This document shows positions 1 to 64,000 of a DNA stretch of 64,000 bases, in pieces (the stretch's first letter is position 1; each line of letters opens with the position of its first letter). The DNA is from Geothrix sp. Its GTDB lineage: Bacteria > Acidobacteriota > Holophagae > Holophagales > Holophagaceae. The stretch is from the NCBI RefSeq assembly GCF_030219325.1, contig NZ_CP126625.1, positions 2,034,857-2,098,856 of the forward strand, written 5' to 3'. Below the pieces are notes generated by a model that was not told the DNA's origin, made no database searches, and saw only the letters and a list, made by a program, of their open reading frames with translations. Made by a program: the position numbers and the translations under genes.

Positions 1-58
1 CCAGGTCATGGCCAGGGCCGTGCCCCAGGCACCGGAGCCGAAGACGCCGATGTCAGCC

Positions 59-66
<8 letters not shown>
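1..66 (-). CDS. gpsA: Glycerol-3-phosphate dehydrogenase [NAD(P)+], N-terminal 22 codons only
   Basis: The gene runs off the left edge. The visible product begins MAKADIGVFGSGAWGTALAM, which is the N-terminal NAD(P)-binding GxGxxG segment (FGSGAWGTALA) typical of GpsA. GpsA reduces dihydroxyacetone phosphate to sn-glycerol 3-phosphate in the cytoplasm, the acceptor that PlsY acylates, so the neighbour supports the call. Its ATG overlaps the end of plsY by 8 bp (ATGGCTAA contains the plsY stop TAA), which implies translational coupling. Only the nucleotide-binding start is seen, so the identity rests on this motif plus context. Confidence 0.82.
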
Positions 67-685
<619 letters not shown>

Positions 686-691
686 GGAGCC

Positions 692-697
692 AGTGTA
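692..697 (-). promoter_or_regulatory. Candidate -10 element for leaderless plsY
   Basis: On the minus strand TACACT is followed by the 6-nt spacer GGCTCC and then the plsY ATG. It sits in the 12-bp gap right after the cinA stop. The start has no Shine-Dalgarno sequence. The same geometry is seen at lipB, ymdB, arfB and the GNAT/E1-alpha pair in this window. Confidence 0.5.
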
Positions 698-1924
698 TCA
701 GCCGTTCCGCAGGGACCGCCGCAGCAGATCCAGCGCCTGGGCGGTGCTGCGCAGCTGTATCTCCGCCCGGTCCCCCGCCATCCTCGGCGCGCGCACCTGC
801 GTTCCGTGCGGACCGGCCAGGGCGATGAAGACCGATCCGACGGGAGCCCCGCCTTCGGCGCCAGGTCCGGCATTGCCGCAGATGGCCAGGGCCCAGGTGG
901 AACCCAGGCGTCGCCGCGCCGCCTCGGCCATGGCCACGGCGCAGGCCTCGGAGACCGTACCCACCTGGGCGAGCCAGGCTGGATCCAGGCCCAGGAGGGC
1001 GGTCTTCGCCGCCACGGTGTAGGCCGTCGCGCCCCCCAGGAAGGCCGTGCTGGCGCCGGGAATGGCCGTCAGGCGTGAGGCGAGCAGGCCCCCGCTCATG
1101 CTCTCGGCCACTGCGAGGGTCTCGCCCCGGGCCTTCAGCTGATCCAGGATGGCGTCTTCCAGGTTCCCGTCTCCCACGCTGGCCAGGTCATCGCCCAGCA
1201 CCGGCTCGAAATCGAGGCGGGCCGCTTCCAGCAACCGGGGTTCGGGGCCCCGGGCCAGTAGCTCCACCTGGGTGAGGTTGGCGAGGATGGTCCAGTCGAG
1301 GTGGCCATGCCGTTCGCGGGCCTCCCGGGTGCGCTCGTCCAGGTTGCTCTCGGGCACGCCACACACGACCATGCGCAGCGTGTGCACCGGCTGGCCCGCC
1401 AGGGGCCGGAGCCGTGGTTCCACCCGCTCCTCCCACATCGTCTTCATCTCGCGGGGCACGCCCGGCATCATGACGATCCGGACGCCGGGGTGGCCCGGCG
1501 GGTCCTGCCACCACACGCCGGGGGCCGTGCCCACCTGGTTCCGCAGCGGCTCCGCACCGACGGGGATGAGGGCCTGCTTGAAGTTCACCTGGGGCGGCAC
1601 CCGGTTGCGGGCGGCATAGAAGGCCAGCATGTCGGCCCGACTGGCGGCATCTTCCACCAGGTCCACGCTGAGGATCTCCGCGAACAGCTCTTTCGTGAAG
1701 TCGTCAAAGGTGGGGCCGAGTCCGCCCGTGGTGAGGATGAGGTCCGAGCGCGTCAGCGCCTCGCGGAACAGCCCGGCCAGCTCCTCGCGGCTGTCCCCCA
1801 CGGCGGTCTTGCGGTGGAAGGCCAGGCCCAGGCCGGCCAGCCGCTCCCCCAGCCAGACCGAGTTGGTGTCCAGGCGCCGCGTGGTGAGCAGCTCCGTGCC
1901 GATGGCGATGCATTCGATGCGCAT
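698..1924 (-). CDS. cinA: CinA-family protein (competence/damage-inducible, NMN amidohydrolase-like)
   Basis: Two domains are visible. Residues about 1-170 are the MoCF/COG1058 domain, starting MRIECIAIGTELLTTRRLDT and containing TTGGLGPTFDD. Residues about 250-405 are the PncC-type C-terminal domain with AESMSGG (usually AESCTGG) and CGNAGPGAEGG. The PncC domain in characterised relatives deamidates nicotinamide mononucleotide in pyridine-nucleotide salvage. The frame is open for 19 codons upstream, but MRIECIAIGTELL aligns with the family N terminus, so I start here (408 aa, normal length). It lies in a minus-strand run: small membrane protein, cinA, plsY, gpsA. CinA is often near recA or pgsA; no recA is seen here. 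Confidence 0.93.
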   Translation of the reverse strand: MRIECIAIGTELLTTRRLDTNSVWLGERLAGLGLAFHRKTAVGDSREELAGLFREALTRSDLILTTGGLGPTFDDFTKELFAEILSVDLVEDAASRADMLAFYAARNRVPPQVNFKQALIPVGAEPLRNQVGTAPGVWWQDPPGHPGVRIVMMPGVPREMKTMWEERVEPRLRPLAGQPVHTLRMVVCGVPESNLDERTREARERHGHLDWTILANLTQVELLARGPEPRLLEAARLDFEPVLGDDLASVGDGNLEDAILDQLKARGETLAVAESMSGGLLASRLTAIPGASTAFLGGATAYTVAAKTALLGLDPAWLAQVGTVSEACAVAMAEAARRRLGSTWALAICGNAGPGAEGGAPVGSVFIALAGPHGTQVRAPRMAGDRAEIQLRSTAQALDLLRRSLRNG

Positions 1925-1956
1925 GGATGGAATGGAACCATGGGGCCGGGCAAAGC

Positions 1957-2130
1957 TCAAAGGCTTCCGCCCTCCAGCCACCGCTGCGTCACCCAGCGCC
2001 CGGCCCAGAGTCCGAAGCCGGTGCCCACCATGCTCAGGACCACCCCGGTGGTGAAACCCACCAGGGCACCGAGATACCAGCCCGCCAGACTGCCCACGGT
2101 GGCACCCACGAAGCCCATCAGCTTTTCCAT
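1957..2130 (-). CDS. Small glycine-zipper membrane protein, 57 aa
   Basis: This short gene starts MEKLMGFVGATVGSLAGWYL and ends RWLEGGSL. A good ribosome site (GGAGG, about 6 nt before the ATG) supports translation. The product is almost entirely hydrophobic, with small-residue repeats (GxxxG-like: GATVGSLAGWYLGALVG) in two potential membrane helices at about 5-25 and 25-47, so it probably inserts in the inner membrane and packs tightly. It ends 32 bp before cinA and is probably co-transcribed with cinA-plsY-gpsA. I do not recognise a named family. It could be an uncharacterised accessory of phospholipid synthesis, but nothing in the sequence proves that. Confidence 0.72.
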   Translation of the reverse strand: MEKLMGFVGATVGSLAGWYLGALVGFTTGVVLSMVGTGFGLWAGRWVTQRWLEGGSL

Positions 2131-2178
2131 GACCTGCCTCCGGGGTTATAGGATGAGGGGACTGCCCGAGGTGTTCCC

Positions 2179-2475
2179 ATGATCGTGCCCGACCTCGATG
2201 ACCTGGTGCTGGAATCCGACGAGGAGTCGGGCATCCGGGAGCTCGGGCGGCGCTTCCTCGCCCGGGGCCCCTGGACCACGGTGGCCTTCCTGGTGCAGAC
2301 GAAGACCGATCCCGAGGGCGACTGGGAGGGCCCCTTCCTCTGGCTGCACCGCTACCAGAAGGTGGCCCAGGGCTGGAAGCTGGTGAGCCGCTTCCGCACC
2401 ACGGAGACGACCCAGCTGGACAAGCTGATGGGAGCCTTCGAGGACTGGAAGGACTATTTCAATCCCGGCAGGTAG
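2179..2475 (+). CDS. Conserved small protein of unknown function, 98 aa
   Basis: An acidic, soluble 98-residue protein beginning MIVPDLDDLVLESDEESGIR and ending WKDYFNPGR. It starts with ATG after a GAGGTG ribosome site. A mixed strand/helix pattern (TTVAFLVQTK, FLWLHRYQKV, WKLVSRFRTT) suggests a compact single domain; no catalytic motif is evident and I do not recognise the family. It is divergent from the small membrane protein upstream (48 bp apart), and its last 22 bp overlap the end of the convergent DinB-like gene. The two reading frames share that DNA, so the two transcripts are antisense at their 3' ends. Confidence 0.7.
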   Translation: MIVPDLDDLVLESDEESGIRELGRRFLARGPWTTVAFLVQTKTDPEGDWEGPFLWLHRYQKVAQGWKLVSRFRTTETTQLDKLMGAFEDWKDYFNPGR

Positions 2476-2981
2476 CGCTCCCGGATCACGGCCAAGTGGT
2501 GCGCCGCGTGGCCGTGGATGATGTAGGGGATGCAGCGCGTCGTGATCTGCTTGCCGCTGGTGGTGCCCTTGAAGTCCCAGGCCGCCTCCGGCAGGCTCCG
2601 GCAGAGAGTGAGGGTGGCCTCCCGCGCTGCGCGGAAATCCGCCAGCAGGTCGGCGAGGGTGCGCTCATCGGCCTTGGCCGCCGCCGCGTAGTCATCCTCC
2701 TCGAAGCCCGGCAGGGGGGTGGCGTCCCCCCGGCCCAGGCGCAGGGTGCGGTACGCGAAGATGCGCTCGGCATCGCTGAGGTGCTGGAGCAGGTCCTTCA
2801 GGCTCCACTTGCCGGGTGCGTAGCGGTAGGCGCCCTGGACCTCGGTGAGGGCCCCGAACAGGGCCGCCACCTCCGCCCCCTGGGCCTGGAGCACCGCCAG
2901 GAGGTCACCCTCCGGCGTGGCCCCCAGGTAGTGGGCGTAGGCTTCGCCATATTCGCTTGGCAGGGGTCGCTTGAGGCCCAT
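2454..2981 (-). CDS. DinB/YfiT-fold putative metal-dependent protein
   Basis: A 175-residue four-helix-bundle protein of the DinB_2 superfamily. The expected metal-binding histidines are present: His67 in LLQHLSDAE, and His158 and His162 in HGHAAHHLAVI. W59 in GKWSLKDLLQHLSD is the typical first motif. Members of this superfamily include thiol S-transferases (bacillithiol or mycothiol) and maleylpyruvate isomerase-like enzymes, and many are stress-induced, but the substrate cannot be read from sequence. A GGAGG ribosome site precedes the ATG. It lies just downstream of pyk on the same strand (9-bp gap), so co-transcription is likely. The 3' end overlaps the convergent gene by 22 bp. Confidence 0.88.
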   Translation of the reverse strand: MGLKRPLPSEYGEAYAHYLGATPEGDLLAVLQAQGAEVAALFGALTEVQGAYRYAPGKWSLKDLLQHLSDAERIFAYRTLRLGRGDATPLPGFEEDDYAAAAKADERTLADLLADFRAAREATLTLCRSLPEAAWDFKGTTSGKQITTRCIPYIIHGHAAHHLAVIRERYLPGLK

Positions 2982-2990
2982 GGCTACCTC

Positions 2991-4412
2991 CTAGAAAGTC
3001 ATCACCTTCATGGTGTTCGTGGTGCCGGATTTCCACAGGGGCAGCCCCATGGTCATCACCACGCGATCGAAGCTGCCCACGCCGTGCTTGGCGATGAGCA
3101 GTTCGCGGACCGCCTCCACCATCTCGTCCGTGCTGGCCACGCGGGGGATGATGAGCGCGGTCACGCCACGCAGGATGCCCATGCGGCGGGCCGTCAGCTC
3201 GTCCACGGTGGCCCCCAGGACCGGCGTCCGCCCCGCCAGGCGGCTCACCATGCGGGCCGTACCGCCGCCCTCGGTGAAGGCCACGATCCAGCGGGCGTTG
3301 ATCTCCTCGGCCGTGCGGCAGGCGGCAAAGGCCACGGAGATGTCCGTGCGGGCCAGCACCTTCTCGGCCAGGTCCTCGGGCAGGGTGGTGGCCCGCTGCT
3401 TCACGTTGGCGTCCGCCTCCGCCGCGATGCGGGCCAGCCACTGCACGGCCTCGACGGGGTGGGCGCCCGAGGCACTCTCGGCGCTCAGCATCACGGCGTC
3501 GGTGCCGTCCCAGATGGCGTTGGCCACGTCGCTGGCCTCGGCCCGGGTGGGCTGGGCGTGCTCGATCATGCTCTCCAGCATCTGGGTGGCGGTGATGACC
3601 GGTTTCAGCGCCTTGCGGGCGGCCTTGATGATCTGCTTCTGCAGGCCGGGGACGCGCTCCACGCCCAGTTCCACGCCCAGGTCGCCCCGGGCCACCATGA
3701 CGCCCCAGCTGACGTCGAGGATCTCGCCCAGGTGCGCCAGGGCCGTCGGGTGCTCGATCTTGGCGATGATGGGCTGGGTGCCACCCAGGTGGTGGATGAT
3801 GGCCTGCAGCTGCTGAACGTCCGAGGCCCGGCGCACGAAGCTCTGGGCGAAGAGATCCACGTTGTGCTCCACGCCCCACTTGATGTCGACGTGGTCCTTC
3901 TCGGTGAGCGGATCCATGTTGATGTCCATGCCGATGGGATGGACGCCCTTCCGCGCCTTGAGCGGGCCACCGATGACCACCTCGGCCTTCAGGAGGTCCG
4001 TGCCCTTGGCGAGGATCTTCACGGTGATGGCGCCGTCATCCAGCAGCCAGTGCTGGCCGGGCTCCGCGCCTTCGAAGAGCTCGGGGTGCGGCAGGGGTGC
4101 CGCCCAGGCGAAGCCGGTGGGAACGGGCGTGCCCGGCGTGTAGAACACGCCCTCGCTGCCCTCGGCGAGGTCCACGGGCGCCTCCAGCAGGCCAACGCGC
4201 CACTTGGGTCCCTGCAGGTCGAGGAACACCGGGATCGAGCGGCCCAGCTCCAGGGCGATGGAACGGACCTTCTCCAGGGCCTCGGACCGCGATTCCGGGT
4301 CCCCATGGCTGGCATTCAAGCGGACCGCATCCGCCTCCTTCAAGGCTTCCCGCAGCCGGTCGCCCTGCATGAGGGCAGGCCCCAAGGTCATCACGAGTTT
4401 GGTCTTGCGCAC
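2991..4412 (-). CDS. pyk: Pyruvate kinase, potassium-independent type
   Basis: Converts phosphoenolpyruvate and ADP to pyruvate and ATP in glycolysis. Core motifs are RKTKLVMTLGP at the N terminus, RLNASHG (usually RLNFSHG), IIAKIEHP with the catalytic lysine, MVARGDLGVELG, ITATQMLESM, PTRAEASDVANA and DGTDAVMLSAESA. DLQGPKWRVG carries the Leu/Gln/Lys/Val combination that marks potassium-independent pyruvate kinases (Lys in place of Glu117 in rabbit numbering). The frame is open upstream with an ATG at 4424 and a GTG at 4448. I prefer the GTG at 4412 because GGGGGA lies just upstream and homologues begin MRKTK. About 473 aa, normal length. Confidence 0.95.
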   Translation of the reverse strand: MRKTKLVMTLGPALMQGDRLREALKEADAVRLNASHGDPESRSEALEKVRSIALELGRSIPVFLDLQGPKWRVGLLEAPVDLAEGSEGVFYTPGTPVPTGFAWAAPLPHPELFEGAEPGQHWLLDDGAITVKILAKGTDLLKAEVVIGGPLKARKGVHPIGMDINMDPLTEKDHVDIKWGVEHNVDLFAQSFVRRASDVQQLQAIIHHLGGTQPIIAKIEHPTALAHLGEILDVSWGVMVARGDLGVELGVERVPGLQKQIIKAARKALKPVITATQMLESMIEHAQPTRAEASDVANAIWDGTDAVMLSAESASGAHPVEAVQWLARIAAEADANVKQRATTLPEDLAEKVLARTDISVAFAACRTAEEINARWIVAFTEGGGTARMVSRLAGRTPVLGATVDELTARRMGILRGVTALIIPRVASTDEMVEAVRELLIAKHGVGSFDRVVMTMGLPLWKSGTTNTMKVMTF

Positions 4413-4553
4413 ATCATCCCCCATCGCTTGCACAGGCATTCCACACACTTTTCCACATGCTGGGCCCGCGTTACAAAGTTATCACAGGCCCTTTCCCTTG
4501 CGTCATCGCGGTGATACCTTCGTTCTCCCGATACGGTTGTTGGAGAAGACGGA

Positions 4554-4778
4554 ATGCGAGAGAAGCTGCGAACGCTCGTAGCCGAAATGGTGCGTGGCGG
4601 CATTCCACTGGAGCTGGCCCGGCGCGAGTTCGAGCGGGTCTACCTGGAGGAGGTGCTGGCCGCCCATGAGGGCAACCACAGCGCCGCCGCCCGCGAGCTG
4701 GGCATCCACCGGAACACCCTGGCCAAGAAGCTCGAGGCCCCGCCGAGCCGGCTGCGCCGCGTAAGTCTCGCCAGCTGA
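4554..4778 (+). CDS. Short Fis-type helix-turn-helix regulator, 74 aa
   Basis: The product is little more than a Fis/NtrC-type DNA-binding helix-turn-helix. AAHEGNHSAAARELGIHR followed by NTLAKKLE (about residues 36-61) matches HTH_8, the C-terminal domain of NtrC-like activators, preceded by a short helix (MREKLRTLVAEMVRGG) that may dimerise. There is no AAA+ or receiver domain, so it resembles stand-alone Fis-like nucleoid or promoter regulators. The start is an ATG 5-9 nt after GGAGAAGACGGA. It is divergent from pyk (about 140 bp apart) and ends in a strong terminator before the GAPDH pair, so it may control either neighbour; that is inference. Confidence 0.85.
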   Translation: MREKLRTLVAEMVRGGIPLELARREFERVYLEEVLAAHEGNHSAAARELGIHRNTLAKKLEAPPSRLRRVSLAS

Positions 4779-4800
4779 TCTCCCTTTGTCCATGTGTCAA

Positions 4801-4828
4801 AGCCCGGCCCCGCGCCGGGCTTTTCTTT
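4801..4828 (+). terminator. Rho-independent terminator after the Fis-type gene
   Basis: An 8-bp perfect GC stem (AGCCCGGC/GCCGGGCT) with a 5-nt loop is followed by TTTTCTTT. It separates the regulator gene from the GAPDH operon. Confidence 0.85.
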
Positions 4829-4875
4829 CGACAGGCCGGACCGGGGCCGCTACAACAAAGAATTCCGGGGGGATC

Positions 4876-5886
4876 GTGAAGCAGGTGGCCATCAATGGAA
4901 TGGGGCGCATCGGACGCCTCACCCTGCGCCAGCTGGTGGGGCATCCCCACGTGAAGGTGGTGGCCGTCAACGACCTCAGCGACGCCGCCACCCTGGCCCA
5001 CCTCATGACGTACGACACGGTGCATGGCCGGGCCGAGGTCCCGGTCGGCTCCGAGGGCGACTTCCTCCTCCTGGATGGCCAGCGCATCCGCGTCTTCGCC
5101 GAACCGGATCCCGGATCGGTGCCCTTCGGATCGCTTGGCGCCGAGCTGGTCCTCGAGTGCACGGGGAGGTTCACCCGGAGGCAGGAGGCCGGCCGCCACC
5201 TGCGGGATGGCGTCGGCCACGTACTCATCAGCGATGCTTCGCCGGACGCGGACCGCACCGTGGTCCTCGGCGTGAACGAAGGCACCCTGGATCTGGATAG
5301 GGACCGGATCCTCTCCGGCGCCAGCTGCACTGCGACCTGCCTGGCCCCCATGGTCAAGGTCCTGGACGACGCCTTCGGCCTCGAATACGGCTTCATGACC
5401 ACGGTCCACAGCTACACCAACGACCAGCGCATCCTGGACCTGCCCCATGAGGACCTGCGCCGGGCCCGGGCCGCCGCCCTGAACATGATCCCCACCAGCA
5501 CCGGCGCCGCCCGGAGCCTCGGCCTGATCCTGCCCCACCTCGAAGGTCGCCTCGACGGCCTCGCCGTGCGGGTGCCCACGCCCGACGTGAGCATCGTGGA
5601 CCTCACGGCCACCCTGCACCGCGATGCCACCCCCGCCGCCATCGACGCGGCGTTCCGGGCGGCCGCAGAGGCGGGTCCGCTCTCGCCCTACCTCGAGGTG
5701 CTGGACGCCGAGCTCGTCAGCGCGGATCTGGTGGGGAGCACCGCCAGCTGCCTCTACGATCCCTTCCTCACCAAAGTGCTGGGCCCGCGGCTCGCCAAGG
5801 TCTTCGGGTGGTACGACAACGAGTGGGGCTATGCGGCCCGACTGAAGGACCTCTGCCTCCTCGTGCTGGAAGGGAGCGGCCGATGA
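4876..5886 (+). CDS. gap: Glyceraldehyde-3-phosphate dehydrogenase, copy 1
   Basis: A 336-residue type I GAPDH that oxidises glyceraldehyde 3-phosphate with NAD and phosphate. Visible: the Rossmann motif INGMGRIGRLTLR (7-19), Asp33 in VNDL indicating NAD preference, ECTGRFT (94-100), catalytic Cys151 in SGASCTATCLAP (family consensus SNASCTTNCLAP), His178 in TTVHSYTNDQ, the phosphate loop IPTSTGAARS, and FGWYDNEWGYAARL near the C terminus. The GTG start with GGGGGGAT just upstream is preferred over an upstream ATG at 4786 that lies before the terminator hairpin. It overlaps the second GAPDH by ATGA, so the two are translationally coupled. Confidence 0.95.
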   Translation: MKQVAINGMGRIGRLTLRQLVGHPHVKVVAVNDLSDAATLAHLMTYDTVHGRAEVPVGSEGDFLLLDGQRIRVFAEPDPGSVPFGSLGAELVLECTGRFTRRQEAGRHLRDGVGHVLISDASPDADRTVVLGVNEGTLDLDRDRILSGASCTATCLAPMVKVLDDAFGLEYGFMTTVHSYTNDQRILDLPHEDLRRARAAALNMIPTSTGAARSLGLILPHLEGRLDGLAVRVPTPDVSIVDLTATLHRDATPAAIDAAFRAAAEAGPLSPYLEVLDAELVSADLVGSTASCLYDPFLTKVLGPRLAKVFGWYDNEWGYAARLKDLCLLVLEGSGR

Positions 5887-6893
5887 GGCGCCTCGCCCTC
5901 AACGGCCTGGGCCGCATCGGCCGACTCGCGGTGCGCCATTTCGGCGCGTCCCGGCCCGAGTTGCTCGGCGCGGTGAACGACCCCGCGCCCCTCGACCAGG
6001 TGGTCCAGCTGCTCCGCTTCGACTCCGTCCATGGGCGCAGCGCCCTCGCCGTCGATGGCTGCACGGAAGCGGGCCAGGACTTCCTCCTGCTCGGCGAGTG
6101 CCGCGTGCCGCTCTTCCACGCCCGGGATCCTGAGCTGATCCCCTTCCCGGCGGAGACGCGGCTGGTGGTGGAGGCCAGCGGCCGCTTCACGAAGCGGGCC
6201 GACGCCGCGCGGCACATGAAGGCCGGCGTCTCCCACGTGGTCATCAGTGCCCCCAGCCCCGACGCGGACCTCACGGTCATCGCCCCGGTGAATGGCGCCG
6301 AGCTGGATCCGGCGAGGCACCGGGTCATCTCCAATGCCAGCTGCACGGCCCACGCCACGGCGCCCATGCTCCAGATCCTGGAGGAGGCCTTCGGTCTCGA
6401 GCACGCGGGCATGAGCACCGTCCACGTGGTCACCAACGACCAGCGCCTGCTCGATCTGCCCCACAAGGACCGGCGGCGCGGGCGGGCGGCCTTCCAGAGC
6501 ATCATCCCCACCACCTCCAGCGCCTTCGGGGCCCTGCACCGGGCCATGCCCGGCCTGCCCCCGGGCTTTGATGGCGTGGCCCTGCGCGTGCCCACCCTCA
6601 GCGTCAACCTCGTGGACCTCGTGGCCACGCTGCGGCGGGATGCGGATGTCCCCGGTCTGCGCGCCGCCTTCGCCGCCGCGGCCGCCGGTCCCTGGCGCGG
6701 GATCGTCGCCCTCGCCGAACCCCACACGGTCAGCTGCGACATCACCGGGCGCCCCGAGAGCGTGGTCATGGACCTGGATCTGACCATGGTGCTGGGGTCG
6801 CGCTTCGTGAAGGTCTTCGGCTGGCACGACAACGAGACCGCCTACGCCGCGCGCCTGTGCGAGCTCGTCGAGGATCTGGCGGGAAAGATCTAG
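5883..6893 (+). CDS. GAPDH-family dehydrogenase, divergent copy 2
   Basis: Also 336 aa and the same fold: LNGLGRIGRLAVR at 6-18, VNDP with Asp33 for NAD, catalytic Cys154 in SNASCTAHATAP, His181 in STVHVVTNDQ, and FGWHDNETAYAARL. It departs from normal GAPDH at sites copy 1 keeps: the phosphate-binding STG becomes TTSSAFG, the NCLAP segment becomes HATAP, and DNEWGY becomes DNETAY. RAAFQSIIP resembles the erythrose-4-phosphate dehydrogenase (Epd) version of this segment. It may act on another aldehyde phosphate (Epd-like, for pyridoxal phosphate synthesis), work in the gluconeogenic direction, or partner with copy 1. It overlaps copy 1 by 4 bp, and its stop overlaps the stop of the convergent flavoprotein gene. 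Confidence 0.88.
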   Translation: MRRLALNGLGRIGRLAVRHFGASRPELLGAVNDPAPLDQVVQLLRFDSVHGRSALAVDGCTEAGQDFLLLGECRVPLFHARDPELIPFPAETRLVVEASGRFTKRADAARHMKAGVSHVVISAPSPDADLTVIAPVNGAELDPARHRVISNASCTAHATAPMLQILEEAFGLEHAGMSTVHVVTNDQRLLDLPHKDRRRGRAAFQSIIPTTSSAFGALHRAMPGLPPGFDGVALRVPTLSVNLVDLVATLRRDADVPGLRAAFAAAAAGPWRGIVALAEPHTVSCDITGRPESVVMDLDLTMVLGSRFVKVFGWHDNETAYAARLCELVEDLAGKI

Positions 6894-8119
6894 ATCGACC
6901 CCGCCGCGAACCCCGTACTGAAGGCGGCCTGCAGGTTGTAGCCGCCCACGGGGCCGTCCACGTCCAGCAGCTCGCCGCAGACGCGCAGGTTCTCCCAGCC
7001 CCGCAGGGCCATGGTCCTGGGGTCCACGGCGGCGAGGTCCACCCCGCCCGCGGCCACTTCGCCCCGGGCCAGGGGCACGGGCTGGGGCTCGCCCAGGGGC
7101 AGCGCCGTGACCAGGGCCACCAGGGCCTTCCGGCCGGCCTTCGGCAGATCCTTGAGCATGAGGGTCCGCTCCAGCCCTGCCTCCTGCAGCAGGGGCGCCA
7201 CCAGCCGCTCGGGCAGGTGCCGCTGGAGCCAGGTGGCGGCCAGCAGCCTGGGGTTGGCCCGCTGCTCTTCCAGCACGGCCGCATCCACGGTCTCGGCTGG
7301 CTGCAGGATCGAGGCGTAGCTCAGCCAGGCCGCCCCCTCGCGGCGCGCCTGCTCAGTCGCCTGGCTCAGCTCCAGGGCGGCAGGACCGCTGATGCCCGCC
7401 TTGGTGAAGACCACGTCCCCCCGGAAGGCTGAAAGCCTGCGTCCCTCGGGACCGGCTGTCAGGCGGAGCTCGCCGTCCCGCAGAGAGACCCCTTCCCACG
7501 CCGGACGGGGGCGCTGCAGTGGGATCGGCGCCAGGGCCGGAAACCACGGCCGCACGGGCACGCCCAGCCCCCTGAGCCAGCCCAGCACCTCGCCGCGGGT
7601 TCCCGTCTCGGGGTAGCTGGCGCCCCCCGTGGCGAGGATGAACACTTCCCCGGCGATGGGGGCCCCGTCCAGCACCAGGCCGTCAAGGCGGGGCGATTGT
7701 CCCCGCAGCGCGGTCACCCGGGCGCCGGTGTGCACGTCGACCCCCGCCCGGCGGACCAGCATCTCAAAGGCCGCCACCACCGCGCCCGCGCTGCCCGGGC
7801 GATCCGCCGGGAAGATCCGCCCGTTGTCGCGGCTGTAGGTCTCGACGCCTTCGCGGTGCAGCAGCTCCAGCACGGCCTGGTTGTCGAAGGCCAGCAGAGA
7901 GGGCCGGAGGAACCGGGCCTGGGATTTGGAAAAGGCCTCCAGCAGGGACCTCGGCGAACCGTCGTGGGTGATGTTGCACTTGCCTCCGCCGCTGATGCGG
8001 AGCTTCACGCCCAGGCGGCCGTTGGCCTCCAGCAGCCGCACCTGGTGCCCCAGGGAGGCGGCCCGCCAGGCGGCCACCAGCCCCGCCGCCCCGCCGCCCA
8101 CCACGATGACCTTTGCCAT
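6890..8119 (-). CDS. HI0933/YhiN-family FAD-dependent oxidoreductase
   Basis: A 409-residue flavoprotein. The N terminus MAKVIVVGGGAAGLVAAWRA is a dinucleotide-binding GxGxxG fold, followed by LLEANGRLGVKLRISGGGKC, the signature of the HI0933 (BaiN/YhiN) family, and FILATGGASYPETGTRGEV. The C terminus VCGELLDVDGPVGGYNLQAAF with FSTGFAAG is the second FAD contact typical of the family. Physiological substrates are mostly unknown. I start at the second ATG because GATGGAG lies just upstream; the frame is open for 10 more codons. It converges on the second GAPDH gene, and the two stop codons overlap within CTAG (6890-6893). Confidence 0.92.
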   Translation of the reverse strand: MAKVIVVGGGAAGLVAAWRAASLGHQVRLLEANGRLGVKLRISGGGKCNITHDGSPRSLLEAFSKSQARFLRPSLLAFDNQAVLELLHREGVETYSRDNGRIFPADRPGSAGAVVAAFEMLVRRAGVDVHTGARVTALRGQSPRLDGLVLDGAPIAGEVFILATGGASYPETGTRGEVLGWLRGLGVPVRPWFPALAPIPLQRPRPAWEGVSLRDGELRLTAGPEGRRLSAFRGDVVFTKAGISGPAALELSQATEQARREGAAWLSYASILQPAETVDAAVLEEQRANPRLLAATWLQRHLPERLVAPLLQEAGLERTLMLKDLPKAGRKALVALVTALPLGEPQPVPLARGEVAAGGVDLAAVDPRTMALRGWENLRVCGELLDVDGPVGGYNLQAAFSTGFAAGSI

Positions 8120-8191
8120 GGCTCCATCATGGCCCAGGCCGCGCTTCAAGGGCAGGCGGGCCCTGGGCAGCTGTAGGCCGTACCATCCGGG

Positions 8192-8197
8192 TACACT
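8192..8197 (+). promoter_or_regulatory. Candidate -10 element for leaderless lipB-nudix
   Basis: TACACT lies exactly 6 nt (CGATCC) before the ATG of the LipB-Nudix gene, and no purine-rich ribosome site precedes the ATG. Confidence 0.5.
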
Positions 8198-8203
8198 CGA
8201 TCC

Positions 8204-9331
8204 ATGGCCGCCTTCGGTTTCTCCGTCCCCCGCCCCGCCCAGCTCCGCCGCTTCGGCCGCGTGTTCTACCCCGCGGGTCTACGGATGCAGAAGGCCCTGG
8301 CCGAGCACGTGAGCGCCGAGGACCGGCCCGACCAGCTGGTGATCCTGGAGCACGATCCGGTCTTCACCCTGGGCCGCAACGCCACGCCCGCCGACATCCA
8401 CATGAGCGACGACTTCCTGAGGACCCAGGGGGTCAGCGTCCACCGCACGGACCGCGGCGGCGAGGTGACCTACCACGGGCCCGGACAGATCGTGGCCTAC
8501 CCCATCTGCAACCTGCGCGGCGGCCGCGAGGACGTGGGTCGCCTCGTGCGTGGCCTGGAGGAGGCCATGATCCGCACGGCGCGGGATTTCGGCGTGGTGG
8601 CCGACCGGCTGCAGGGCGCTCCCGGCATCTGGGTGCACACGCCGCGGGGGCCAGAGAAGCTCGGCGCCATCGGCCTGCATCTGAGCCGGTGGATCAGCAC
8701 CCATGGCATCGCCTTCAACGTGCGGCCGAACCTGGATCACTTCCGCTGGATCACGCCCTGCGGCTTCACCGACAAGGGCGTGTGCAGCCTGGCTTCCCTT
8801 CTGGGTGAGGCGAGCCCCACCTGGGAAGCAGCCGCCGACCGCCTCCAGGCCCACCTCGTCGAGCTGCTGGCCCTGGACCTCCAGCCTGCGCGGTCACCCA
8901 GCCGCAGCGTGTCCGCCCTGACCTGGCGCCGGACCGCGGCCGGCCCCGAGATCCTCATGATGCTGCGCGTGCCCGAGCACGGGCTCTGGTGGCAGAGCGT
9001 CACCGGCATGATGGAACCCGGGGAGACGCCCGAGCAGACCGCGCACCGGGAGCTGGCGGAGGAGACGGGACTCACGGGGACCCTGCGCCCCCTCGGGCTG
9101 TCCCACAGTTTCTGGGTGGATCCCACCATCGTACGCTTTCCGGATGCGGAGCCGCGCTTCAACACCGAGGTCTGCTTCTCCATGGAAGTGGCACCCGAGG
9201 CCCAGGTCCGCCTCGAGCCCCTGGAGCACAGCGAGTACCTCTGGTGCGGCCTGGACGAGGCCCAGGAGCGCATGAAGTGGGAAGGCTCCAAGGCCGCCGT
9301 GGCCCTCCTCCGGAAGGCCCTCGCCGTCTGA
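8204..9331 (+). CDS. lipB: LipB octanoyltransferase fused to a C-terminal Nudix hydrolase
   Basis: A 375-residue two-domain protein. Residues about 1-228 are octanoyl-[ACP]:protein N-octanoyltransferase: RGGEVTYHGPGQIVAYP at 84-100, the catalytic lysine (K152) in EKLGAIGLH, and catalytic Cys186 in ITPCGF. LipB starts protein lipoylation of 2-oxoacid dehydrogenases and the glycine cleavage H protein. Residues about 234-375 form a Nudix domain with an exact box from G268 to L290 (GX5EX7REUXEEXGU), similar to dihydroneopterin-triphosphate or nucleotide pyrophosphatases. The reading frame is continuous, with no stop between the domains. LipB is normally a single-domain protein of about 210-250 aa. 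It appears leaderless (see the TACACT element). The histidine kinase gene follows after 64 bp. Confidence 0.94.
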   Translation: MAAFGFSVPRPAQLRRFGRVFYPAGLRMQKALAEHVSAEDRPDQLVILEHDPVFTLGRNATPADIHMSDDFLRTQGVSVHRTDRGGEVTYHGPGQIVAYPICNLRGGREDVGRLVRGLEEAMIRTARDFGVVADRLQGAPGIWVHTPRGPEKLGAIGLHLSRWISTHGIAFNVRPNLDHFRWITPCGFTDKGVCSLASLLGEASPTWEAAADRLQAHLVELLALDLQPARSPSRSVSALTWRRTAAGPEILMMLRVPEHGLWWQSVTGMMEPGETPEQTAHRELAEETGLTGTLRPLGLSHSFWVDPTIVRFPDAEPRFNTEVCFSMEVAPEAQVRLEPLEHSEYLWCGLDEAQERMKWEGSKAAVALLRKALAV

Positions 9332-9395
9332 TCCATCTCGTCCGCCAAGGACTCATGGCCGCTCTCCCCGGGACCGATGAAGGTCCCAGATCACC

Positions 9396-11144
9396 ATGCC
9401 CCCCTTGGACCCCGCCACCCCGCCTGATCGACTCGGCACTTGGCCGAGGTCCACGGCATGGCTGCTCATGGGCTATGGCGCCCTGGGCCTGGGCACGCTG
9501 CTGCTTGCCCCCGCCGCCCGGGGCCTGGGCCTGAACTCGCTGAACACCCTCGTCTTCGCCCATGCGGGCCTGCTGACGCTGGAGCGCTCCCGGCGCGAGC
9601 CGGACGCGCAGCGGGGCTGGTGGCTGTTCTCCCTGGGACTCTTCGCCCAGGCCATCAACCAGGGCTGGGCCACCCTGCACATGTTCCGGCACGGGACCCC
9701 TCCACCCTTCCCGGCCTGGGGGGACCTGTTCTCGTTCCTGTCCCTGGGCCTGATCATCGCCTCGCTACTGGCCTGGCCCCTGACCTCCGCCTCGGGATCC
9801 GAACGCTGGCGCAAAGGCATGGATGGGCTCGGCGCCGCGCTGTCGGCCTTCTTCCTGGGCTGGTATTTCACCCTGGGCCCCCTCTTCCGGCAGTCGCAGT
9901 CCTCCCGTCTCGAACGCACGGCCCTGGTGGCCTTCTTCCTGGGCAACGCCATGGTGCTGGGCACCTGCGCCTACCTGGGGGCCCGGCAGACCTTCCGGTT
10001 CCGTGGCCCGCTCGGGTGGATCACGCTGGGCTTCGGGATCTCCATGCTGCAGGTCATGCTCCAGGTGCCACTGGCCCTGGCCGGGCGCTATCACCTCGGC
10101 GATCCGGTGGATCTGCTGGTCCTTCTTGCGGCGCTCTTCATCCTGCTGGCACCCCTGGCCCCCCGCTCCCTCGAGCCGGGCCTGCCCCCCAGCTCGGAGA
10201 TCCGGGACCACTCCCCCGCCGCCCGCATCCTGCCCATGCTGCCCGCGGCCACATCCCTGGCCCTCGTCCTGATCTCGCTGGCCTGGGCACCGACCCGCCT
10301 GGACCCGGTCATCCTGGCGCTGGCCGCGGGGATGGCCGGGCTCGGACTGTTCCGGGGCGGGCTTGCCTTGCGGGACCTGCAGCACCTGTCAGTGGCACTG
10401 GAAACCCGCGTGCTGGAGCGGACCCAGGACCTGGAGGTCATGCAGGACGCCATGTTGCGGACCGAGCGCATGAACGCCATGGCCGTGCTCGGAGCGGGCA
10501 TGGCCCACGACCTCAACAACACCCTGGCCACGGTCCGCGCCTGCGCGGAGCTGGCCCGCATGAAGCTGGAGGATGGCCAGATCCCCGAGATCAAGGACCT
10601 GGACCACATCCTCGTGGCGGCGGACCAGTCCGCGGCCCTCACCCGCCGGCTCATGAGCTTCGGGCACATGGAGGAGGCTCCGCCCAGGCTCATCTGCCTC
10701 CGGGAGGAGCTGTCCCACCTGGAGACCATCCTCCGCATGCTGCTGGGGCGGCAGATCAGCCTTCGACTTGAGCTGGGCGAGGACCGGATCCCGGTGCTGG
10801 GCTCCCGCGCCCAGATCGAGCAGATCCTCGTGAACCTGGTGGGCAATGCCCGCGATGCCATGCCCCACGGAGGCGACATCCTCATCCGGCTCTCGAGGTC
10901 CGCCTCAGGCGGGAAGCCCATCGCCCGGGTGGAGGTGGAGGACAGCGGCGAGGGGATGACGCCCGAGGTCCAGGAGAAGATCTTCAGTCCCTTCTTCACC
11001 ACCAAGGGGCCGGGTCGGGGCACGGGCCTGGGCCTCGCCTCCGTCCGCCAGCTCATGCACGACCTCGGCGGCACCCTGGCCGTGGCCTCCCAGCCGGGGA
11101 TCGGCACGACCTTCGTCCTGCGGCTGCCGCTGGTGGATGGCTGA
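9396..11144 (+). CDS. Membrane sensor histidine kinase with N-terminal multi-helix domain
   Basis: A 582-residue kinase. Residues about 20-330 are very hydrophobic, with roughly seven to nine membrane helices and no obvious periplasmic ligand domain, like a 7TM-type sensor. A short coiled coil (about 335-365, ALETRVLERTQDLEVMQDAM) leads to the H-box GAGMAHDLNNTLA with His371, then the N-box NLVGNARDAM near 480, G1 DSGEGM near 516, FSPFFTTK and G2 GRGTGLGLA. The DLNN form of the H-box is typical of NtrB/ZraS-like kinases that signal to sigma-54 activators. No response regulator gene lies next to it, so it is an orphan kinase. The ATG start lacks a clear ribosome site. A 10-bp hairpin without a T run follows the stop. 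Confidence 0.92.
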   Translation: MPPLDPATPPDRLGTWPRSTAWLLMGYGALGLGTLLLAPAARGLGLNSLNTLVFAHAGLLTLERSRREPDAQRGWWLFSLGLFAQAINQGWATLHMFRHGTPPPFPAWGDLFSFLSLGLIIASLLAWPLTSASGSERWRKGMDGLGAALSAFFLGWYFTLGPLFRQSQSSRLERTALVAFFLGNAMVLGTCAYLGARQTFRFRGPLGWITLGFGISMLQVMLQVPLALAGRYHLGDPVDLLVLLAALFILLAPLAPRSLEPGLPPSSEIRDHSPAARILPMLPAATSLALVLISLAWAPTRLDPVILALAAGMAGLGLFRGGLALRDLQHLSVALETRVLERTQDLEVMQDAMLRTERMNAMAVLGAGMAHDLNNTLATVRACAELARMKLEDGQIPEIKDLDHILVAADQSAALTRRLMSFGHMEEAPPRLICLREELSHLETILRMLLGRQISLRLELGEDRIPVLGSRAQIEQILVNLVGNARDAMPHGGDILIRLSRSASGGKPIARVEVEDSGEGMTPEVQEKIFSPFFTTKGPGRGTGLGLASVRQLMHDLGGTLAVASQPGIGTTFVLRLPLVDG

Positions 11145-11274
11145 CCAGTCGGGATTCCTTCTGCGGGATCCCGATCCCCGGAGCTTGCGGTCTGTGGTTC
11201 GTGTCCGGAGGCCTTCCGCCCCGGATCCTCGACGGCCGCGCGCTTGGTAATCTTGAATAAATTCCGGAGTATCC

Positions 11275-12414
11275 ATGTTCCCCCATTTCACTGAGGACCA
11301 GTCCGCCATCCGCGAGGCCGCAAAGGACTTCGCCATGGCCGAGATCGAGCCGGGGGCCGCGGCGCGGGACGCCAGCGGCGAGTTCCCGAAGGAGATCCTG
11401 AAGCAGCTCGGCGAGATGGGCTTCCTCGGCATGACCGTGCCCGAATCCTACGGCGGCGCGGGCGTGGATTTCCTCAGCTACATCCTGGCCCTGGAGCAGA
11501 TCGCCTACGCTGACGCCTCCGTGGCCGTGACCATGAGCGTGAACAACTCCGTGGCCTGCGCGCCCATCCTGTCCTTTGGCAACGAAGCCCAGAAGCAGAA
11601 GTACCTGAAGCCCCTGGCCAGCGGCGAGGTGCTGGGCGGCTTCATGCTCACCGAGCCGGACGCGGGTTCCGACGCCGCGGCCCTGAAGACCCGCGCCACC
11701 CGCGTGGATGGCGGCTGGCGGCTGAACGGCGCCAAGGCCTGGATCACCAATGGCGGCGTGGGGCGGTATTTCGTCACCATGGCCCGAACGGACCCCGACA
11801 AGGGCAAGAAGGGCATCAGCGCCTTCATCCTCGACGCGGACCAGCCCGGCGTGGTCATGGGCCGACCCGAGGAAAAGATGGGCCTTCGCTCCAGCAAGAC
11901 CGTGATGGTGGCCCTGGAGGACGCCTTCGTGCCCGAGGACGCCATGCTCGGCAAGCCCGGCGATGGCCTGAAGGTGGCCTTCGGCGGCCTCGACGGCGGC
12001 CGCATCGGCATCGCAGCCCAGGCCCTGGGCATCGCCCAGCGCGCCATGGACGAGAGCGTGGCCTATGCCAAGGCGCGCATCTCCTTCGGCAAGCCCATCG
12101 GCGAACACCAGATGATCCAGACCTACCTGGCCGAGATGGAGTCCCGCCTCCAGGCCTCCCGCCTGCTGGTCTACCGGGCTGCGTCCCTCAAGGAGGCGGG
12201 GAAGTCCTGCACCGTCGAGGCCGCCACCGCCAAGCTCTTCACCACGGAGAGCGCCGTCTGGCTCTGTGACCGGGCTGTGCAGATCCATGGCGGCTACGGC
12301 TACTCCCGCGAGTACCTCGTCGAGCGGCTCTACCGCGACGTGCGCGTCACCACGATCTACGAGGGGACCAGCGAGATCCAGCGCATGGTCATCGCCCGGG
12401 AGTTGTTGAAGTAA
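11275..12414 (+). CDS. Short-chain acyl-CoA dehydrogenase (butyryl-CoA dehydrogenase type)
   Basis: A 379-residue FAD enzyme that introduces the alpha-beta double bond into acyl-CoA, passing electrons to ETF. Features: FMLTEPDAGSDAAALKT (FAD/acyl binding), WITNGG, RISFGKPIGEHQMIQ, QIHGGYGYSREYLVERLYRD and the C-terminal catalytic Glu363 in IYEGTSEIQR, the position used by short- and medium-chain enzymes. Length and motifs fit SCAD/Bcd rather than long-chain enzymes. The start has CCGGAG 7-8 nt upstream. No etfAB gene is adjacent. The crotonase at 17.3 kb and 3-hydroxyacyl-CoA dehydrogenase at 33 kb would supply the next two steps. Confidence 0.95.
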   Translation: MFPHFTEDQSAIREAAKDFAMAEIEPGAAARDASGEFPKEILKQLGEMGFLGMTVPESYGGAGVDFLSYILALEQIAYADASVAVTMSVNNSVACAPILSFGNEAQKQKYLKPLASGEVLGGFMLTEPDAGSDAAALKTRATRVDGGWRLNGAKAWITNGGVGRYFVTMARTDPDKGKKGISAFILDADQPGVVMGRPEEKMGLRSSKTVMVALEDAFVPEDAMLGKPGDGLKVAFGGLDGGRIGIAAQALGIAQRAMDESVAYAKARISFGKPIGEHQMIQTYLAEMESRLQASRLLVYRAASLKEAGKSCTVEAATAKLFTTESAVWLCDRAVQIHGGYGYSREYLVERLYRDVRVTTIYEGTSEIQRMVIARELLK

Positions 12415-12558
12415 AGATTTTCAACGACCGATGAAATTGCCCTTGCCCTCAAGATGCGAGGGAGAGATCCTCATTAGGGTTAATCTAAACCGGGGCCTGC
12501 ATTTGTCCGTAGTCAGCCTGTCCCCGAGGCAGTTCTTTTCGATCTTCAAGGAGTGGTG

Positions 12559-14076
12559 ATGACGCGTCTCCCGATCCTCCCGGCCCTGCTGGTGGCCTTC
12601 TCCCTGGTGGCCCAGGAGGCCCCCAAGGTCCAGCCCCCCGCGGGCGCACCCACGAAGCTGACCCTCCAGGGGGCCATCGAAACCTCGCTGAAGAACAACC
12701 TCCAGGTCCAGATCGCCGTCGAGACCCGCGATTTCACCCGGGCCGGTGTGCAAATCGAGCAGGGGGCCTTCGACTGGAACCTGACCAGCGGGCTGAGCAT
12801 CAGCAAGACCCAGGACGGGATCCGGTACCAGAACCCGGATGGAACGTTCGGCAAGCTGGAAGGAACGAATTTCTTCCGCAGCCTCACTGTCGGGTCCACC
12901 AAGGCCTTCGGCTGGGGTGGCAACCTGAGCCTCAGCTACGCCCCGACCTACAGTTCCCACGCGGGAACCCTCTACACCGGCAATACGACCAACCCCTATG
13001 ACGGCAGTTTCGCCGCCACCTACACCCAGAGCCTCCTGAGGAACTTCGGCCGCGACACGACCGAGAGCCGCCTCATCGTCGCCCGGAAGAGCGCCCTGGC
13101 GGCGGACCTCGGCTTCCAGAAGGCCATCATCGACCTGGTGGCCAGCACCGAGTCCCTCTACTGGGACGTGGTCTTCGGCCAGCGGAACCTGGAGAACAAG
13201 CAGCAGGCCCTTGACCTGGCCCAGAAGCAGCTCAAGGAGAACCAGATCCGCGTGCAGGTGGGCACCCTGGCCCCCATCGAGGTCACCTCCTCCGAGGCCT
13301 CCGTGGCCCAGCGCGAGCAGGACATCATCGCTGCCGAGGCCCAGCTGCTGAACGCGAAGGACGCCCTCATCCGGGCCCTCTATCCCTCTTCCGAGCGCCC
13401 TGCCGGTCTTGAGATGGCCGATACCCCCAGCGTGAAGGCCCTGGAGATGAACGAGGCCGCGGCGGAGAAACAGGCCCTGGCCAACCGCATCGAGCTGAAG
13501 AGCGCCCGCCTGGATCTGGAATCCAAGCAGATCCTCGAGACCGCCGCCGCCAACCGCACCCTGCCCCAGCTGGACGCCTTCGCCACCTACAACGGCAGCG
13601 CGGCCTCGCAGGTCCCTTCGGAAGGCCTGGCGGCCGTCAACAAGGACCTGACCAAGGGCACCTACCCCGGCTACACCGTGGGACTCCAGTTCGCCCTGCC
13701 CCTCCAGAACCGGGCCGCCCGTGGCAATCAGGCCCAGGCCCGGGCCAACCGCCGTCAGAGCGAGCTGGGCCTGCGCGACCTGGAGCTGGGCATCACGCTG
13801 GAGACCCGGCAGGCCTTCCGCAACGTGGACGCCTCCGCCAAGGGCGTGGCCGCCGCCGAGAAGACCCGCTACTTCCGCGAGAAGGACCTCGAAGCCGAGC
13901 AGAAGAAGTTCGAGAACGGCATGAGCACCAACTTCCTCGTGCTCTCCAAGCAGAACGACCTCGACACCGCCAAGAGCAACGAGCTGCAGTCCCAGATCAC
14001 CTATGCCAAGGCCATCACCGCCCTGGAGAAGGCCCTGGGCCACCTGCTGGAAGCGCGGAAGCTGGAAGTGAAGTAG
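12559..14076 (+). CDS. TolC-family outer-membrane channel protein
   Basis: A 505-residue outer-membrane efflux protein. It has a signal peptide (MTRLPILPALLVAFSLVAQ), then a repeated OEP architecture: LTLQGAIETSLKNNLQVQIA begins repeat 1 and long alpha-helical hairpins rich in Ala, Gln and Glu follow (about 180-290 and 390-500). TolC trimers form the outer-membrane exit duct for RND, ABC and type I exporters. The ATG at 12559 has AAGGAG 5 nt upstream and is preferred over the GTG codons just before it. No adaptor or pump gene is adjacent, but the MacAB-like exporter at 51.6-56.4 kb lacks an outer-membrane component and could use it; that is inference. A strong bidirectional terminator follows. 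Confidence 0.92.
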   Translation: MTRLPILPALLVAFSLVAQEAPKVQPPAGAPTKLTLQGAIETSLKNNLQVQIAVETRDFTRAGVQIEQGAFDWNLTSGLSISKTQDGIRYQNPDGTFGKLEGTNFFRSLTVGSTKAFGWGGNLSLSYAPTYSSHAGTLYTGNTTNPYDGSFAATYTQSLLRNFGRDTTESRLIVARKSALAADLGFQKAIIDLVASTESLYWDVVFGQRNLENKQQALDLAQKQLKENQIRVQVGTLAPIEVTSSEASVAQREQDIIAAEAQLLNAKDALIRALYPSSERPAGLEMADTPSVKALEMNEAAAEKQALANRIELKSARLDLESKQILETAAANRTLPQLDAFATYNGSAASQVPSEGLAAVNKDLTKGTYPGYTVGLQFALPLQNRAARGNQAQARANRRQSELGLRDLELGITLETRQAFRNVDASAKGVAAAEKTRYFREKDLEAEQKKFENGMSTNFLVLSKQNDLDTAKSNELQSQITYAKAITALEKALGHLLEARKLEVK

Positions 14077-14090
14077 GGATCAATCCCCTG

Positions 14091-14124
14091 CTGAAAACGG
14101 GCCCCGAACGGGGCCCGTTTTCAG
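14091..14124. terminator. Bidirectional terminator between tolC-like and S9 peptidase genes
   Basis: A perfect 15-bp inverted repeat (CTGAAAACGGGCCCC and its complement) around a GAAC loop, with an A run on one side and a T run on the other, sits between two convergent genes. The right arm ends next to the stop codon of the peptidase gene at 14125. Confidence 0.92.
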
Positions 14125-16338
14125 TTACCTCCGCCGTGGGGCGGCGGAGCCTGCGGGCGTTTCAGACTTGGCCTCCGCATCAACCGGCAGCGTGTCCAGC
14201 AGCGTCTTCCACTCGAACCAGTCCTTCTTCCCCTTGATCCACTTCTCGAACCAGTTGAACTCGCTGACCATCTTCACCAGCTGGTAGCGCGGCTCGGAGA
14301 GGCCGTGGGGCATGCCGGGATACACGATGTACTCCACCGGCACGCCCAGCTTCTTGAGGGCCATGTAGAGCTCGTCGCTCTGGGGCTTGGGCACGCGCTG
14401 GTCCGCCTCCCCCACGTGGATGAGCGTGGGCGTCCGCGCGTTCTTGATGTATTTCAGGGCCGATTCGTTCACGAAGTTGTCCCAGGCCTCGTAGGGTTTC
14501 CCGCCCAGGTAGAACTCGCGGACGCTCTGCACGTCGCTCTCGGCGTACATGGAGATCCAGTTCACGGCGCCGGCCCCGGTGCTGATGGCCTTGAAGCAGT
14601 CCGTCTGGGTCAGGGTCCAGCTGGACAGGTGACCGCCGGCGCTCCAGCCCATCATGCCGAGCTTGTCCGGGTCTGCGATCCCCTCCTGGATGAGGTGGTC
14701 CACGCCGCTGAGGATGTCGCCGTAGGACAGGCGCATGAAGTTGCCGCCGATCTGGCGCGTGAAGGCCTCCCCGTAGTTCGTCGACCCCCGGTAGTTGGGC
14801 TGGAGCACCGCGTAGCCCGCGGCGGCGTAGACGTGGGGGTAGGTCACGTAGCGGCCCTGGAAGCTGTTCATCTCCGCCGCCGCAGGTCCCCCGTGCAGCT
14901 GCACGATGAGGGGATAGCGCTTCCCTTTCTCATAGCCCAGGGGCTTGATGAGCAGGCCCTCCACCTCGACGCCGTCCTTGGCCTTCCAGCGTACGGTCTC
15001 CGTGGTGGCCAGGGACAGCTTCGCCACCTGGGGGTTCGCATCGGACACCTTCACCCAGGCTGCCGCCGAGCCCACGGTCTGCGGCTTCGCCACATACAGG
15101 TCCAGCGGCTTGCGGGGATGGCTGTAGGTCAGGAGGAAGGCCCTGGCTTCATGGCTGTAGCTGCCCGCCAGGACGCCGGTCTGCTTCGTCAGCTGGGTCA
15201 TCACCCCATCCGCCACCGACAGCGCAAAGAGGTGCTGGTCCACGCCCACGGCTTCGGTGAAGTAAAGCGTCCGCGAGTCCTCGCTCCAGCTGGCCGCGGA
15301 CACGCTCAGGTCCTTCCCCGCCATCAGGTTCTTCGCCGCGCCGCCCGCCGAAGGCACCACCCACAGCTTCTCGTTGCGCAGGCGCTCGAAGCGCTCGGGC
15401 GCGGCGTAGACCACCCACTGCCCATCCGGGGAGAAGGCCGAGAACCGTGCGTATTTCTCCAGCACCGGATGTGCCTTGCCGCTGCCCAAGTCCAGCAGGT
15501 GGAGGCTGGCCTCCTCCTGGGTGATGTCCCCAAGGCCGCGGGCCGCGGGCAGGGCCCGGTACGAGGCCCAGCGGCCATCCTTCGACAGCTGGAAGGCGGT
15601 GATCGTGAAGTCAGCCCCCTCGGTCCAGCGCTTCTCCGTCTTGTCCTTCAGATCCATGGACCAGAGGTGGGCCGGCGCCTGCTCTGGATCCGCGAGGCGC
15701 ACGTCGAATTTCTTCTCCTTGCGCTTCAGGTCATCCTTGTCCATCCGGTCGGGGCTGGTGAAGAAGATGCGACCGCCATCCTCGGTGAACGCGAAGTCGC
15801 GGATGGGCGTGGCGTGCTTGGGCAGGGCCGTGACCGCCAGTTCGTCCGTGGCCAGATCCACCAGCGAGAGCTGCCGGTCCTCGGCCTTGCCGGCGCTGAA
15901 GGCCAGCCACTTCCCATCCCGGCTGAAGGCGAAGGCATGGACGCCATCCTTGGCCTCCGTGAGCTTGCGGGCTTCGCCGCCCTCCACGGACATGAGGTAC
16001 ACCTGCTGGCTGCCTTCGCGGTCGCTGAGGAAGGCCAGGCGCCGGCCATCCCCCGCCCACTGGGGACTCGTCTCGTTCTTCTCGCGGGTGAAGGTCATCT
16101 GCCGCGCGACGCCGCTGGCGGCATCCGCCACGAAGATGTCCGTGTAGCTCTTGCCCGACTTCCAATGGGGCAGGTTCACGGTGTAGACCACCCGGGCCCC
16201 ATCGGGCGAGAGGGAGCCGCTGCCCACGCCCCGCATCTCCATCACGTCCATGAAGGTCATGGGCCGGGTTTCCTGGGCCCACATGGGACCCGCCAGGACC
16301 AGGGCCGCCAGAACGCCACCCCACCGCATCGAACGCAT
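14125..16338 (-). CDS. Secreted S9-family prolyl oligopeptidase-like peptidase (acylaminoacyl-peptidase/DPP type)
   Basis: A 737-residue serine peptidase. The start MRSMRWGGVLAALVLAGPMWAQ is a Sec signal peptide, so the enzyme is exported. Residues about 25-470 carry WD40-like PD40 repeats (GSGSLSPDGARVVYTV, SPQWAGDGRRLAFLSDR and others), the propeller that gates access to the active site. The C-terminal alpha/beta-hydrolase domain has the nucleophile in GWSAGGHLSSW near residue 565, and Asp and His in HVGEADQRVP and YPGMPHGL. It probably trims peptides in the periplasm. AGGAGG lies 5 nt before the chosen ATG; the frame is open 12 codons upstream. It follows nadC on the same strand after 52 bp. 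Confidence 0.93.
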   Translation of the reverse strand: MRSMRWGGVLAALVLAGPMWAQETRPMTFMDVMEMRGVGSGSLSPDGARVVYTVNLPHWKSGKSYTDIFVADAASGVARQMTFTREKNETSPQWAGDGRRLAFLSDREGSQQVYLMSVEGGEARKLTEAKDGVHAFAFSRDGKWLAFSAGKAEDRQLSLVDLATDELAVTALPKHATPIRDFAFTEDGGRIFFTSPDRMDKDDLKRKEKKFDVRLADPEQAPAHLWSMDLKDKTEKRWTEGADFTITAFQLSKDGRWASYRALPAARGLGDITQEEASLHLLDLGSGKAHPVLEKYARFSAFSPDGQWVVYAAPERFERLRNEKLWVVPSAGGAAKNLMAGKDLSVSAASWSEDSRTLYFTEAVGVDQHLFALSVADGVMTQLTKQTGVLAGSYSHEARAFLLTYSHPRKPLDLYVAKPQTVGSAAAWVKVSDANPQVAKLSLATTETVRWKAKDGVEVEGLLIKPLGYEKGKRYPLIVQLHGGPAAAEMNSFQGRYVTYPHVYAAAGYAVLQPNYRGSTNYGEAFTRQIGGNFMRLSYGDILSGVDHLIQEGIADPDKLGMMGWSAGGHLSSWTLTQTDCFKAISTGAGAVNWISMYAESDVQSVREFYLGGKPYEAWDNFVNESALKYIKNARTPTLIHVGEADQRVPKPQSDELYMALKKLGVPVEYIVYPGMPHGLSEPRYQLVKMVSEFNWFEKWIKGKKDWFEWKTLLDTLPVDAEAKSETPAGSAAPRRR

Positions 16339-16390
16339 AGGACCTCCTGCCTCGTGACTTGAGGTCTTCATCATGTCCGGGTGTCTGCGC

Positions 16391-17239
16391 TCAGTCCATC
16401 CGCAGGCTGAGGTCCACCGCCGGGGCGCTGTGGGTGAGGGCCCCGACGCTGAGGAAGTCCACGCCGGTCTCGGCCACCGCCCGGGCCCGCTCCAGCGTGA
16501 GGTTGCCGCTGGCTTCGAGGAACAGGCGCCGCCCGCTGCGGTCCCGCAGGGCCACGGCCTCGCGCATGTGCTCCAGGCTCATGTTGTCCAGCAGCACGCC
16601 ATCCACTTCCGGCAATTCCAGGCAGGCCTTGAGCTGGCCCAGGGTCTCGGCTTCGACTTCGATCTTCACCAGGTTCGGCGCACTTCGCCGCGCCGCTTCC
16701 ACCGCGGCCCGGACGCCGCCCGCCGCCGCCAGGTGGTTTTCCTTCAGCAGCACGCCATCGCCCAGGGTGAGCCGGTGGTTCACGCCGCCCCCGCAGCGCA
16801 CGGCGTACTTCTCCAGCAGCTTGAGGCCCGGCGTGGTCTTGCGGGTGTCGAGGATGCGGGCGCCGGTGCCTTCGATCGCGTCCACGAACTTCCGGGTGAG
16901 CGTGGCCGTCCCCGAGAGCCGCTGCAGCAGGTTCAGCATCACCCGCTCCGCCAGCAGGATCCCGTGGCTGGAGCCCTCGATGTGCAGCACTTCAGCTCCC
17001 CTGGCTACGCGCTGGCCGTCCTCGGCCCGCAGGGACACGGCCAGGGCGGGGTCCGTGAGGCGGAAGACCTCCCGGGCCACGGGAAGGCCCGCCAGCACCA
17101 GGTCACCCTTGGCGACGACGCGGGCCACCATGGGCCGATCCGGCACGGCCGCCGTGGTCCAGTCCTGGGTGCCCCAGTCCTCGCGGAGGAAGGCGCCCAG
17201 CTGCTCGCGGTAGGTTTCGGGATGCGGGTGATGGAACAT
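16391..17239 (-). CDS. nadC: Nicotinate-nucleotide pyrophosphorylase (carboxylating)
   Basis: Quinolinate phosphoribosyltransferase, 282 aa, converts quinolinate and PRPP to nicotinate mononucleotide in de novo NAD synthesis. Family motifs: ERVMLNLLQRLSGTAT, the ILDTRKTTPGLKLLEKYAV segment, CGGGVNHRLTLGDGVLLKENHL, VKIEVEAETL, EVDGVLLDNMS and LEASGNLTLERARAVAETGV with VDFLSVGALTHSAPAVD. The ATG at 17239 has CGGAG 7 nt upstream and gives the usual length; the frame is open 12 codons further. nadA and nadB are not in the window. It is divergent from the crotonase gene with a 47-bp gap. Confidence 0.96.
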   Translation of the reverse strand: MFHHPHPETYREQLGAFLREDWGTQDWTTAAVPDRPMVARVVAKGDLVLAGLPVAREVFRLTDPALAVSLRAEDGQRVARGAEVLHIEGSSHGILLAERVMLNLLQRLSGTATLTRKFVDAIEGTGARILDTRKTTPGLKLLEKYAVRCGGGVNHRLTLGDGVLLKENHLAAAGGVRAAVEAARRSAPNLVKIEVEAETLGQLKACLELPEVDGVLLDNMSLEHMREAVALRDRSGRRLFLEASGNLTLERARAVAETGVDFLSVGALTHSAPAVDLSLRMD

Positions 17240-17259
17240 CGGATACTCCGTCCCCAGCG

Positions 17260-17265
17260 TACAAT
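17260..17265 (+). promoter_or_regulatory. Candidate -10 element upstream of the crotonase gene
   Basis: TACAAT in the 47-bp nadC/crotonase divergent gap, 21 nt before the ATG, which leaves room for the GGAG ribosome site. No clear -35 was found. Confidence 0.4.
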
Positions 17266-17286
17266 GACCGCACACCAGGAGCCCCC

Positions 17287-18063
17287 ATGTCCTTCGTCCT
17301 CGTCGAGAAAGCTGACCGCATCGCCTGGGTCACCCTCAACCGGCCCGAGAAGCTCAACGCCCTGAACAACGAGGTGCTGAAGGAGCTGGAGCAGATCTTC
17401 GCCGGCCTGGAGCACGATGCCGAAGTGGGCGTGGTGGTGCTCACGGGGGCCGGCGAGAAGGCCTTCGTGGCCGGGGCCGACATCGCCGAGCTGAGAAGCC
17501 TGGATACCGCGGCGGCCCGCATCCAGGCCCTCAGCGGCCAGGCGGTCTTCCAGCGCATCGAGGGCCTGCCCAAACCGGTCATCGCCGCCGTGAACGGCTT
17601 CGCCCTGGGCGGCGGCTGCGAGCTGGCCCTGGCCTGCCACATCCGCATCGCCAGCGAGAACGCCCGCTTCGGCCTGCCCGAGGTGAGCCTGGGCGTCATC
17701 CCCGGCTATGGCGGCACCCAGCGCCTGCCCCGCCTCGTGGGCAAGGGCGTGGCCCTGGACCTGATCCTCAGCGGCGAGATGACCTCCGCCGCCGATGCCC
17801 TGCGCATGGGTCTCGTCAGCCGGGTGGTGCCCCAGGCCGACCTCAGGGCCACCGCCGAGAAGCTGGCGAAGACCATTCTCTCTCGCGGCCCCCTGGCCCT
17901 GCGCAGTGCCCTGGCCGCCGTCCACGATGGCCTGGAGATGGCCCAGGACAAGGGCCTCCAGTACGAGGCCTCCCTCTTCGGCCTCCTCGCCGCCACCCAG
18001 GACATGCAGGAGGGCATGGGCGCCTTCCTGGAGAAGCGTCAGGCGGCCTTCAAGGGCCTGTAG
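17287..18063 (+). CDS. Enoyl-CoA hydratase (crotonase family)
   Basis: A 258-residue crotonase that hydrates trans-2-enoyl-CoA. Oxyanion-hole residues lie in AGADIAELR (63-70) and NGFALGGGCELALAC (103-117). Both catalytic glutamates of true hydratases are present: Glu112 in GGCEL and Glu132 in GLPEVSLGVIPG, followed by GGTQRLPRLVG. That favours a short-chain enoyl-CoA hydratase over the isomerase or decarboxylase branches. GGAG lies upstream of the ATG. It is a single-gene unit between nadC (divergent) and a terminator. With the acyl-CoA dehydrogenase at 11.3 kb and Hbd at 33 kb it could form a short-chain beta-oxidation route. Confidence 0.95.
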   Translation: MSFVLVEKADRIAWVTLNRPEKLNALNNEVLKELEQIFAGLEHDAEVGVVVLTGAGEKAFVAGADIAELRSLDTAAARIQALSGQAVFQRIEGLPKPVIAAVNGFALGGGCELALACHIRIASENARFGLPEVSLGVIPGYGGTQRLPRLVGKGVALDLILSGEMTSAADALRMGLVSRVVPQADLRATAEKLAKTILSRGPLALRSALAAVHDGLEMAQDKGLQYEASLFGLLAATQDMQEGMGAFLEKRQAAFKGL

Positions 18064-18083
18064 TCATTGCCATCTTCAGAAAA

Positions 18084-18112
18084 ACAGCGGGCCGCATGGC
18101 CCGTTGTTTTTT
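18084..18112 (+). terminator. Rho-independent terminator after the crotonase gene
   Basis: A 10-bp stem (ACAGCGGGCC/GGCCCGTTGT, one G-T pair) with loop GCAT and a run of six T. It also separates the convergent propeller gene. Confidence 0.88.
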
Positions 18113-18127
18113 GACACGGGGAACTTC

Positions 18128-20236
18128 CTACCGCTTGGCGCCTGTGGCGCCCAACGTCACGGCTGCGGTCTGCTCGTTGTTGTGCTGATCCACCACCTTC
18201 ACGAGGATGCGGTCCCCCCGGATGGCTTCGCGGGGCACCACGACATCGAAGCGCTCCTCCTTCTGATCGAAGACGCGATCTTCAGGCACGATCTGGAGCC
18301 AGCGTTCGCCATCGGCGCTGATGGCCGCCTCCTTGAGGACGGAGGTTTCGTCCCGGGCCAGGAAACGCACGCGGACGCCCTCGCCTTCGGCGGTGGCGCT
18401 CAGTTCCGCGATGACGGGCGGCGTGTGGTCCACGGTGAAGGGCGCCGTGCGCCACGTGGTGGTGAGCGAGGCGTTGAAGGGGACGGAAGGCGCGTCCGTG
18501 GCGGTGACTTCCAGCCGGTAGCGGCCATCGGGCACGGGCAGGGTATCGAAGCTGAAGAACTTCTCCTTCCAGGCCTTCTCGAGGAGCATGGGGGCGCCCC
18601 GCTCGGGGATCAGGCGGATCGCGAACTGCAGGGTATCGCCGTTGGGGTCATTCACCCGGAACTGGAAGCTCTGCCCGCCGCGGCGGAAGCTGCGCTTCTC
18701 CGCGCCCATGTAGCCCAGGGCCGGAATGAGCTTCTGCGTCTCCAGGGGCACCCGCTCGATCCCGATGTCGTCGGGCGGCGCGGTGCGGGTGATGACCAGC
18801 CCCGGCGGCATGATGTCCACGCCCTCCCAGACCGGGGCCAGGTTGCGGTGGGCCCAGAAGAGGCTCACGGTCTCAACGGTGGGCGTGGCGCCACCCCGGG
18901 TGCTGCTGAGGCGGAGGCGGAACTGGGCGAAGCGCGCCGCAGGCAGGGCCGGCCGCTCACCGCTGCGGAGCGGCGGCGTCCAGGGGCTCCAGGTGGCGTC
19001 GGGGGTCTCGGTGCTGCCGGTCCGGAACTGGAGCTCCACATTGGTCCCCGTGGGCATGTCGGCGTCCAGGTAGGCCCGCCCCCAGTCAGCGATGGGGGCC
19101 CCCTTGAGGATCCTGGATTCCAGCGTGCCCTCCGTGGCCTGGGCCTCGGACAGCAGGTGCAGCTCGGCCGGATTCGACCCCACCACGAGCAGGTCTCCGC
19201 CGGAGGGCAGGAAGGCCGTGGCCTGGGCCGTACCCAGCTCCTGCACCACCGCGAAGGGATCCATGTCCCGGGCCTTGCCCAGGGGGAGGGAGAAGAGCCG
19301 GGAGCGGTTGCCCGTGCCCACCAGCAGCTGGCCCTTCCAGGCCGTGAGGGCGTAGATCTGGCTCTGGGCGCTCTGCCAGAGGGTTTCCGGCACCCGGTCC
19401 TTGTCGAGGCGGATGACGGCGGAACGCGCGGTGGCGTTGGCCTCCGCCTGCAGGTAGCCCTCCCGGCGCTCCAGCTGGCCCGTGCTGAACTTGGGCGTGA
19501 GCCCGTTGTCGGCGCCGATGTAGAGCTGGCCGTCGGCCACGGCCAGGGCGCGAACCTCATCGAAGGGGGTGTCCATCAGGGTTTCCAGGCGGTCGCCCTG
19601 GCGGCTGTAGCGCAGGACCAGCCCGCGGCCATGGCTGCCGAGATACCAGCCCCCCTGGCCATCCTGAGCCAGGGCCGTGAAGGCCGTCTCGTCCGCCAGC
19701 TCCGCCAGGCGGCGGCTCGAGCCTTCGCGGGCCTGGAGCAGCAGGGCGCCCTTCTCGGAGCCGCCGGCCACGATCACGGCGTCGCCCTCCACGGCAAGGG
19801 CCCACACGATCCGGGTCTCGATGTCGGCGAAGGGCTTCACCTCGCCGCCGGGCGTTACGCGGATCAGCTTCCCCTCCCCGGTGGGAGCCACGATCAAGTC
19901 CTGACCCAGCCGCGCCATGGCGAAGACGATGCCGCCCTTCACCTGGCCCAGGGGCTTCATCTGGCCGCCGACGTAGTGGAACAGCTTGCCATCCGTGCCG
20001 GCGGACAGGTACGCGCCGCCTGAACCATCCGGCACCGCCGCCCAGATCACGCCTTCCGGGAGCTGGCCCACCCGGCGGAGGTTCGGGGCCAGACGCAGGC
20101 GCCCATCGGCGCCGATGCGCACGCCCCGGGTCTCAGAGCCGAGCCAGTCGTTGAACCCGGAGAAGGTGGCGGTGGGCTGGTCGGCCAGGGCAGCCACGCC
20201 CATCACGGCCGGGAGGAGGAAAGTCAGCAGGCGCAT
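18128..20236 (-). CDS. Exported beta-propeller protein with C-terminal Ig-like region, unknown function
   Basis: A 702-residue protein with a signal peptide (MRLLTFLLPAVMGVAALA). Residues about 30-370 hold repeated short beta motifs of a propeller, such as GVIWAAVPDGSGGAYLSAG, GIVFAMARLGQDLIVAPTGE, AFTALAQDGQGGWYLGSHGR and DEVRALAVADGQLYIGADNG. Residues about 380-700 look like beta-sandwich domains (VELQFRTGSTETPDATWSPW; FQFRVNDPNGDTLQFAIRL; RYRLEVTATDAPS). There are no transmembrane or kinase segments. It starts 21 bp after the S55 protease gene on the same strand, so the two are an operon. It may be a surface adaptor or substrate-recognition partner of that protease; this is inference. GAGG precedes the ATG. 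Confidence 0.85.
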   Translation of the reverse strand: MRLLTFLLPAVMGVAALADQPTATFSGFNDWLGSETRGVRIGADGRLRLAPNLRRVGQLPEGVIWAAVPDGSGGAYLSAGTDGKLFHYVGGQMKPLGQVKGGIVFAMARLGQDLIVAPTGEGKLIRVTPGGEVKPFADIETRIVWALAVEGDAVIVAGGSEKGALLLQAREGSSRRLAELADETAFTALAQDGQGGWYLGSHGRGLVLRYSRQGDRLETLMDTPFDEVRALAVADGQLYIGADNGLTPKFSTGQLERREGYLQAEANATARSAVIRLDKDRVPETLWQSAQSQIYALTAWKGQLLVGTGNRSRLFSLPLGKARDMDPFAVVQELGTAQATAFLPSGGDLLVVGSNPAELHLLSEAQATEGTLESRILKGAPIADWGRAYLDADMPTGTNVELQFRTGSTETPDATWSPWTPPLRSGERPALPAARFAQFRLRLSSTRGGATPTVETVSLFWAHRNLAPVWEGVDIMPPGLVITRTAPPDDIGIERVPLETQKLIPALGYMGAEKRSFRRGGQSFQFRVNDPNGDTLQFAIRLIPERGAPMLLEKAWKEKFFSFDTLPVPDGRYRLEVTATDAPSVPFNASLTTTWRTAPFTVDHTPPVIAELSATAEGEGVRVRFLARDETSVLKEAAISADGERWLQIVPEDRVFDQKEERFDVVVPREAIRGDRILVKVVDQHNNEQTAAVTLGATGAKR

Positions 20237-20257
20237 AGGACCTCGTCGCGAACGCAT

Positions 20258-21997
20258 TTATTCAATCTCCACTTCCAGTTGGCTCAGGCCGCGTACTTCC
20301 CGCTCGAGGGGCAGCAGGGCGCGCCCGATGATGCGGCGCTGAAGCCGGTTGTCGCTGCTGGCTCCATCGCCGCCGACCAGGCTGGCCACGGAGGGCGGGA
20401 TGCCTTCGATGCGGCTGCCGCGCAGGCCGGCGCCGGGCTGGGCCTGCACCAGGAGGGCATAGGCGTGGTTGTTCCGCAGAGCCCCGTTCAGGATCCGCAC
20501 CACGTCGCCGAGGGAGGCGGTCTCGATCACCCGCTCGTCCGGGTCGGCGGCCGTGAGGCTGTAGCCATCGCCGACCATGAGGATGGCCTTCCCCTTGGTG
20601 GCCGAGGAAGGTACCTGGATGTTGAAGGTCGCAGTTTCGCGGACCCCCTGGATGTTCTGGAGGGTCACCAGCACGGGCAGGACCTCGCCCCGCTTGGCGC
20701 GGGCCTTGAGCAGGCGCACGCCTGCGATGGCGGTCAGGTCCAGGCGCTCCTCGGCCTTGATGGTGAGCGAAATCCCTTCGATGACGGGCTTCTCGAAGGG
20801 GTTCAGGCAGATCGCCTGCAGCATGGCCCCCACGTACTGGGCCATGCGGCCGGGATTCAGGTCCGCGATGACGTTCTCGATCACGATGGCCGGCTGGCCC
20901 ACCAGCTTGATGTTGCCCTGCATGGAGAGGCTCTGCAGCCCGATGCCCCGGGTATGGGCGTCCAGGGTCTGGGCCACGGCGGTGGCGGCCAGGGCTGCGG
21001 TGGCCGTGGGGTGGTCCATGAGCTCGAAGCGGAAATTCAGCGTGCGCTTGCCGCCCAGGTTCAGGCCGATGCGCATGGGCACCATGCGGGCCTCGGCGCC
21101 CAGGATGCCCGCCACCCCCGAGCTGCGGTCCAGCCGCAAAGCTCCGATGGGCGCCACGGGCATGGCCAGCTTGAAGGAGTTCTGGTAGCTCGCCACCGTG
21201 GTGGACACCGTGGCCGACCACAGGGGCAGATCCACTGGGCCGAGGTTGAACAGCTGATGGCCGAACAGCAGGACCCGCTTGCCGGACACGTAGGTGATGG
21301 TGCCTGAGGCCGCCAGGTCCAGGTCCCCCTGCATGAGGGTGATGGCCACCATGCCCCCGGGCTCGATGGGGCTCGCGTCCTCCCGGCCACCGGAAAGCGT
21401 GGGCACCGCGGTGAAGGTGACGGGCCAGCCGGACCAGAGGCGCTGGGCCTCGGCACCCAGGGCGCTCCCCACCAGAGCCATGGGCAGGGCCTGGGGATCT
21501 CCCTCGCCGGTTAGGGTGTTGAAGTCCAGCATCTGCCCCAGCAGGGCGGCCTTGAGCACCTTGGGGGGCTCCAGCTTGGGCAGGATGAGGGGCGTCCGGC
21601 TGGGGGCGAGCTCGGGGATGTCCCGAAGCTGGTCCAGCATCTCGGCAATGGGCGTGATGCCACCGATGGGCTCCTTCTCGAAGGCGATGCCCGTGCTCAA
21701 GGCCCCGATGAGCTTGCCATCGATGTAGCAGGGGCTGCCGCTCATGCCGGCGAGGATCCCCGTCTCCGCCAGGGGGCCGCCGGAGGCCCGGACCATGATG
21801 CGGCTCCGCCCCGGGGCCGCATTCTTCTGCACGCCCAGGACTTCGAACTCGAAGCGGTCGATCTTCCCGCCCTGGAAGACGGTCCTGCCATAGCCCTTCA
21901 TGCCGGCCCGGATCTCGCCGACCCCCATGGTGGCGGGGCCCTGGGCGAAAAGGGATGTCAAGGACAAGAACAAGACGGCAAGACTGGCCAGTTTCAT
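20258..21997 (-). CDS. Secreted SpoIVB-type serine protease (peptidase S55 domain)
   Basis: A 579-residue protein with a signal peptide (MKLASLAVLFLSLTSLFAQ). The S55 domain follows at about 24-250: TMGVGEIRAGMKGYGRTV, DRFEFEVLGV, then GILAGMSGSPCYIDGKLIGA, where Ser86 of GMSGSP is the likely nucleophile as in SpoIVB. Unlike SpoIVB there is no visible PDZ domain before it, and about 330 residues of beta-rich sequence follow (for example GKRVLLFGHQLFNLGPVDLP). SpoIVB cleaves a regulator in sporulating Bacillus, but no sporulation genes are seen here, so the role differs. The frame is open 33 codons upstream; I chose the signal-peptide ATG. It is divergent from two TonB-dependent receptors. Confidence 0.88.
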   Translation of the reverse strand: MKLASLAVLFLSLTSLFAQGPATMGVGEIRAGMKGYGRTVFQGGKIDRFEFEVLGVQKNAAPGRSRIMVRASGGPLAETGILAGMSGSPCYIDGKLIGALSTGIAFEKEPIGGITPIAEMLDQLRDIPELAPSRTPLILPKLEPPKVLKAALLGQMLDFNTLTGEGDPQALPMALVGSALGAEAQRLWSGWPVTFTAVPTLSGGREDASPIEPGGMVAITLMQGDLDLAASGTITYVSGKRVLLFGHQLFNLGPVDLPLWSATVSTTVASYQNSFKLAMPVAPIGALRLDRSSGVAGILGAEARMVPMRIGLNLGGKRTLNFRFELMDHPTATAALAATAVAQTLDAHTRGIGLQSLSMQGNIKLVGQPAIVIENVIADLNPGRMAQYVGAMLQAICLNPFEKPVIEGISLTIKAEERLDLTAIAGVRLLKARAKRGEVLPVLVTLQNIQGVRETATFNIQVPSSATKGKAILMVGDGYSLTAADPDERVIETASLGDVVRILNGALRNNHAYALLVQAQPGAGLRGSRIEGIPPSVASLVGGDGASSDNRLQRRIIGRALLPLEREVRGLSQLEVEIE

Positions 21998-22154
21998 GAG
22001 GATCTCAAGGAAAGAAAGAAGCCTAACAGACGGCCCCCCTCGGACCCTCCTGTGACCATCAGGTGTCCCAGGCGTCACATTCGTTCCATGACCCAAAGGT
22101 CCCCTTCTTTGGAATCCCCCGCCCCGCTACCCTCGGATCATGGAGGAACTTCCT

Positions 22155-25148
22155 ATGCGTTCAAGGCACTTAAGCAGCTCATCCCTCGTCGCCCTGCTGG
22201 TGGCAGCGGCACCTCTCATGGCCCAGGGCGTATCCGTCCAGCTGGGTGGCCGAGTACTGGACACCCGGGGCGCTGCAGTGGCCGGTGCCACCGTGGTCAT
22301 CCGCAATGGCGAGACCGGCCTCACCCGCACCCTGCAGACCAGCGACGAGGGCCGGTACCTGGCCACCTTGCTGCCCGTGGGCCCGTACACGGTGACCGTC
22401 ACGAAGTTCGGCTACCAGACCGCCGCGAACATCAAGGTGAACCTGAACCTCGGCGATGCCGCCCCCCTGACCATCAAACTCGCCCCCGAGAGCGGTGCCG
22501 TGGTCGAAGTGGTCGCCGCGACCGCCCAGGTGGATTCGGAGCGCGCCAGCGCCGCCGCCATCGTCTCCCCCGACAACCTGACCAGCCTGCCCGTCTTGAA
22601 CCGCTCCTTCACCAACCTCGCCACCCTGGCCCCCCAGGTCGTGGTGGACAGCAGCCGCGGCAACCTGGCCATCGCCGGCCAGCGCGGCGTGAACACCTCC
22701 GTCAACATCGACGGCGGCGACAACAACGAACCCTTCTTTGGCGGCGCCACTGGCGCGGCCGAGGGCAAGACCCCCTTCACCATTTCCATCGAAGCCATCC
22801 GCGAGTACCAGGTGATCACCGACGGCGCCAGCGCCGAGTTCGGCCGCATGGGCGGCGGCTACGTGAACGCCATCACCAAGAACGGCACCAACGACCTCAG
22901 CGGCAGCCTCTTCTACTATCAGCGTCCCCGCGGCTGGGTGGAGGCCGGTCCGACCCTGCGCCAGCCCAATGGCAGCACCACCACGAATCCCGTGGGCGCC
23001 TTCCAGCAGGAGCAGTTCGGCTTCAGCATCGGTGGCCCCATCGTCAAGGACAAGCTCTTCTACTTCGTGGCCTATGATGCCCAGCGGAAGAATTCCCCCA
23101 TCAACCAAGTCTGGGGAGGAGGCTCCCCGGTCGTGTTCACGGCCGCAGACCTCGCAAACGTCAATGTGCAGACCCTGCTGACCAAGAGCGGCAATTACTC
23201 CGTGCCTGAGGACTCTGACACATACTTCATCCGCTTCGACTTCAACCCCACCGTTGACCACAATATCCAGTTCCGAGTGAACCACTCCAAATTCAAGGGA
23301 GTGACTGGGGCAGCTTCCAATGCCGCCTACGAAAACCTGGCTTCGGACGTCGTAAAAACAGACGCCTACGTCCTGCAGTGGAACTGGGTGATCAGTGGCA
23401 GCTGGATGAACGAATTCCGCGCCAGTCAGACCAAGGACGACATGCCCAGGTCGACCTTCTCCACCCTCCCGGAAGTCAGCATCACCAGCGTGGGCTACTA
23501 CGGGGCCTATCCCTTCGACCGCACCTACAACACCAAGCGCACCCAGATCCAGGAGAACATCAGCTACGTCACGCCCACCTTCCAGTTGAAGGCCGGCATC
23601 GACCAGAACGCCATCGACGTGGCCGAGTTCTTCGCCGGCAACTGGCAGGGCGTCTACATGTTCACCTCACTGGCCAACTTCGAGGCCGGGAACTGGTCCA
23701 CCTACCGCCAGAACTTCGGCCTCAGCGGCAATGTGAGAGACGCCGGACAGTTCGCCACCAACTACAAGCAGCAGGCCGCCTTTGTCCAGACCGACTGGCG
23801 CCTCAGCGACAGCTTCAAGCTGGGCCTCGGCGTCCGCTGGGACCGCCAGCAGAACCCCGGCTACCCGATCCTGGACATGAGCGATCCCCTCGCGGGCACG
23901 GCTGGCCATGCCGCCGCCATGCCCGTGACCGCGAAGATCCCCAACGACAGCCAGTTCTCGCCCAGGGCTTCCTTCACCTGGACGCCAGCCTTCGACCAGG
24001 GCAAGACCGTGGTGCGCGGCAGCGTAGGCCGCTACGTCAGCACCACCCCCGCCGTCTTCTTCTACCAGGTATTCGCCGCGAACGGCATCCGCACCGGACA
24101 GGTGGATTTCGTCGTCAAGCCGGCTTCCGGTGGCAACCCGGCCGTGGATGATTCCACGACCTACGGCATCCCGCGCGGCAGCGCCGCCACCAACACCGGT
24201 GGTGGAGCATTCAATGCGGCAAATCCCTACTGGATTTCCTCCCTCCCCGGAGGCGCCGCCCTGCCCAAGTTCAACATCTGGACCTTCAATCCCAACTTCA
24301 AGAATCCCTACACCGACCGCGCAAACCTGGGCGCCGAGCGGCCCTTCTTCCAGGACCTTGTGCTGGGTTTCTCGGCCACCTATGCCAAGAGCAACCAGCT
24401 GGAGCGCACCGCGGACCTGAACCTCGGTACGCCCACTCTGGGTGCCTACGGCCGCCTGATGTATCCCACCCGGCCCAACACCACCTACGGCACCATGGGC
24501 ATGTACTATTCCGATGCCACCAGCCTGTACCACGCCTATACCGCCAGCCTGAAATACCACAAGGAGGGCAGCGCCTTCGACGCCCAGCTCTTCTACACCT
24601 ACGCCATCAACAAGGACTCTGACTCCAACGAGCGCAACTACTCCGGCGTCTCGATCCAGGATGCCGGCCAGCTGGGCAAGCAGTGGGGCTACGCCGACAC
24701 CGACCGCCGTCAGGTACTGACCGGCTACTTCAGCTTCCTGGACAAGGAGATTTCCGGAATTCTTGCCTCCCTGTCCATCCGTTACCAGACGGGGGCGCCT
24801 TATACCCTGCTCTACACCAAGGATGTCAACAACGACGGGAACACGAGCAACGACCGCTACTTCGCCAACGGCGTGGACTCGGGCCGCAACACCTACCGCG
24901 CCGGTTCCCAGCTCTACATGGACCTCGGCCTGCGCCGGGACTTCCAGGTCACCCGCAAGGTCAAGTTCACGGCCTCCATGGACATCTTCAACCTGCTGAA
25001 CCGGCAGGACACCTACTTGTCCTACCGCCCCAACTCCGGCAGCACCGATGCGGCTCCGGTCCAGGACCAGACCCAGAACTGGACGGGGTACAGCGCCACC
25101 AACTGGCCCGCTCGCCAGATTCAAGTAGGTGGCCGCTTCGCTTTCTAG
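22155..25148 (+). CDS. Oar-like TonB-dependent receptor with carboxypeptidase-regulatory domain, copy 1
   Basis: A 997-residue outer-membrane protein. A signal peptide (MRSRHLSSSSLVALLVAAAPLMAQ) is followed by a carboxypeptidase-regulatory-like beta sandwich at about 25-110 (GGRVLDTRGAAVAGATVVIR, GRYLATLLPVGPYTVTVTK). Then come a plug domain (about 120-240, with GQRGVNTSVNIDGGDNNEP and EYQVITDGASAEFGR) and a long barrel starting GGGYVNAITKNGTNDLSGS and ending in phenylalanine (VGGRFAF), as expected for Bam-assembled barrels. This is the Oar/CirA-like architecture expanded in Acidobacteria. Substrate unknown; uptake of large oligomers or protein export are possible. GGAGG lies 8 nt before the chosen ATG. 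A 157-bp gap separates it from the divergent S55 gene. Confidence 0.92.
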   Translation: MRSRHLSSSSLVALLVAAAPLMAQGVSVQLGGRVLDTRGAAVAGATVVIRNGETGLTRTLQTSDEGRYLATLLPVGPYTVTVTKFGYQTAANIKVNLNLGDAAPLTIKLAPESGAVVEVVAATAQVDSERASAAAIVSPDNLTSLPVLNRSFTNLATLAPQVVVDSSRGNLAIAGQRGVNTSVNIDGGDNNEPFFGGATGAAEGKTPFTISIEAIREYQVITDGASAEFGRMGGGYVNAITKNGTNDLSGSLFYYQRPRGWVEAGPTLRQPNGSTTTNPVGAFQQEQFGFSIGGPIVKDKLFYFVAYDAQRKNSPINQVWGGGSPVVFTAADLANVNVQTLLTKSGNYSVPEDSDTYFIRFDFNPTVDHNIQFRVNHSKFKGVTGAASNAAYENLASDVVKTDAYVLQWNWVISGSWMNEFRASQTKDDMPRSTFSTLPEVSITSVGYYGAYPFDRTYNTKRTQIQENISYVTPTFQLKAGIDQNAIDVAEFFAGNWQGVYMFTSLANFEAGNWSTYRQNFGLSGNVRDAGQFATNYKQQAAFVQTDWRLSDSFKLGLGVRWDRQQNPGYPILDMSDPLAGTAGHAAAMPVTAKIPNDSQFSPRASFTWTPAFDQGKTVVRGSVGRYVSTTPAVFFYQVFAANGIRTGQVDFVVKPASGGNPAVDDSTTYGIPRGSAATNTGGGAFNAANPYWISSLPGGAALPKFNIWTFNPNFKNPYTDRANLGAERPFFQDLVLGFSATYAKSNQLERTADLNLGTPTLGAYGRLMYPTRPNTTYGTMGMYYSDATSLYHAYTASLKYHKEGSAFDAQLFYTYAINKDSDSNERNYSGVSIQDAGQLGKQWGYADTDRRQVLTGYFSFLDKEISGILASLSIRYQTGAPYTLLYTKDVNNDGNTSNDRYFANGVDSGRNTYRAGSQLYMDLGLRRDFQVTRKVKFTASMDIFNLLNRQDTYLSYRPNSGSTDAAPVQDQTQNWTGYSATNWPARQIQVGGRFAF

Positions 25149-25164
25149 CACCCACCGTTCGACC

Positions 25165-25200
25165 AAACGGGCGGCGCTCCGGCGCCGCCCGTTTTTCTTT
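25165..25200 (+). terminator. Rho-independent terminator between the two receptor genes
   Basis: A perfect 13-bp stem (AAACGGGCGGCGC and its complement, 25165-25177 and 25182-25194) with loop TCCG runs into TTTTTCTTT. It implies that the second receptor gene has its own promoter in 25201-25406, where a CATAAT hexamer at 25328-25333 is a weak -10 candidate. Confidence 0.9.
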
Positions 25201-25406
25201 GGACCGGATGTCGGTGTTTTTTCCAAGCCCGCCCCCTCAAGTGGAGGGACCCCTTCGAGTGGCGGCAGATGCCCTTCGCGTCATCCGGAATTTGCATCTG
25301 GGTCGTGCCAATTTGACCTCCTTCGGACATAATTTCCACAATCCTGATTTGGATCCCCCCCCCGGTCCTGAATTCGCTGGCCACCCGGCCCTTCTTGGAG
25401 GTCTAC

Positions 25407-28400
25407 ATGCCATTCCGCCGCCTACCGACCGTCGCCCTGACGGCGTTCGCCCTTTCCGTCGTGGCCCACGCCCAGACCAGCCAGACCTCCGGCGCCCTTC
25501 GCGGCACCGTCAAGGACCGCGGCAGCAAGGCCATCAGCGGCGCCAGCGTCCGCGTCACCAACCTTGAGACCGGCGCGGGCCGCACGGTCCGTTCCGGCGC
25601 CACCGGCGACTACACCTTCCCCCTGCTGCCCAGCGGCACCTACGAGGTGCTCGTCTCCGCCCCCGGCTACAAGCCCGTCAAGGAGAATGTCCGCGTCACC
25701 CTCGGCAACTCGGTGACCCTGAGTCCCACGCTGGAGGCCTCCGAGGTCGGCGCCGTGGTGGAAGTGGTGGCCTCGGCCAGTTCGGTGGATGCCAAGCAGG
25801 TGAGCACGGTGACCACCCTCGATCAGGACCTGGTGGAGACGATCCCCCTGGTCACCCGCAACTTCACGGACGTGGCCAAGCTGGCCCCCGGCGTGACCGC
25901 CGGCTCCGGCAGCCCGGCCCGCCTGGTGGTGGAGGGCGGCCGCCAGATCTTCAACGCCATCCAGATCGACGGCGCCAGCAACAACTCCGCCTTCTTCAAC
26001 GAGCAGCGCGGTGGCGTCTACACGCCCTTCATCTTCGGCGCCGACACCATCAAGGAACTGCAGGTCGTCACCAACGGCTTTGACGCCCAGTACGCCCAGG
26101 CCGGCGCCACCATCAATGCCATCACCAAGGGCGGCACCAATGAGGTGACCGGCAGCGCCCTCTACCAGATGCGCAAGACCGCCTGGACCGAGTCCTCCGA
26201 CCGCCCGCCCTTCGGCGGCTCCCCCGCCTCCGCCCGCACCAACGATTCCGAGAACATCAACTTCAACATCGGCGGACCGCTGGTCAAGGACAAGCTCTTC
26301 TACTTCTTCGGCGTGGAGCGCTACACCAAGAAGATCACGGCGAATCCCATCGCCACCACGACGAGCGCTGCCGCCGGCATGGGCGCTGCCGACCTGACCG
26401 CCTTCCTGGCCTCGCCCCTGGGCGGGATCATCACCAACCGCTCGGGCTTCACCCTGGCCCAGGAATTCGGCAATCCCGGCGCCGGCATCCCGGCCCACCC
26501 CTACCCCATGTCCAACACCAACACGGTGTACTTCGGTCGCCTGGACTGGGTGGCCAGCCAGAACCACCGCTTCGTGCTCCGCGCCAACTTCCAGGACATG
26601 ACGGACACGCTGCAGAACACCAGTGCCAATCCCAACAACGCCGAGAGCAACAACATTCCCACCCGGGTCCAGTCCATCAGCTGGGTGCTCGAGGCCAACA
26701 ACATCTGGACGCCTGAGCTCTTCACCGAGAGCCGCCTGCAGCTGGCCCGGGAGGCCCGGCCCATGACCGGCAACGCCGCTGCCGGCGTCCCGGCCATCGC
26801 CATCCCGACCTCCGGCACCAACATGTCCTTCGGCACGAAGACCTCCACGCCGCGGGAGAGCAACGAGATCACCACCCAGTTCTTCAGCGCCACCACCTGG
26901 GCCCACGGGGATCTGCAGATCAAGGGCGGCGTGGACCTCCTCCGGGTCGACGAGGACAACCAGTTCTTCCAGAACAATGCCGGTTCCTGGCGCTTCGACA
27001 CCTACGCCGGCGCCACCGCCTGGGCCACGGGCACCATCCCGCCCGCTCCCGCCGCGCCCGCCCCCAACCCCGGCGCCCCCGGCGGCATCACCTATGCCGG
27101 CGCCGTGAGCCCCTACAACGGCCGCATTCCCATGTGGACGCACACCAACGGCTTCTTCGGCCAGGCCCAGTACTCCGGCCTGTTCAACAAGCAGCTGACC
27201 CTCACCGCCGGGTTCCGCTACAACAAGCAGGAATTCTCGGACAATCCCCATCCGAACCCGAACCTCAAGGGCCTGGACCAGGGCTTCGGCGGCAGCACCA
27301 CGGATCCCCGCTTCGCGTTCAGCTTCGACGTGGACGGCAAGGGGAAGACCGTGATCCGCGGCGGCTACGGTGTCTTCACCAGCCCCACGCCCCTGCTGCT
27401 GCACTCCAACACCATGACCGGCAACGGCCAGATCATCACCAATTACTCGTACACGCTGAACACCGCGAACGCCGGCAACCTCGCCCTCTTCAATTCGGGC
27501 CTGCTGAGCGCCGCCAACCTGCTCAGCGGCACCAGCCTCCGCAAGGCCACGGACGCCGAGCTGGCGGCCATCGCCACCAGCGGGCTCTTCACCGCCGGCG
27601 CCTCCCCCACCTCCCTCTGGGATCCCGCCAACAAGCTGTCCCAGTCCAAGAAGATGAACCTGGGCGCTGAGCGCGACCTGGGCAACAACCTCGTGGTGGG
27701 CATCAGCGGCACCTACGTGAAGTACGAGCACCTGCAGCGCTTCGAGAACATCAACCTGAACCAGGGCCAGGTCGCCGGCGCCGCCGTCAATGGCTTCGGT
27801 CCTTCCGCCCCCTACAACGACGGCTACGCCAGCACCGTGGATCTCTGGGGAGGCGCAGGCACTGTGCGGCCGAACCAGGCCACCATCGGCGGCCGGACAG
27901 TCGACTTCCGCGCCGGCGCCTTCGCTGCGGGCAACCCGGTCGGCGGCTTCAGCGATGTGTACCTGGTCAAGACTGATGGCTATGGCTTCTACCGCGGCGT
28001 CAGCCTGTCCGCGAAGAAGACCTGGAATGACCGCACGGGCCTGATCGCCAATGCCACCTGGTCCCGCAGCCAGGACACGGGCTCCTTCGAGCGCGGCACC
28101 TACACCTCCGCCAGCAGCGACTTCACCAGCGAGCTGGGCGCCTCGCTCACGCCCAACCCCCAGAGCCCCGCCTCCAACTTCGGCTACGGCGACAGCGACC
28201 GGCGCCTGGTGGCGAACATGGTCTTCTACTTCCCCGTCGGCGAGAACCTCGACGTGGCCATCCGCGGCCTCTACCAGTCAGGCCTGCCCTACACCGCCTA
28301 CTACTCCAATGATCTGAATGGCGATGGGATGGCCAACCACATCCTGGCCGGTCATACCCGCAATGACCTGCGCCAGCCCAGCTACCAGCAGTTCGACGTT

Positions 28401-28631
28401 CGGGTGACCCGCGCCTTCAAGGTCACCAAGCGGTTCCACGTCGATGCCATCCTCGACATCTACAACGTCCTCAACAAGCCCGACTTCAACGTGACCAGCG
28501 CCAACTACAAGGCCGGGTCCCTGAACACGACCACGAACACCTTCACCCCGAATGCCTCCTTCGGGTACCTGACCGTGGTGGACAAGACCAAGTCCCGCGA
28601 AGTGCAGCTGGGCATCCGCCTCAAGTACTGA
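25407..28631 (+). CDS. Oar-like TonB-dependent receptor with carboxypeptidase-regulatory domain, copy 2
   Basis: A 1074-residue paralogue of the preceding receptor. Signal peptide MPFRRLPTVALTAFALSVVAHA, regulatory domain at about 25-110 (LRGTVKDRGSKAISGASVRV, GDYTFPLLPSGTYEVLVSAP), plug with GGRQIFNAIQIDGASNNSAF and ELQVVTNGFDAQYAQAGATI, then a barrel ending in LGIRLKY with a terminal tyrosine. Both copies share GAVVEVVA just after the regulatory domain, possibly the TonB box, and the barrel motif GGP(L/I)VKDKLFYF. Barrel loops differ between the copies, so the substrates may differ. GGAGG lies about 5 nt before the ATG. It is followed by a terminator. Confidence 0.92.
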   Translation: MPFRRLPTVALTAFALSVVAHAQTSQTSGALRGTVKDRGSKAISGASVRVTNLETGAGRTVRSGATGDYTFPLLPSGTYEVLVSAPGYKPVKENVRVTLGNSVTLSPTLEASEVGAVVEVVASASSVDAKQVSTVTTLDQDLVETIPLVTRNFTDVAKLAPGVTAGSGSPARLVVEGGRQIFNAIQIDGASNNSAFFNEQRGGVYTPFIFGADTIKELQVVTNGFDAQYAQAGATINAITKGGTNEVTGSALYQMRKTAWTESSDRPPFGGSPASARTNDSENINFNIGGPLVKDKLFYFFGVERYTKKITANPIATTTSAAAGMGAADLTAFLASPLGGIITNRSGFTLAQEFGNPGAGIPAHPYPMSNTNTVYFGRLDWVASQNHRFVLRANFQDMTDTLQNTSANPNNAESNNIPTRVQSISWVLEANNIWTPELFTESRLQLAREARPMTGNAAAGVPAIAIPTSGTNMSFGTKTSTPRESNEITTQFFSATTWAHGDLQIKGGVDLLRVDEDNQFFQNNAGSWRFDTYAGATAWATGTIPPAPAAPAPNPGAPGGITYAGAVSPYNGRIPMWTHTNGFFGQAQYSGLFNKQLTLTAGFRYNKQEFSDNPHPNPNLKGLDQGFGGSTTDPRFAFSFDVDGKGKTVIRGGYGVFTSPTPLLLHSNTMTGNGQIITNYSYTLNTANAGNLALFNSGLLSAANLLSGTSLRKATDAELAAIATSGLFTAGASPTSLWDPANKLSQSKKMNLGAERDLGNNLVVGISGTYVKYEHLQRFENINLNQGQVAGAAVNGFGPSAPYNDGYASTVDLWGGAGTVRPNQATIGGRTVDFRAGAFAAGNPVGGFSDVYLVKTDGYGFYRGVSLSAKKTWNDRTGLIANATWSRSQDTGSFERGTYTSASSDFTSELGASLTPNPQSPASNFGYGDSDRRLVANMVFYFPVGENLDVAIRGLYQSGLPYTAYYSNDLNGDGMANHILAGHTRNDLRQPSYQQFDVRVTRAFKVTKRFHVDAILDIYNVLNKPDFNVTSANYKAGSLNTTTNTFTPNASFGYLTVVDKTKSREVQLGIRLKY

Positions 28632-28650
28632 CCGGATCCGCCGCATGAAG

Positions 28651-28677
28651 AGGCCCCCGCACCCCGGGGGCCTTTTT
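28651..28677 (+). terminator. Rho-independent terminator after receptor copy 2
   Basis: An 8-bp stem AGGCCCCC/GGGGGCCT with a 7-nt loop and a TTTTT tail. Confidence 0.88.
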
Positions 28678-28692
28678 CATGCGGAAATTCGC

Positions 28693-28698
28693 TAGGCT
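28693..28698 (+). promoter_or_regulatory. Candidate -10 element for leaderless ymdB
   Basis: TAGGCT is followed by the 6-nt spacer GGTTGG and then the ATG. No separate ribosome site is present. Confidence 0.45.
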
Positions 28699-28704
28699 GG
28701 TTGG

Positions 28705-29475
28705 ATGCGGATACTGGCGTTGGGCGACGTGGTGGGGGAACCGGGGCGGCGGCTGGTGGAGGCCTTCGTGCCCGAGCTGCGCCGGGAGACCGGGGCCGAC
28801 CTGGTGGTGGTGAACGGCGAGAACGCCGCCCATGGCCACGGCATCACCGAGGCCATCGCTCGGGAGTGGTTCGACCGTCTGGGCGTGGATGTCATCACCA
28901 CGGGCAACCACGCCTTCGACGTGAAGGGCATCGAGGGCTATTTCCGCCAGGAGCCCCGCCTGCTCCGTCCGGCGAACCACCCCGCCGACACGGCCGGGAA
29001 CGGCTGGGTGAAGCTGCACACACCATCAGGGGCTGAGGTGCTGGTCATCAACCTCATGGGCCGGGTGCACATGCCCCCCTGTGACTGCCCCTTCCGCTGC
29101 GTCGACGCCATTCTGCAGAAGGAGCGGGCCGACCTCGTGCTCGTGGACATGCACGCCGAGGCCACCAGCGAGGCCCAGGCCATGGGCTTCCACCTGGAGG
29201 GCCGGGCCGCCGCCGTGCTGGGGACCCACACCCATGTGGGCACCCTCGACGCCAAGGTCCTGCCCGGCGGCACCGCCTATGTCACCGACATCGGGATGAC
29301 CGGCCCCTACGAGGGCGTCATCGGCATGAAGAAGGAGGCCAGCCTGGGCCGCTTCCTCAAGGTGGTCCGGCCGAAGTACGAGGTCGCCGAAGGGGACCTC
29401 CAGCTCCACGCCGTGCTGGTCACCACCGAGGGCAAGAAGGCCACGGGCATCGAACGGATATTGCGAAAGCTTTGA
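28705..29475 (+). CDS. YmdB-family calcineurin-like metallophosphoesterase
   Basis: A 256-residue cytoplasmic phosphoesterase of the YmdB (TIGR00282) family. Metal-ligand motifs occur in order: LGDVVGEPGRR (7-17), VVVNGENAAHGHG (34-46), TTGNHAFD (64-71), the histidine-containing NLMGRVHMPPCDCPFR segment, VDMHAEATSEAQAMG and GTHTHVGTLDAKVLPGGTA. YmdB of Bacillus hydrolyses 2',3'-cyclic nucleotides and affects biofilm and sporulation decisions; the same reaction is likely here. In other genomes it often sits near rny or recA, but neither is seen. It lies alone after a terminator and has a leaderless-type -10 hexamer. Confidence 0.93.
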   Translation: MRILALGDVVGEPGRRLVEAFVPELRRETGADLVVVNGENAAHGHGITEAIAREWFDRLGVDVITTGNHAFDVKGIEGYFRQEPRLLRPANHPADTAGNGWVKLHTPSGAEVLVINLMGRVHMPPCDCPFRCVDAILQKERADLVLVDMHAEATSEAQAMGFHLEGRAAAVLGTHTHVGTLDAKVLPGGTAYVTDIGMTGPYEGVIGMKKEASLGRFLKVVRPKYEVAEGDLQLHAVLVTTEGKKATGIERILRKL

Positions 29476-29527
29476 GGGTCAAGTAATTCAATTTCCAAAA
29501 TTCTGTTTCTCTAAGGGGCCCACCCCT

Positions 29528-29830
29528 TCAGCGACTGAAGCGCCTCAACATCCTCATGTTCCTGCGGTAAGCCACGCCGCGGGTGAAGTTGATGGCCACC
29601 TGGCGGGGGAAGCGGGTGATGGAACTGGCCAGGGTGATGAAGGTGCGGACGGTCTGGGCGGGCCCCCTGCCCTGACGGCTGGCATTGTCGTAGTAGACCA
29701 TCAGGGCCTGGCGCATGGTGGCGCGCGGCAGGTTGAAGAGGCCGTAGCTCTCGATGACGTCGTGGTTGATGCGACGGGTGCCGTCCTGCTCGGTGACGAT
29801 GAGGTCCTCGGGTCGGATCTCTTGGCTCAT
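29528..29830 (-). CDS. Unknown protein, 100 aa, basic C terminus
   Basis: The product starts MSQEIRPEDLIVTEQDGTRR and ends YRRNMRMLRRFSR. AGGGAG lies about 7 nt before the ATG; the frame is open 20 codons upstream but without a better start. There are no membrane segments and no motif I recognise. The first half is acidic and the last 35 residues are strongly basic (11 Arg), compatible with nucleic-acid or membrane-surface contact. It lies 69 bp downstream of aqpZ on the same strand and may share its transcript. It converges with ymdB (52 bp apart). Confidence 0.65.
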   Translation of the reverse strand: MSQEIRPEDLIVTEQDGTRRINHDVIESYGLFNLPRATMRQALMVYYDNASRQGRGPAQTVRTFITLASSITRFPRQVAINFTRGVAYRRNMRMLRRFSR

Positions 29831-29899
29831 GGCGACTCCCTGGGTCAAAAGTGTATCGGCCCCTTTCCGGCATTGCTCAAGCCATGCCAATCCGGGGGA

Positions 29900-30577
29900 C
29901 TATTCCTCCAACTTGGGGAACACAACTCCCGCCAGGGCCGCGCCGACGAGCGGGGCCACCCAGAAGAGCCAGAGCTGGGACAGCGCCCAGCCCCCCACGA
30001 ACAGGGCCGGGCCCGTGCTGCGGGCGGGATTCACCGAAGTATTGGTGACCGGGATGCTGATGAGGTGGATGAGGGTCAGGCAGAGGCCGATGGCAATGGG
30101 GGCGAAGCCCGGGGCGGCCTTCTTGGCCGTGCTGCCCAGAATCACCATGAGGAAGAAGAAGGTCATGACCACTTCGGTCAGGAAGGCGGCACCCAGGCCG
30201 TACTTGCCCGGGGAGTGGTCGCCGTAGCCGTTGCTGGCGAACCCGCCGATGGCGGACCCATTGCCCGTGGCGATGACGTAGAGGATGGCCGAGGCCGCCA
30301 CGGCCCCCAACACCTGGGCGATCCAGTAGGGCACCAGGTCCTTGTAGGCGAAGCGTCCGCCCACCGCCAGCCCCAGGGTCACGGCGGGGTTCAGGTGGCA
30401 GCCGGAGATGGGCCCGATGGCATAGGCCATGGTCAGCACCGTGAGGCCGAAGGCCAGGCTGACCCCGTGGAGGCCGATGCCCACGCCGGGAAAAGCCGCC
30501 GCCAGCACGGCGCTGCCGCAGCCGCCGAGGACCAGCCAGAGCGTTCCGAAAAATTCCGCCGCAAGCCGCTTGTTCAC
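29900..30577 (-). CDS. aqpZ: Aquaporin Z-type water channel
   Basis: A 225-residue inner-membrane MIP-family channel with six helices and the two half-helix NPA boxes: [15 protein letters not shown] and [19 protein letters not shown]. The Phe in [10 protein letters not shown], His in [10 protein letters not shown] and Arg in NPARS fit the narrow selectivity filter of water channels rather than glycerol facilitators. The start is GTG with GGAGG 5 nt upstream. It stands alone apart from the small unknown gene downstream. Confidence 0.95.
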
Positions 30578-30663
30578 ACGTGCCTCCTGGGAAGAAAAAG
30601 CGCAAGAAAGGGTGAGTCGCGCTCAGTCTAACGGCGGCCTTCAGGCTTGCAAGAAAAAGCGGC

Positions 30664-31479
30664 TCAGCCGAGCCGGGCCCAGCCCTCGAGATACAGGTTG
30701 AACCCGGGATCGACGGCCGCCTTCTGCTGGACCAGGGCCCTGATCTGGGCCTCCTCGGCCTCCATCTGCTCCGGCGTCAGGTGGCCTGAGAGCGTCATGG
30801 CCCGCAGCCACACCAGGAAGGTGGTGAGGGCATCGAACTGGTTGTAGCGGACGATGCCCGTGATGTCCCCGGCCCGCCAGAGGTCGACGACGCTCTTGCC
30901 ATCCGTCCCCAGCTTGCCCGGGATGCCGCAGGCCGTGGCCAGCTCGTGCAGGGTGGAGGAGGCCTTGCCCCAGGCCCCCGTGATCTCCCGCAGGTCGATG
31001 TGCTGGTTGCCGTAGCGGTCGAAGAAATCGCCGGCCGCCCACTTCTCGGCGCTGCGGCCGAGGCCGGGAATCGAGAGGCGATGGACCATGGCCCGCTGCA
31101 CCAGGATGGGCAGGTCCGCATCCCGGGAGTTGAAGCCCACCAGCTGCGGCTTCTTGTCGCCCATGGCCACCAGGAAGCGGCGCAGCAGGTCGTCCTCCGG
31201 CAGCGCCTCGGAGCCCTCCGGCAGGGCATAGAGCCGGTGCGTGACCTCGCCATGCTTCACGGTGCGGATCACCGCCGCGATGGAGACCACCCGACACAGG
31301 ATGGTCTTCAGGTAGGGCCGGGGCTCGGCCTCGGTGGCCCCACCGTAGGCCCACATGCGCTCGATGACGGCTTCATCCGTCAGGTCTCTGGGCAGGTCGA
31401 GCACCCGGCGGCCGGTGGCGGGATCGGGCACCCACTCGGCATCGAAGGCGAAGATCTGGTGGTGGGGGGGACGCAGCAT
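30664..31479 (-). CDS. Predicted 3'-5' exonuclease related to the PolB exonuclease domain
   Basis: A 271-residue DEDDy-type nuclease. ExoI has Asp13 and Glu15 in FAFDAEWVP, ExoII is GFNSRDADLPIL, and ExoIII is RYNQFDALTTFLVWLR with the Tyr and Asp of the DEDDy class. Between them are DLREITGAWGKASSTLHELA and the GIPGKLG segment typical of this PolB-like family (PF10108). The protein has no polymerase domain, so it may act in repair or RNA/DNA end processing. The frame is open 61 codons upstream, across the DoxX gene, so I chose the MLRPPHHQIFAFDAEW start. It begins 7 bp after the doxX-like gene and is co-transcribed with it. Confidence 0.9.
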   Translation of the reverse strand: MLRPPHHQIFAFDAEWVPDPATGRRVLDLPRDLTDEAVIERMWAYGGATEAEPRPYLKTILCRVVSIAAVIRTVKHGEVTHRLYALPEGSEALPEDDLLRRFLVAMGDKKPQLVGFNSRDADLPILVQRAMVHRLSIPGLGRSAEKWAAGDFFDRYGNQHIDLREITGAWGKASSTLHELATACGIPGKLGTDGKSVVDLWRAGDITGIVRYNQFDALTTFLVWLRAMTLSGHLTPEQMEAEEAQIRALVQQKAAVDPGFNLYLEGWARLG

Positions 31480-31486
31480 GACGGAC

Positions 31487-31840
31487 CTACCTTTCCAGGG
31501 CCCACTTGCCACCGCCGCCCAGGGCGCAGGCCAGGCCCGCCAGCAGGCGGAAGAGCCCGCCCAGGTTCGAGAGCAGGCCACTGCCGTGCAGCCAGCCATG
31601 CACCAGGGGCCAGCCCAGGATGGCAGCCAGGATCCCGCCCGCCAGGGGCACCCAGAGACCAAGGAGGATCATCCCGCCGCAGATCAGCTCGCCCAGGGCC
31701 AGGCCCCAGCCGGCGGCATGGCTGAAGGTGATGGCCCCGTGGGCCCCTCGCAGCACGGCGAAGGCCTGAACGGCGGCCAGGCCACCCACGGCCAGCCGCA
31801 GAAGCAGCAGCGCCCAGTCGATGCGGGTTTTAGAGCTCAT
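31487..31840 (-). CDS. DoxX-family small inner-membrane protein
   Basis: A 117-residue protein with four hydrophobic segments (about 10-27, 39-60, 64-80, 92-108). The LLLLRLAVGGLAAVQAF start and GWGLALGELICGGMILLGLW in helix 2 are typical of DoxX/DoxD-like proteins. Family members are linked to thiol or quinone redox in membranes, but the function here is not determined. The start codon and first codons (ATGAGCTCTA) lie inside the left arm of the long inverted repeat at 31831-32102, so that element supplies both the 5' leader and the start. No Shine-Dalgarno sequence precedes it. The exonuclease gene follows after 7 bp. Confidence 0.85.
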   Translation of the reverse strand: MSSKTRIDWALLLLRLAVGGLAAVQAFAVLRGAHGAITFSHAAGWGLALGELICGGMILLGLWVPLAGGILAAILGWPLVHGWLHGSGLLSNLGGLFRLLAGLACALGGGGKWALER

Positions 31841-32102
31841 AGCAAAACCCCACGGGGTCGCGCGAGGGTCGCCGGGCGAGCGAGGCGAGGAACGCGAGGA
31901 GACGCGTAGCGGGTACTACGCGCGACGAGCGTGACGCGGCATCGCGACGCCCGCCGGCCCTCGCCCGGAGGGATGAAGCCAGGCAGGCGCCCCGCGGCGT
32001 CAGGTCCCTTGAACAACGAACCACGTTGCCCTGCGGGCCCTTCCTTGCTGTGCATCCTGCCTGGCTTCATCGCGACCTCGTCGGGTTTTGTTATGAGCTC
32101 TA
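31831..32102. repeat. 272-bp palindromic element with 32-bp inverted-repeat ends, between doxX-like and HAD genes
   Basis: This is most of the 328-bp non-coding stretch 31841-32168. The ends 31831-31862 and 32071-32102 are inverted repeats matching at 29 of 32 positions. Inside, 31972-31987 and 32056-32071 form a second, perfect 16-bp inverted pair. At the centre-left, CGCGTAG/CTACGCG (31903-31909 and 31916-31922) makes a perfect hairpin, and 31863-31878 nearly pairs with 31947-31962. The frames across it look random and no protein gene is supported. It could be a non-autonomous mobile element, a structured RNA or a dispersed repeat. The left end overlaps the doxX-like start codon. Confidence 0.75.
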
Positions 32103-32168
32103 CAGAAGCAGCCATGGTGTCCCCGGGAATCGTCCATTGTAGGCTGGGGACACCCCGCAGGAACCACC

Positions 32169-32855
32169 ATGCTCCGAGTCCTCGCCTTCGACGCCGACGA
32201 CACCCTCTGGCACAACGAGACGCACTACGCCGAATGTCAGGAGGCCTTCCGCGACCTGCTGCGGGCCTACCATGACGACGCCTGGATCGACGCCCGCCTG
32301 CACGACACGGAGATGCGGAATCTCCATCACTACGGCTATGGCATCAAGGGCTTCACCCTCTCCATGATCGAAACGGCCCTGGAGCTCACCGAGGAACGCC
32401 TGGACGGCGCCGGCATCCGGCGGGTGGTCGAGCTGGGCAAGGCCATGCTGTCAAAGCCCGTGGAGCCTCTGCCTGGCGTGGCCGAGGTGCTGCAGGAGCT
32501 GTCGACGTCCTTCGACCTCATGGTGATCACCAAGGGCGATCTGTTCGACCAGGAGACCAAGCTGGCCCGGTCCGGACTGGGGCCGCACTTCTCGAAGGTG
32601 GAGATCGTCTCGGAAAAGGACGAAGCCGCCTACGCCGCCATCCTCACCCGCCACGGCCTGGCCCCTGGGTCCTTCACCATGGTCGGCAATTCCGTAAGGT
32701 CGGACATCCTGCCGGTCCTGGCCCTGGGGGCCCGGGCCGTCCACATCCCCTACGCCCTGACCTGGGCCCATGAAGCGGTCGCCACCCCGCTGGAAGCCCC
32801 CTTCCCGGTGCTGGAATCCATCCGCGAGCTTCCGGCCCTGCTGGCTGGCTGGTGA
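32169..32855 (+). CDS. HAD-superfamily phosphatase
   Basis: A 228-residue haloacid-dehalogenase hydrolase. Motif I is FDADDTLW with nucleophile Asp8 and acid Asp10, motif II is MVITKGD, motif III lysine lies in VSEKDEAAY, and motif IV is [10 protein letters not shown]. The helical cap between motifs I and II (about 15-95) places it in subclass I, similar to phosphoglycolate phosphatase or YjjG-like nucleotidases; the exact substrate is not readable. Proteins with the DADDTLW start are common in Acidobacteria and Bacteroidetes. AGGA lies upstream of the ATG. It is followed after 131 bp by hbd. Confidence 0.9.
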
Positions 32856-32986
32856 CCGATTTCTCAGGCCGCGGAGGCTATCCTTGGGGTTGGACCACCC
32901 CCACCAGCGCAGACCTGCCTGCAGCACCCTGCGTGCTCAGTCCATTCCCCTCGACCTACTCTGTTCGCACTCCCAGGAGATATCCC

Positions 32987-33847
32987 ATGAGCATCCAGAA
33001 CATCGGCGTCATCGGCGCGGGCCAGATGGGCAACGGCATCGCCCATGTCTTCGCCCAGGCGGGTTTCAGCGTGCTGATGCAGGACATCAGCGAGGCCTTC
33101 GCCGCCAAGGGCGTGGCCACCGTCGACAAGAACCTGCAGCGGGGCGTGGACAAGGGCAAGATGACCGCCGATGAAAAGGCCGCCGTGCTCGGCCGCATCC
33201 GCACCACCACCCGGCTCGAGGGTCTGGCCGCCTGCGACATCGTGATCGAGGCCGCCACGGAGAAGTGGGAGGTCAAGAAGCAGATCTTCGAGACCCTGGA
33301 TGCGGTCTGCAAGCCCGGCGCCATCCTGGCGTCGAACACCAGCAGCATCTCCATCACCAAGCTGGCGGCGGTCACCAAGCGGCCCGAGGCCTTCATCGGC
33401 ATGCACTTCATGAACCCAGTGCCGGTCATGCAGCTCATCGAGGTGATCCGCGGCCTGGCCACCGGTGATGGCACCTTCGAGGCGGTCATGGCGCTGTCGA
33501 AGCAGCTCGGCAAGACCCCCATCCACTGCAACGACTTCCCGGGCTTCGTCAGCAACCGCGTGCTGCTGCCCATGATCAACGAGGCGATCTACGCACTGTA
33601 CGAGGGCGTGGCCAGTGTGGAGAGCATCGACGGGATCATGAAGCTGGGCATGAACCACCCCATGGGTCCGCTCACCCTGGCGGATTTCATCGGCCTGGAC
33701 ACCTGCCTCTTCATCCTCAACGTGCTGCACGAGGGCCTGGGCGATCCCAAGTACCGCCCCTGCCCCCTGCTGATCAAGTACGTGGACGCCGGATGGCTCG
33801 GCAAGAAGTCGGGCCGCGGATTCTACGACTACAGCGCAAAAGCCTGA
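32987..33847 (+). CDS. hbd: 3-hydroxybutyryl-CoA dehydrogenase
   Basis: A 286-residue NAD(P)-dependent enzyme that interconverts 3-hydroxyacyl-CoA and acetoacetyl-CoA-type 3-ketoacyl-CoA. Features: Rossmann [14 protein letters not shown] (7-20), [25 protein letters not shown], the catalytic His in [53 protein letters not shown] and the C-terminal [15 protein letters not shown] lies 7 nt before the ATG; the frame is open 45 codons upstream without a better site. It could serve butyrate/crotonate metabolism or beta-oxidation with the other acyl-CoA genes in this window. The aldolase gene follows 44 bp later. Confidence 0.96.
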
Positions 33848-33891
33848 GTCCAATCCATCTTCCCCAACGCCTCACCTTCAGGAGGTTCTGA

Positions 33892-34815
33892 ATGGCCACC
33901 GCACGCGTCCGCGAAATCCTCTCCTGGTACGCTTCCGATACGCCGGGAGTGAAGGCCAACCTGGCCCGCCTCATGAACACGGGCAGGCTCGCCGGTACCG
34001 GCAAGTTCGTGATCCTGCCCGTGGACCAGGGGTTCGAACATGGCCCCGCCCGCAGCTTCGCCCCCAATCCCGCGGGCTACGATCCCCGCTACCACGTGGA
34101 ACTGGCCATCGAGGCCGGCTGCAACGCCTACGCTGCGCCGCTGGGCTTCATCGAGCACGTGGCCTCGGACTACGCGGGGGACATCCCCCTCATCCTCAAG
34201 CTCAACAACAGCGATTGCCTCAGCAAGGGCATCGAACCCTGCAGCGCCATCACCGGCAGCGTGGAAGACGCCCTGCGCCTGGGCTGCGCCGCCATCGGCT
34301 ACACCATCTATCCCGGCAGCGGCGCCCGCAACGAGCAGTACGAGGCCCTGCGCGAGCTGATCCTCGAGGCCAAGTCCGTGGGCCTGCCCAGCGTCGTCTG
34401 GTCCTATCCCCGGGGCGCGGGCCTCTCCAAGGACGGCGAGACCGCCGTGGACGCGGCCGGCTATGCCGCCCAGATCGCCGCCCAGCTGGGCGCCCACATC
34501 ATCAAGGTGAAGCCGCCCAAGAAGCACCTGGAAGTGAAGGAGGCCGCCGCCACTTTCGAGAAGACGGGCATTCCCATCGACACGCTCTCGGACCGCGTGC
34601 GGGAAGTCGTGCGCAGCGCCTTCGGCGGCCGCCGCATCGTGATCTTCAGCGGCGGCGAGGCCAAGGGCACCGAGGAGGTGCTGAAAGAAGTGTCCGAACT
34701 GGCAGCGGGCGGGGCCTTTGGTTCCATCATGGGCCGCAACGCCTTCCAGCGGCCCAAGGCCGAGGCCATCCAGCTGCTGCATACGGTCATGGATATGTTC
34801 AAGAACGCGAAGTAG
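33892..34815 (+). CDS. fbaB: Class I fructose-bisphosphate aldolase (DhnA/FbaB type)
   Basis: A 307-residue archaeal-type class I aldolase for glycolysis or gluconeogenesis. Diagnostic features are FVILPVDQGFEHGP (39-52), LKLNNSDCLS, GYTIYPGSGARNEQ (136-149), VVWSYPRGAGL and the Schiff-base lysine in AHIIKVKPPKK near residue 205, then IVIFSGGEAKGTEEVL. AGGAGG lies upstream of the ATG. With the GAPDH pair and pyk it shows a complete lower glycolytic theme in the window, although dispersed. It ends in a hairpin-rich convergent region before prfC. Confidence 0.95.
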   Translation: MATARVREILSWYASDTPGVKANLARLMNTGRLAGTGKFVILPVDQGFEHGPARSFAPNPAGYDPRYHVELAIEAGCNAYAAPLGFIEHVASDYAGDIPLILKLNNSDCLSKGIEPCSAITGSVEDALRLGCAAIGYTIYPGSGARNEQYEALRELILEAKSVGLPSVVWSYPRGAGLSKDGETAVDAAGYAAQIAAQLGAHIIKVKPPKKHLEVKEAAATFEKTGIPIDTLSDRVREVVRSAFGGRRIVIFSGGEAKGTEEVLKEVSELAAGGAFGSIMGRNAFQRPKAEAIQLLHTVMDMFKNAK

Positions 34816-34838
34816 GGCGTTGCTCGTAACGCTGCTCG

Positions 34839-34925
34839 TTCCGAGATAGAAGAGCGGCGTGAAAGCGCCGCTCTTCTGTTTCGCATTCAGTTGTCTTTCT
34901 ATCTCGGAATGCGAAGCATTCCGAG
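34839..34925. terminator. Terminator hairpin and nested inverted repeats between fbaB and prfC
   Basis: A perfect 12-bp stem AGAAGAGCGGCG/CGCCGCTCTTCT (34848-34859, 34866-34877) with loop TGAAAG likely ends fbaB. It is flanked by a 13-bp inverted pair TTCCGAGATAGAA (34839-34851 and 34897-34909). A second 10-bp hairpin, CTCGGAATGC/GCATTCCGAG (34903-34925), is adjacent and may serve the convergent prfC transcript, although it lacks a T run. Confidence 0.75.
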
Positions 34926-34934
34926 CCTGGCGAG

Positions 34935-36503
34935 CTACTTGGGCGGATGTTCCAGGAACGACAGCCCAGGGCATTTCTCTGCGGTCGTCCGTCGCTGCCA
35001 GTCGTTCTCGAAGAGGATGGCGGGGTTGCCCTCCACGTCCTCCACCAGCTCGCCCCAGAACTTGCTGGGCTCGGGCCAGCCTCCTTCGATCCAGCGGGCC
35101 ATCTGGAAGCCGCGGGGCTCCAGCAGCACGGGGCAGGCGTACTCGTCCTTGAGGCGGTGCTGGAGCACCTCGAACTGCAGGCGGCCGATGGCGCCCAGGA
35201 TGGGCAGCGGCGCGCCGCCCTTGGGCCAGAAGACCTGCACCACGCCTTCTTCCGCGATCTGGCCCAGCCCCTTCAGGAAGCCCTTGCGGGCGCCGGGATC
35301 CGCCAGCCGGACGGAGGCGAACTGCTCGGGCGAGAACCGGGGCACGGCATGGAACTCCACGGCCCCCTGCGAGCTGAGCACGTCGCCGATGCGGAAGAGG
35401 CCAGGGTTGATGAGGCCCAGGATGTCGCCGGGGTAGGCCTCGTCCACGATCTGCCGTTCGCGTCCGAAGAACATGTGGGGGTAGTTCAGCTTGATGGACT
35501 TCTTCTCGCGCACGTGGAGGGCGTCCATGCCCCGCTCGAAGCGCCCGGACACGATGCGGGCGAAGGCCACCCGGTCCCGGTGGGCCTTGTTCATGTTGGC
35601 CTGCACCTTGAACACGAAGGCCGTGAAAGGCTGCTCCGGCGCGATCTCGCCGCCCGCCATGAGGGGGCGGGCACCGGGCGCCGGGGCCAGGTCCAGGAAC
35701 TCCTCCAGGAACTCGGCCACGCCGAAGTTGTTCACCGCCGAGCCGAAGAACATGGGCGACTGCTCGCCCCGGAGAAAGGCCTCGCGATCGAAGGCCGGCA
35801 GCACGTGGTCCATGAGGTCCACGTCGTCCTTGAGCTGCTGCAGTTCCGCAGGCGTCAGCAGGGCCGCGATCTCCGGATCGTCCAACCCGCCCTGCCCGGC
35901 CACCCGGGCCTTGCGTCCGGCCTTGGCCCGCTCGAAGACCTGGATCTGCCCCGTGGCGCGCACGTAGACGCCCTTGAAGTCGGTGCCCGAGCCGATGGGC
36001 CAGGTCATGGGCACGGCGTGGAGGCCGAAGAGCTCCTCCACCTCGTCGATGAGCTCCACCGGCTCACGGCCCGGGCGGTCCAGCTTGTTCACGAAGGTGA
36101 AGATGGGCAGCCGGCGCTCCCGGGCCACGCGGAACAGCTTCTTGGTCTGCTCTTCCACGCCCTTGGCGCAGTCCAGCAGCATCACCACGGCATCGGCGGC
36201 CGTGAGGGCGCGGTAGGTGTCCTCGCTGAAGTCCTGGTGGCCCGGCGTGTCCAGCAGGTTGATGGCCTTGCCCAGGTACTCGAACTGCATGGCCGCCGAA
36301 GTGACGCTGATGCCGCGCTCCTGCTCGATGCTCATCCAGTCGGAATGGGCCGCGGCCCCGCCCTCCCGGGCCTTGACGGAGCCCGCCCGGTCGATGGCGC
36401 CCCCGTAGAGCAGCAGCTTCTCCGTCAGCGTGGTCTTGCCGGCATCGGGGTGGCTGATGATGGCGAAGGTTCGCCGCCGCTGAATTTCTTCGCTGAGGGT
36501 CAT
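34935..36503 (-). CDS. prfC: Peptide chain release factor 3
   Basis: RF3 is a translational GTPase that recycles RF1/RF2 after peptide release and aids quality control. The 522-aa length fits. G1 is SHPDAGKTTLTEK (17-29), the switch region is EQERGISVTSAAMQFEY, G3 is LLDTPGHQDFSEDTYR, and G4 is FVNKLDRPGREP. The QFEVLQHRL and QMARW segments near the C terminus are RF3-specific rather than EF-G. It follows the VOC gene on the minus strand with a terminator between, so it is probably its own unit. Confidence 0.96.
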   Translation of the reverse strand: MTLSEEIQRRRTFAIISHPDAGKTTLTEKLLLYGGAIDRAGSVKAREGGAAAHSDWMSIEQERGISVTSAAMQFEYLGKAINLLDTPGHQDFSEDTYRALTAADAVVMLLDCAKGVEEQTKKLFRVARERRLPIFTFVNKLDRPGREPVELIDEVEELFGLHAVPMTWPIGSGTDFKGVYVRATGQIQVFERAKAGRKARVAGQGGLDDPEIAALLTPAELQQLKDDVDLMDHVLPAFDREAFLRGEQSPMFFGSAVNNFGVAEFLEEFLDLAPAPGARPLMAGGEIAPEQPFTAFVFKVQANMNKAHRDRVAFARIVSGRFERGMDALHVREKKSIKLNYPHMFFGRERQIVDEAYPGDILGLINPGLFRIGDVLSSQGAVEFHAVPRFSPEQFASVRLADPGARKGFLKGLGQIAEEGVVQVFWPKGGAPLPILGAIGRLQFEVLQHRLKDEYACPVLLEPRGFQMARWIEGGWPEPSKFWGELVEDVEGNPAILFENDWQRRTTAEKCPGLSFLEHPPK

Positions 36504-36516
36504 GGGGTTCCGGACA

Positions 36517-36543
36517 TAGAAAGGCGCGGACTAACGCCGCGCC
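36517..36543 (-). terminator. Terminator between the VOC gene and prfC
   Basis: On the minus strand GGCGCGG/CCGCGCC (7 bp, 36537-36543 and 36523-36529) with a 7-nt loop is followed by TTTCTATG. Confidence 0.65.
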
Positions 36544-36573
36544 TGTCCATTGTCCCGTGTTGGGCGCCCAGAC

Positions 36574-37002
36574 TCAACCCCGCGCCGCCATCCGCCGCTG
36601 GACCTCGGCTTCATCCACATCCTCGATGTGGGTGGCGATCCACCAGTTGTTGCCCCATGGATCCTGCACCCCGGCATTGCGGTCGCCATAGAACTGGTCG
36701 GAGGGCTCCATCAGGGAGGCTCCGCCCGCCGCCAGGGCGGCCTGATAGACGGCATCGGTGTCCGGCACATAGAGGTAGAAGCCGGTCGGCATGGGGTTCC
36801 AGGGTTCTCGGGCCTGCGCCACCATCACCATCGAATCGCCGATGCGCACTTCCGCGTTGGCGATGGCCCCGTCAGGGCGAAGGGCGCGGCTCAGCACTTC
36901 CGCCTGGAAGGCCTTCTGGAGGAAGGCCAGCAGGCCCTCCCCGTCGGCCACGACCAGGTAGGGCGTGACCCTGTGATATCCCCTGGGGATAGGCTCAACC
37001 AT
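36574..37002 (-). CDS. VOC-superfamily (glyoxalase/PhnB-like) protein
   Basis: A 142-residue vicinal-oxygen-chelate protein. RVTPYLVVADGEGLLAFLQK and AEVLSRALRPDGAIANAEVR form the first beta-alpha-beta-beta-beta module, and GFYLYVPDTDAVYQAALAAG with DPWGNNWWIATHIED forms the second. This is the PhnB/YnjC-like subgroup, which often lacks complete metal ligands; the substrate is unknown. An excellent ribosome site (AAGGAGG) precedes the ATG. It lies between ptrB (upstream, terminator between) and prfC. Confidence 0.9.
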   Translation of the reverse strand: MVEPIPRGYHRVTPYLVVADGEGLLAFLQKAFQAEVLSRALRPDGAIANAEVRIGDSMVMVAQAREPWNPMPTGFYLYVPDTDAVYQAALAAGGASLMEPSDQFYGDRNAGVQDPWGNNWWIATHIEDVDEAEVQRRMAARG

Positions 37003-37023
37003 GATGTCCTCCTTGCTCGCTCC

Positions 37024-37043
37024 AAAAGGGCGCGAATGCGCCC
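37024..37043 (-). terminator. Terminator after the oligopeptidase B gene
   Basis: On the minus strand the 6-bp stem GGGCGC/GCGCCC with an ATTC loop is followed by TTTT, between ptrB and the VOC gene. Confidence 0.7.
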
Positions 37044-37061
37044 TGTTGGAGCTGGGAACAA

Positions 37062-39191
37062 CTACTTGGTAATCCCCACCTGCTGAAGCATCCAGGCCGT
37101 CTCGAAGGCCTTGTCCTTCAGCGCGTCATAGCGACCCGAGGCCCCTCCGTGGCCCGCGGGCTCCATCTTGATCTTCAGCAGCAGGGGGTTGTTGTCGGTC
37201 TTGAGGGTGCGAAGCTTGGCCACGTATTTGGCGGGTTCCCAGTACATCACCTGGCTGTCGTTGAAGCTGGTGGTGATGAGGATGGCCGGGTAGGCCTTCC
37301 TGGCGAGGTTGTCGTAGGGGCTGTAGGCCCGCATGTAATCGAAGGCCGCCTTCTCGTTGGGGTTGCCCCACTCGAGGTACTCGCCGACGGTCAGGGGCAG
37401 GCTGGCATCCATCATGGTGTTCATCACGTCCACGAAGGGCACGGCGCTGTGCACGGCCTTGAAGAGATCGGGGCGCAGGTTGGTGACGGCACCCATGAGC
37501 AGGCCACCGGCGCTGCCGCCCTCAATGACGAGCCGGTCCTTGCTGGTCCACCTCTCCTTCACCAGGAAGTCGGCGGAGTCGATGAAGTCGGTGAAGGTGT
37601 TCATCTTCTTCATGAGCATGCCGTCGTCGTGCCAGGCTTCGCCCATCTCGTTGCCGCCGCGGATGTGGGCCAGGACGTAGACCATGCCCCGGTCCAGCAG
37701 GCTCAGGCGGGTGCTGGAGAAGGTGGCGGACATGCCGGCCCCGTAGGAGCCGTAGGCGTAGAGGAACAGGGGGGCGGAGCCATCCCGCTTCACGCCCTTC
37801 TTGTAGACCACGGAGAGGGGCACTTTGGCACCATCGCGGGCCGTGGCCCAAAGCCGTTCCGTCGTGTACTGGTTCTTGTCATAGCCGCCCAGGACCTCCA
37901 TCTGCTTGAGCAGGGTCTGCTTCCCGCTGGCCATGTCGCAGTCGTAGACGCTGGCGGGGGTGACCATGGACTGGTAGCTGAAGCGGAAGGAAGGAGATGT
38001 GTACTCCGGCGTCCCGCCCGGGAAGGCCGCGTACACACTCTCGGGGAAGGTGACGTCCCGCCAGGTCTTGAGCTTCACGTCGAAGATGCGGAACCGGTCC
38101 AGCCCCTGGTTCTTCTCGCTCACCACGAGGAAATCCCTGAAGGGCTCCAGGCCCTCCAGCAACACGTCGGCGCGGTGGGGCAGGACCTCCTTCCAGTGCT
38201 TGGGATCAGGGGTGGCCACGGGTGCCGTCACCAGGCGGAAGTTCTTGGCGCCCTTGTTGGTGCGGATGTAGAACAGGCCTTCCCGGTGTTCCAGATCGTA
38301 CTTGTGGCCCTTCTCCCGGGGCAGAAGCACCTTGAAGGCGCCCTTGGGGTCCGTGGCCGGCAGGTAGCGAGTCTCCCAGGTATCCGTGGACTGGCTTTCC
38401 ACCACCAGGAACTTGTGGTCCTTGCTCCGCCCGACGCCAATGCGGTAGAGCTCGTCCTTCTCCTCGAACACGAGCACGGGCTTGCCCGCCATCAGGTCCA
38501 GGCGCCAGAGCTGGTCCGAGCGCTTGGTGACCGCATCCTCAGTCACGAAGAAGACGTGCTGGGCATCGCCGGCCCAGGTGAACGAGGTTACCCGCTCGGC
38601 CAGGGGCACGCTGACCTTCCCGGTGGCAAGGTCCTTCGTGAACAGGGTGTACTGGCGGAATCCGGTGGCATCCGTGCTGTAGAGAAGGGTGCGGTCGTCG
38701 TCACTGACGGTCATGCCGCCCAGGCTCAGGAACTTCAGCCCCTTGGCCAGCTCGTTCTGATCCAGCAGGACCTCCTCCGGGGCCTTCTCGTCGTAGACAC
38801 CCCCCTGGGCCGCCTTTCGCCGGCACTGGATGGGGTATTGCTTCCCCTCCTCGGTGCGGGAGTAGTAGTAGAAGGCCCCACGGCGGACGGGGACGCTCAG
38901 GTCCGTCTGCTTGATGCGGCCCAGCATCTCCTTGTAGAGGGCCTCCGAAAAAGGCTTCAGCCCCGCGGTCACGGCCTCAGTGTAGGTGTTCTCCGCATTC
39001 AGGTAGCTCACGACGTCGGGGTTCGTCTTCTCCCGCAGCCAGAACCAGGGGTCATTCACCTTCTCGCCGTGCCAGACAGATACATGCTCGACCTGCTTGG
39101 CCGTGGGTGGAACGGGGCCCTGGGCCAGCATGGTCATGGAGGCACTCACGAGGGCCGCCAGGCCCGCGAGGCGGAGGGGATGGGAGGGCAT
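37062..39191 (-). CDS. ptrB: Oligopeptidase B-type S9 peptidase, exported
   Basis: A 709-residue serine peptidase. A signal-peptide-like start (MPSHPLRLAGLAALVSASMTMLA) suggests periplasmic location, unlike cytosolic E. coli PtrB. Residues about 30-110 (VNDPWFWLREKTNPDVVSYL; YYYSRTEEGKQYPIQCRR) and the propeller (about 110-440) match oligopeptidase B. The catalytic domain has ARDGAKVPLSVVYKK, FLYAYGSYGAGMSATFSSTR, AHIRGGNEMGEAWHDDG, the nucleophile in VIEGGSAGGLLMGA, Asp in SFNDSQVMYWEPAKY and His in AGHGGASGRYDAL. Oligopeptidase B cleaves after basic residues in short peptides. It lies downstream of hppA across a terminator. Confidence 0.94.
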   Translation of the reverse strand: MPSHPLRLAGLAALVSASMTMLAQGPVPPTAKQVEHVSVWHGEKVNDPWFWLREKTNPDVVSYLNAENTYTEAVTAGLKPFSEALYKEMLGRIKQTDLSVPVRRGAFYYYSRTEEGKQYPIQCRRKAAQGGVYDEKAPEEVLLDQNELAKGLKFLSLGGMTVSDDDRTLLYSTDATGFRQYTLFTKDLATGKVSVPLAERVTSFTWAGDAQHVFFVTEDAVTKRSDQLWRLDLMAGKPVLVFEEKDELYRIGVGRSKDHKFLVVESQSTDTWETRYLPATDPKGAFKVLLPREKGHKYDLEHREGLFYIRTNKGAKNFRLVTAPVATPDPKHWKEVLPHRADVLLEGLEPFRDFLVVSEKNQGLDRFRIFDVKLKTWRDVTFPESVYAAFPGGTPEYTSPSFRFSYQSMVTPASVYDCDMASGKQTLLKQMEVLGGYDKNQYTTERLWATARDGAKVPLSVVYKKGVKRDGSAPLFLYAYGSYGAGMSATFSSTRLSLLDRGMVYVLAHIRGGNEMGEAWHDDGMLMKKMNTFTDFIDSADFLVKERWTSKDRLVIEGGSAGGLLMGAVTNLRPDLFKAVHSAVPFVDVMNTMMDASLPLTVGEYLEWGNPNEKAAFDYMRAYSPYDNLARKAYPAILITTSFNDSQVMYWEPAKYVAKLRTLKTDNNPLLLKIKMEPAGHGGASGRYDALKDKAFETAWMLQQVGITK

Positions 39192-39227
39192 GGCAGGCTC
39201 CTGTAGAACACGGTGTCCACCGTACCA

Positions 39228-39259
39228 CGAAAAAACAGGCCCCTCGGTTGAGGGGCCTG
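39228..39259 (-). terminator. Strong terminator after hppA
   Basis: On the minus strand a perfect 10-bp stem CAGGCCCCTC/GAGGGGCCTG with loop AACC is followed by TTTTTTCG. Confidence 0.92.
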
Positions 39260-39290
39260 GCTGTTAATTGTTTGTCAGGTTCGCGAAAGC

Positions 39291-41747
<2,457 letters not shown>

Positions 41748-41894
41748 GGTTTTCCTCCAGTTTGGATGCGGGGATGGGGGACTAGGGGTGCGGAAGAAGC
41801 AGTAGTCCGGAGTGTCGAGGTGGTCTGCGTTGATGCAACACGAGCCCCCAACCCGGGGGGCGAACCACCAAAGATCATGTTTGGATCGTGGGCA

Positions 41895-41924
41895 ACTCTA
41901 GCGTGGAACAGCCCTCCACCGCAA
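41895..41924 (-). promoter_or_regulatory. Candidate hppA promoter
   Basis: Minus strand: -35 TTGCGG, 18-bp spacer, -10 TAGAGT. Predicted leader about 140 nt. Confidence 0.35.
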
Positions 41925-42004
41925 GACCGGCGCCTTTCCGCGGGCCGGATTCCAGCGCACTGCGGGGCCGGGGCGCAGTGTGACCTAGGTCCACGCCTGG
42001 GGGC

Positions 42005-42033
42005 TTGGGATTCCGGGCCCCAGGGAAGATAAT
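42005..42033 (+). promoter_or_regulatory. Candidate sdhCAB promoter
   Basis: -35 TTGGGA (4 of 6 to consensus), 17-bp spacer, -10 GATAAT (5 of 6). Confidence 0.5.
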
Positions 42034-42125
42034 CGGGTCCCATATGACCCCGTTCCTCGAAGCCGGTCCCCTGCCCACCTCGGGATCCCTGTTCCATCAC
42101 CACGCCTTCTTCAAGGAGTCCCCCT

Positions 42126-42821
42126 ATGTCCGTCGCTGAACAGAGCATCGCGGGCGCGGAAGCACGCGGCCACGGCTTCCTGGCGTCCTCGGTCGGCCGC
42201 AAGGTCATCATGGCCGCCACCGGCATCGTCCTCTTCGGGTTCGTCACCGTCCACATGATCGGGAACACCCAGGCCTACATGGGCGCCGAGCACTTCAACG
42301 CCTACGCCACCTTCCTGCACAGCATGCTGCATGGCGGCGGGATCTGGATCTTCCGCGCCGTGCTGCTGGCCGCCACCGGCCTCCACATCTGGGCCGCCGT
42401 GACGCTGACCCTGGACAACCAGGCCGCCCGCCCCGTGGGCTACCGCGCCCAGCAGAGCGTCGCCTCCACCTGGTCCTCCCGCACCATGCGCTGGAGCGGG
42501 TTCATTCTCGCGGCCTTCATCGTCTATCACCTGCTGCACCTGACCACCGGCCAGGCGCACCCCAACTTCGACCACGCGAACCCCTACGCCAACTTCGTGA
42601 ACGGCTTCAAGGTCCCCGCCGCCGCCGGATTCTACATCGTGGCCCAGCTCTGCCTCGGCCTGCACATGTGGCACGGCGTCTGGAGCGTCACCCAGTCCCT
42701 GGGCCTGTCCCATCCCCGCTACGACAGCCTGCGGCGCAACTTCGCCACGGGACTGACCCTCCTGGTGGTGGGCGTGAACATCTCCTACCCCATCGCCGTC
42801 CTCACCGGCTTCATCCACTGA
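42126..42821 (+). CDS. sdhC: Succinate dehydrogenase/fumarate reductase cytochrome b subunit
   Basis: The membrane anchor of complex II, 231 aa, with five hydrophobic helices (about 26-47, 73-97, 122-145, 163-190, 203-228) and histidines suited to bind two b hemes: TVHMIGN in helix I, GLHIWAA in helix II, YHLLHLTTG, and LHMWHGVW in helix IV. A single anchor of this size is the B-type (Bacteroidetes, epsilonproteobacteria, Bacillus-like) complex, which can work with low-potential menaquinone. AAGGAG lies upstream of the ATG. sdhA starts 18 bp after its stop. Confidence 0.94.
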   Translation: MSVAEQSIAGAEARGHGFLASSVGRKVIMAATGIVLFGFVTVHMIGNTQAYMGAEHFNAYATFLHSMLHGGGIWIFRAVLLAATGLHIWAAVTLTLDNQAARPVGYRAQQSVASTWSSRTMRWSGFILAAFIVYHLLHLTTGQAHPNFDHANPYANFVNGFKVPAAAGFYIVAQLCLGLHMWHGVWSVTQSLGLSHPRYDSLRRNFATGLTLLVVGVNISYPIAVLTGFIH

Positions 42822-42839
42822 TCCGAAGGAGAGCCATCC

Positions 42840-44759
<1,920 letters not shown>

Positions 44760-44770
44760 GGAACTGAGCC

Positions 44771-45556
44771 ATGGCCAAGCACATCAATCTCACCCTGCAC
44801 GTGTGGCGGCAGAAGAACACCAAATGCGACGGCAAGTTCGTCGAATACCCCGCCGAAAACATCAGCCCCGACATGTCCTTCCTGGAGATGCTCGATGTGG
44901 TGAACGAGGGCCTCATCCGCAAGGGCGAGGAACCCATCACCTTCGACCACGACTGCCGCGAAGGCATCTGCGGCCAGTGCGGCATGGTCATCAACGGCCG
45001 CCCCCATGGGCCCAAGGAGCGCACCACCACCTGCCAGCTGCACATGCGCAGCTTCAAGGACGGCGAGAGCATCACCCTCGAACCCTGGCGCGCCGAGGCC
45101 TTCCCGGTGCTCAAGGACCTGATGGTGGATCGCGGCGCCTTCGACCGCATCATCGCCGCAGGCGGCTTCATCAGCGCCCCCACGGGGAGCCCGCAGGACG
45201 CCAACGCCCTGCCCATCCCCAAGGAGAACGCCGACCTCGCCATGGATGCCGCCGCCTGCATCGGCTGCGCCGCCTGCGTGGCCGCCTGCCCCAACGCCAG
45301 CGCCATGCTCTTCGTGTCCGCGAAGATCAGCCAGCTGGCGCTGCTGCCCCAGGGCCAGCCCGAGCGCTACATCCGCGTCCGCGACATGGTCGCCCAGATG
45401 GACGCCGAGGAGTTCGGCACCTGCACCAACCACAGCGAGTGCGAAGCCGCCTGCCCCAAGGGCATCAAGATGGAGAACATCGCGCGCATGAACCGCGACT
45501 TCATCAAGGCCAGCCTCACCTACCGTCCCGCCACCAGCGGCGGCGGTGCCGGCTGA
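44771..45556 (+). CDS. sdhB: Succinate dehydrogenase/fumarate reductase iron-sulfur subunit
   Basis: A 261-residue electron-transfer subunit. The [2Fe-2S] ferredoxin domain uses Cys62, Cys67, Cys70 and Cys88 ([12 protein letters not shown] and TTTCQLHM). The C-terminal domain has [17 protein letters not shown] and [17 protein letters not shown] for the [4Fe-4S] and [3Fe-4S] clusters. All expected cysteines are present. GAGGAA precedes the ATG. It is the last gene of sdhCAB and is followed by a strong terminator. Confidence 0.96.
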
Positions 45557-45578
45557 GCTTGGCCCGATCCACGAAAAC

Positions 45579-45604
45579 GCCCGGCATTCGCCGGGCTTTT
45601 TTTT
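45579..45604 (+). terminator. Rho-independent terminator after sdhCAB
   Basis: A 7-bp GCCCGGC/GCCGGGC stem with loop ATTC and eight T residues. Confidence 0.92.
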
Positions 45605-45638
45605 GGCTCTTCCGGGACATCAGGGACACGAGAAAACC

Positions 45639-45751
45639 AACCGCGAATGACGCGAATCGCCCTTCGGGCGCGCGAATGGTGAATGGGCATTCCCCGGGCA
45701 CGGGGCGGCTAAGCCTCTGCGTCTTCGCGCCCATTCGCGTCATTTGCGGTT
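45639..45751. repeat. GCGAAT-type intergenic inverted repeat overlapping the 3' end of cca
   Basis: Arms 45639-45657 and 45733-45751 match at 18 of 19 positions as inverted repeats and contain spaced GCGAAT units (GCGAATGACGCGAAT, then more GCGAAT at 45674). This style of degenerate spaced repeat is known as a dispersed intergenic element in several phyla. The right arm contains the last codons and stop of the cca gene (AACCGCAAATGA reads Asn-Arg-Lys-stop on the minus strand). Confidence 0.75.
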
Positions 45752-47098
45752 GCTTGGCAGTTCCCTTTTCACGAGTTCCGCCAGCCCCACGGTCGTGTTG
45801 GCTGCCGGGTCGTCCAGCACGGCTTCCAGGAGCCGCTTCTGCAGCTCTCCCAGCCATGGACCGCCGGGGCGGCCTGCCAAGGCCATCAGGGCGGCGCCAT
45901 CCAGGGCAAGGTCTCGCACGCTGAGGGGCGGCCGCGCCGCGAGCAGGGCCTCCAGCCGGGCCATCAGGGCCTGGTGCTCCGCCTGTCGCAGGTCCCAATC
46001 CAGGCCCTTGGCCCGCTGGTCCGCCACCCGGAAGGCAGCCCACCGCCCCAGCTCCAGCCCATCGGCGTCCAGCCGCCCCAGCAGTCGCCGGCAGGCGGCA
46101 TCGCCCCAGGCTCCGGTGGGGTGGGTGCCGTGATGGCGGATGAGGGCCAAGGCCGCCTTGCGCAGGGCATGGCTGGCCTTCAACCGCTCGAAGATCCCCT
46201 CGGCGAGTTCCAGGGACCTGGCCTCGTGGCCGTAGAAATGGACCTCGCCATCGGCCCCGACGCTGCGCGCGCCGGGTTTGCCTGCGTCATGCAGCAGGGC
46301 CGCCCAGCGCTGGAACGGCTCGGCCGGCACGAAGCGGACCACCTCCAGGGTGTGGCGCCAGACGTCGTGGGCATGGTGGCGGTTCTGGCCGCAGCCCACC
46401 ATGGCCCGCAGCTCCGGCAGCCACAGATCCAGAAGCCTGCTCTCCGCCAGGAGCGCCAGGCCCCGCTGGGGCTCGAGGCCCCGCAGCAGTTTGTCCAGCT
46501 CCACGAAGACGCGCTCCACGGCCACCTTGCGGGCCACCTCCAGCCGCTCGGGGATGGCCGCCAGGGTGGCAGGCTCCACCTCGAAGCCCAGCTGGGCGGC
46601 GAAGCGGCAGGCCCGCAGGGGACGGAGCCCATCCTCGGCGAAACGCTTCAGGGGATCCCCCACCGCCCGGATCACCCCCGCCTTCAGGTCCCCCCGGCCG
46701 CCGAAGGGATCCACGAGGTCACCACCGCCCACCGGCAGGGCCATGGCATTGATGGTGAAGTCCCGCCTCGACAGATCCTCCGTCAGGTCGACTCCGAGCC
46801 GCACCGATTCCGGCCGCCGACCGTCCAGGTAGTCTCCGTCGCTGCGGAAGGTGGTCACCTCCACGGGGCGGTCCTCCAGGATCACCGTCACCGTGCCGTG
46901 CTGCAGCCCCGTGGGGATCACCTTCATGCCGGCGGCCTGGGCCCGCGCCATCACGGTCCGGGGCAGCAGCCGCGTGGCCAGATCCCAGTCGGCGTGGGGC
47001 CGGCCGAGCAGCTCATCCCGGACCGCGCCACCCACGACCACCAGCTCCGCCCCGGGGCCCAGGGCCTCCTGGAGGCGCAGCAGCGGCGGCCAGGTCAA
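45740..47098 (-). CDS. cca: CCA tRNA nucleotidyltransferase with HD domain
   Basis: A 452-residue class II nucleotidyltransferase that adds or repairs the 3' CCA of tRNAs. Motifs: VVGGAVRDELLGRPHADWDL with catalytic Asp37 and Asp39, DLSRRDFTINAMAL, DPFGGRGDLKAGVIRAVGDP, RFAEDGLRPLRACRFAAQLG and an HD-type segment WAALLHDAGKPGARS. The HD domain suggests added phosphatase or phosphodiesterase activity. I use a TTG start at 47098: it overlaps the GNAT stop (TTGA), has GAGG upstream, and the sequence before it is the GNAT gene. No ATG exists in this position. The last codons come from an intergenic repeat arm. Confidence 0.9.
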   Translation of the reverse strand: MTWPPLLRLQEALGPGAELVVVGGAVRDELLGRPHADWDLATRLLPRTVMARAQAAGMKVIPTGLQHGTVTVILEDRPVEVTTFRSDGDYLDGRRPESVRLGVDLTEDLSRRDFTINAMALPVGGGDLVDPFGGRGDLKAGVIRAVGDPLKRFAEDGLRPLRACRFAAQLGFEVEPATLAAIPERLEVARKVAVERVFVELDKLLRGLEPQRGLALLAESRLLDLWLPELRAMVGCGQNRHHAHDVWRHTLEVVRFVPAEPFQRWAALLHDAGKPGARSVGADGEVHFYGHEARSLELAEGIFERLKASHALRKAALALIRHHGTHPTGAWGDAACRRLLGRLDADGLELGRWAAFRVADQRAKGLDWDLRQAEHQALMARLEALLAARPPLSVRDLALDGAALMALAGRPGGPWLGELQKRLLEAVLDDPAANTTVGLAELVKRELPSNRK

Positions 47099-47577
47099 TC
47101 CGCACCCTCGGCGAGGCGGGCCAGGGCCCTGCCCTCCACCCGGCAGGTGAGCCAGGACCGCATGATCTTCGCGCCATGGGCCTCGTAGAACTCGATGGCT
47201 GGCGTGTTCCAGTCCAGCACCTGCCAGACGAAGCGGGTCCAGCCCCCCTTCACCGCGAGGGCCGCCAGGTGCTTCAGCAGGGCCTTGCCGATGCCGTGGC
47301 CCCGGAAGGCCGGGCGCACGAAGAGGTCCTCCAGGTAGATCCCGGGCTTGCCCTCCCAGGTGCTGAAGTTCAGGAACCAGAGGCAGAAGCCGGCGGGCTG
47401 ACCCGCCCACTCGGCCATGGTCACCTTGACCAGGGGGTGCTCGGAGAAGGCGTGCCGGAGGATGTCGGCCTCGGTGGCAATGGCCGCCTCCGGATCCCGT
47501 TCGTACTCCGCCAGTTCGCGGATGTACTGCAGGATCAGGGGGGCATCGGCGGGCACGGCGGGACGGAGGATCAGCAT
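47095..47577 (-). CDS. GNAT-family N-acetyltransferase
   Basis: A 160-residue acetyl-CoA-dependent acetyltransferase. LILRPAVPADAPLILQYIRE starts the fold, YLEDLFVRPAFRGHGIGKAL (84-103) is motif A with the RGHGIG pyrophosphate loop, and WQVLDWNTPAIEFYEAHGA is motif B. The sequence most resembles SSAT/diamine acetyltransferase-like members (LAEYERDPEA near the N terminus), so polyamines or thialysine are possible substrates. It overlaps cca by 4 bp and is divergent from the E1-alpha gene across only 17 bp, with a TAGCAT hexamer 6 nt before its ATG (leaderless geometry). Confidence 0.92.
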   Translation of the reverse strand: MLILRPAVPADAPLILQYIRELAEYERDPEAAIATEADILRHAFSEHPLVKVTMAEWAGQPAGFCLWFLNFSTWEGKPGIYLEDLFVRPAFRGHGIGKALLKHLAALAVKGGWTRFVWQVLDWNTPAIEFYEAHGAKIMRSWLTCRVEGRALARLAEGAD

Positions 47578-47582
47578 GGGTC

Positions 47583-47589
47583 TATGCTA
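47583..47589. promoter_or_regulatory. Overlapping divergent -10 elements of the GNAT and E1-alpha genes
   Basis: TATGCT (47583-47588, plus strand) is followed by 6 nt and the E1-alpha ATG at 47595. TAGCAT (47589-47584, minus strand) is followed by 6 nt and the GNAT ATG at 47577. The whole divergent gap is 17 bp, so the hexamers overlap, both transcripts would be leaderless, and the two promoters should exclude each other. Confidence 0.5.
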
Positions 47590-47594
47590 ACCCG

Positions 47595-48533
47595 ATGGAC
47601 CAAGACACCGCCCTGCGCCTGTACGAGGCCATGCTGCTCACCCGCCTGACCGAGGAACGCCTGGTGAAGCTCTTCCGCCAGGGGCACACCCTCGGCAGCG
47701 TGTACCGCAGCCTGGGCCAGGAGGCCACCGCCTGCGCCACCGCCATGGCCCTGGGACCCGAGGACGTCATCGCCCCCCTCATCCGCAACCTGGGCTCGAT
47801 GTTCGTCCGCGGGGTCACCCCCCGAGAGATCTTCCTTCAGTATCTGGGCCGCGCCCCCGGCCCCACCGGCGGACGCGAGCACAACAACCATTTCGGGTCC
47901 GTGGAGCGGGGCATCATCGCCCCCACCTCCATGCTCGGGGCCCTCATTCCGGTGATGGCTGGCGTGGCCCTCTCCTTCCGGCAGAAGGGCGAGCGGCGGG
48001 TGGCCATGACCTGGATCGGGGATGGCGGGAGCTCCACCGGCGCCTTCTACGAGGGCCTGAACTTCGCCGTGGTGCAGAAGCTGCCTCTCATCGTGGTGGG
48101 CGAATCCAACGGCTACGCCTTCTCCACGCCTCCGGACCGGCAGATGGCCGGCCGCATGTCCCAGCGCTCCCAGGGGGCCTTCACCCTGACCGTGGACGGC
48201 AATGACGCCGCGGCGGTCTACGAAGCCACCGCCCAGGCCCGGCAGCGCTGCCTCGAGGGCAAGGGCCCCGCCTTCCTGGTCTGCGAGACCTTCCGCCGGG
48301 CGGGTCATGCCGAACACGACGACCAGCGCTACGTGGATCCGGCGGTCCTGGCCGAATGGACCGCCAAGGATCCCCTGCCCCGCTTCGAAGCCTGGATGGG
48401 CCTGCGGGGCTGGACCCTGGATCCCAGCCTCGCCAGCCGACTGGAGGCCAAGCTCCTGGCGACCGCCGAAACCGCGCTGGAGGCCCCCTGGCCCGACCCG
48501 GGCACCCTGGCGCAGGGAGTGCACTCGAGCTGA
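47595..48533 (+). CDS. Thiamine-diphosphate-dependent 2-oxoacid dehydrogenase E1 alpha-type subunit, orphan
   Basis: A 312-residue E1-alpha-like protein of the pyruvate/acetoin/branched-chain 2-oxoacid dehydrogenase group. GRAPGPTGGREHNNHFG and APTSMLGALIPVMAGVALSF contact ThDP and the lid; GDGGSSTGAFYEGLNFAVVQ with GESN (142-172) is the ThDP-binding GDG...N motif; RRAGHAEHDDQRYVDP replaces the usual RxxGHSxxDD phosphorylation loop. E1-alpha works as alpha2-beta2 with E1-beta, E2 and E3, but none of those genes is adjacent: the next gene is a chemoreceptor. The beta subunit must be encoded elsewhere, or this protein has another role. Leaderless-type start. Confidence 0.9.
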   Translation: MDQDTALRLYEAMLLTRLTEERLVKLFRQGHTLGSVYRSLGQEATACATAMALGPEDVIAPLIRNLGSMFVRGVTPREIFLQYLGRAPGPTGGREHNNHFGSVERGIIAPTSMLGALIPVMAGVALSFRQKGERRVAMTWIGDGGSSTGAFYEGLNFAVVQKLPLIVVGESNGYAFSTPPDRQMAGRMSQRSQGAFTLTVDGNDAAAVYEATAQARQRCLEGKGPAFLVCETFRRAGHAEHDDQRYVDPAVLAEWTAKDPLPRFEAWMGLRGWTLDPSLASRLEAKLLATAETALEAPWPDPGTLAQGVHSS

Positions 48534-48592
48534 TGATCAAGATTAAGCCGCCCTTCGCCCCCCCCCGATAAGGGCTCATTACGGGGTGGTTC

Positions 48593-50191
48593 ATGAGCAT
48601 CGGAAAAGTTCTCGACGATCTGCGCATGCGGGGAAAGTTCAATCTGCTCCTCGCCATCCAGACCCTGGCCCTGATCCTGGTGGGCGGGCTGGGCTGGGCC
48701 TCGGTCAACAACCTGCAGCAGGGACAGAAGGACCTCGCCTCGAACCTCTCCAAAACCGTCATCCTGTCCCGGGTGCTCAACGGCATGAACGTGTTCCGCA
48801 CGGTCCACGTCAGCATGATCGGCGGCTCGGCGGACCCCGCCTACGTCACCATGCGGCAGGGCGTGATGAAGAAGTACGGGGAGGGGCTCGAGAAGGATCT
48901 GGCTGACGCCAAGGCCCTGACCTGGTCCCCGGATGACCGGGCGGTCCTCGATGAGGCCATCGAGGCCTTCCGCAAGTACGACGCCGGGTTCCCCGCCCTG
49001 CTGGCCCAGGCCCAGGCGGACCGTTCGGCCCAGGCCACCTCCCGCCTGATGGAAGGCAACGTGGAGACCATGCGCGTCGCCCGCGACCGCGTGCTGAAGC
49101 TCCAGAAGGCCGCCGAAACCGCCGCGGAGAAGGCCATCAAGGAAGACCAGGCCCAGTCGGCCACCGCGAAGGCCTGGATCGCCGGCCTCGGCCTGGCCGC
49201 CGTCCTGGCGGGCGCCCTCCTGAGCCGGACCATCGGCTCGAGGGTGGGCCGGAAGGCCCACGACATCGAGGTGATCATGGGCGCGGTGGCCAAGGGCGAT
49301 CTGACCCAGACACCCAAGGTCCACGGCAAGGACGAGCTGGCCCAGGTGGCCTCCGGGCTCTCGCAGGTCATCCAGGGCCTGCGCTCGGACATCCAGGCCA
49401 TCGCCCAGTCCGCGGAGGGCACCGCCTCCAGCGCCACCGAGCTCTCCGCCACGACGGAGCAGGTCAACCGTACCACCGAAGAGCTCCGCCGCAGCACGGA
49501 GCAGGAACGCCTGGCCATGGAGCGGTCCTCCGCCGCCCTGGAGGAGATGAACGCCAACATCCAGCAGGTGAAGCAGAGCACCCTGCGCGCCGAGGAACTG
49601 GCCGCCCGGTCCCAGGAGGCAGGCCAGCAGGGACTGACGGCCGTCAAGGACACGGGCCGCGCCATGGAGGCCATCGAGGAGAGCTCCTCCAAGGTGAACC
49701 GGATCATCACGGTGATCACGGACATCGCCCGCCAGACCAACCTCCTGTCCCTGAACGCCGCCATCGAGGCGGCCAAGGCCGGGGCCATGGGCAAGGGTTT
49801 CGCCGTGGTGGCCGAGGAGGTCCGGAAGCTGGCCGAGCGCAGCGGCACCGCGGCCAAGGAGATCACGGCGCTCATCCAGGAGAGCACCGACCGCGTGGGC
49901 CTCGGTACCGAATCCGTCAAGGAGGCCTCCCGGAGCCTGGAGCGCATCGAGGGCCACGTGCGGGAGAACGCCGGCCAGCTGAAGGAGATCGCCAACGCCA
50001 TGGACGAGCAGGGCCGCGCCAGTGAAGAGGTGGTCCAGGCCATGGAATCCGCCACCCAGATGGTGGAGCGCAACGCCTCGGCGGCCACCCAGCTCTCCGC
50101 CACGGTGCAGGAGACGGCCCGGACGACGGAGGAGCTGGCTGGTTTAGCCAATCAGTTGCAGGCACTTACGCGTCGCTTCAAGCTTTCATGA
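48593..50191 (+). CDS. Methyl-accepting chemotaxis protein
   Basis: A 532-residue chemoreceptor. TM1 lies at about 15-37 ([20 protein letters not shown]), a helical periplasmic ligand domain of the four-helix-bundle type at about 38-192, and TM2 at about 193-213 ([17 protein letters not shown]). Then come a HAMP linker (about 214-268, [20 protein letters not shown]) and a long coiled-coil signalling domain. The hairpin tip that docks CheA/CheW is [19 protein letters not shown] with [19 protein letters not shown], slightly altered from the usual AARAGEQG. Likely methylation sites lie on both sides. There is no C-terminal CheR-binding pentapeptide. No che genes are adjacent. Confidence 0.95.
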
Positions 50192-50264
50192 CGACCACAA
50201 TATCGACAATGCGGCATTGGTCACGTGGTCAGACCGGTAGACTACTCCTGTCATGGGGGAAATC

Positions 50265-51434
50265 GTGTTCGTTCTCGTTCTGAATGCCGGCTCGTCGAGC
50301 CTCAAGTTCAATCTCTTCGACATGGGGAAGGAGACGTCCATCGCCGAGGGCATGGCGGAGCGCATCGGCCTGGCCGACGGCAACCTGACCTTCACCTTCG
50401 AGAACGACAAGCACAGGGAGGCCCTGCCCCTTCCCACCCACCGCGAGGCCCTGAACGCGATCATCGAGCGCCTGAAGGCCGTGGTCCTCCACGACACCCC
50501 GATCCACGCCGTGGGTCACCGGGTGGTCCACGGGGGGCCGAAGTACGGTGACTCCCTGATCGTGACCGACGAGGTGCTCGCCGACATCGACACCTTCGCG
50601 ATGTACGCGCCCCTCCACAACCCCGCCAACGCCCTGGGCATCCGCGTGGCCCGGGAGGCCTTCCCCGACGTGCCGCACGTCGCGGTCTTCGATACGGCCT
50701 TCCACCACAACATCCCCGACCACGCCCGCACCTACGGCATCCCCTACGAGCTGAGCCAGAAGTACGGCATCCGCCGCTATGGCTTCCACGGGTCCAGCCA
50801 CTCCTACGTGGCCGCCCGCACCGCCATCCTGCTCTGCCGCCCCCTCCGCGCCCTCAAGATCGTCACCTGCCACATCGGCAACGGAACCAGCATCTGCGCC
50901 GTCCACAACGGCCGGAGCGTGGACACCAGCATGGGCATGACCCCCCTCCAGGGCGTCATCATGGGCACCCGCTGCGGCACCATCGACCCCAGCGTCGTGG
51001 AGATGCTCATGGAATACGAGCACCTCGACTACAACGGCATCACCGACCTGCTGAACAAGAAGTCGGGTCTGCTGGGCATCTCCGGCGTCTCCTCAGACTT
51101 CCGGGAGATCGAACTGGCCGCCGATGCCGGCAACGACCGGGCCCGCCTCGCCCGCGACCTCCTGACCTACAACGTGCGCCAGTACATCGGCGCCTACGCG
51201 ACGGTCCTCGATGGCGTGGACGCCATCACCTTCACGGCGGGCATCGGCACCCACAGCACCTTCGTCCGGGCCAAGGTCTGCAGCAAGCTCAGCTTCCTGG
51301 GCGTGAAGCTCGACCCCGAAGCCAACGAGCACGGCACCGGTGAGCGCATCATCAGCACGCCGGATTCCCGCGTGGTGGTGACGGTCGTCCCCACCAACGA
51401 GGAGCTGATGATCGCCCGGGAGACCGTGCGGTAG
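50265..51434 (+). CDS. ackA: Acetate kinase
   Basis: Interconverts acetate plus ATP and acetyl phosphate plus ADP. The N terminus FVLVLNAGSSSLKFNLF is the first phosphate-binding motif; GHRVVHGGPKYGDSLIV, FDTAFHHNIPDHARTYGIPY, YGFHGSSHSYVAARTA, CHIGNGTSICAVHNGRSVDT, DTSMGMTPLQGVIMGTRCG, AITFTAGIGTHS and PTNEELMIARET follow. An ATG at 50253 is in frame, but the GTG at 50265 has GGGGGA just upstream and gives the usual family N terminus, so I prefer it (389 aa). TAGACT at 50238-50243 is a possible -10. pta is not adjacent. Confidence 0.95.
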   Translation: MFVLVLNAGSSSLKFNLFDMGKETSIAEGMAERIGLADGNLTFTFENDKHREALPLPTHREALNAIIERLKAVVLHDTPIHAVGHRVVHGGPKYGDSLIVTDEVLADIDTFAMYAPLHNPANALGIRVAREAFPDVPHVAVFDTAFHHNIPDHARTYGIPYELSQKYGIRRYGFHGSSHSYVAARTAILLCRPLRALKIVTCHIGNGTSICAVHNGRSVDTSMGMTPLQGVIMGTRCGTIDPSVVEMLMEYEHLDYNGITDLLNKKSGLLGISGVSSDFREIELAADAGNDRARLARDLLTYNVRQYIGAYATVLDGVDAITFTAGIGTHSTFVRAKVCSKLSFLGVKLDPEANEHGTGERIISTPDSRVVVTVVPTNEELMIARETVR

Positions 51435-51452
51435 GATTTTCCCACTCACGAA

Positions 51453-51480
51453 AAGCGGCCCCCAGTCGGGGGCCGCTTCC
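51453..51480 (+). terminator. Hairpin after ackA
   Basis: A perfect 11-bp stem AAGCGGCCCCC/GGGGGCCGCTT with loop AGTC. The tail is only TTCC, so it is a weak intrinsic terminator. Confidence 0.7.
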
Positions 51481-51647
51481 ATCTGACCCCAATGCTGGCC
51501 GTTCCCCGGTTCCAGGCCGGGACTGGCCGATGCGAGGGGGCCGGTGGCCGAATCCCGGGCGGGGCCGCCTCTAAACGGCATCAGACTCTGTCCCGTAGTC
51601 TTCACATCATCCCGGCAAGTCCGGCGTCTTTCCCATCTGGGGGTTCC

Positions 51648-52868
51648 ATGCAGAAGCGATGGGTCATCCTGTCCGTGGCCGGCGCGGCCGTGGCGGCTGG
51701 TATGTTCTTCACTTTGAAGGGCAGCGACGGCAAGTCCAAAAAGGCCGAGGCCAACACCCCCTTCCGCCTGGGCAAGGTCCAGGCCGAGGATCTGCAGGTG
51801 AGCGTCCGCGAAGTGGGCGTGGTGGACCCCCTCACCAAGGTGGACGTCAAATCCACGGTATCCGGGCGCATCGTCGGGCTGAAGGTCCGCGAAGGAGCCC
51901 TGGTGAGGGCCGGGGAGATGCTCGCCGAGGTCGAGCCGGACGTGAACCAGGCCCAGACCCTCTCGGACGTCCAGGGCAGCGTGTCCCAGGCGCGGGTGAG
52001 CTTCAAGAACGCCGAGCGGGATTTCAACCAGCAGGCGGAGCTGTTCAAGGCCGGACTCATCTCCGACCAGACCTTCCGCGGGGCGAGGACCGCCCGCGAC
52101 CTGGCCGAGGAGGCCTACAAGAGCGCCCAGACCCGCTACCAGATCGTCGAGGACCGGGGCATTCCCATCAGCGGCAACGCCTCCACCCAGCTGGCCCGCG
52201 TGACGGCCCCCATGAATGGCGTGGTCATCAAGAAGGGCGTGGAACTGGGTGACACCATCACCTCCGGCGTCAGCTCCTTCAACGCCGGCACCGTGGTCTT
52301 CACCGTGGCGGACCTGAAGTCGCTCATCGTGAAGGTGAACCTCAACGAGGTGGACATCGCCAAGGTCAGAGTCGGACAGCCCGTCCGCATCACCCTGGAC
52401 GCCTACCCCCAGCGGGCCTTCACCGGCAAAGTGCGCTTCGTGGCACCGGCCGCCGACCTGGTGGAAAAGATCAAGGTCTTCAAGGTGGAGGTCGCCCTGG
52501 ACGAGCTCACCGACGACTTCAAAACCGGCATGAGCGCCAATGTGGAGATCCTGGGCGAGAAGCGGGACAAGGCCGTGAGCGTGCCCCTGGAGGCCCTGCA
52601 GCGCCGGGATGGCCAGACCGTGGTGTACCGGCTGAAGGAGAACCTCCCGCCCCAGGACATCGCCAAGGCCAAGGACGGGCTCACGGGACGCGGCAAGTTC
52701 ATCTGGCTGGCCGACCACTGGAAGGAATACTTCGACGTCGTCTCCGTCAAGGCCGGCATCGCCACCCTGGAGCGCGTGGAGATCCTCTCGGGCCTCAAGG
52801 CCAACGACCAGGTCAGCCTGGAAGATCCCAGCAAGAAGAAGGTCGAGAAGGACGATGAGAACAATTGA
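51648..52868 (+). CDS. MacA/HlyD-type periplasmic adaptor of an ABC exporter
   Basis: A 406-residue membrane-fusion protein. One N-terminal membrane anchor (MQKRWVILSVAGAAVAAGMF) is followed by a half lipoyl motif VDVKSTVSGRIVGLKVREGA, an alpha-helical hairpin (about 95-160), the second lipoyl half VTAPMNGVVIKKGVELGDTI, a beta-barrel (VGQPVRITLDAYPQRAFTGK) and a C-terminal membrane-proximal domain. It links an inner-membrane pump to a TolC-type channel; the genes for an ATPase and two FtsX/MacB-type permeases follow. The frame is open 52 codons upstream, but TGGGGG and the anchor helix favour this ATG. Substrates of MacAB-like pumps include macrolides, lipopeptides and heme precursors; none is implied here. 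Confidence 0.92.
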   Translation: MQKRWVILSVAGAAVAAGMFFTLKGSDGKSKKAEANTPFRLGKVQAEDLQVSVREVGVVDPLTKVDVKSTVSGRIVGLKVREGALVRAGEMLAEVEPDVNQAQTLSDVQGSVSQARVSFKNAERDFNQQAELFKAGLISDQTFRGARTARDLAEEAYKSAQTRYQIVEDRGIPISGNASTQLARVTAPMNGVVIKKGVELGDTITSGVSSFNAGTVVFTVADLKSLIVKVNLNEVDIAKVRVGQPVRITLDAYPQRAFTGKVRFVAPAADLVEKIKVFKVEVALDELTDDFKTGMSANVEILGEKRDKAVSVPLEALQRRDGQTVVYRLKENLPPQDIAKAKDGLTGRGKFIWLADHWKEYFDVVSVKAGIATLERVEILSGLKANDQVSLEDPSKKKVEKDDENN

Positions 52869-52875
52869 TGCCCCA

Positions 52876-52916
52876 TGGGGGGACCGCCTGCTCGCTCTGC
52901 TCGCGATGTCCCCCCA
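52876..52916. repeat. REP-like hairpin between adaptor and ATPase genes
   Basis: A 9-bp perfect stem (TGGGGGGAC/GTCCCCCCA, 52876-52884 and 52908-52916) encloses GCCTGCTCGCTCTGCTCGCG. It starts 7 bp after the adaptor stop. The GCCTGCTC...GCGA core with flanking CCCACA-like sequence recurs in the second intergenic gap of this operon (around 55058-55075). Confidence 0.6.
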
Positions 52917-52979
52917 CACCCCCGCCCTTCGGTCGGCATCCGCCTCCCTCAGTGCCATTGCTCCCTCAAGGGATGTCCC

Positions 52980-53747
52980 ATGAACCCCATCATCCAGACC
53001 GAGGCGCTCACCAAGGTCTACGGCGCCAACGGCGCGGCGGTACATGCCCTGCGCGGCATCGACCTCACCGTCGAGAAGGGCGAGTTCGTGGCCCTCATCG
53101 GCCCCTCGGGCTCCGGCAAGTCCACCCTCATGGCCATCCTGGGCTGCCTGGACCTGCCCACCGAGGGCACCTACACGCTGGATGGCCGCCAGGTCCAGGG
53201 ACTGTCCGGAGGCGAGCTGGCGCGCATCCGCAACGAGAAGGTCGGTTTCGTCTTCCAAAGCTACAACCTGCTTCCCAAGGCCAGCATCGTCCGCAACGTG
53301 GAACTGCCCATGCTCTATGCGGGCGTCGGCCGCAGGGAACGCCGTGAGCGGGCCTTGGCCCTGCTCGAGAAGGTGGGCATCGCCGACAAGGCGGACAAGC
53401 TGCCGGCGACGCTCTCCGGGGGCCAGAAGCAGCGCGTGGCCGTGGCCCGGGCACTGGCCAACGAGCCGGCCCTGCTGCTGGCGGACGAGCCCACGGGCGC
53501 CCTCGACTCGAAAACCGGCGCCGAAGTGCTCGACCTCTTCCGCGAGCTGCACAGCCAGGGCAACACCCTGCTCCTGGTCACCCACGACCCTTCCATCGCC
53601 GCCCTCGCGGAGCGTCGCGTCGAGATTCGCGACGGACTGATCGCGGTGGCCGGCGAAGCCGTGATGGGTGGCGAGAGGGAGGACTCGATGTCCTCCCACG
53701 AGCCGGGCACCCATCCGGCTGAGCATCACCTCGGAGTGGGTCGATGA
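52980..53747 (+). CDS. MacB/LolD-type ABC transporter ATP-binding protein
   Basis: A 255-residue nucleotide-binding subunit. Walker A is GPSGSGKST, the Q-loop [10 protein letters not shown], the signature [15 protein letters not shown], Walker [14 protein letters not shown], and the H-loop [27 protein letters not shown] is characteristic of the MacB/LolD/FtsE branch. It powers the two permeases that follow; its stop overlaps the start of permease 1 by ATGA. The last 30 residues ([20 protein letters not shown]) extend beyond the usual domain. The frame is open 35 codons upstream; AAGGGA and the alignment start favour this ATG. Confidence 0.95.
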
Positions 53748-54991
53748 CCTCCGGCGCCTTCCGCGAGCGGCTGTTCGGGGCCTGGGTGGAGATCCGCGAG
53801 AACCTGGGCCGCTCGGTGCTGCAGGCCCTCGGCGTGCTGCTGGGCGTGGCCTCGGTGCTGGGCGGGTTCTCCATCTCGGACAGCCAGCGCAAGCGGGCCG
53901 ATGAGATGTTCGTGAAGATGGGCGGCCTCGACAAGCTGAACGTGCAGCCCCGTGCCGCCATCAAGGACGGCCGCCCCACGGCCCTCCAGCAGGCCAATCT
54001 CGGCCTCCGCGACGCGGATGCGGTGGGCGGAGAGGCCCTCAAGTCCGACGCCATCCAGGGCGTGAGCCGACAGAAGAACACCCGATCGCGGATCGTGTCC
54101 GCCTATGCGGACCAGGACCGGCAAGTGAGCGGCATCGGCGGCGACTTCATCCCCGCCAACGGCTATGGCATCGCCCAGGGCCGGGGCTTCTCGAACACGG
54201 AGATGGAAACCGGGGCTGCGGTGGTCGTCCTGGGGACCGAGGCCGCGAACACCTTCTTCCCGAAGGGTGATGCCCTGGGACAATCCATGCGCATCGGCGA
54301 CGTCCCGGTCACCGTCATCGGCACCTTCCAGGAGCGGGTCTTCCGCTTCCGCGAGAACCAGGGCAACCAGTTCTGGTGGCGCAACCGCATCATCGCAGTG
54401 CCCGCGAATCTGGTGCAGCGCCGCATGAACGGGGATGCCTACCGCCGGGTGGACCGCGTCACCTTCCGGATCCCCGACATGAACGCCATGAGCGGCTTCG
54501 CCCAGCAGCTCAAGAACCTCGTGAAATCCAATCACCGCCTCCAGGAGGACTTCCGCCTGGACGACGTGGCCGCACGGGTCCGCCGGCGGCAGAGCCAGGG
54601 CAGCGTCTACGACATCATCTTCATGCTCTCGGGCGTGCTGGCCCTGGTGGGCGGCGGCATCGTGAACGTGAACATCCAGATGGCCAGCCTCAAGGAGCGG
54701 GTGCGCGAGGTCGGCGTGAAGATGGCCATCGGTGCTTCGGGCCGGGAGATCTTCAAGGGCTTCATGACCGAGGCCCTTCTCCTCACGGCCCTCGGCGGGG
54801 CCGCCGGGCTGGTGCTGGGCATCGGTTTCTCCTGGATCATCACCGCCAGCATCGGAATTCCGCTCTTCATGACGCCCGCCAGCTTCGTCTGGGCCTACGG
54901 CCTGGCCGCCGCCTTCGGTTTCCTCTTCGCGCTCTACCCGGCGTGGAAGGCCAGTCGATTGTCTCCTATGGAGGCCCTGCGCTATGAGTAG
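53744..54991 (+). CDS. MacB/FtsX-type ABC transporter permease 1
   Basis: A 415-residue permease with the MacB topology: one N-terminal helix (about 21-42, RSVLQALGVLLGVASVLGGF), a large periplasmic MacB-PCD domain (about 45-280) and three C-terminal helices (about 288-310, 340-365, 380-402). KERVREVGVKMAIGASGREI is the coupling helix typical of FtsX-like proteins, and the end SRLSPMEALRYE is the usual terminal motif. It overlaps the ATPase gene by 4 bp. The end of the gene is duplicated around an inserted palindromic sequence before permease 2. Confidence 0.93.
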   Translation: MTSGAFRERLFGAWVEIRENLGRSVLQALGVLLGVASVLGGFSISDSQRKRADEMFVKMGGLDKLNVQPRAAIKDGRPTALQQANLGLRDADAVGGEALKSDAIQGVSRQKNTRSRIVSAYADQDRQVSGIGGDFIPANGYGIAQGRGFSNTEMETGAAVVVLGTEAANTFFPKGDALGQSMRIGDVPVTVIGTFQERVFRFRENQGNQFWWRNRIIAVPANLVQRRMNGDAYRRVDRVTFRIPDMNAMSGFAQQLKNLVKSNHRLQEDFRLDDVAARVRRRQSQGSVYDIIFMLSGVLALVGGGIVNVNIQMASLKERVREVGVKMAIGASGREIFKGFMTEALLLTALGGAAGLVLGIGFSWIITASIGIPLFMTPASFVWAYGLAAAFGFLFALYPAWKASRLSPMEALRYE

Positions 54992-55105
54992 CCTCCGTTC
55001 TCCCCGGTTGATGATTCGCTCCCTGTGGGGCCCCGCGCCGCAGGCGACATTCAGTCGCCTGCTCTGCGACCCACATGGTCGCGAGGAAGCCCTCCGCTAT
55101 GAGTG
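54970..55105. repeat. Palindromic insertion flanked by a duplicated gene junction between the two permease genes
   Basis: Direct repeats 54971-54989 and 55083-55101 match at 17 of 19 positions (GAGGCCCTGCGCTATGAGT and GAAGCCCTCCGCTATGAGT). Between them lies a nested hairpin: outer stem TGTGGG/CCCACA (55024-55029, 55070-55075) and inner stem CAGGCGAC/GTCGCCTG (55041-55048, 55054-55061). Both repeat copies can encode the ending EALRYE followed by a stop, and the right copy also contains the ATG of permease 2. Confidence 0.65.
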
Positions 55106-56412
55106 ATCAGGCCCTCATCCTGCGATCCCCCGGCCCTTCGCTGCTCAACGGCGAAGCCCCCGCCCCGGCCGCGCGGGCCCGCGGCTTCTCCTTCGGCATG
55201 TTCTGGGAGGTCGTCCGCACGGGTCTGGTGGAGCTCTGGGCCCACAAGGTGCGCAGCCTGCTCACGCTCACCCTGCTCATGCTGGGGGTCTTCGCGCTGG
55301 TAGTGATGACCTCGGTGCTAGACGGCGTCATGGACAAGATCAGCACCGGCTTTGCCGGCATGAGCTGGGACGGCACCGTCCGCATCGCGCCCAAGACCCC
55401 AGAGACCGGCGAGGAGCGCAAGCGCTTCAACATGAGCCCCGGGCTCCGCTACGAGGACCTCAGCCGCCTGAACGCACCCAACCCCAAGGTCCTGGCCTTC
55501 CTCCCCCGCGCGCAGAAGACCGTCACGGTGCGGGTCCTGGGCGACACGGAGCGCATCTTCGTGAACGGCGTGTCACCGGACTACGCGCAGTGGATGAACC
55601 GGCCCATCGGCATCGGCCGCGGGCTCACGGAGGACGACCAGCGCCGCCGCTCCACGGTCGCCGTGGTGGGGGCGACGCTGGCCACCAAGCTCTTCGGCGG
55701 GGCCGATCCCGTGGGGCGCGACCTGGTGGTGGACGGCGTTCCCTTCCGCATCGTCGGCGTCCAGGCACCCGGGCAGATCTTCAACGACGAAAACTATTTC
55801 GACGCCAACGGGATCCTGATTCCGCTGGAGACGTTCATGGACCGCATGGACCCGACCCACAAGCTGGCCCAGATCACCGTGAAGCTGCGACGTCCCGAGG
55901 ACATGGGCGAGGTCTCCGCCATGCTGCTGGGCCGCGTGCGGCAGGCCCACCACGGCATCGAGGATGCCGAGGTGGTGGACCTGGACGCCGAGGCCGCCAA
56001 GGGCTACCAGAACTTCCTGGAGCAGATGCGGGGCTGGCAGATCGTGCTGCTGAGCCTGGCGGGCACGGTGCTCCTGGTGGGCGGCGTGGGCGTGCTCTCG
56101 GTCATGCTCATCAGCTTCAGCGACCGTCGCTTCGAGATCGGCCTGAGGAAGGCCCTCGGGGCCTCCGACCAGGAGATCTTCATCCAGTTCCTGCTGGAGG
56201 CCGTGGTGCTGGCCGCCATCGGCGCCCTGCTCGGCACGGTGTCGGGCGCCCTGCTCTGCCAGGCCCTCTCCGCCAGCTTCCCCTATGGCCTCGTGGTGAA
56301 TCCCCTCGGCCTGCTCACCGCCTGGATCGTCGCGCTCACCCTGGCCCTGGTCTTCGGCCTCTACCCGGCCTTCCGCGCCATGCGACTGAGCCCCATGGAG
56401 GCCATGCGGTAA
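55099..56412 (+). CDS. MacB/FtsX-type ABC transporter permease 2
   Basis: A 437-residue permease with the same topology as permease 1 but clearly different sequence. A cytoplasmic N-terminal tail of about 35 residues is followed by a first helix (KVRSLLTLTLLMLGVFALVV), a periplasmic domain (about 80-310) and three C-terminal helices. RRFEIGLRKALGASDQEIFI is the coupling segment and MRLSPMEAMR the terminal motif. Two unequal permeases with one ATPase suggest a heterodimeric membrane core. The ATG at 55099 lies inside the right copy of the junction repeat; an in-frame ATG at 55075 would fall in the hairpin. Confidence 0.92.
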   Translation: MSDQALILRSPGPSLLNGEAPAPAARARGFSFGMFWEVVRTGLVELWAHKVRSLLTLTLLMLGVFALVVMTSVLDGVMDKISTGFAGMSWDGTVRIAPKTPETGEERKRFNMSPGLRYEDLSRLNAPNPKVLAFLPRAQKTVTVRVLGDTERIFVNGVSPDYAQWMNRPIGIGRGLTEDDQRRRSTVAVVGATLATKLFGGADPVGRDLVVDGVPFRIVGVQAPGQIFNDENYFDANGILIPLETFMDRMDPTHKLAQITVKLRRPEDMGEVSAMLLGRVRQAHHGIEDAEVVDLDAEAAKGYQNFLEQMRGWQIVLLSLAGTVLLVGGVGVLSVMLISFSDRRFEIGLRKALGASDQEIFIQFLLEAVVLAAIGALLGTVSGALLCQALSASFPYGLVVNPLGLLTAWIVALTLALVFGLYPAFRAMRLSPMEAMR

Positions 56413-56415
56413 TCT
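56410..56415 (+). promoter_or_regulatory. Candidate -10 element for leaderless arfB
   Basis: TAATCT overlaps the permease 2 stop region and lies exactly 6 nt (GCTTGG) before the arfB ATG. No Shine-Dalgarno sequence is present. Confidence 0.4.
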
Positions 56416-56421
56416 GCTTGG

Positions 56422-56847
56422 ATGGCCGATCCCATCCAAGTCACCGCCTCCGTCCGCGTTCCGGGCGACGCCATCCGCTTCAAGGCGGTGCGGGCCGGCG
56501 GCGCGGGCGGCCAGAACGTGAACAAGGTCTCCTCCAAGGTGGAGCTGCGCATCGACCTGGCGGCCATCGAGGGCCTGCCCGAAGATGCGCTGGTCCGCCT
56601 GCGCGACGCCCAGCGCAACCGGCTGGATGCTGAAGGCCTCTGGATCGTCGTCAGCGACAAGACCCGGGACCAGCTCAAGAACCTGGATGACGCCCGGGAG
56701 AAGGCCGCCGAGGCCATCCGGGCGGCTCTGGTGCGGCCCATTCCCAGGCGTGCCACCAAGCCCACCCGGGGCTCGAAGGAGCGGCGGCTGGAATCCAAGA
56801 AGCGGGCCTCGGCCGTCAAGCGCCAGCGGAGCGGCCCCATCGAGTAA
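56422..56847 (+). CDS. arfB: Ribosome-rescue peptidyl-tRNA hydrolase ArfB (YaeJ-like)
   Basis: A 141-residue RF1-domain protein. The catalytic GGQ loop is RAGGAGGQNVNKVSSKVELR (Gly29-Gly30-Gln31). The fold continues with LRDAQRNRLDAEGLWIVVS, and a basic C-terminal tail (RRATKPTRGSKERRLESKKR) would enter the empty mRNA channel. There is no stop-codon recognition domain. ArfB hydrolyses peptidyl-tRNA on ribosomes stalled without a stop codon. It starts 9 bp after the permease 2 stop, yet its leaderless-type -10 suggests independent expression. Confidence 0.94.
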   Translation: MADPIQVTASVRVPGDAIRFKAVRAGGAGGQNVNKVSSKVELRIDLAAIEGLPEDALVRLRDAQRNRLDAEGLWIVVSDKTRDQLKNLDDAREKAAEAIRAALVRPIPRRATKPTRGSKERRLESKKRASAVKRQRSGPIE

Positions 56848-56873
56848 CCTGGGATTCCCTTCCCGGAGTCGCC

Positions 56874-57305
56874 ATGGCCGCGCCCCAGACCTACGCCAAC
56901 CACCGCCGCATCGAGCCGCTGCAGCACCTCATCCTCACGCCGATCCTCCTGATCACCTGGATCGCCACCATCTGGCAGGCCATCAAGCACCCGAACCTCC
57001 ACACCATCTGGATGGCCGTGCTCGGCTTCGCCCTCCTCCTGCTCGCCATGCAGGTGCGGAGCTACGCCCTGAAGGTCCAGGACCGGGTGATCCGCCTGGA
57101 GGAGACCCTGCGCATGCAGCGCCTCCTCCCCGCCGACCTGGCGGGGCGCATCGGCGAGCTCGGCCCCAGGCAGTTCGTCGGACTGCGCTTCGCCGCGGAT
57201 GCCGAGCTGGCGGACCGGGTCCGCGAGGCCCTGGATGAGCCCCTGGATGGCGAGGCCATCAAGAAGCGCATCCAGGTCTGGCGGCCGGATACCTTCCGGG
57301 TCTGA
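56874..57305 (+). CDS. DUF6526-like small membrane protein
   Basis: A 143-residue protein. The N-terminal QTYANHRRIEPLQHLILTP is followed by two hydrophobic helices (about 20-35 and 43-61) and a soluble C-terminal half with LRMQRLLPADLAGRIGELGP, QFVGLRFAADAELADRVREA and IKKRIQVWRPDTFRV. This layout matches the uncharacterised DUF6526 family as I know it. Function unknown. CCCGGAG lies 7 nt before the ATG. It is 26 bp after arfB, probably on the same transcript, and converges on the msr gene. Confidence 0.82.
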   Translation: MAAPQTYANHRRIEPLQHLILTPILLITWIATIWQAIKHPNLHTIWMAVLGFALLLLAMQVRSYALKVQDRVIRLEETLRMQRLLPADLAGRIGELGPRQFVGLRFAADAELADRVREALDEPLDGEAIKKRIQVWRPDTFRV

Positions 57306-57353
57306 GCCGCCTATACGACCAAGGCCTCTCCGTCAAAGGTAGGAGGCGGCATA

Positions 57354-57406
57354 AGGGGCCGTAACGGAATGGCTGTCCCTATCGTGGTCATTCCGTAACG
57401 GCCCCT
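57354..57406. terminator. Inverted repeat between convergent DUF6526-like and msr genes
   Basis: Arms of 18 bp (57354-57371 and 57389-57406) pair with one mismatch around a 17-nt loop. There is no T run, so termination is uncertain. A smaller GCCGCCT/AGGCGGC pair (57306-57312, 57343-57349) lies just upstream. Confidence 0.55.
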
Positions 57407-57408
57407 AA

Positions 57409-58467
57409 TCAGTCGCGGACGTAGTGGCAGGTGTACCCGCCGGGGTTCTTGACCAGGTAGTCCTGGTGATACTCCTCAGCCCTCCACCACGGGCCCGCGG
57501 CCGTGATCTCGGTGACGAGGGGCCGCTTCCACTTGCCGCTGGCATCCACCTCGGCCTTCACCCGCACAGCGGTCTGCCGCTGGGCCTCGGAATGGAAGAA
57601 GATCGCACTGCGGTAGGACGAGCCCATGTCGTTGCCCTGGCGGTTCAGCGTCGTGGGATCGTGCATGCGGAAGAAGAAGCGCAGCAGGGCCTCATAGGTG
57701 GTCTTGGTGGGGTCGAAGCGGATCAACACGGCCTCCGCGTGCCCCTCGTGGTTCTGGTAGGTGGCATTCGCCACGCTGCCACCCGTGTAGCCCACCTCGG
57801 TCTTGATCACGCCGGGCTGCTTGCGGATGAGGTCCTCCATGCCCCAGAAGCAGCCGCCAGCGAGGGTGGCGATTTCCTCCTTCGGCGCAGGTGCGGCCTT
57901 GCCGAACAGGGGCAGAAAGGCGCCCAGGCCCTCCTTGTCGAGGTCTTCGACCGGCACGAAGCGCAGGGACGCGCTGTTGATGCAATAGCGAAGGCCGCCC
58001 CGGTCCCGGGGCCCGTCATCGAAGACATGCCCCAGGTGGGAATCCGCGTCTTTGGACCGGACTTCCGTGCGGATCATCCCGAGGGAGCCGTCCTTCTTCT
58101 CCACCACGTCCTCGGCCGCGATGGGCTTCGTGAAGCTGGGCCAGCCGCACCCGGAGTCGAACTTGTCCTTGGAGGTGAAGAGGGGCTTCCCGCTGACGAT
58201 GTCCACATAGACGCCGTCCCGGTGCTCGTTCCAGTACTCGTTGCGGAAGGGCGGCTCGGTGCCGGCCTCCTGGGTCACGTGGTACTGCATGGGCGTGAGC
58301 TTCTGCTTCAGGTCGGCGGGGCTGGGCTTCTTGGGGTCGGTCACCTTTTCCTCGTGGGGAGTCGGGGCTGTCGCGCGCGCGGGCCCGTGGGTGGTGGTGA
58401 GGGCGAACCCGAAGCCCGCCAGGGCCACGGTGAGGGCGACGCCGCCCCAGAACATGCGTGTTCGCAT
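57409..58467 (-). CDS. Periplasmic MsrB-MsrA fusion, methionine sulfoxide reductase
   Basis: A 352-residue exported repair enzyme. A signal peptide ([21 protein letters not shown]) precedes the MsrB domain (about 55-175), with SGCGWPSF (resolving-type Cys107), [11 protein letters not shown] and catalytic Cys162 in RYCINSASL. The MsrA domain (about 195-350) has catalytic Cys206 in [17 protein letters not shown] and a C-terminal cysteine in [10 protein letters not shown]. Together they reduce both R and S sulfoxides. The MsrB part lacks the two CxxC zinc sites found in many MsrBs. Domain order is B then A. AAAGGAGG lies upstream of the ATG. Confidence 0.94.
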
Positions 58468-58531
58468 GGATCGCCTCCTTTGTAACCTTTGGATGCATCA
58501 ATGGGGCTGAATGGTACACCGAAGACGAGCA

Positions 58532-58572
58532 CACCCCAGGCGCCCCGGCCCGAGGGCGGGGTGCCTGGGGTG
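58532..58572 (-). terminator. Large GC hairpin downstream of the 711-aa gene
   Basis: A 16-bp stem (58532-58547 and 58557-58572; CACCCCAGGC and related, one G-T pair) directly after the 711-aa gene on the minus strand. No T run follows, so it may terminate weakly or protect the mRNA end. Confidence 0.6.
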
Positions 58573-58587
58573 CCGTGGTTCGGGTCG

Positions 58588-60723
58588 CTACTTCGGGGCC
58601 AGCACGAAGGCCCGGACGAAACTGGCGTCGTACTGGGACTGGCGGGACCAGCCGTCCGTGGCCATGGCGGCCACATAGAGGTTCTCGCTGAACCCGGCCA
58701 CCGGGCACCCGCCCGGTACACAGCCGCCCGGGAGGTTGTCGTTGAGCAGGTGGTCCACGGTGCGGGAGACGCTGAAGGAGCCGCCGCCCACGTCGCCGCC
58801 GCTGCTGTAGACGCTGCTCACGCCGCGCACGACTCCGAAGCTGTAGGTGGCGAAGCCGTGGGGATGGCTGGCCTGCCAGGCCAGGGTCACGGAGTCTCCA
58901 TGGCCATACTTCAGGACGCCACAGCAGGGGTCGGCGACGACCCCGCCGATGGCCGGCGGAGCGATGGAGGCGCCGCAGGTCTCGTTGTTCACGTGGAGGG
59001 TGATGACCATGGTGTTCCCCGCCACCAGGCCCAGGGTGGACGCGTCCACCGTGTGGATGGTGCCGCTGAGATCCGTGGACGTGGGCACGAAGTAGCGGAT
59101 GCCCTTGGCGCCGATGTTGACGGGATTGCCCGCCGTGTCGAAGAGCTCGACCCGCACCTGGACCTTGCCGTCCAGGACGGGGGTTCCGTCTGCGGCCACG
59201 GTGTTGAACTTGCCGCTGGTGGTGTCCTCCACCGCATCGGGGATGCTCCACTGGCCCAGGGGCGGAATCGAGGGCGGGATCTCGAACAGGTTGCCTTCGG
59301 CTCCCACCGTGGTGGGTCCCAGGGGATAGGCGTCCAGCACCAGGTCCGTGCCGATCATGTGGGCGTAGTGGCGGCTGATGGGGCCGAACAGGTGTTTGTA
59401 GGCGGCATCCGGTTCCGCATCGCGCTTCCAGGAGAGCCGGTAGTACTTCACGCCGAGACTGTCCCGAAGGGAGTTGTCGAATTCGAGCCGGGGCCGCAGG
59501 AGCCCGCCCCAGGGGGCGTCCCCATCCGTGAGGCCCAGGTTGAAGGAGGTGGAGACACCCAGGGCCTGGCCCGTGCCGTGGATGCGACTCAAGGGGAAAT
59601 TGCCGATGGCCATGAAGAGCACCCAGTTGTCGCCGGCGATGACGGGCGGGCAAGGCGAGCAGGTGATGGCCAGGGGATGTGAGGTGTAGAGGCTGACTTC
59701 GGTGCCGCAGGCGTAGTCCCACCACGTGTAGCAGGCGATGGGCGTGGGGGCGTAGATGGTGATGTCGAAAAATCCAAAGAGACGCTGCGTGGCCTTGAAG
59801 TAAAGATCAGGCTGATCGGGGTTGAGGAAGCCCTTGAAGATGTAGGTGCGGAAATGGCCGCAGTCATCTGTATAGGCCGTGCCGATGCGCCGCGTGGTGA
59901 CGAACCGCGGATAGAACCAGCACAGGATGGGGCGGATGAGGATGGCGTTGTCGATGAGGGACTGCCGGAAGGCCTGGTCGCTGCCGCTCATGGCCATGAA
60001 GCGCAGCGTGCTGGAACCGGAAGCCTCGTGCAGGGCGGTGATGGCGGTGGCATCCACACGGTGGGTCTCCGCGGCTTTCAGTGCGAAGGGTGCGGGATCA
60101 GGACCCGGGCCAGGGCGCGGTCCCGGGAAAGGCCCCGGAAGCGGCCCGATGCCGGGAATGAACTCCGGCGGGGGATCAGGCATGGGGATGGGGTTCACCA
60201 GCACATCCCGCAGCCGGTCAATGATGTCTTTCGGAAGCTTGGGGATGAGGATCCAGATGGGATCCACTTCGTAGATCTCCACCGTGGCCTGGCACACCGG
60301 CAGATCCACGGTGATGCCATCGCGGACCACCCGCTTCTGGAGCGTTCCCTTCACGAGGCAGAGCCCCAGAAGCCAGTTGCGCCAGATGTCGGGGTTGATG
60401 GGCAAATCCACCTTCAGCCGGGCATCCTCCATGCCCACGCGCAGGTGCCGCTCCTGCGCTCCCCGGCGCAGGAGTTCTTCGAGGCTGGGGAGCTTGTCGT
60501 CGGTCGCGGGGCCGACCAGCAACCGGAGGCCGGTGGGCGCACTGCCGAGGTTCACCTCGAAGGAGGTCTGGCCCTTGGCGTCGATGGCGCCCTGCCCCAG
60601 GAAGCGACCCCCCGGGGAGAAGGCGTAGGCTGCCGTCGCTGGTCGGCGGTCCGAGCCTTGGGATTCGAGAAGGGGGGCGCTGAGCAGCAGGCTCACGCTC
60701 CGGGTCGATGTCTGCTTTGCCAT
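58588..60723 (-). CDS. Large protein of unknown function, 711 aa
   Basis: I do not recognise the family. AAGGAG precedes the ATG (MAKQTSTRSVSLLLSAPLLE). There is no clear signal peptide. Residues about 15-170 are beta-rich (AAYAFSPGGRFLGQGAID; QATVEIYEVDPIWILIPKLP). A Pro/Gly-rich linker at about 180-215 (PLPGPFPGPRPGPGPDPAPF) leads to a larger half rich in Trp, Tyr and Cys (CWFYPRFVTTRRIGTAYTDD; YTWWDYACG; TCSPCPPV; DPCCGVLKYGHGD), which resembles stacked transthyretin-like or carbohydrate-binding beta domains. An AT-rich 240-bp leader, unlike the rest of the window, precedes it. It may be a surface or secreted structural protein exported by a non-Sec route, but that is speculation. Confidence 0.8.
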   Translation of the reverse strand: MAKQTSTRSVSLLLSAPLLESQGSDRRPATAAYAFSPGGRFLGQGAIDAKGQTSFEVNLGSAPTGLRLLVGPATDDKLPSLEELLRRGAQERHLRVGMEDARLKVDLPINPDIWRNWLLGLCLVKGTLQKRVVRDGITVDLPVCQATVEIYEVDPIWILIPKLPKDIIDRLRDVLVNPIPMPDPPPEFIPGIGPLPGPFPGPRPGPGPDPAPFALKAAETHRVDATAITALHEASGSSTLRFMAMSGSDQAFRQSLIDNAILIRPILCWFYPRFVTTRRIGTAYTDDCGHFRTYIFKGFLNPDQPDLYFKATQRLFGFFDITIYAPTPIACYTWWDYACGTEVSLYTSHPLAITCSPCPPVIAGDNWVLFMAIGNFPLSRIHGTGQALGVSTSFNLGLTDGDAPWGGLLRPRLEFDNSLRDSLGVKYYRLSWKRDAEPDAAYKHLFGPISRHYAHMIGTDLVLDAYPLGPTTVGAEGNLFEIPPSIPPLGQWSIPDAVEDTTSGKFNTVAADGTPVLDGKVQVRVELFDTAGNPVNIGAKGIRYFVPTSTDLSGTIHTVDASTLGLVAGNTMVITLHVNNETCGASIAPPAIGGVVADPCCGVLKYGHGDSVTLAWQASHPHGFATYSFGVVRGVSSVYSSGGDVGGGSFSVSRTVDHLLNDNLPGGCVPGGCPVAGFSENLYVAAMATDGWSRQSQYDASFVRAFVLAPK

Positions 60724-60966
60724 GGGAACTCCTTGCGTCCGGAAAGGGTGGAAACGCAGGGATTCCATGGCAATCGATGGGCCAAATCAATTCACTCGAG
60801 TCAAGCCCTGTCTATGCTTGAAATGTAAAATTAAGGCATTTATAAGCATTAGTCATTCAATGACCCAGGCCCCGGACAGAACCCTGAGCTAACCCCCTGA
60901 TCCCAGGACAGTCCCCTGGCGTCGTCGGGTGGGTTCGATCCGCCCCAGGGGGTGGTCCGGCCCGCC
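60724..60966. other. AT-rich intergenic region upstream of the 711-aa gene
   Basis: No gene is supported. Positions about 60770-60870 are clearly richer in A and T than the surroundings (for example AAATGTAAAATTAAGGCATT), fitting a strong or foreign promoter region for the minus-strand gene. On the minus strand a TTGACT lies at about 60802-60797, but I found no well-spaced -10. Confidence 0.45.
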
Positions 60967-61359
60967 CTAGGTCCGCAGGTAGGGCTTGTACTCCATGTCC
61001 TCGCGCAGGATGTGGTTCGTGAGCCAGTCCGCCAGGAACCGGACGACGGCCTTGTGGCTGACATGGCCACCGGCCATCAAGCGGGTCTGCATCACCCGGA
61101 TCTGATCGAGCAGCTCTGCGTGCATCTTCCGGTGCTCCGCCACCCGCGGGAATCCGGTGTCCTGGATCACCCCCTCCTCGAAGCGGAAGTGGGCGTCACC
61201 GAGACTGATGATGTCCTCCACGATATGGGGGAGCTCTCCAGGCATCCCCATCTGGATGACATCATCGAAGTGGTTGACGAGTTCGAAGAGGCGCCTGTGC
61301 TGCTGATCGATCTCGGCGTGGCCCACACTGAACCGCTGGTGCCAGGACAGGAAGGCCAT
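60967..61359 (-). CDS. Bacteriohemerythrin 1
   Basis: A 130-residue single-domain hemerythrin. The di-iron ligand pattern is complete: His in SVGHAEIDQQHRRLF, HFRFEE (His and Glu), HRKMHAELLD and HILREDMEY (His and Asp). Such proteins bind O2 reversibly and may store or deliver it, or sense NO or redox. AAGGAG lies upstream of the ATG. It is divergent from hemerythrin 2 (209 bp apart) and less similar to copies 2 and 3 than those are to each other. Confidence 0.93.
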   Translation of the reverse strand: MAFLSWHQRFSVGHAEIDQQHRRLFELVNHFDDVIQMGMPGELPHIVEDIISLGDAHFRFEEGVIQDTGFPRVAEHRKMHAELLDQIRVMQTRLMAGGHVSHKAVVRFLADWLTNHILREDMEYKPYLRT

Positions 61360-61527
61360 GCGGATCTCTCCTTCTCACTCGGTATTCAGGATTGAAGCAA
61401 CGCCCCGGCCAGCCGGTCAATGGGAGACCAGCATCCAGTCGTTTCCCGAAAGGATCAAGGCAGTGACGGGGGAAGGACGATATTGGATTCAACTGCACTG
61501 GCTCCCCCACAGGCGGCCAGCCGGCCC

Positions 61528-61533
61528 TAAGAT
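61528..61533 (+). promoter_or_regulatory. Candidate -10 element of hemerythrin 2
   Basis: TAAGAT within CCCTAAGATGGGG, 41 nt before the ATG. Hemerythrin 3 has the near-identical block CCCTAGAATGGG at almost the same distance from its start. Confidence 0.45.
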
Positions 61534-61568
61534 GGGGATCATCAAGGTCCGGTGTCGCGGAGGCCCGC

Positions 61569-62000
61569 ATGCCCCTAGCCGTGTGGAGTGCCCGGTACGA
61601 GACCGGGATCAAGGAGATCGACGCGCAGCACAAGCGCCTCTTCCAGGCCATCAACCGCATGGAGGCGGCCTACAGGGCGGGCACGGAAGAGGCTGAAGCC
61701 CAGGAGAGCCTGGCCTTTCTCGCGAGGTACACCCTCGAGCACTTCGAAACGGAAGAGGCGCTCATGCGGGCGATCGGCTACCCGATGCTCGAGTTCCACC
61801 AGAAGGAGCACGCGGACCTGATGACCCAGATCCTGGCCATGAAGGCCAAGCTCGATGAGGGCTTCCTGGTCCCCCTGGATGGGGCCGACTTCGCGGCACA
61901 TGTGGCCAATTTCGCCGCCGACTGGCTTGCGCATCACATCAACGAGGCGGACATGGGCTATGTCCAGTTCGGCAGGGAGCGGCAACCAGAACAGCCGTGA
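61569..62000 (+). CDS. Bacteriohemerythrin 2
   Basis: A 143-residue hemerythrin. MPLAVWSARYETGIKEIDAQ starts the family fold, with ligands in DAQHKRLFQAI, HFETEEALM, HQKEHADLM and HHINEADMGYVQ. GGAGG lies about 5 nt before the ATG. It is a close paralogue of hemerythrin 3, which follows on the same strand after 149 bp: both share WLAHHINE(A/V)DMGYVQ and EIDAQHK. The copies probably arose by tandem duplication. Confidence 0.94.
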   Translation: MPLAVWSARYETGIKEIDAQHKRLFQAINRMEAAYRAGTEEAEAQESLAFLARYTLEHFETEEALMRAIGYPMLEFHQKEHADLMTQILAMKAKLDEGFLVPLDGADFAAHVANFAADWLAHHINEADMGYVQFGRERQPEQP

Positions 62001-62107
62001 AAGGCTACCGTCAGCCCTGCCCCGAATCCTGGCATGCGGCCCGGGAAGGGCCCGGGGTAAACACTGTAGTTTCACGTTGAGGACTGGCAGGGCATGAATC
62101 CCATCCC

Positions 62108-62113
62108 TAGAAT
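62108..62113 (+). promoter_or_regulatory. Candidate -10 element of hemerythrin 3
   Basis: TAGAAT within CCCTAGAATGGG, 42 nt before the preferred GTG start. It matches the block upstream of hemerythrin 2. Confidence 0.45.
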
Positions 62114-62149
62114 GGGCCACCAACCCAATTCGATTCCATGGAGGACACC

Positions 62150-62560
62150 GTGTCTGTCGCCGACTGGAGCGAAAAATTCGAGACCGGAATCGAGGAGATC
62201 GACGCGCAGCACAAGCACCTGTTCGAGGTCATCAACCGCCTGGCCGAGTGTTTCAAGGCCGGCATGGCGGAGGCCGGCGCCCGGGAGAGCCTGGCCTTCC
62301 TGAACGAGTACACGAAGGAGCACTTCTACGCGGAAGAGGAGTTCATGCGGGTGATGGGCTACCCGAAACTCAAAGCCCACCAGATCGAACACACCGAACT
62401 GCTGACCAAGGTGCAGAACCTCATCGTGAAGATGGACGAAGGCTTCCTCATCACCGCGGACGTGGCCACCTTCGTGGCGGATTGGCTGGCGCACCACATC
62501 AATGAAGTCGACATGGGCTACGTCCAGTACATCCAGGAGAAGACCGCCCATTTGCCGTGA
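62150..62560 (+). CDS. Bacteriohemerythrin 3
   Basis: A 136-residue hemerythrin with intact ligands: DAQHKHLFEVI, HFYAEEEFM, HQIEHTELL and HHINEVDMGYVQ. An ATG at 62138 is in frame, but the GTG at 62150 is preferred: GGAGG lies 6 nt before it, and the resulting start MSVADWSEKFETGIEEIDAQ aligns without gaps to MPLAVWSARYETGIKEIDAQ of copy 2. The upstream ATG is part of the ribosome site itself. tRNA-like fragments begin about 20 bp downstream. Confidence 0.93.
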   Translation: MSVADWSEKFETGIEEIDAQHKHLFEVINRLAECFKAGMAEAGARESLAFLNEYTKEHFYAEEEFMRVMGYPKLKAHQIEHTELLTKVQNLIVKMDEGFLITADVATFVADWLAHHINEVDMGYVQYIQEKTAHLP

Positions 62561-62581
62561 TTCGAGGCACGCCTCGGGCGG

Positions 62582-62730
62582 TCCCACTCGACCCTAGATC
62601 CTTGCGACGCATGCGTCGCGAGGGCAGGTTCGAATCGGCTTCCGACCCACTCCGGCGGGATTCGAACGCGCCTGGCTTCGCCAGCCACCGGTTCCGCTTG
62701 CAGGTTCGAATCCCGCAGGGATCCACTCCA
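62582..62730 (+). repeat. tRNA-like 3' fragments and nested palindromes
   Basis: GCAGGTTCGAATC, a T-arm sequence as in the nearby tRNA-Thr, occurs on the plus strand near 62624 and 62700, each followed by a CCACTCC sequence. A third T-arm box lies on the minus strand (GTTCGAATCCCGC, 62664-62652), forming a perfect 13-bp inverted pair with 62704-62716. GCGACGCATGCGTCGC (62604-62619) is a 16-bp perfect palindrome. No D-arm or anticodon arm is found, so none is a functional tRNA. The blocks spaced about 63-77 bp apart suggest degraded tandem tRNA units. Confidence 0.6.
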
Positions 62731-62769
62731 GTGAAAAGGCCCCCGCATGCGGGGGCCTTTTCACTGGAG
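62726..62769. terminator. 44-nt perfect palindrome, bidirectional terminator of tRNA-Thr
   Basis: The sequence is its own reverse complement over 44 nt, centred on GCATGC at 62745-62750. It contains AAAAGGCCCCCGC and GCGGGGGCCTTTT, so it works as an intrinsic terminator in both directions. Its right end includes the encoded CCA of tRNA-Thr (62765-62767), and its left end carries a mirrored CTCCA that follows the tRNA-like fragment. Confidence 0.85.
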
Positions 62770-62840
62770 CCAACTACAGGATTCGAACCTGCGACCTGCT
62801 GATTACGAATCAGCTGCTCTACCAGCTGAGCTAAGTTGGC
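62765..62840 (-). tRNA. tRNA-Thr (anticodon CGU)
   Basis: A 76-nt cloverleaf including encoded CCA. The acceptor stem GCCAACT pairs with AGTTGGC, the D-arm is AGCTCAGCTGGTAGAGC, the anticodon arm GCTGA-TTCGTAA-TCAGC presents CGT, and the T-arm is GCAGG-TTCGAAT-CCTGT. Discriminator T is followed by CCA. It reads ACG codons. It is a single tRNA gene between hemerythrin 3 and the S9 peptidase gene, with a palindromic terminator immediately at its 3' end. Confidence 0.97.
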
Positions 62841-62880
62841 GCTGGCCGTCTAGTTTGCCCTGGGAGGGCCCTGGAATCAA

Positions 62881-64000
<1,120 letters not shown>

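What the first reader, a model, noticed from the sequence alone, without database searches (positions are those of the whole stretch)
18128..28631. Secreted S55 protease and propeller protein facing tandem Oar-like receptors: a candidate protease-export or surface-processing module
A signal-peptide-bearing SpoIVB-type (S55) protease and a signal-peptide-bearing beta-propeller protein form a two-gene operon, divergent by 157 bp from two Oar-like TonB-dependent receptors. S55 proteases are best known from spore formation, which nothing here supports. In Myxococcus xanthus the Oar receptor is required to secrete the protease PopC across the outer membrane. A protease gene beside Oar-like receptors could therefore be a related export or processing system, with the propeller protein as partner or substrate guide. 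The link is inference from co-location and families.
Basis: partly seen in the sequence, partly recalled or inferred. Interest (0 to 1): 0.6.

Follow-up and report, generated by a model that had tools for sequence, protein, structure and literature searches.

The report
Rearranged secreted protease with propeller partner

Summary
In detail: a secreted S55 protein (20258-21997, minus) and an abutting propeller protein (18128-20257, minus) lie divergently, 157 bp from two Oar-like receptors (22155-25148, 25395-28631, plus).

The propeller is an obligate partner: of 297 genomes of the phylum, 286 hold both proteins and the same 11 lack both, and some holders have them unlinked. The Oar link fails: receptors sit beside the pair in most of the genus and some sister genera, but in 0 of 49 distant named loci with enough flank, and the receptor family occurs in 40 of 40 tested genomes, with or without the pair.

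The unexpected finding: the protease domain is circularly permuted relative to SpoIVB. The Ser half comes first, the His half about 170 residues later (profile-profile E 6e-15 and 4.5e-7; 0 of 200 shuffles reach the second score). Ser86, His247 and Asp290 are invariant in 94-95 sequences. The Asp column is Asn in 14 of 15 SpoIVB sequences, which may explain SpoIVB's missing third catalytic residue.

Best reading: a two-protein envelope protease, the propeller docking substrate or controlling activity. Substrate unknown.

The parts
20258..21997 (-). CDS of the secreted, circularly permuted S55-type serine protease (579 aa from Met; P0002 in my calls carries one extra leading residue, so P0002 number = Met number + 1)
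21941..21997 (-). signal peptide of the protease (19 aa, by eye; no predictor was available)
   Evidence: sequence
21623..21940 (-). Ser half (equivalent of the C-terminal barrel of SpoIVB and other PA-clan proteases), here placed first
   Evidence: to SpoIVB, E 6.1e-15; family profile to 9lnf residues 231-300, E 5.2e-8; 9lnf 311-416, Z 7.6, rmsd 2.1, 103 residues; DegQ 3pv3 Z 9.1
21740..21742 (-). codon of Ser86 (GMSGSP), candidate nucleophile; Ser in 94 of 94
21377..21622 (-). variable linker joining the two halves (59-142 aa in relatives; low model confidence in parts)
21005..21376 (-). His/Asp half (equivalent of the N-terminal barrel of SpoIVB), here placed second
   Evidence: to SpoIVB, E 4.5e-7, score 48.7; 200 column shuffles reach at most 27.6
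21257..21259 (-). codon of His247 (FGH motif); His in 94 of 94
21128..21130 (-). codon of Asp290, candidate third catalytic residue; Asp in 95 of 95, 43 residues after the His in 93 of 94
20261..21004 (-). C-terminal part (mature residues 313-560), mostly well modelled, mixed strands and helices; no Pfam domain found; its fold was not searched on its own
18128..20257 (-). CDS of the secreted beta-propeller / beta-sandwich partner (709 aa)
20183..20257 (-). signal peptide of the propeller protein (about 25 aa, by eye)
   Evidence: sequence
19142..20107 (-). seven-bladed propeller domain of the partner (mature residues 26-347)
21998..22154 (.). 157-bp divergent intergenic region between protease and receptor 1
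22155..25148 (+). Oar-like outer-membrane receptor 1 (neighbour; not judged part of the conserved module)
25395..28631 (+). Oar-like outer-membrane receptor 2 (neighbour; not judged part of the conserved module)

Best explanation
The pair is a two-protein envelope protease. The first protein is an active serine endopeptidase of the S55 (SpoIVB) kind, of the PA-clan double-barrel type, whose two barrels are in swapped order: Ser barrel, variable linker, His/Asp barrel, then a family-specific C-terminal part. Its triad is Ser86-His247-Asp290. The second protein, a seven-bladed propeller with C-terminal beta-sandwich-like domains, is its obligate partner. It takes the role that the built-in PDZ domain has in SpoIVB: docking substrates and/or holding and releasing protease activity, so that the unit makes selective, regulatory or maturing cuts in envelope proteins. 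Both carry signal peptides and act outside the inner membrane. Shown by computation: the permuted order, the conserved residues, the propeller fold, the co-occurrence. Inferred: catalytic activity, the third catalytic residue, physical contact, the propeller's role, the substrate class. The Oar-like receptors are neighbours, not part of the mechanism.
For: Permutation: profile-profile alignment maps residues 20-126 to SpoIVB profile columns 211-307 (E 6.1e-15) and residues 209-332 to columns 107-238 (E 4.5e-7, score 48.7); 200 column shuffles reach at most 27.6; putting the halves in SpoIVB order gives one continuous alignment (score 122.2, E 1.5e-17), while in native order the halves align one at a time. 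Windows of other alignments reach at most 21.2 (52 windows) and the reversed profile 17.4. Pfam's own S55 model sees the second half in L125 at profile positions 12-89 (E 0.057) and in 5 of 80 members at E <= 1 (best E 0.00067). The AlphaFold2 model (pLDDT 85, pTM 0.86) matches Ser barrels of DegQ and SpoIVB with its first 111 residues. In the model the His sits just after strand 222-225 and the Asp just after strand 256-270, the chymotrypsin order as I recall it. Activity: Ser 94/94, His 94/94, Asp 95/95, His-Asp spacing 43 in 93 of 94. Obligate pair: 286 of 297 genomes have each protein and the 11 lacking are the same ones; 40 of 40 agree with a profile of each protein and a deeper look; 7 of 7 genomes of one family of the class lack both. 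The coupling holds where the genes are unlinked (e.g. G039, G120, G196) and where there are two copies (G127, G292).
Against: No coordinates were returned, so the distances between Ser86, His247 and Asp290 could not be measured. Foldseek gave the protease model no PDB match at E <= 0.001; SpoIVB 9lnf stands at rank 45 (E 0.2, probability 1.00) below low-probability chance-like rows. The VIA rows cover only the Ser barrel; the His/Asp barrel was not tested structurally. A profile of the His half searched against PDB sequences does not find 9lnf at E <= 10. Pfam sees the His half in only 5 of 80 members, and in 1 of 10 checked one by one; I know the matched profile positions for that one only. 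Co-occurrence shows functional dependence, not contact, and cannot tell adaptor, inhibitor, activator or substrate apart. The propeller is not the next gene in 13 of 69 named loci and in 6 of 12 same-phylum loci, these six all of one family where the genes are unlinked. In the 60-relative panel the two presence lists differ at 2 incomplete genomes (G034, G051).
Confidence: 0.6

Rival explanations
1. The propeller protein is the substrate: the protease exists to mature or release this one surface or periplasmic protein.
For: The same co-occurrence and operon order would result; the propeller protein has low-confidence loops (mature 229-250 and 472-474 below pLDDT 50) that could be cut.
Against: A dedicated protease for one substrate of 700 residues, kept by nearly a whole phylum, is unusual; I did not look for a conserved cleavage motif.
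Confidence: 0.22
2. The unit is a site-1-type protease that triggers intramembrane proteolysis, as SpoIVB does through SpoIVFB: the propeller senses a signal, the protease cuts a membrane regulator, an M50 protease then releases a factor.
For: SpoIVB acts this way (PMC12502668, abstract and passages); two M50 matches are in the genome; the best Foldseek rows for the propeller model are a sensor ectodomain, BT4673.
Against: M50 matches occur in all 14 control genomes, so their presence says nothing. Of the neighbour clusters I annotated, a kinase/sigma-54 cluster (16 of 93 loci) and an ECF sigma cluster (11 of 93) lie mostly more than 3 kb from the protease gene.
Confidence: 0.15
3. One reading: the Oar-like receptors export or process the protease, as Oar does for PopC in Myxococcus xanthus.
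For: Divergent neighbours at 157 bp; same layout in 24 of 29 genus loci and 4 of 9 other-genus loci of the family.
Against: 0 of 49 and 0 of 8 loci outside the family; receptors present in 40 of 40 genomes with or without the pair; the window's genome has about nine such receptor frames; PopC is a subtilisin without a signal peptide.
Confidence: 0.04
4. The S55 domain is a catalytically dead scaffold, the conserved residues being structural.
For: SpoIVB's own third catalytic residue is uncertain; I found no activity data for the permuted family.
Against: Ser, His and Asp are invariant in 94-95 sequences, most of them 26-35% identical to the window protein, with fixed His-Asp spacing; dead enzymes usually lose such residues in some lineages.
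Confidence: 0.07
5. Only the Ser half is homologous to SpoIVB; the resemblance of residues 209-332 to the SpoIVB His half is chance, and the catalytic site is built differently.
For: Sequence-against-profile methods barely see the second half, and no fold-search row covers it.
Against: Score 48.7 against a shuffle maximum of 27.6 and other windows at most 21.2, at the right place with GT(I/V)T, GH and the Asp/Asn motif in order; strand order in the model fits.
Confidence: 0.06

Closest known systems
SpoIVB of Bacillota (Pfam PF05580, MEROPS S55; PDB 9lnf)
   Same: GMSGSP serine motif, GH histidine motif and flanking sequence in both halves; secreted serine protease of PA-clan type.
   Different: Order of the halves is swapped; no PDZ domain found by Pfam; Asp290 where SpoIVB has Asn290 (14 of 15) or Ser (1 of 15); extra C-terminal part; separate propeller partner; no Spo0A_C in the genome.
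HtrA/Deg proteases (DegQ, DegP)
   Same: Best VIA matches of the Ser barrel (first 17 rows: Z 8.3-9.1, 94-102 residues); envelope PA-clan proteases.
   Different: Canonical order of barrels and built-in PDZ domains (recalled); identity 16-20% in those rows.
PopC-Oar of Myxococcus xanthus (PMC6434023)
   Same: A protease and an Oar-type receptor in one envelope.
   Different: PopC is subtilisin-like with no signal peptide; here the protease is S55-like with a signal peptide and the receptor link is not conserved.
BT4673 sensor ectodomain (PDB 3ott, 3va6)
   Same: Top Foldseek rows for the whole propeller model (E 7.8e-12).
   Different: TM-scores over the full length are low (0.18-0.29, rmsd 28-32 A), so it is only a shared domain type; no kinase part here.
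Circularly permuted NlpC/P60 cysteine peptidases (PMC3142127)
   Same: A natural circular permutation of a peptidase fold.
   Different: Papain-like fold, not PA clan (title and start of abstract in a search listing).

Membership tests
S55 (SpoIVB) superfamily | Match to PF05580 above its cut-off | tested here: met
   27.4 bits against 25, residues 39-102 to profile 126-191; 79 of 79 alignment members match at E <= 0.01
S55 (SpoIVB) superfamily | Conserved catalytic Ser in GMSGSP and conserved His | tested here: met
   Ser 94/94, His 94/94
S55 (SpoIVB) superfamily | His half before Ser half | tested here: not met
   Order reversed
SpoIVB proper (TIGR02860 equivalog) | Score above the equivalog cut-off | tested here: not met
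   24.2 bits against 305.25
SpoIVB proper (TIGR02860 equivalog) | PDZ domain in the protein | tested here: inconclusive
   No PDZ match in P0002 at E <= 1 or in 79 alignment members at E <= 0.01; no separate fold test of the C-terminal part
SpoIVB proper (TIGR02860 equivalog) | Sporulation context | tested here: not met
   No Spo0A_C in the genome, which is 96.65% complete by the tool's figure; other sporulation genes not searched
PA-clan double-barrel protease | Ser barrel fold | tested here: met
   Z 9.1 to 3pv3, 97 residues, rmsd 2.3; Z 7.6 to 9lnf, 103 residues, rmsd 2.1
PA-clan double-barrel protease | His/Asp barrel fold | tested here: inconclusive
   Profile-profile E 4.5e-7 to SpoIVB and strand order, but no fold-search row covers it
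PA-clan double-barrel protease | Ser-His-Asp in contact | not testable with these tools
   Model coordinates are not returned
PopC-Oar export system | Subtilisin-type protease without signal peptide | tested here: not met
   S55 match and signal peptide by eye; PopC described
PopC-Oar export system | Receptor conserved with the protease | tested here: not met
   0 of 49 and 0 of 8 loci outside the family; receptors independent of the pair in 40 of 40 genomes; kept in 24 of 29 genus loci
Oar-like TonB-dependent receptors (neighbouring genes) | N-terminal carboxypeptidase-regulatory-like domain plus large outer-membrane barrel | tested here: met
   PF13620 and PF25183 above cut-off in both
Oar-like TonB-dependent receptors (neighbouring genes) | Plug domain | tested here: inconclusive
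   PF07715 E 0.37, below cut-off, in receptor 1 only

The most novel reading that the evidence does not exclude
A previously undescribed two-protein protease is a core envelope system of a whole phylum and occurs in several other phyla. Its catalytic subunit is a natural circular permutant of the PA-clan protease fold, and a separate propeller replaces the PDZ domain as obligate control or recognition subunit. Its invariant Asp290 marks the true position of the third catalytic residue of the S55 family, which in SpoIVB is Asn290 (a Ser-His-Asn site), not Asp363 or Thr393.
Probability: 0.45. Interest if true: 0.82.

Novelty: new variant of a known kind. Interest (0 to 1): 0.66.

Why it matters
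An S55 (SpoIVB) match in bacteria without a sporulation regulator turns out to mark a differently wired protease present in 286 of 297 genomes of the phylum. The matching presence of one propeller protein gives a directly testable partner. The Asp/Asn column offers a simple explanation for the puzzling SpoIVB crystal structure (Asp363 about 24 A from His236) and a two-mutant test of it. Natural circular permutants of the chymotrypsin-type fold, if confirmed, would inform how that fold tolerates rewiring. The result also removes a tempting but unsupported link to Oar-mediated protein export.

Tried and rejected
Oar export module: rejected after the neighbourhood, family-level and genome-level tests. 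Sporulation role: no Spo0A_C in the genome. A conserved third gene beside the pair: clustering of neighbour ORFs in 93 loci gave the S55 family in 93 and the propeller in 67; the clusters with 46, 27, 21 and 14 loci lie antisense over these two genes; the next real family is a VWA-domain protein, divergent and within 1 kb upstream of the protease in 19 of 93 loci, and a 17-locus cluster at the same place on the other strand is probably its shadow; other clusters that I annotated (7 proteins) are a kinase/sigma-54 regulator (16 loci) and shikimate, phosphoribosyltransferase-like, ECF sigma, zinc-transporter and epimerase genes (10-11 loci each). Plasmid or viral carriage of the permuted protease: no plasmid match and no viral-contig relative. 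Direct sequence proof of the His half: the PDB search with its profile found only chance-level rows, best E 0.17. Thr393 as a general third residue: the column is Ala in 53 and Ser in 41 of 94 permuted proteins, so Thr is not available there. Asp363: the corresponding region in the permuted family (P0002 positions 72-76) has no conserved Asp. Gene fusion of the pair: in the segment table the two never share one reading-frame segment among the 80 named loci. Literature: searches for S55 or SpoIVB with Acidobacteria, circular permutation and propeller showed, in their listings, no description of a permuted S55 protein or of this pair; one search listed one paper and three with both terms, which I did not open. 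One paper notes S55 as widely detected in acidobacteria and absent from two Acanthopleuribacteraceae strains (PMC8841776, one passage). Subscription papers and bioRxiv were not searchable.
Full report
What is there. The protease gene runs from ATG 21997 to 20258 on the minus strand and encodes 579 residues with a signal peptide by eye. Its TAA stop is followed at once, in the same frame, by the ATG of the propeller gene, 18128-20257. Two receptor genes with PF13620 and PF25183 domains lie divergently, 157 bp away. The genome (3.73 Mb, one contig) has one S55 hit, one such propeller and about nine PF25183 reading frames. The host phylum is not named by the tools; Acidobacteriota is my inference from the named hits.

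The receptors. In 29 same-genus loci (the best matches) an Oar-like receptor lies divergently upstream in 24; one of the other five has only 333 bp of upstream sequence. Identity to receptor 1 ranges from 33% to 87%, so the receptor at that place has been exchanged. In nine loci of other genera of the family four have one (26-70% identity), four with about 5 kb upstream do not, and one has too little sequence. Outside the family none of 49 named loci and none of 8 same-phylum loci with enough flank has one within 1.5 kb. Two named loci have one in the neighbourhood without counting: L070, with too little flank, and L059, about 1.7 kb downstream. These scans used a profile grown from receptor 1, not PF25183. 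PF25183 receptors are in 40 of 40 genomes, including all 11 without the protease. The association is local synteny.

The propeller. Among the 80 named loci, 69 have at least 1.2 kb downstream of the protease; in 56 the propeller is the next gene on the same strand. In 12 same-phylum loci it is so in 6; the six without all belong to one family of the class, in which the propeller is encoded elsewhere in eight of nine genomes. Clustering of neighbouring ORFs found no third gene shared to a comparable extent; the next real family, a VWA-domain protein, is in 19 of 93 loci. The protease was found in 286 of 297 genomes of the phylum of at least 90% completeness. The propeller profile found the propeller in 286 of 297 in the same draw, and the eleven negatives are identical. 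A deeper check of all eleven negatives and 29 chosen positives with profiles of both proteins gave 40 of 40 agreement. The negatives fall in eight genera by the tool's labels; three of these (g45, g115, g119) also hold positives, so several separate joint losses are implied; I did not build a species tree. Pairs are retained when unlinked, for instance G039 (57 kb apart), G120 and G196, and two linked copies of each occur in G127 and G292. In the smaller panel of 60 relatives each is in 51; the lists differ at G034, whose propeller starts at a contig edge, and G051, an 83% complete draft. Limits: one search used one sequence and a profile, with different thresholds, and one search scored at most three candidates per genome.

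Other phyla. Most titles are Acidobacteriota or Aminicenantes; titles of Latescibacterota (L054, L099), Zixibacteria (L068), Gemmatimonadota (L073, L104) and Poribacteria (L125) also carry the pair. The KSB1 locus L118 has the protease and too little downstream sequence to tell.

The permutation. Pfam's S55 model matches only the stretch around GMSGSP, using the last part of the profile. The expected His motif lies about 170 residues downstream rather than upstream. To test this I assembled 15 SpoIVB sequences: three from records labelled plasmid, ten from records labelled phage, one viral contig and the 9lnf chain. Profile-profile alignment places residues 20-126 on the C-terminal half of SpoIVB (score 93.9, E 6.1e-15) and residues 209-332 on the preceding half (score 48.7, E 4.5e-7). 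The linker (127-208, score 9.2) and the C-terminal part (333-580, score 14.2) have no significant match. Two hundred column shuffles of the second segment reach at most 27.6. With the halves put in SpoIVB order a single alignment covers both (score 122.2); in native order each aligns alone. With only the three plasmid sequences the second half had been weak (E 0.0024). A reversed profile scores 17.4, and 52 windows from the propeller, receptor and C-terminal alignments reach at most 21.2. Weaker methods barely see the second half: 5 of 80 segments hit PF05580 at E <= 1, 1 of 10 checked singly, at profile positions 12-89, and a search of PDB sequences does not return 9lnf.

Structure. The AlphaFold2 model from 79 sequences has mean pLDDT 85 and pTM 0.86. 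Its first 111 mature residues match the Ser barrels of HtrA-type proteases (DegQ 3pv3, Z 9.1) and of SpoIVB (9lnf 311-416, Z 7.6, 103 residues, rmsd 2.1). Foldseek lists 9lnf with probability 1.00 but E 0.2, and has no match at E <= 0.001. The fold search says nothing about the other barrel. Its strand order with His after the third strand and Asp after the fifth is what I recall for chymotrypsin. The partner model (pLDDT 90.3, pTM 0.78) is a seven-bladed propeller at 26-347 followed by beta strands that look like sandwich domains.

The third catalytic residue. Ser86 and His247 are invariant in 94 of 94 sequences and Asp290 in 95 of 95 (window included; gaps set aside), with the Asp 43 residues after the His in 93 of 94. 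The aligned column in SpoIVB is Asn in 14 of 15 and Ser in one; in B. subtilis it is Asn290. The SpoIVB crystal paper reports Asp363 about 24 A from His236 and proposes Thr393 (PMC12502668, abstract and passages); its main text does not mention Asn290. Thr393 corresponds to Ala or Ser in the permuted family. Asn290 as a stand-in for an ancestral Asp is my inference.

Mechanism. Conservation of the catalytic residues argues for an active protease, and the matching presence argues that it is of little use without the propeller. Since Pfam shows no PDZ domain in the protease, the propeller is the natural candidate for substrate docking or control. Whether it is adaptor, inhibitor, sensor or substrate is not decided by these data.

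Novelty. S55 proteins are recorded as widespread in acidobacteria (PMC8841776, one passage). Neither the permutation nor the propeller pairing turned up in the searches named in Tried and rejected. I file it as a permuted branch of the S55 superfamily, not as SpoIVB, since the order of halves and the TIGR02860 cut-off are not met.

Noticed in passing
records MT838563.1, MT837803.1, MT837510.1, MT835504.1 and eight more: Twelve 'Bacteriophage sp.' records from human faecal samples match SpoIVB (one of them over 9% of the query only). Probably host chromosome fragments deposited as phage.
   Followed up: partly
L126, L127 (NZ_OY725742.1, NZ_CP142397.1): Records labelled plasmid carry spoIVB next to spo0A, the usual chromosomal arrangement (recalled); probably chromosome pieces.
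   Followed up: no
L072 (CALQBJ020000043.1, titled Bifidobacterium breve) and L086 (VFZL01000001.1, titled Acidimicrobiia): Both contigs carry the permuted S55-propeller pair, out of keeping with their names; likely mislabelled bins.
   Followed up: no
window 20255-20260 and 15 of the 80 named loci: Protease and propeller frames are separated by a single stop codon and lie in the same frame; no fused frame was seen.
   Followed up: partly
L090:5716-7065 (-) and 18 other loci: A VWA-domain protein gene lies divergently within 1 kb upstream of the protease in 19 of 93 loci, the place taken by the Oar-like receptor in the window.
   Followed up: partly
window 22155-25148 and L003-L031: The receptor divergent to the protease varies from 33% to 87% identity to receptor 1 within one genus, suggesting receptor exchange at this spot.
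   Followed up: partly
L036, L037, L040, L041, L043, L044: In one family of the class the protease and propeller genes are unlinked, yet eight of its nine genomes in the panel keep both.
   Followed up: yes
G206 and G312 (1.2 Mb genomes of the same family): Small genomes still keep both the protease and the propeller, a hint that the unit is important.
   Followed up: no
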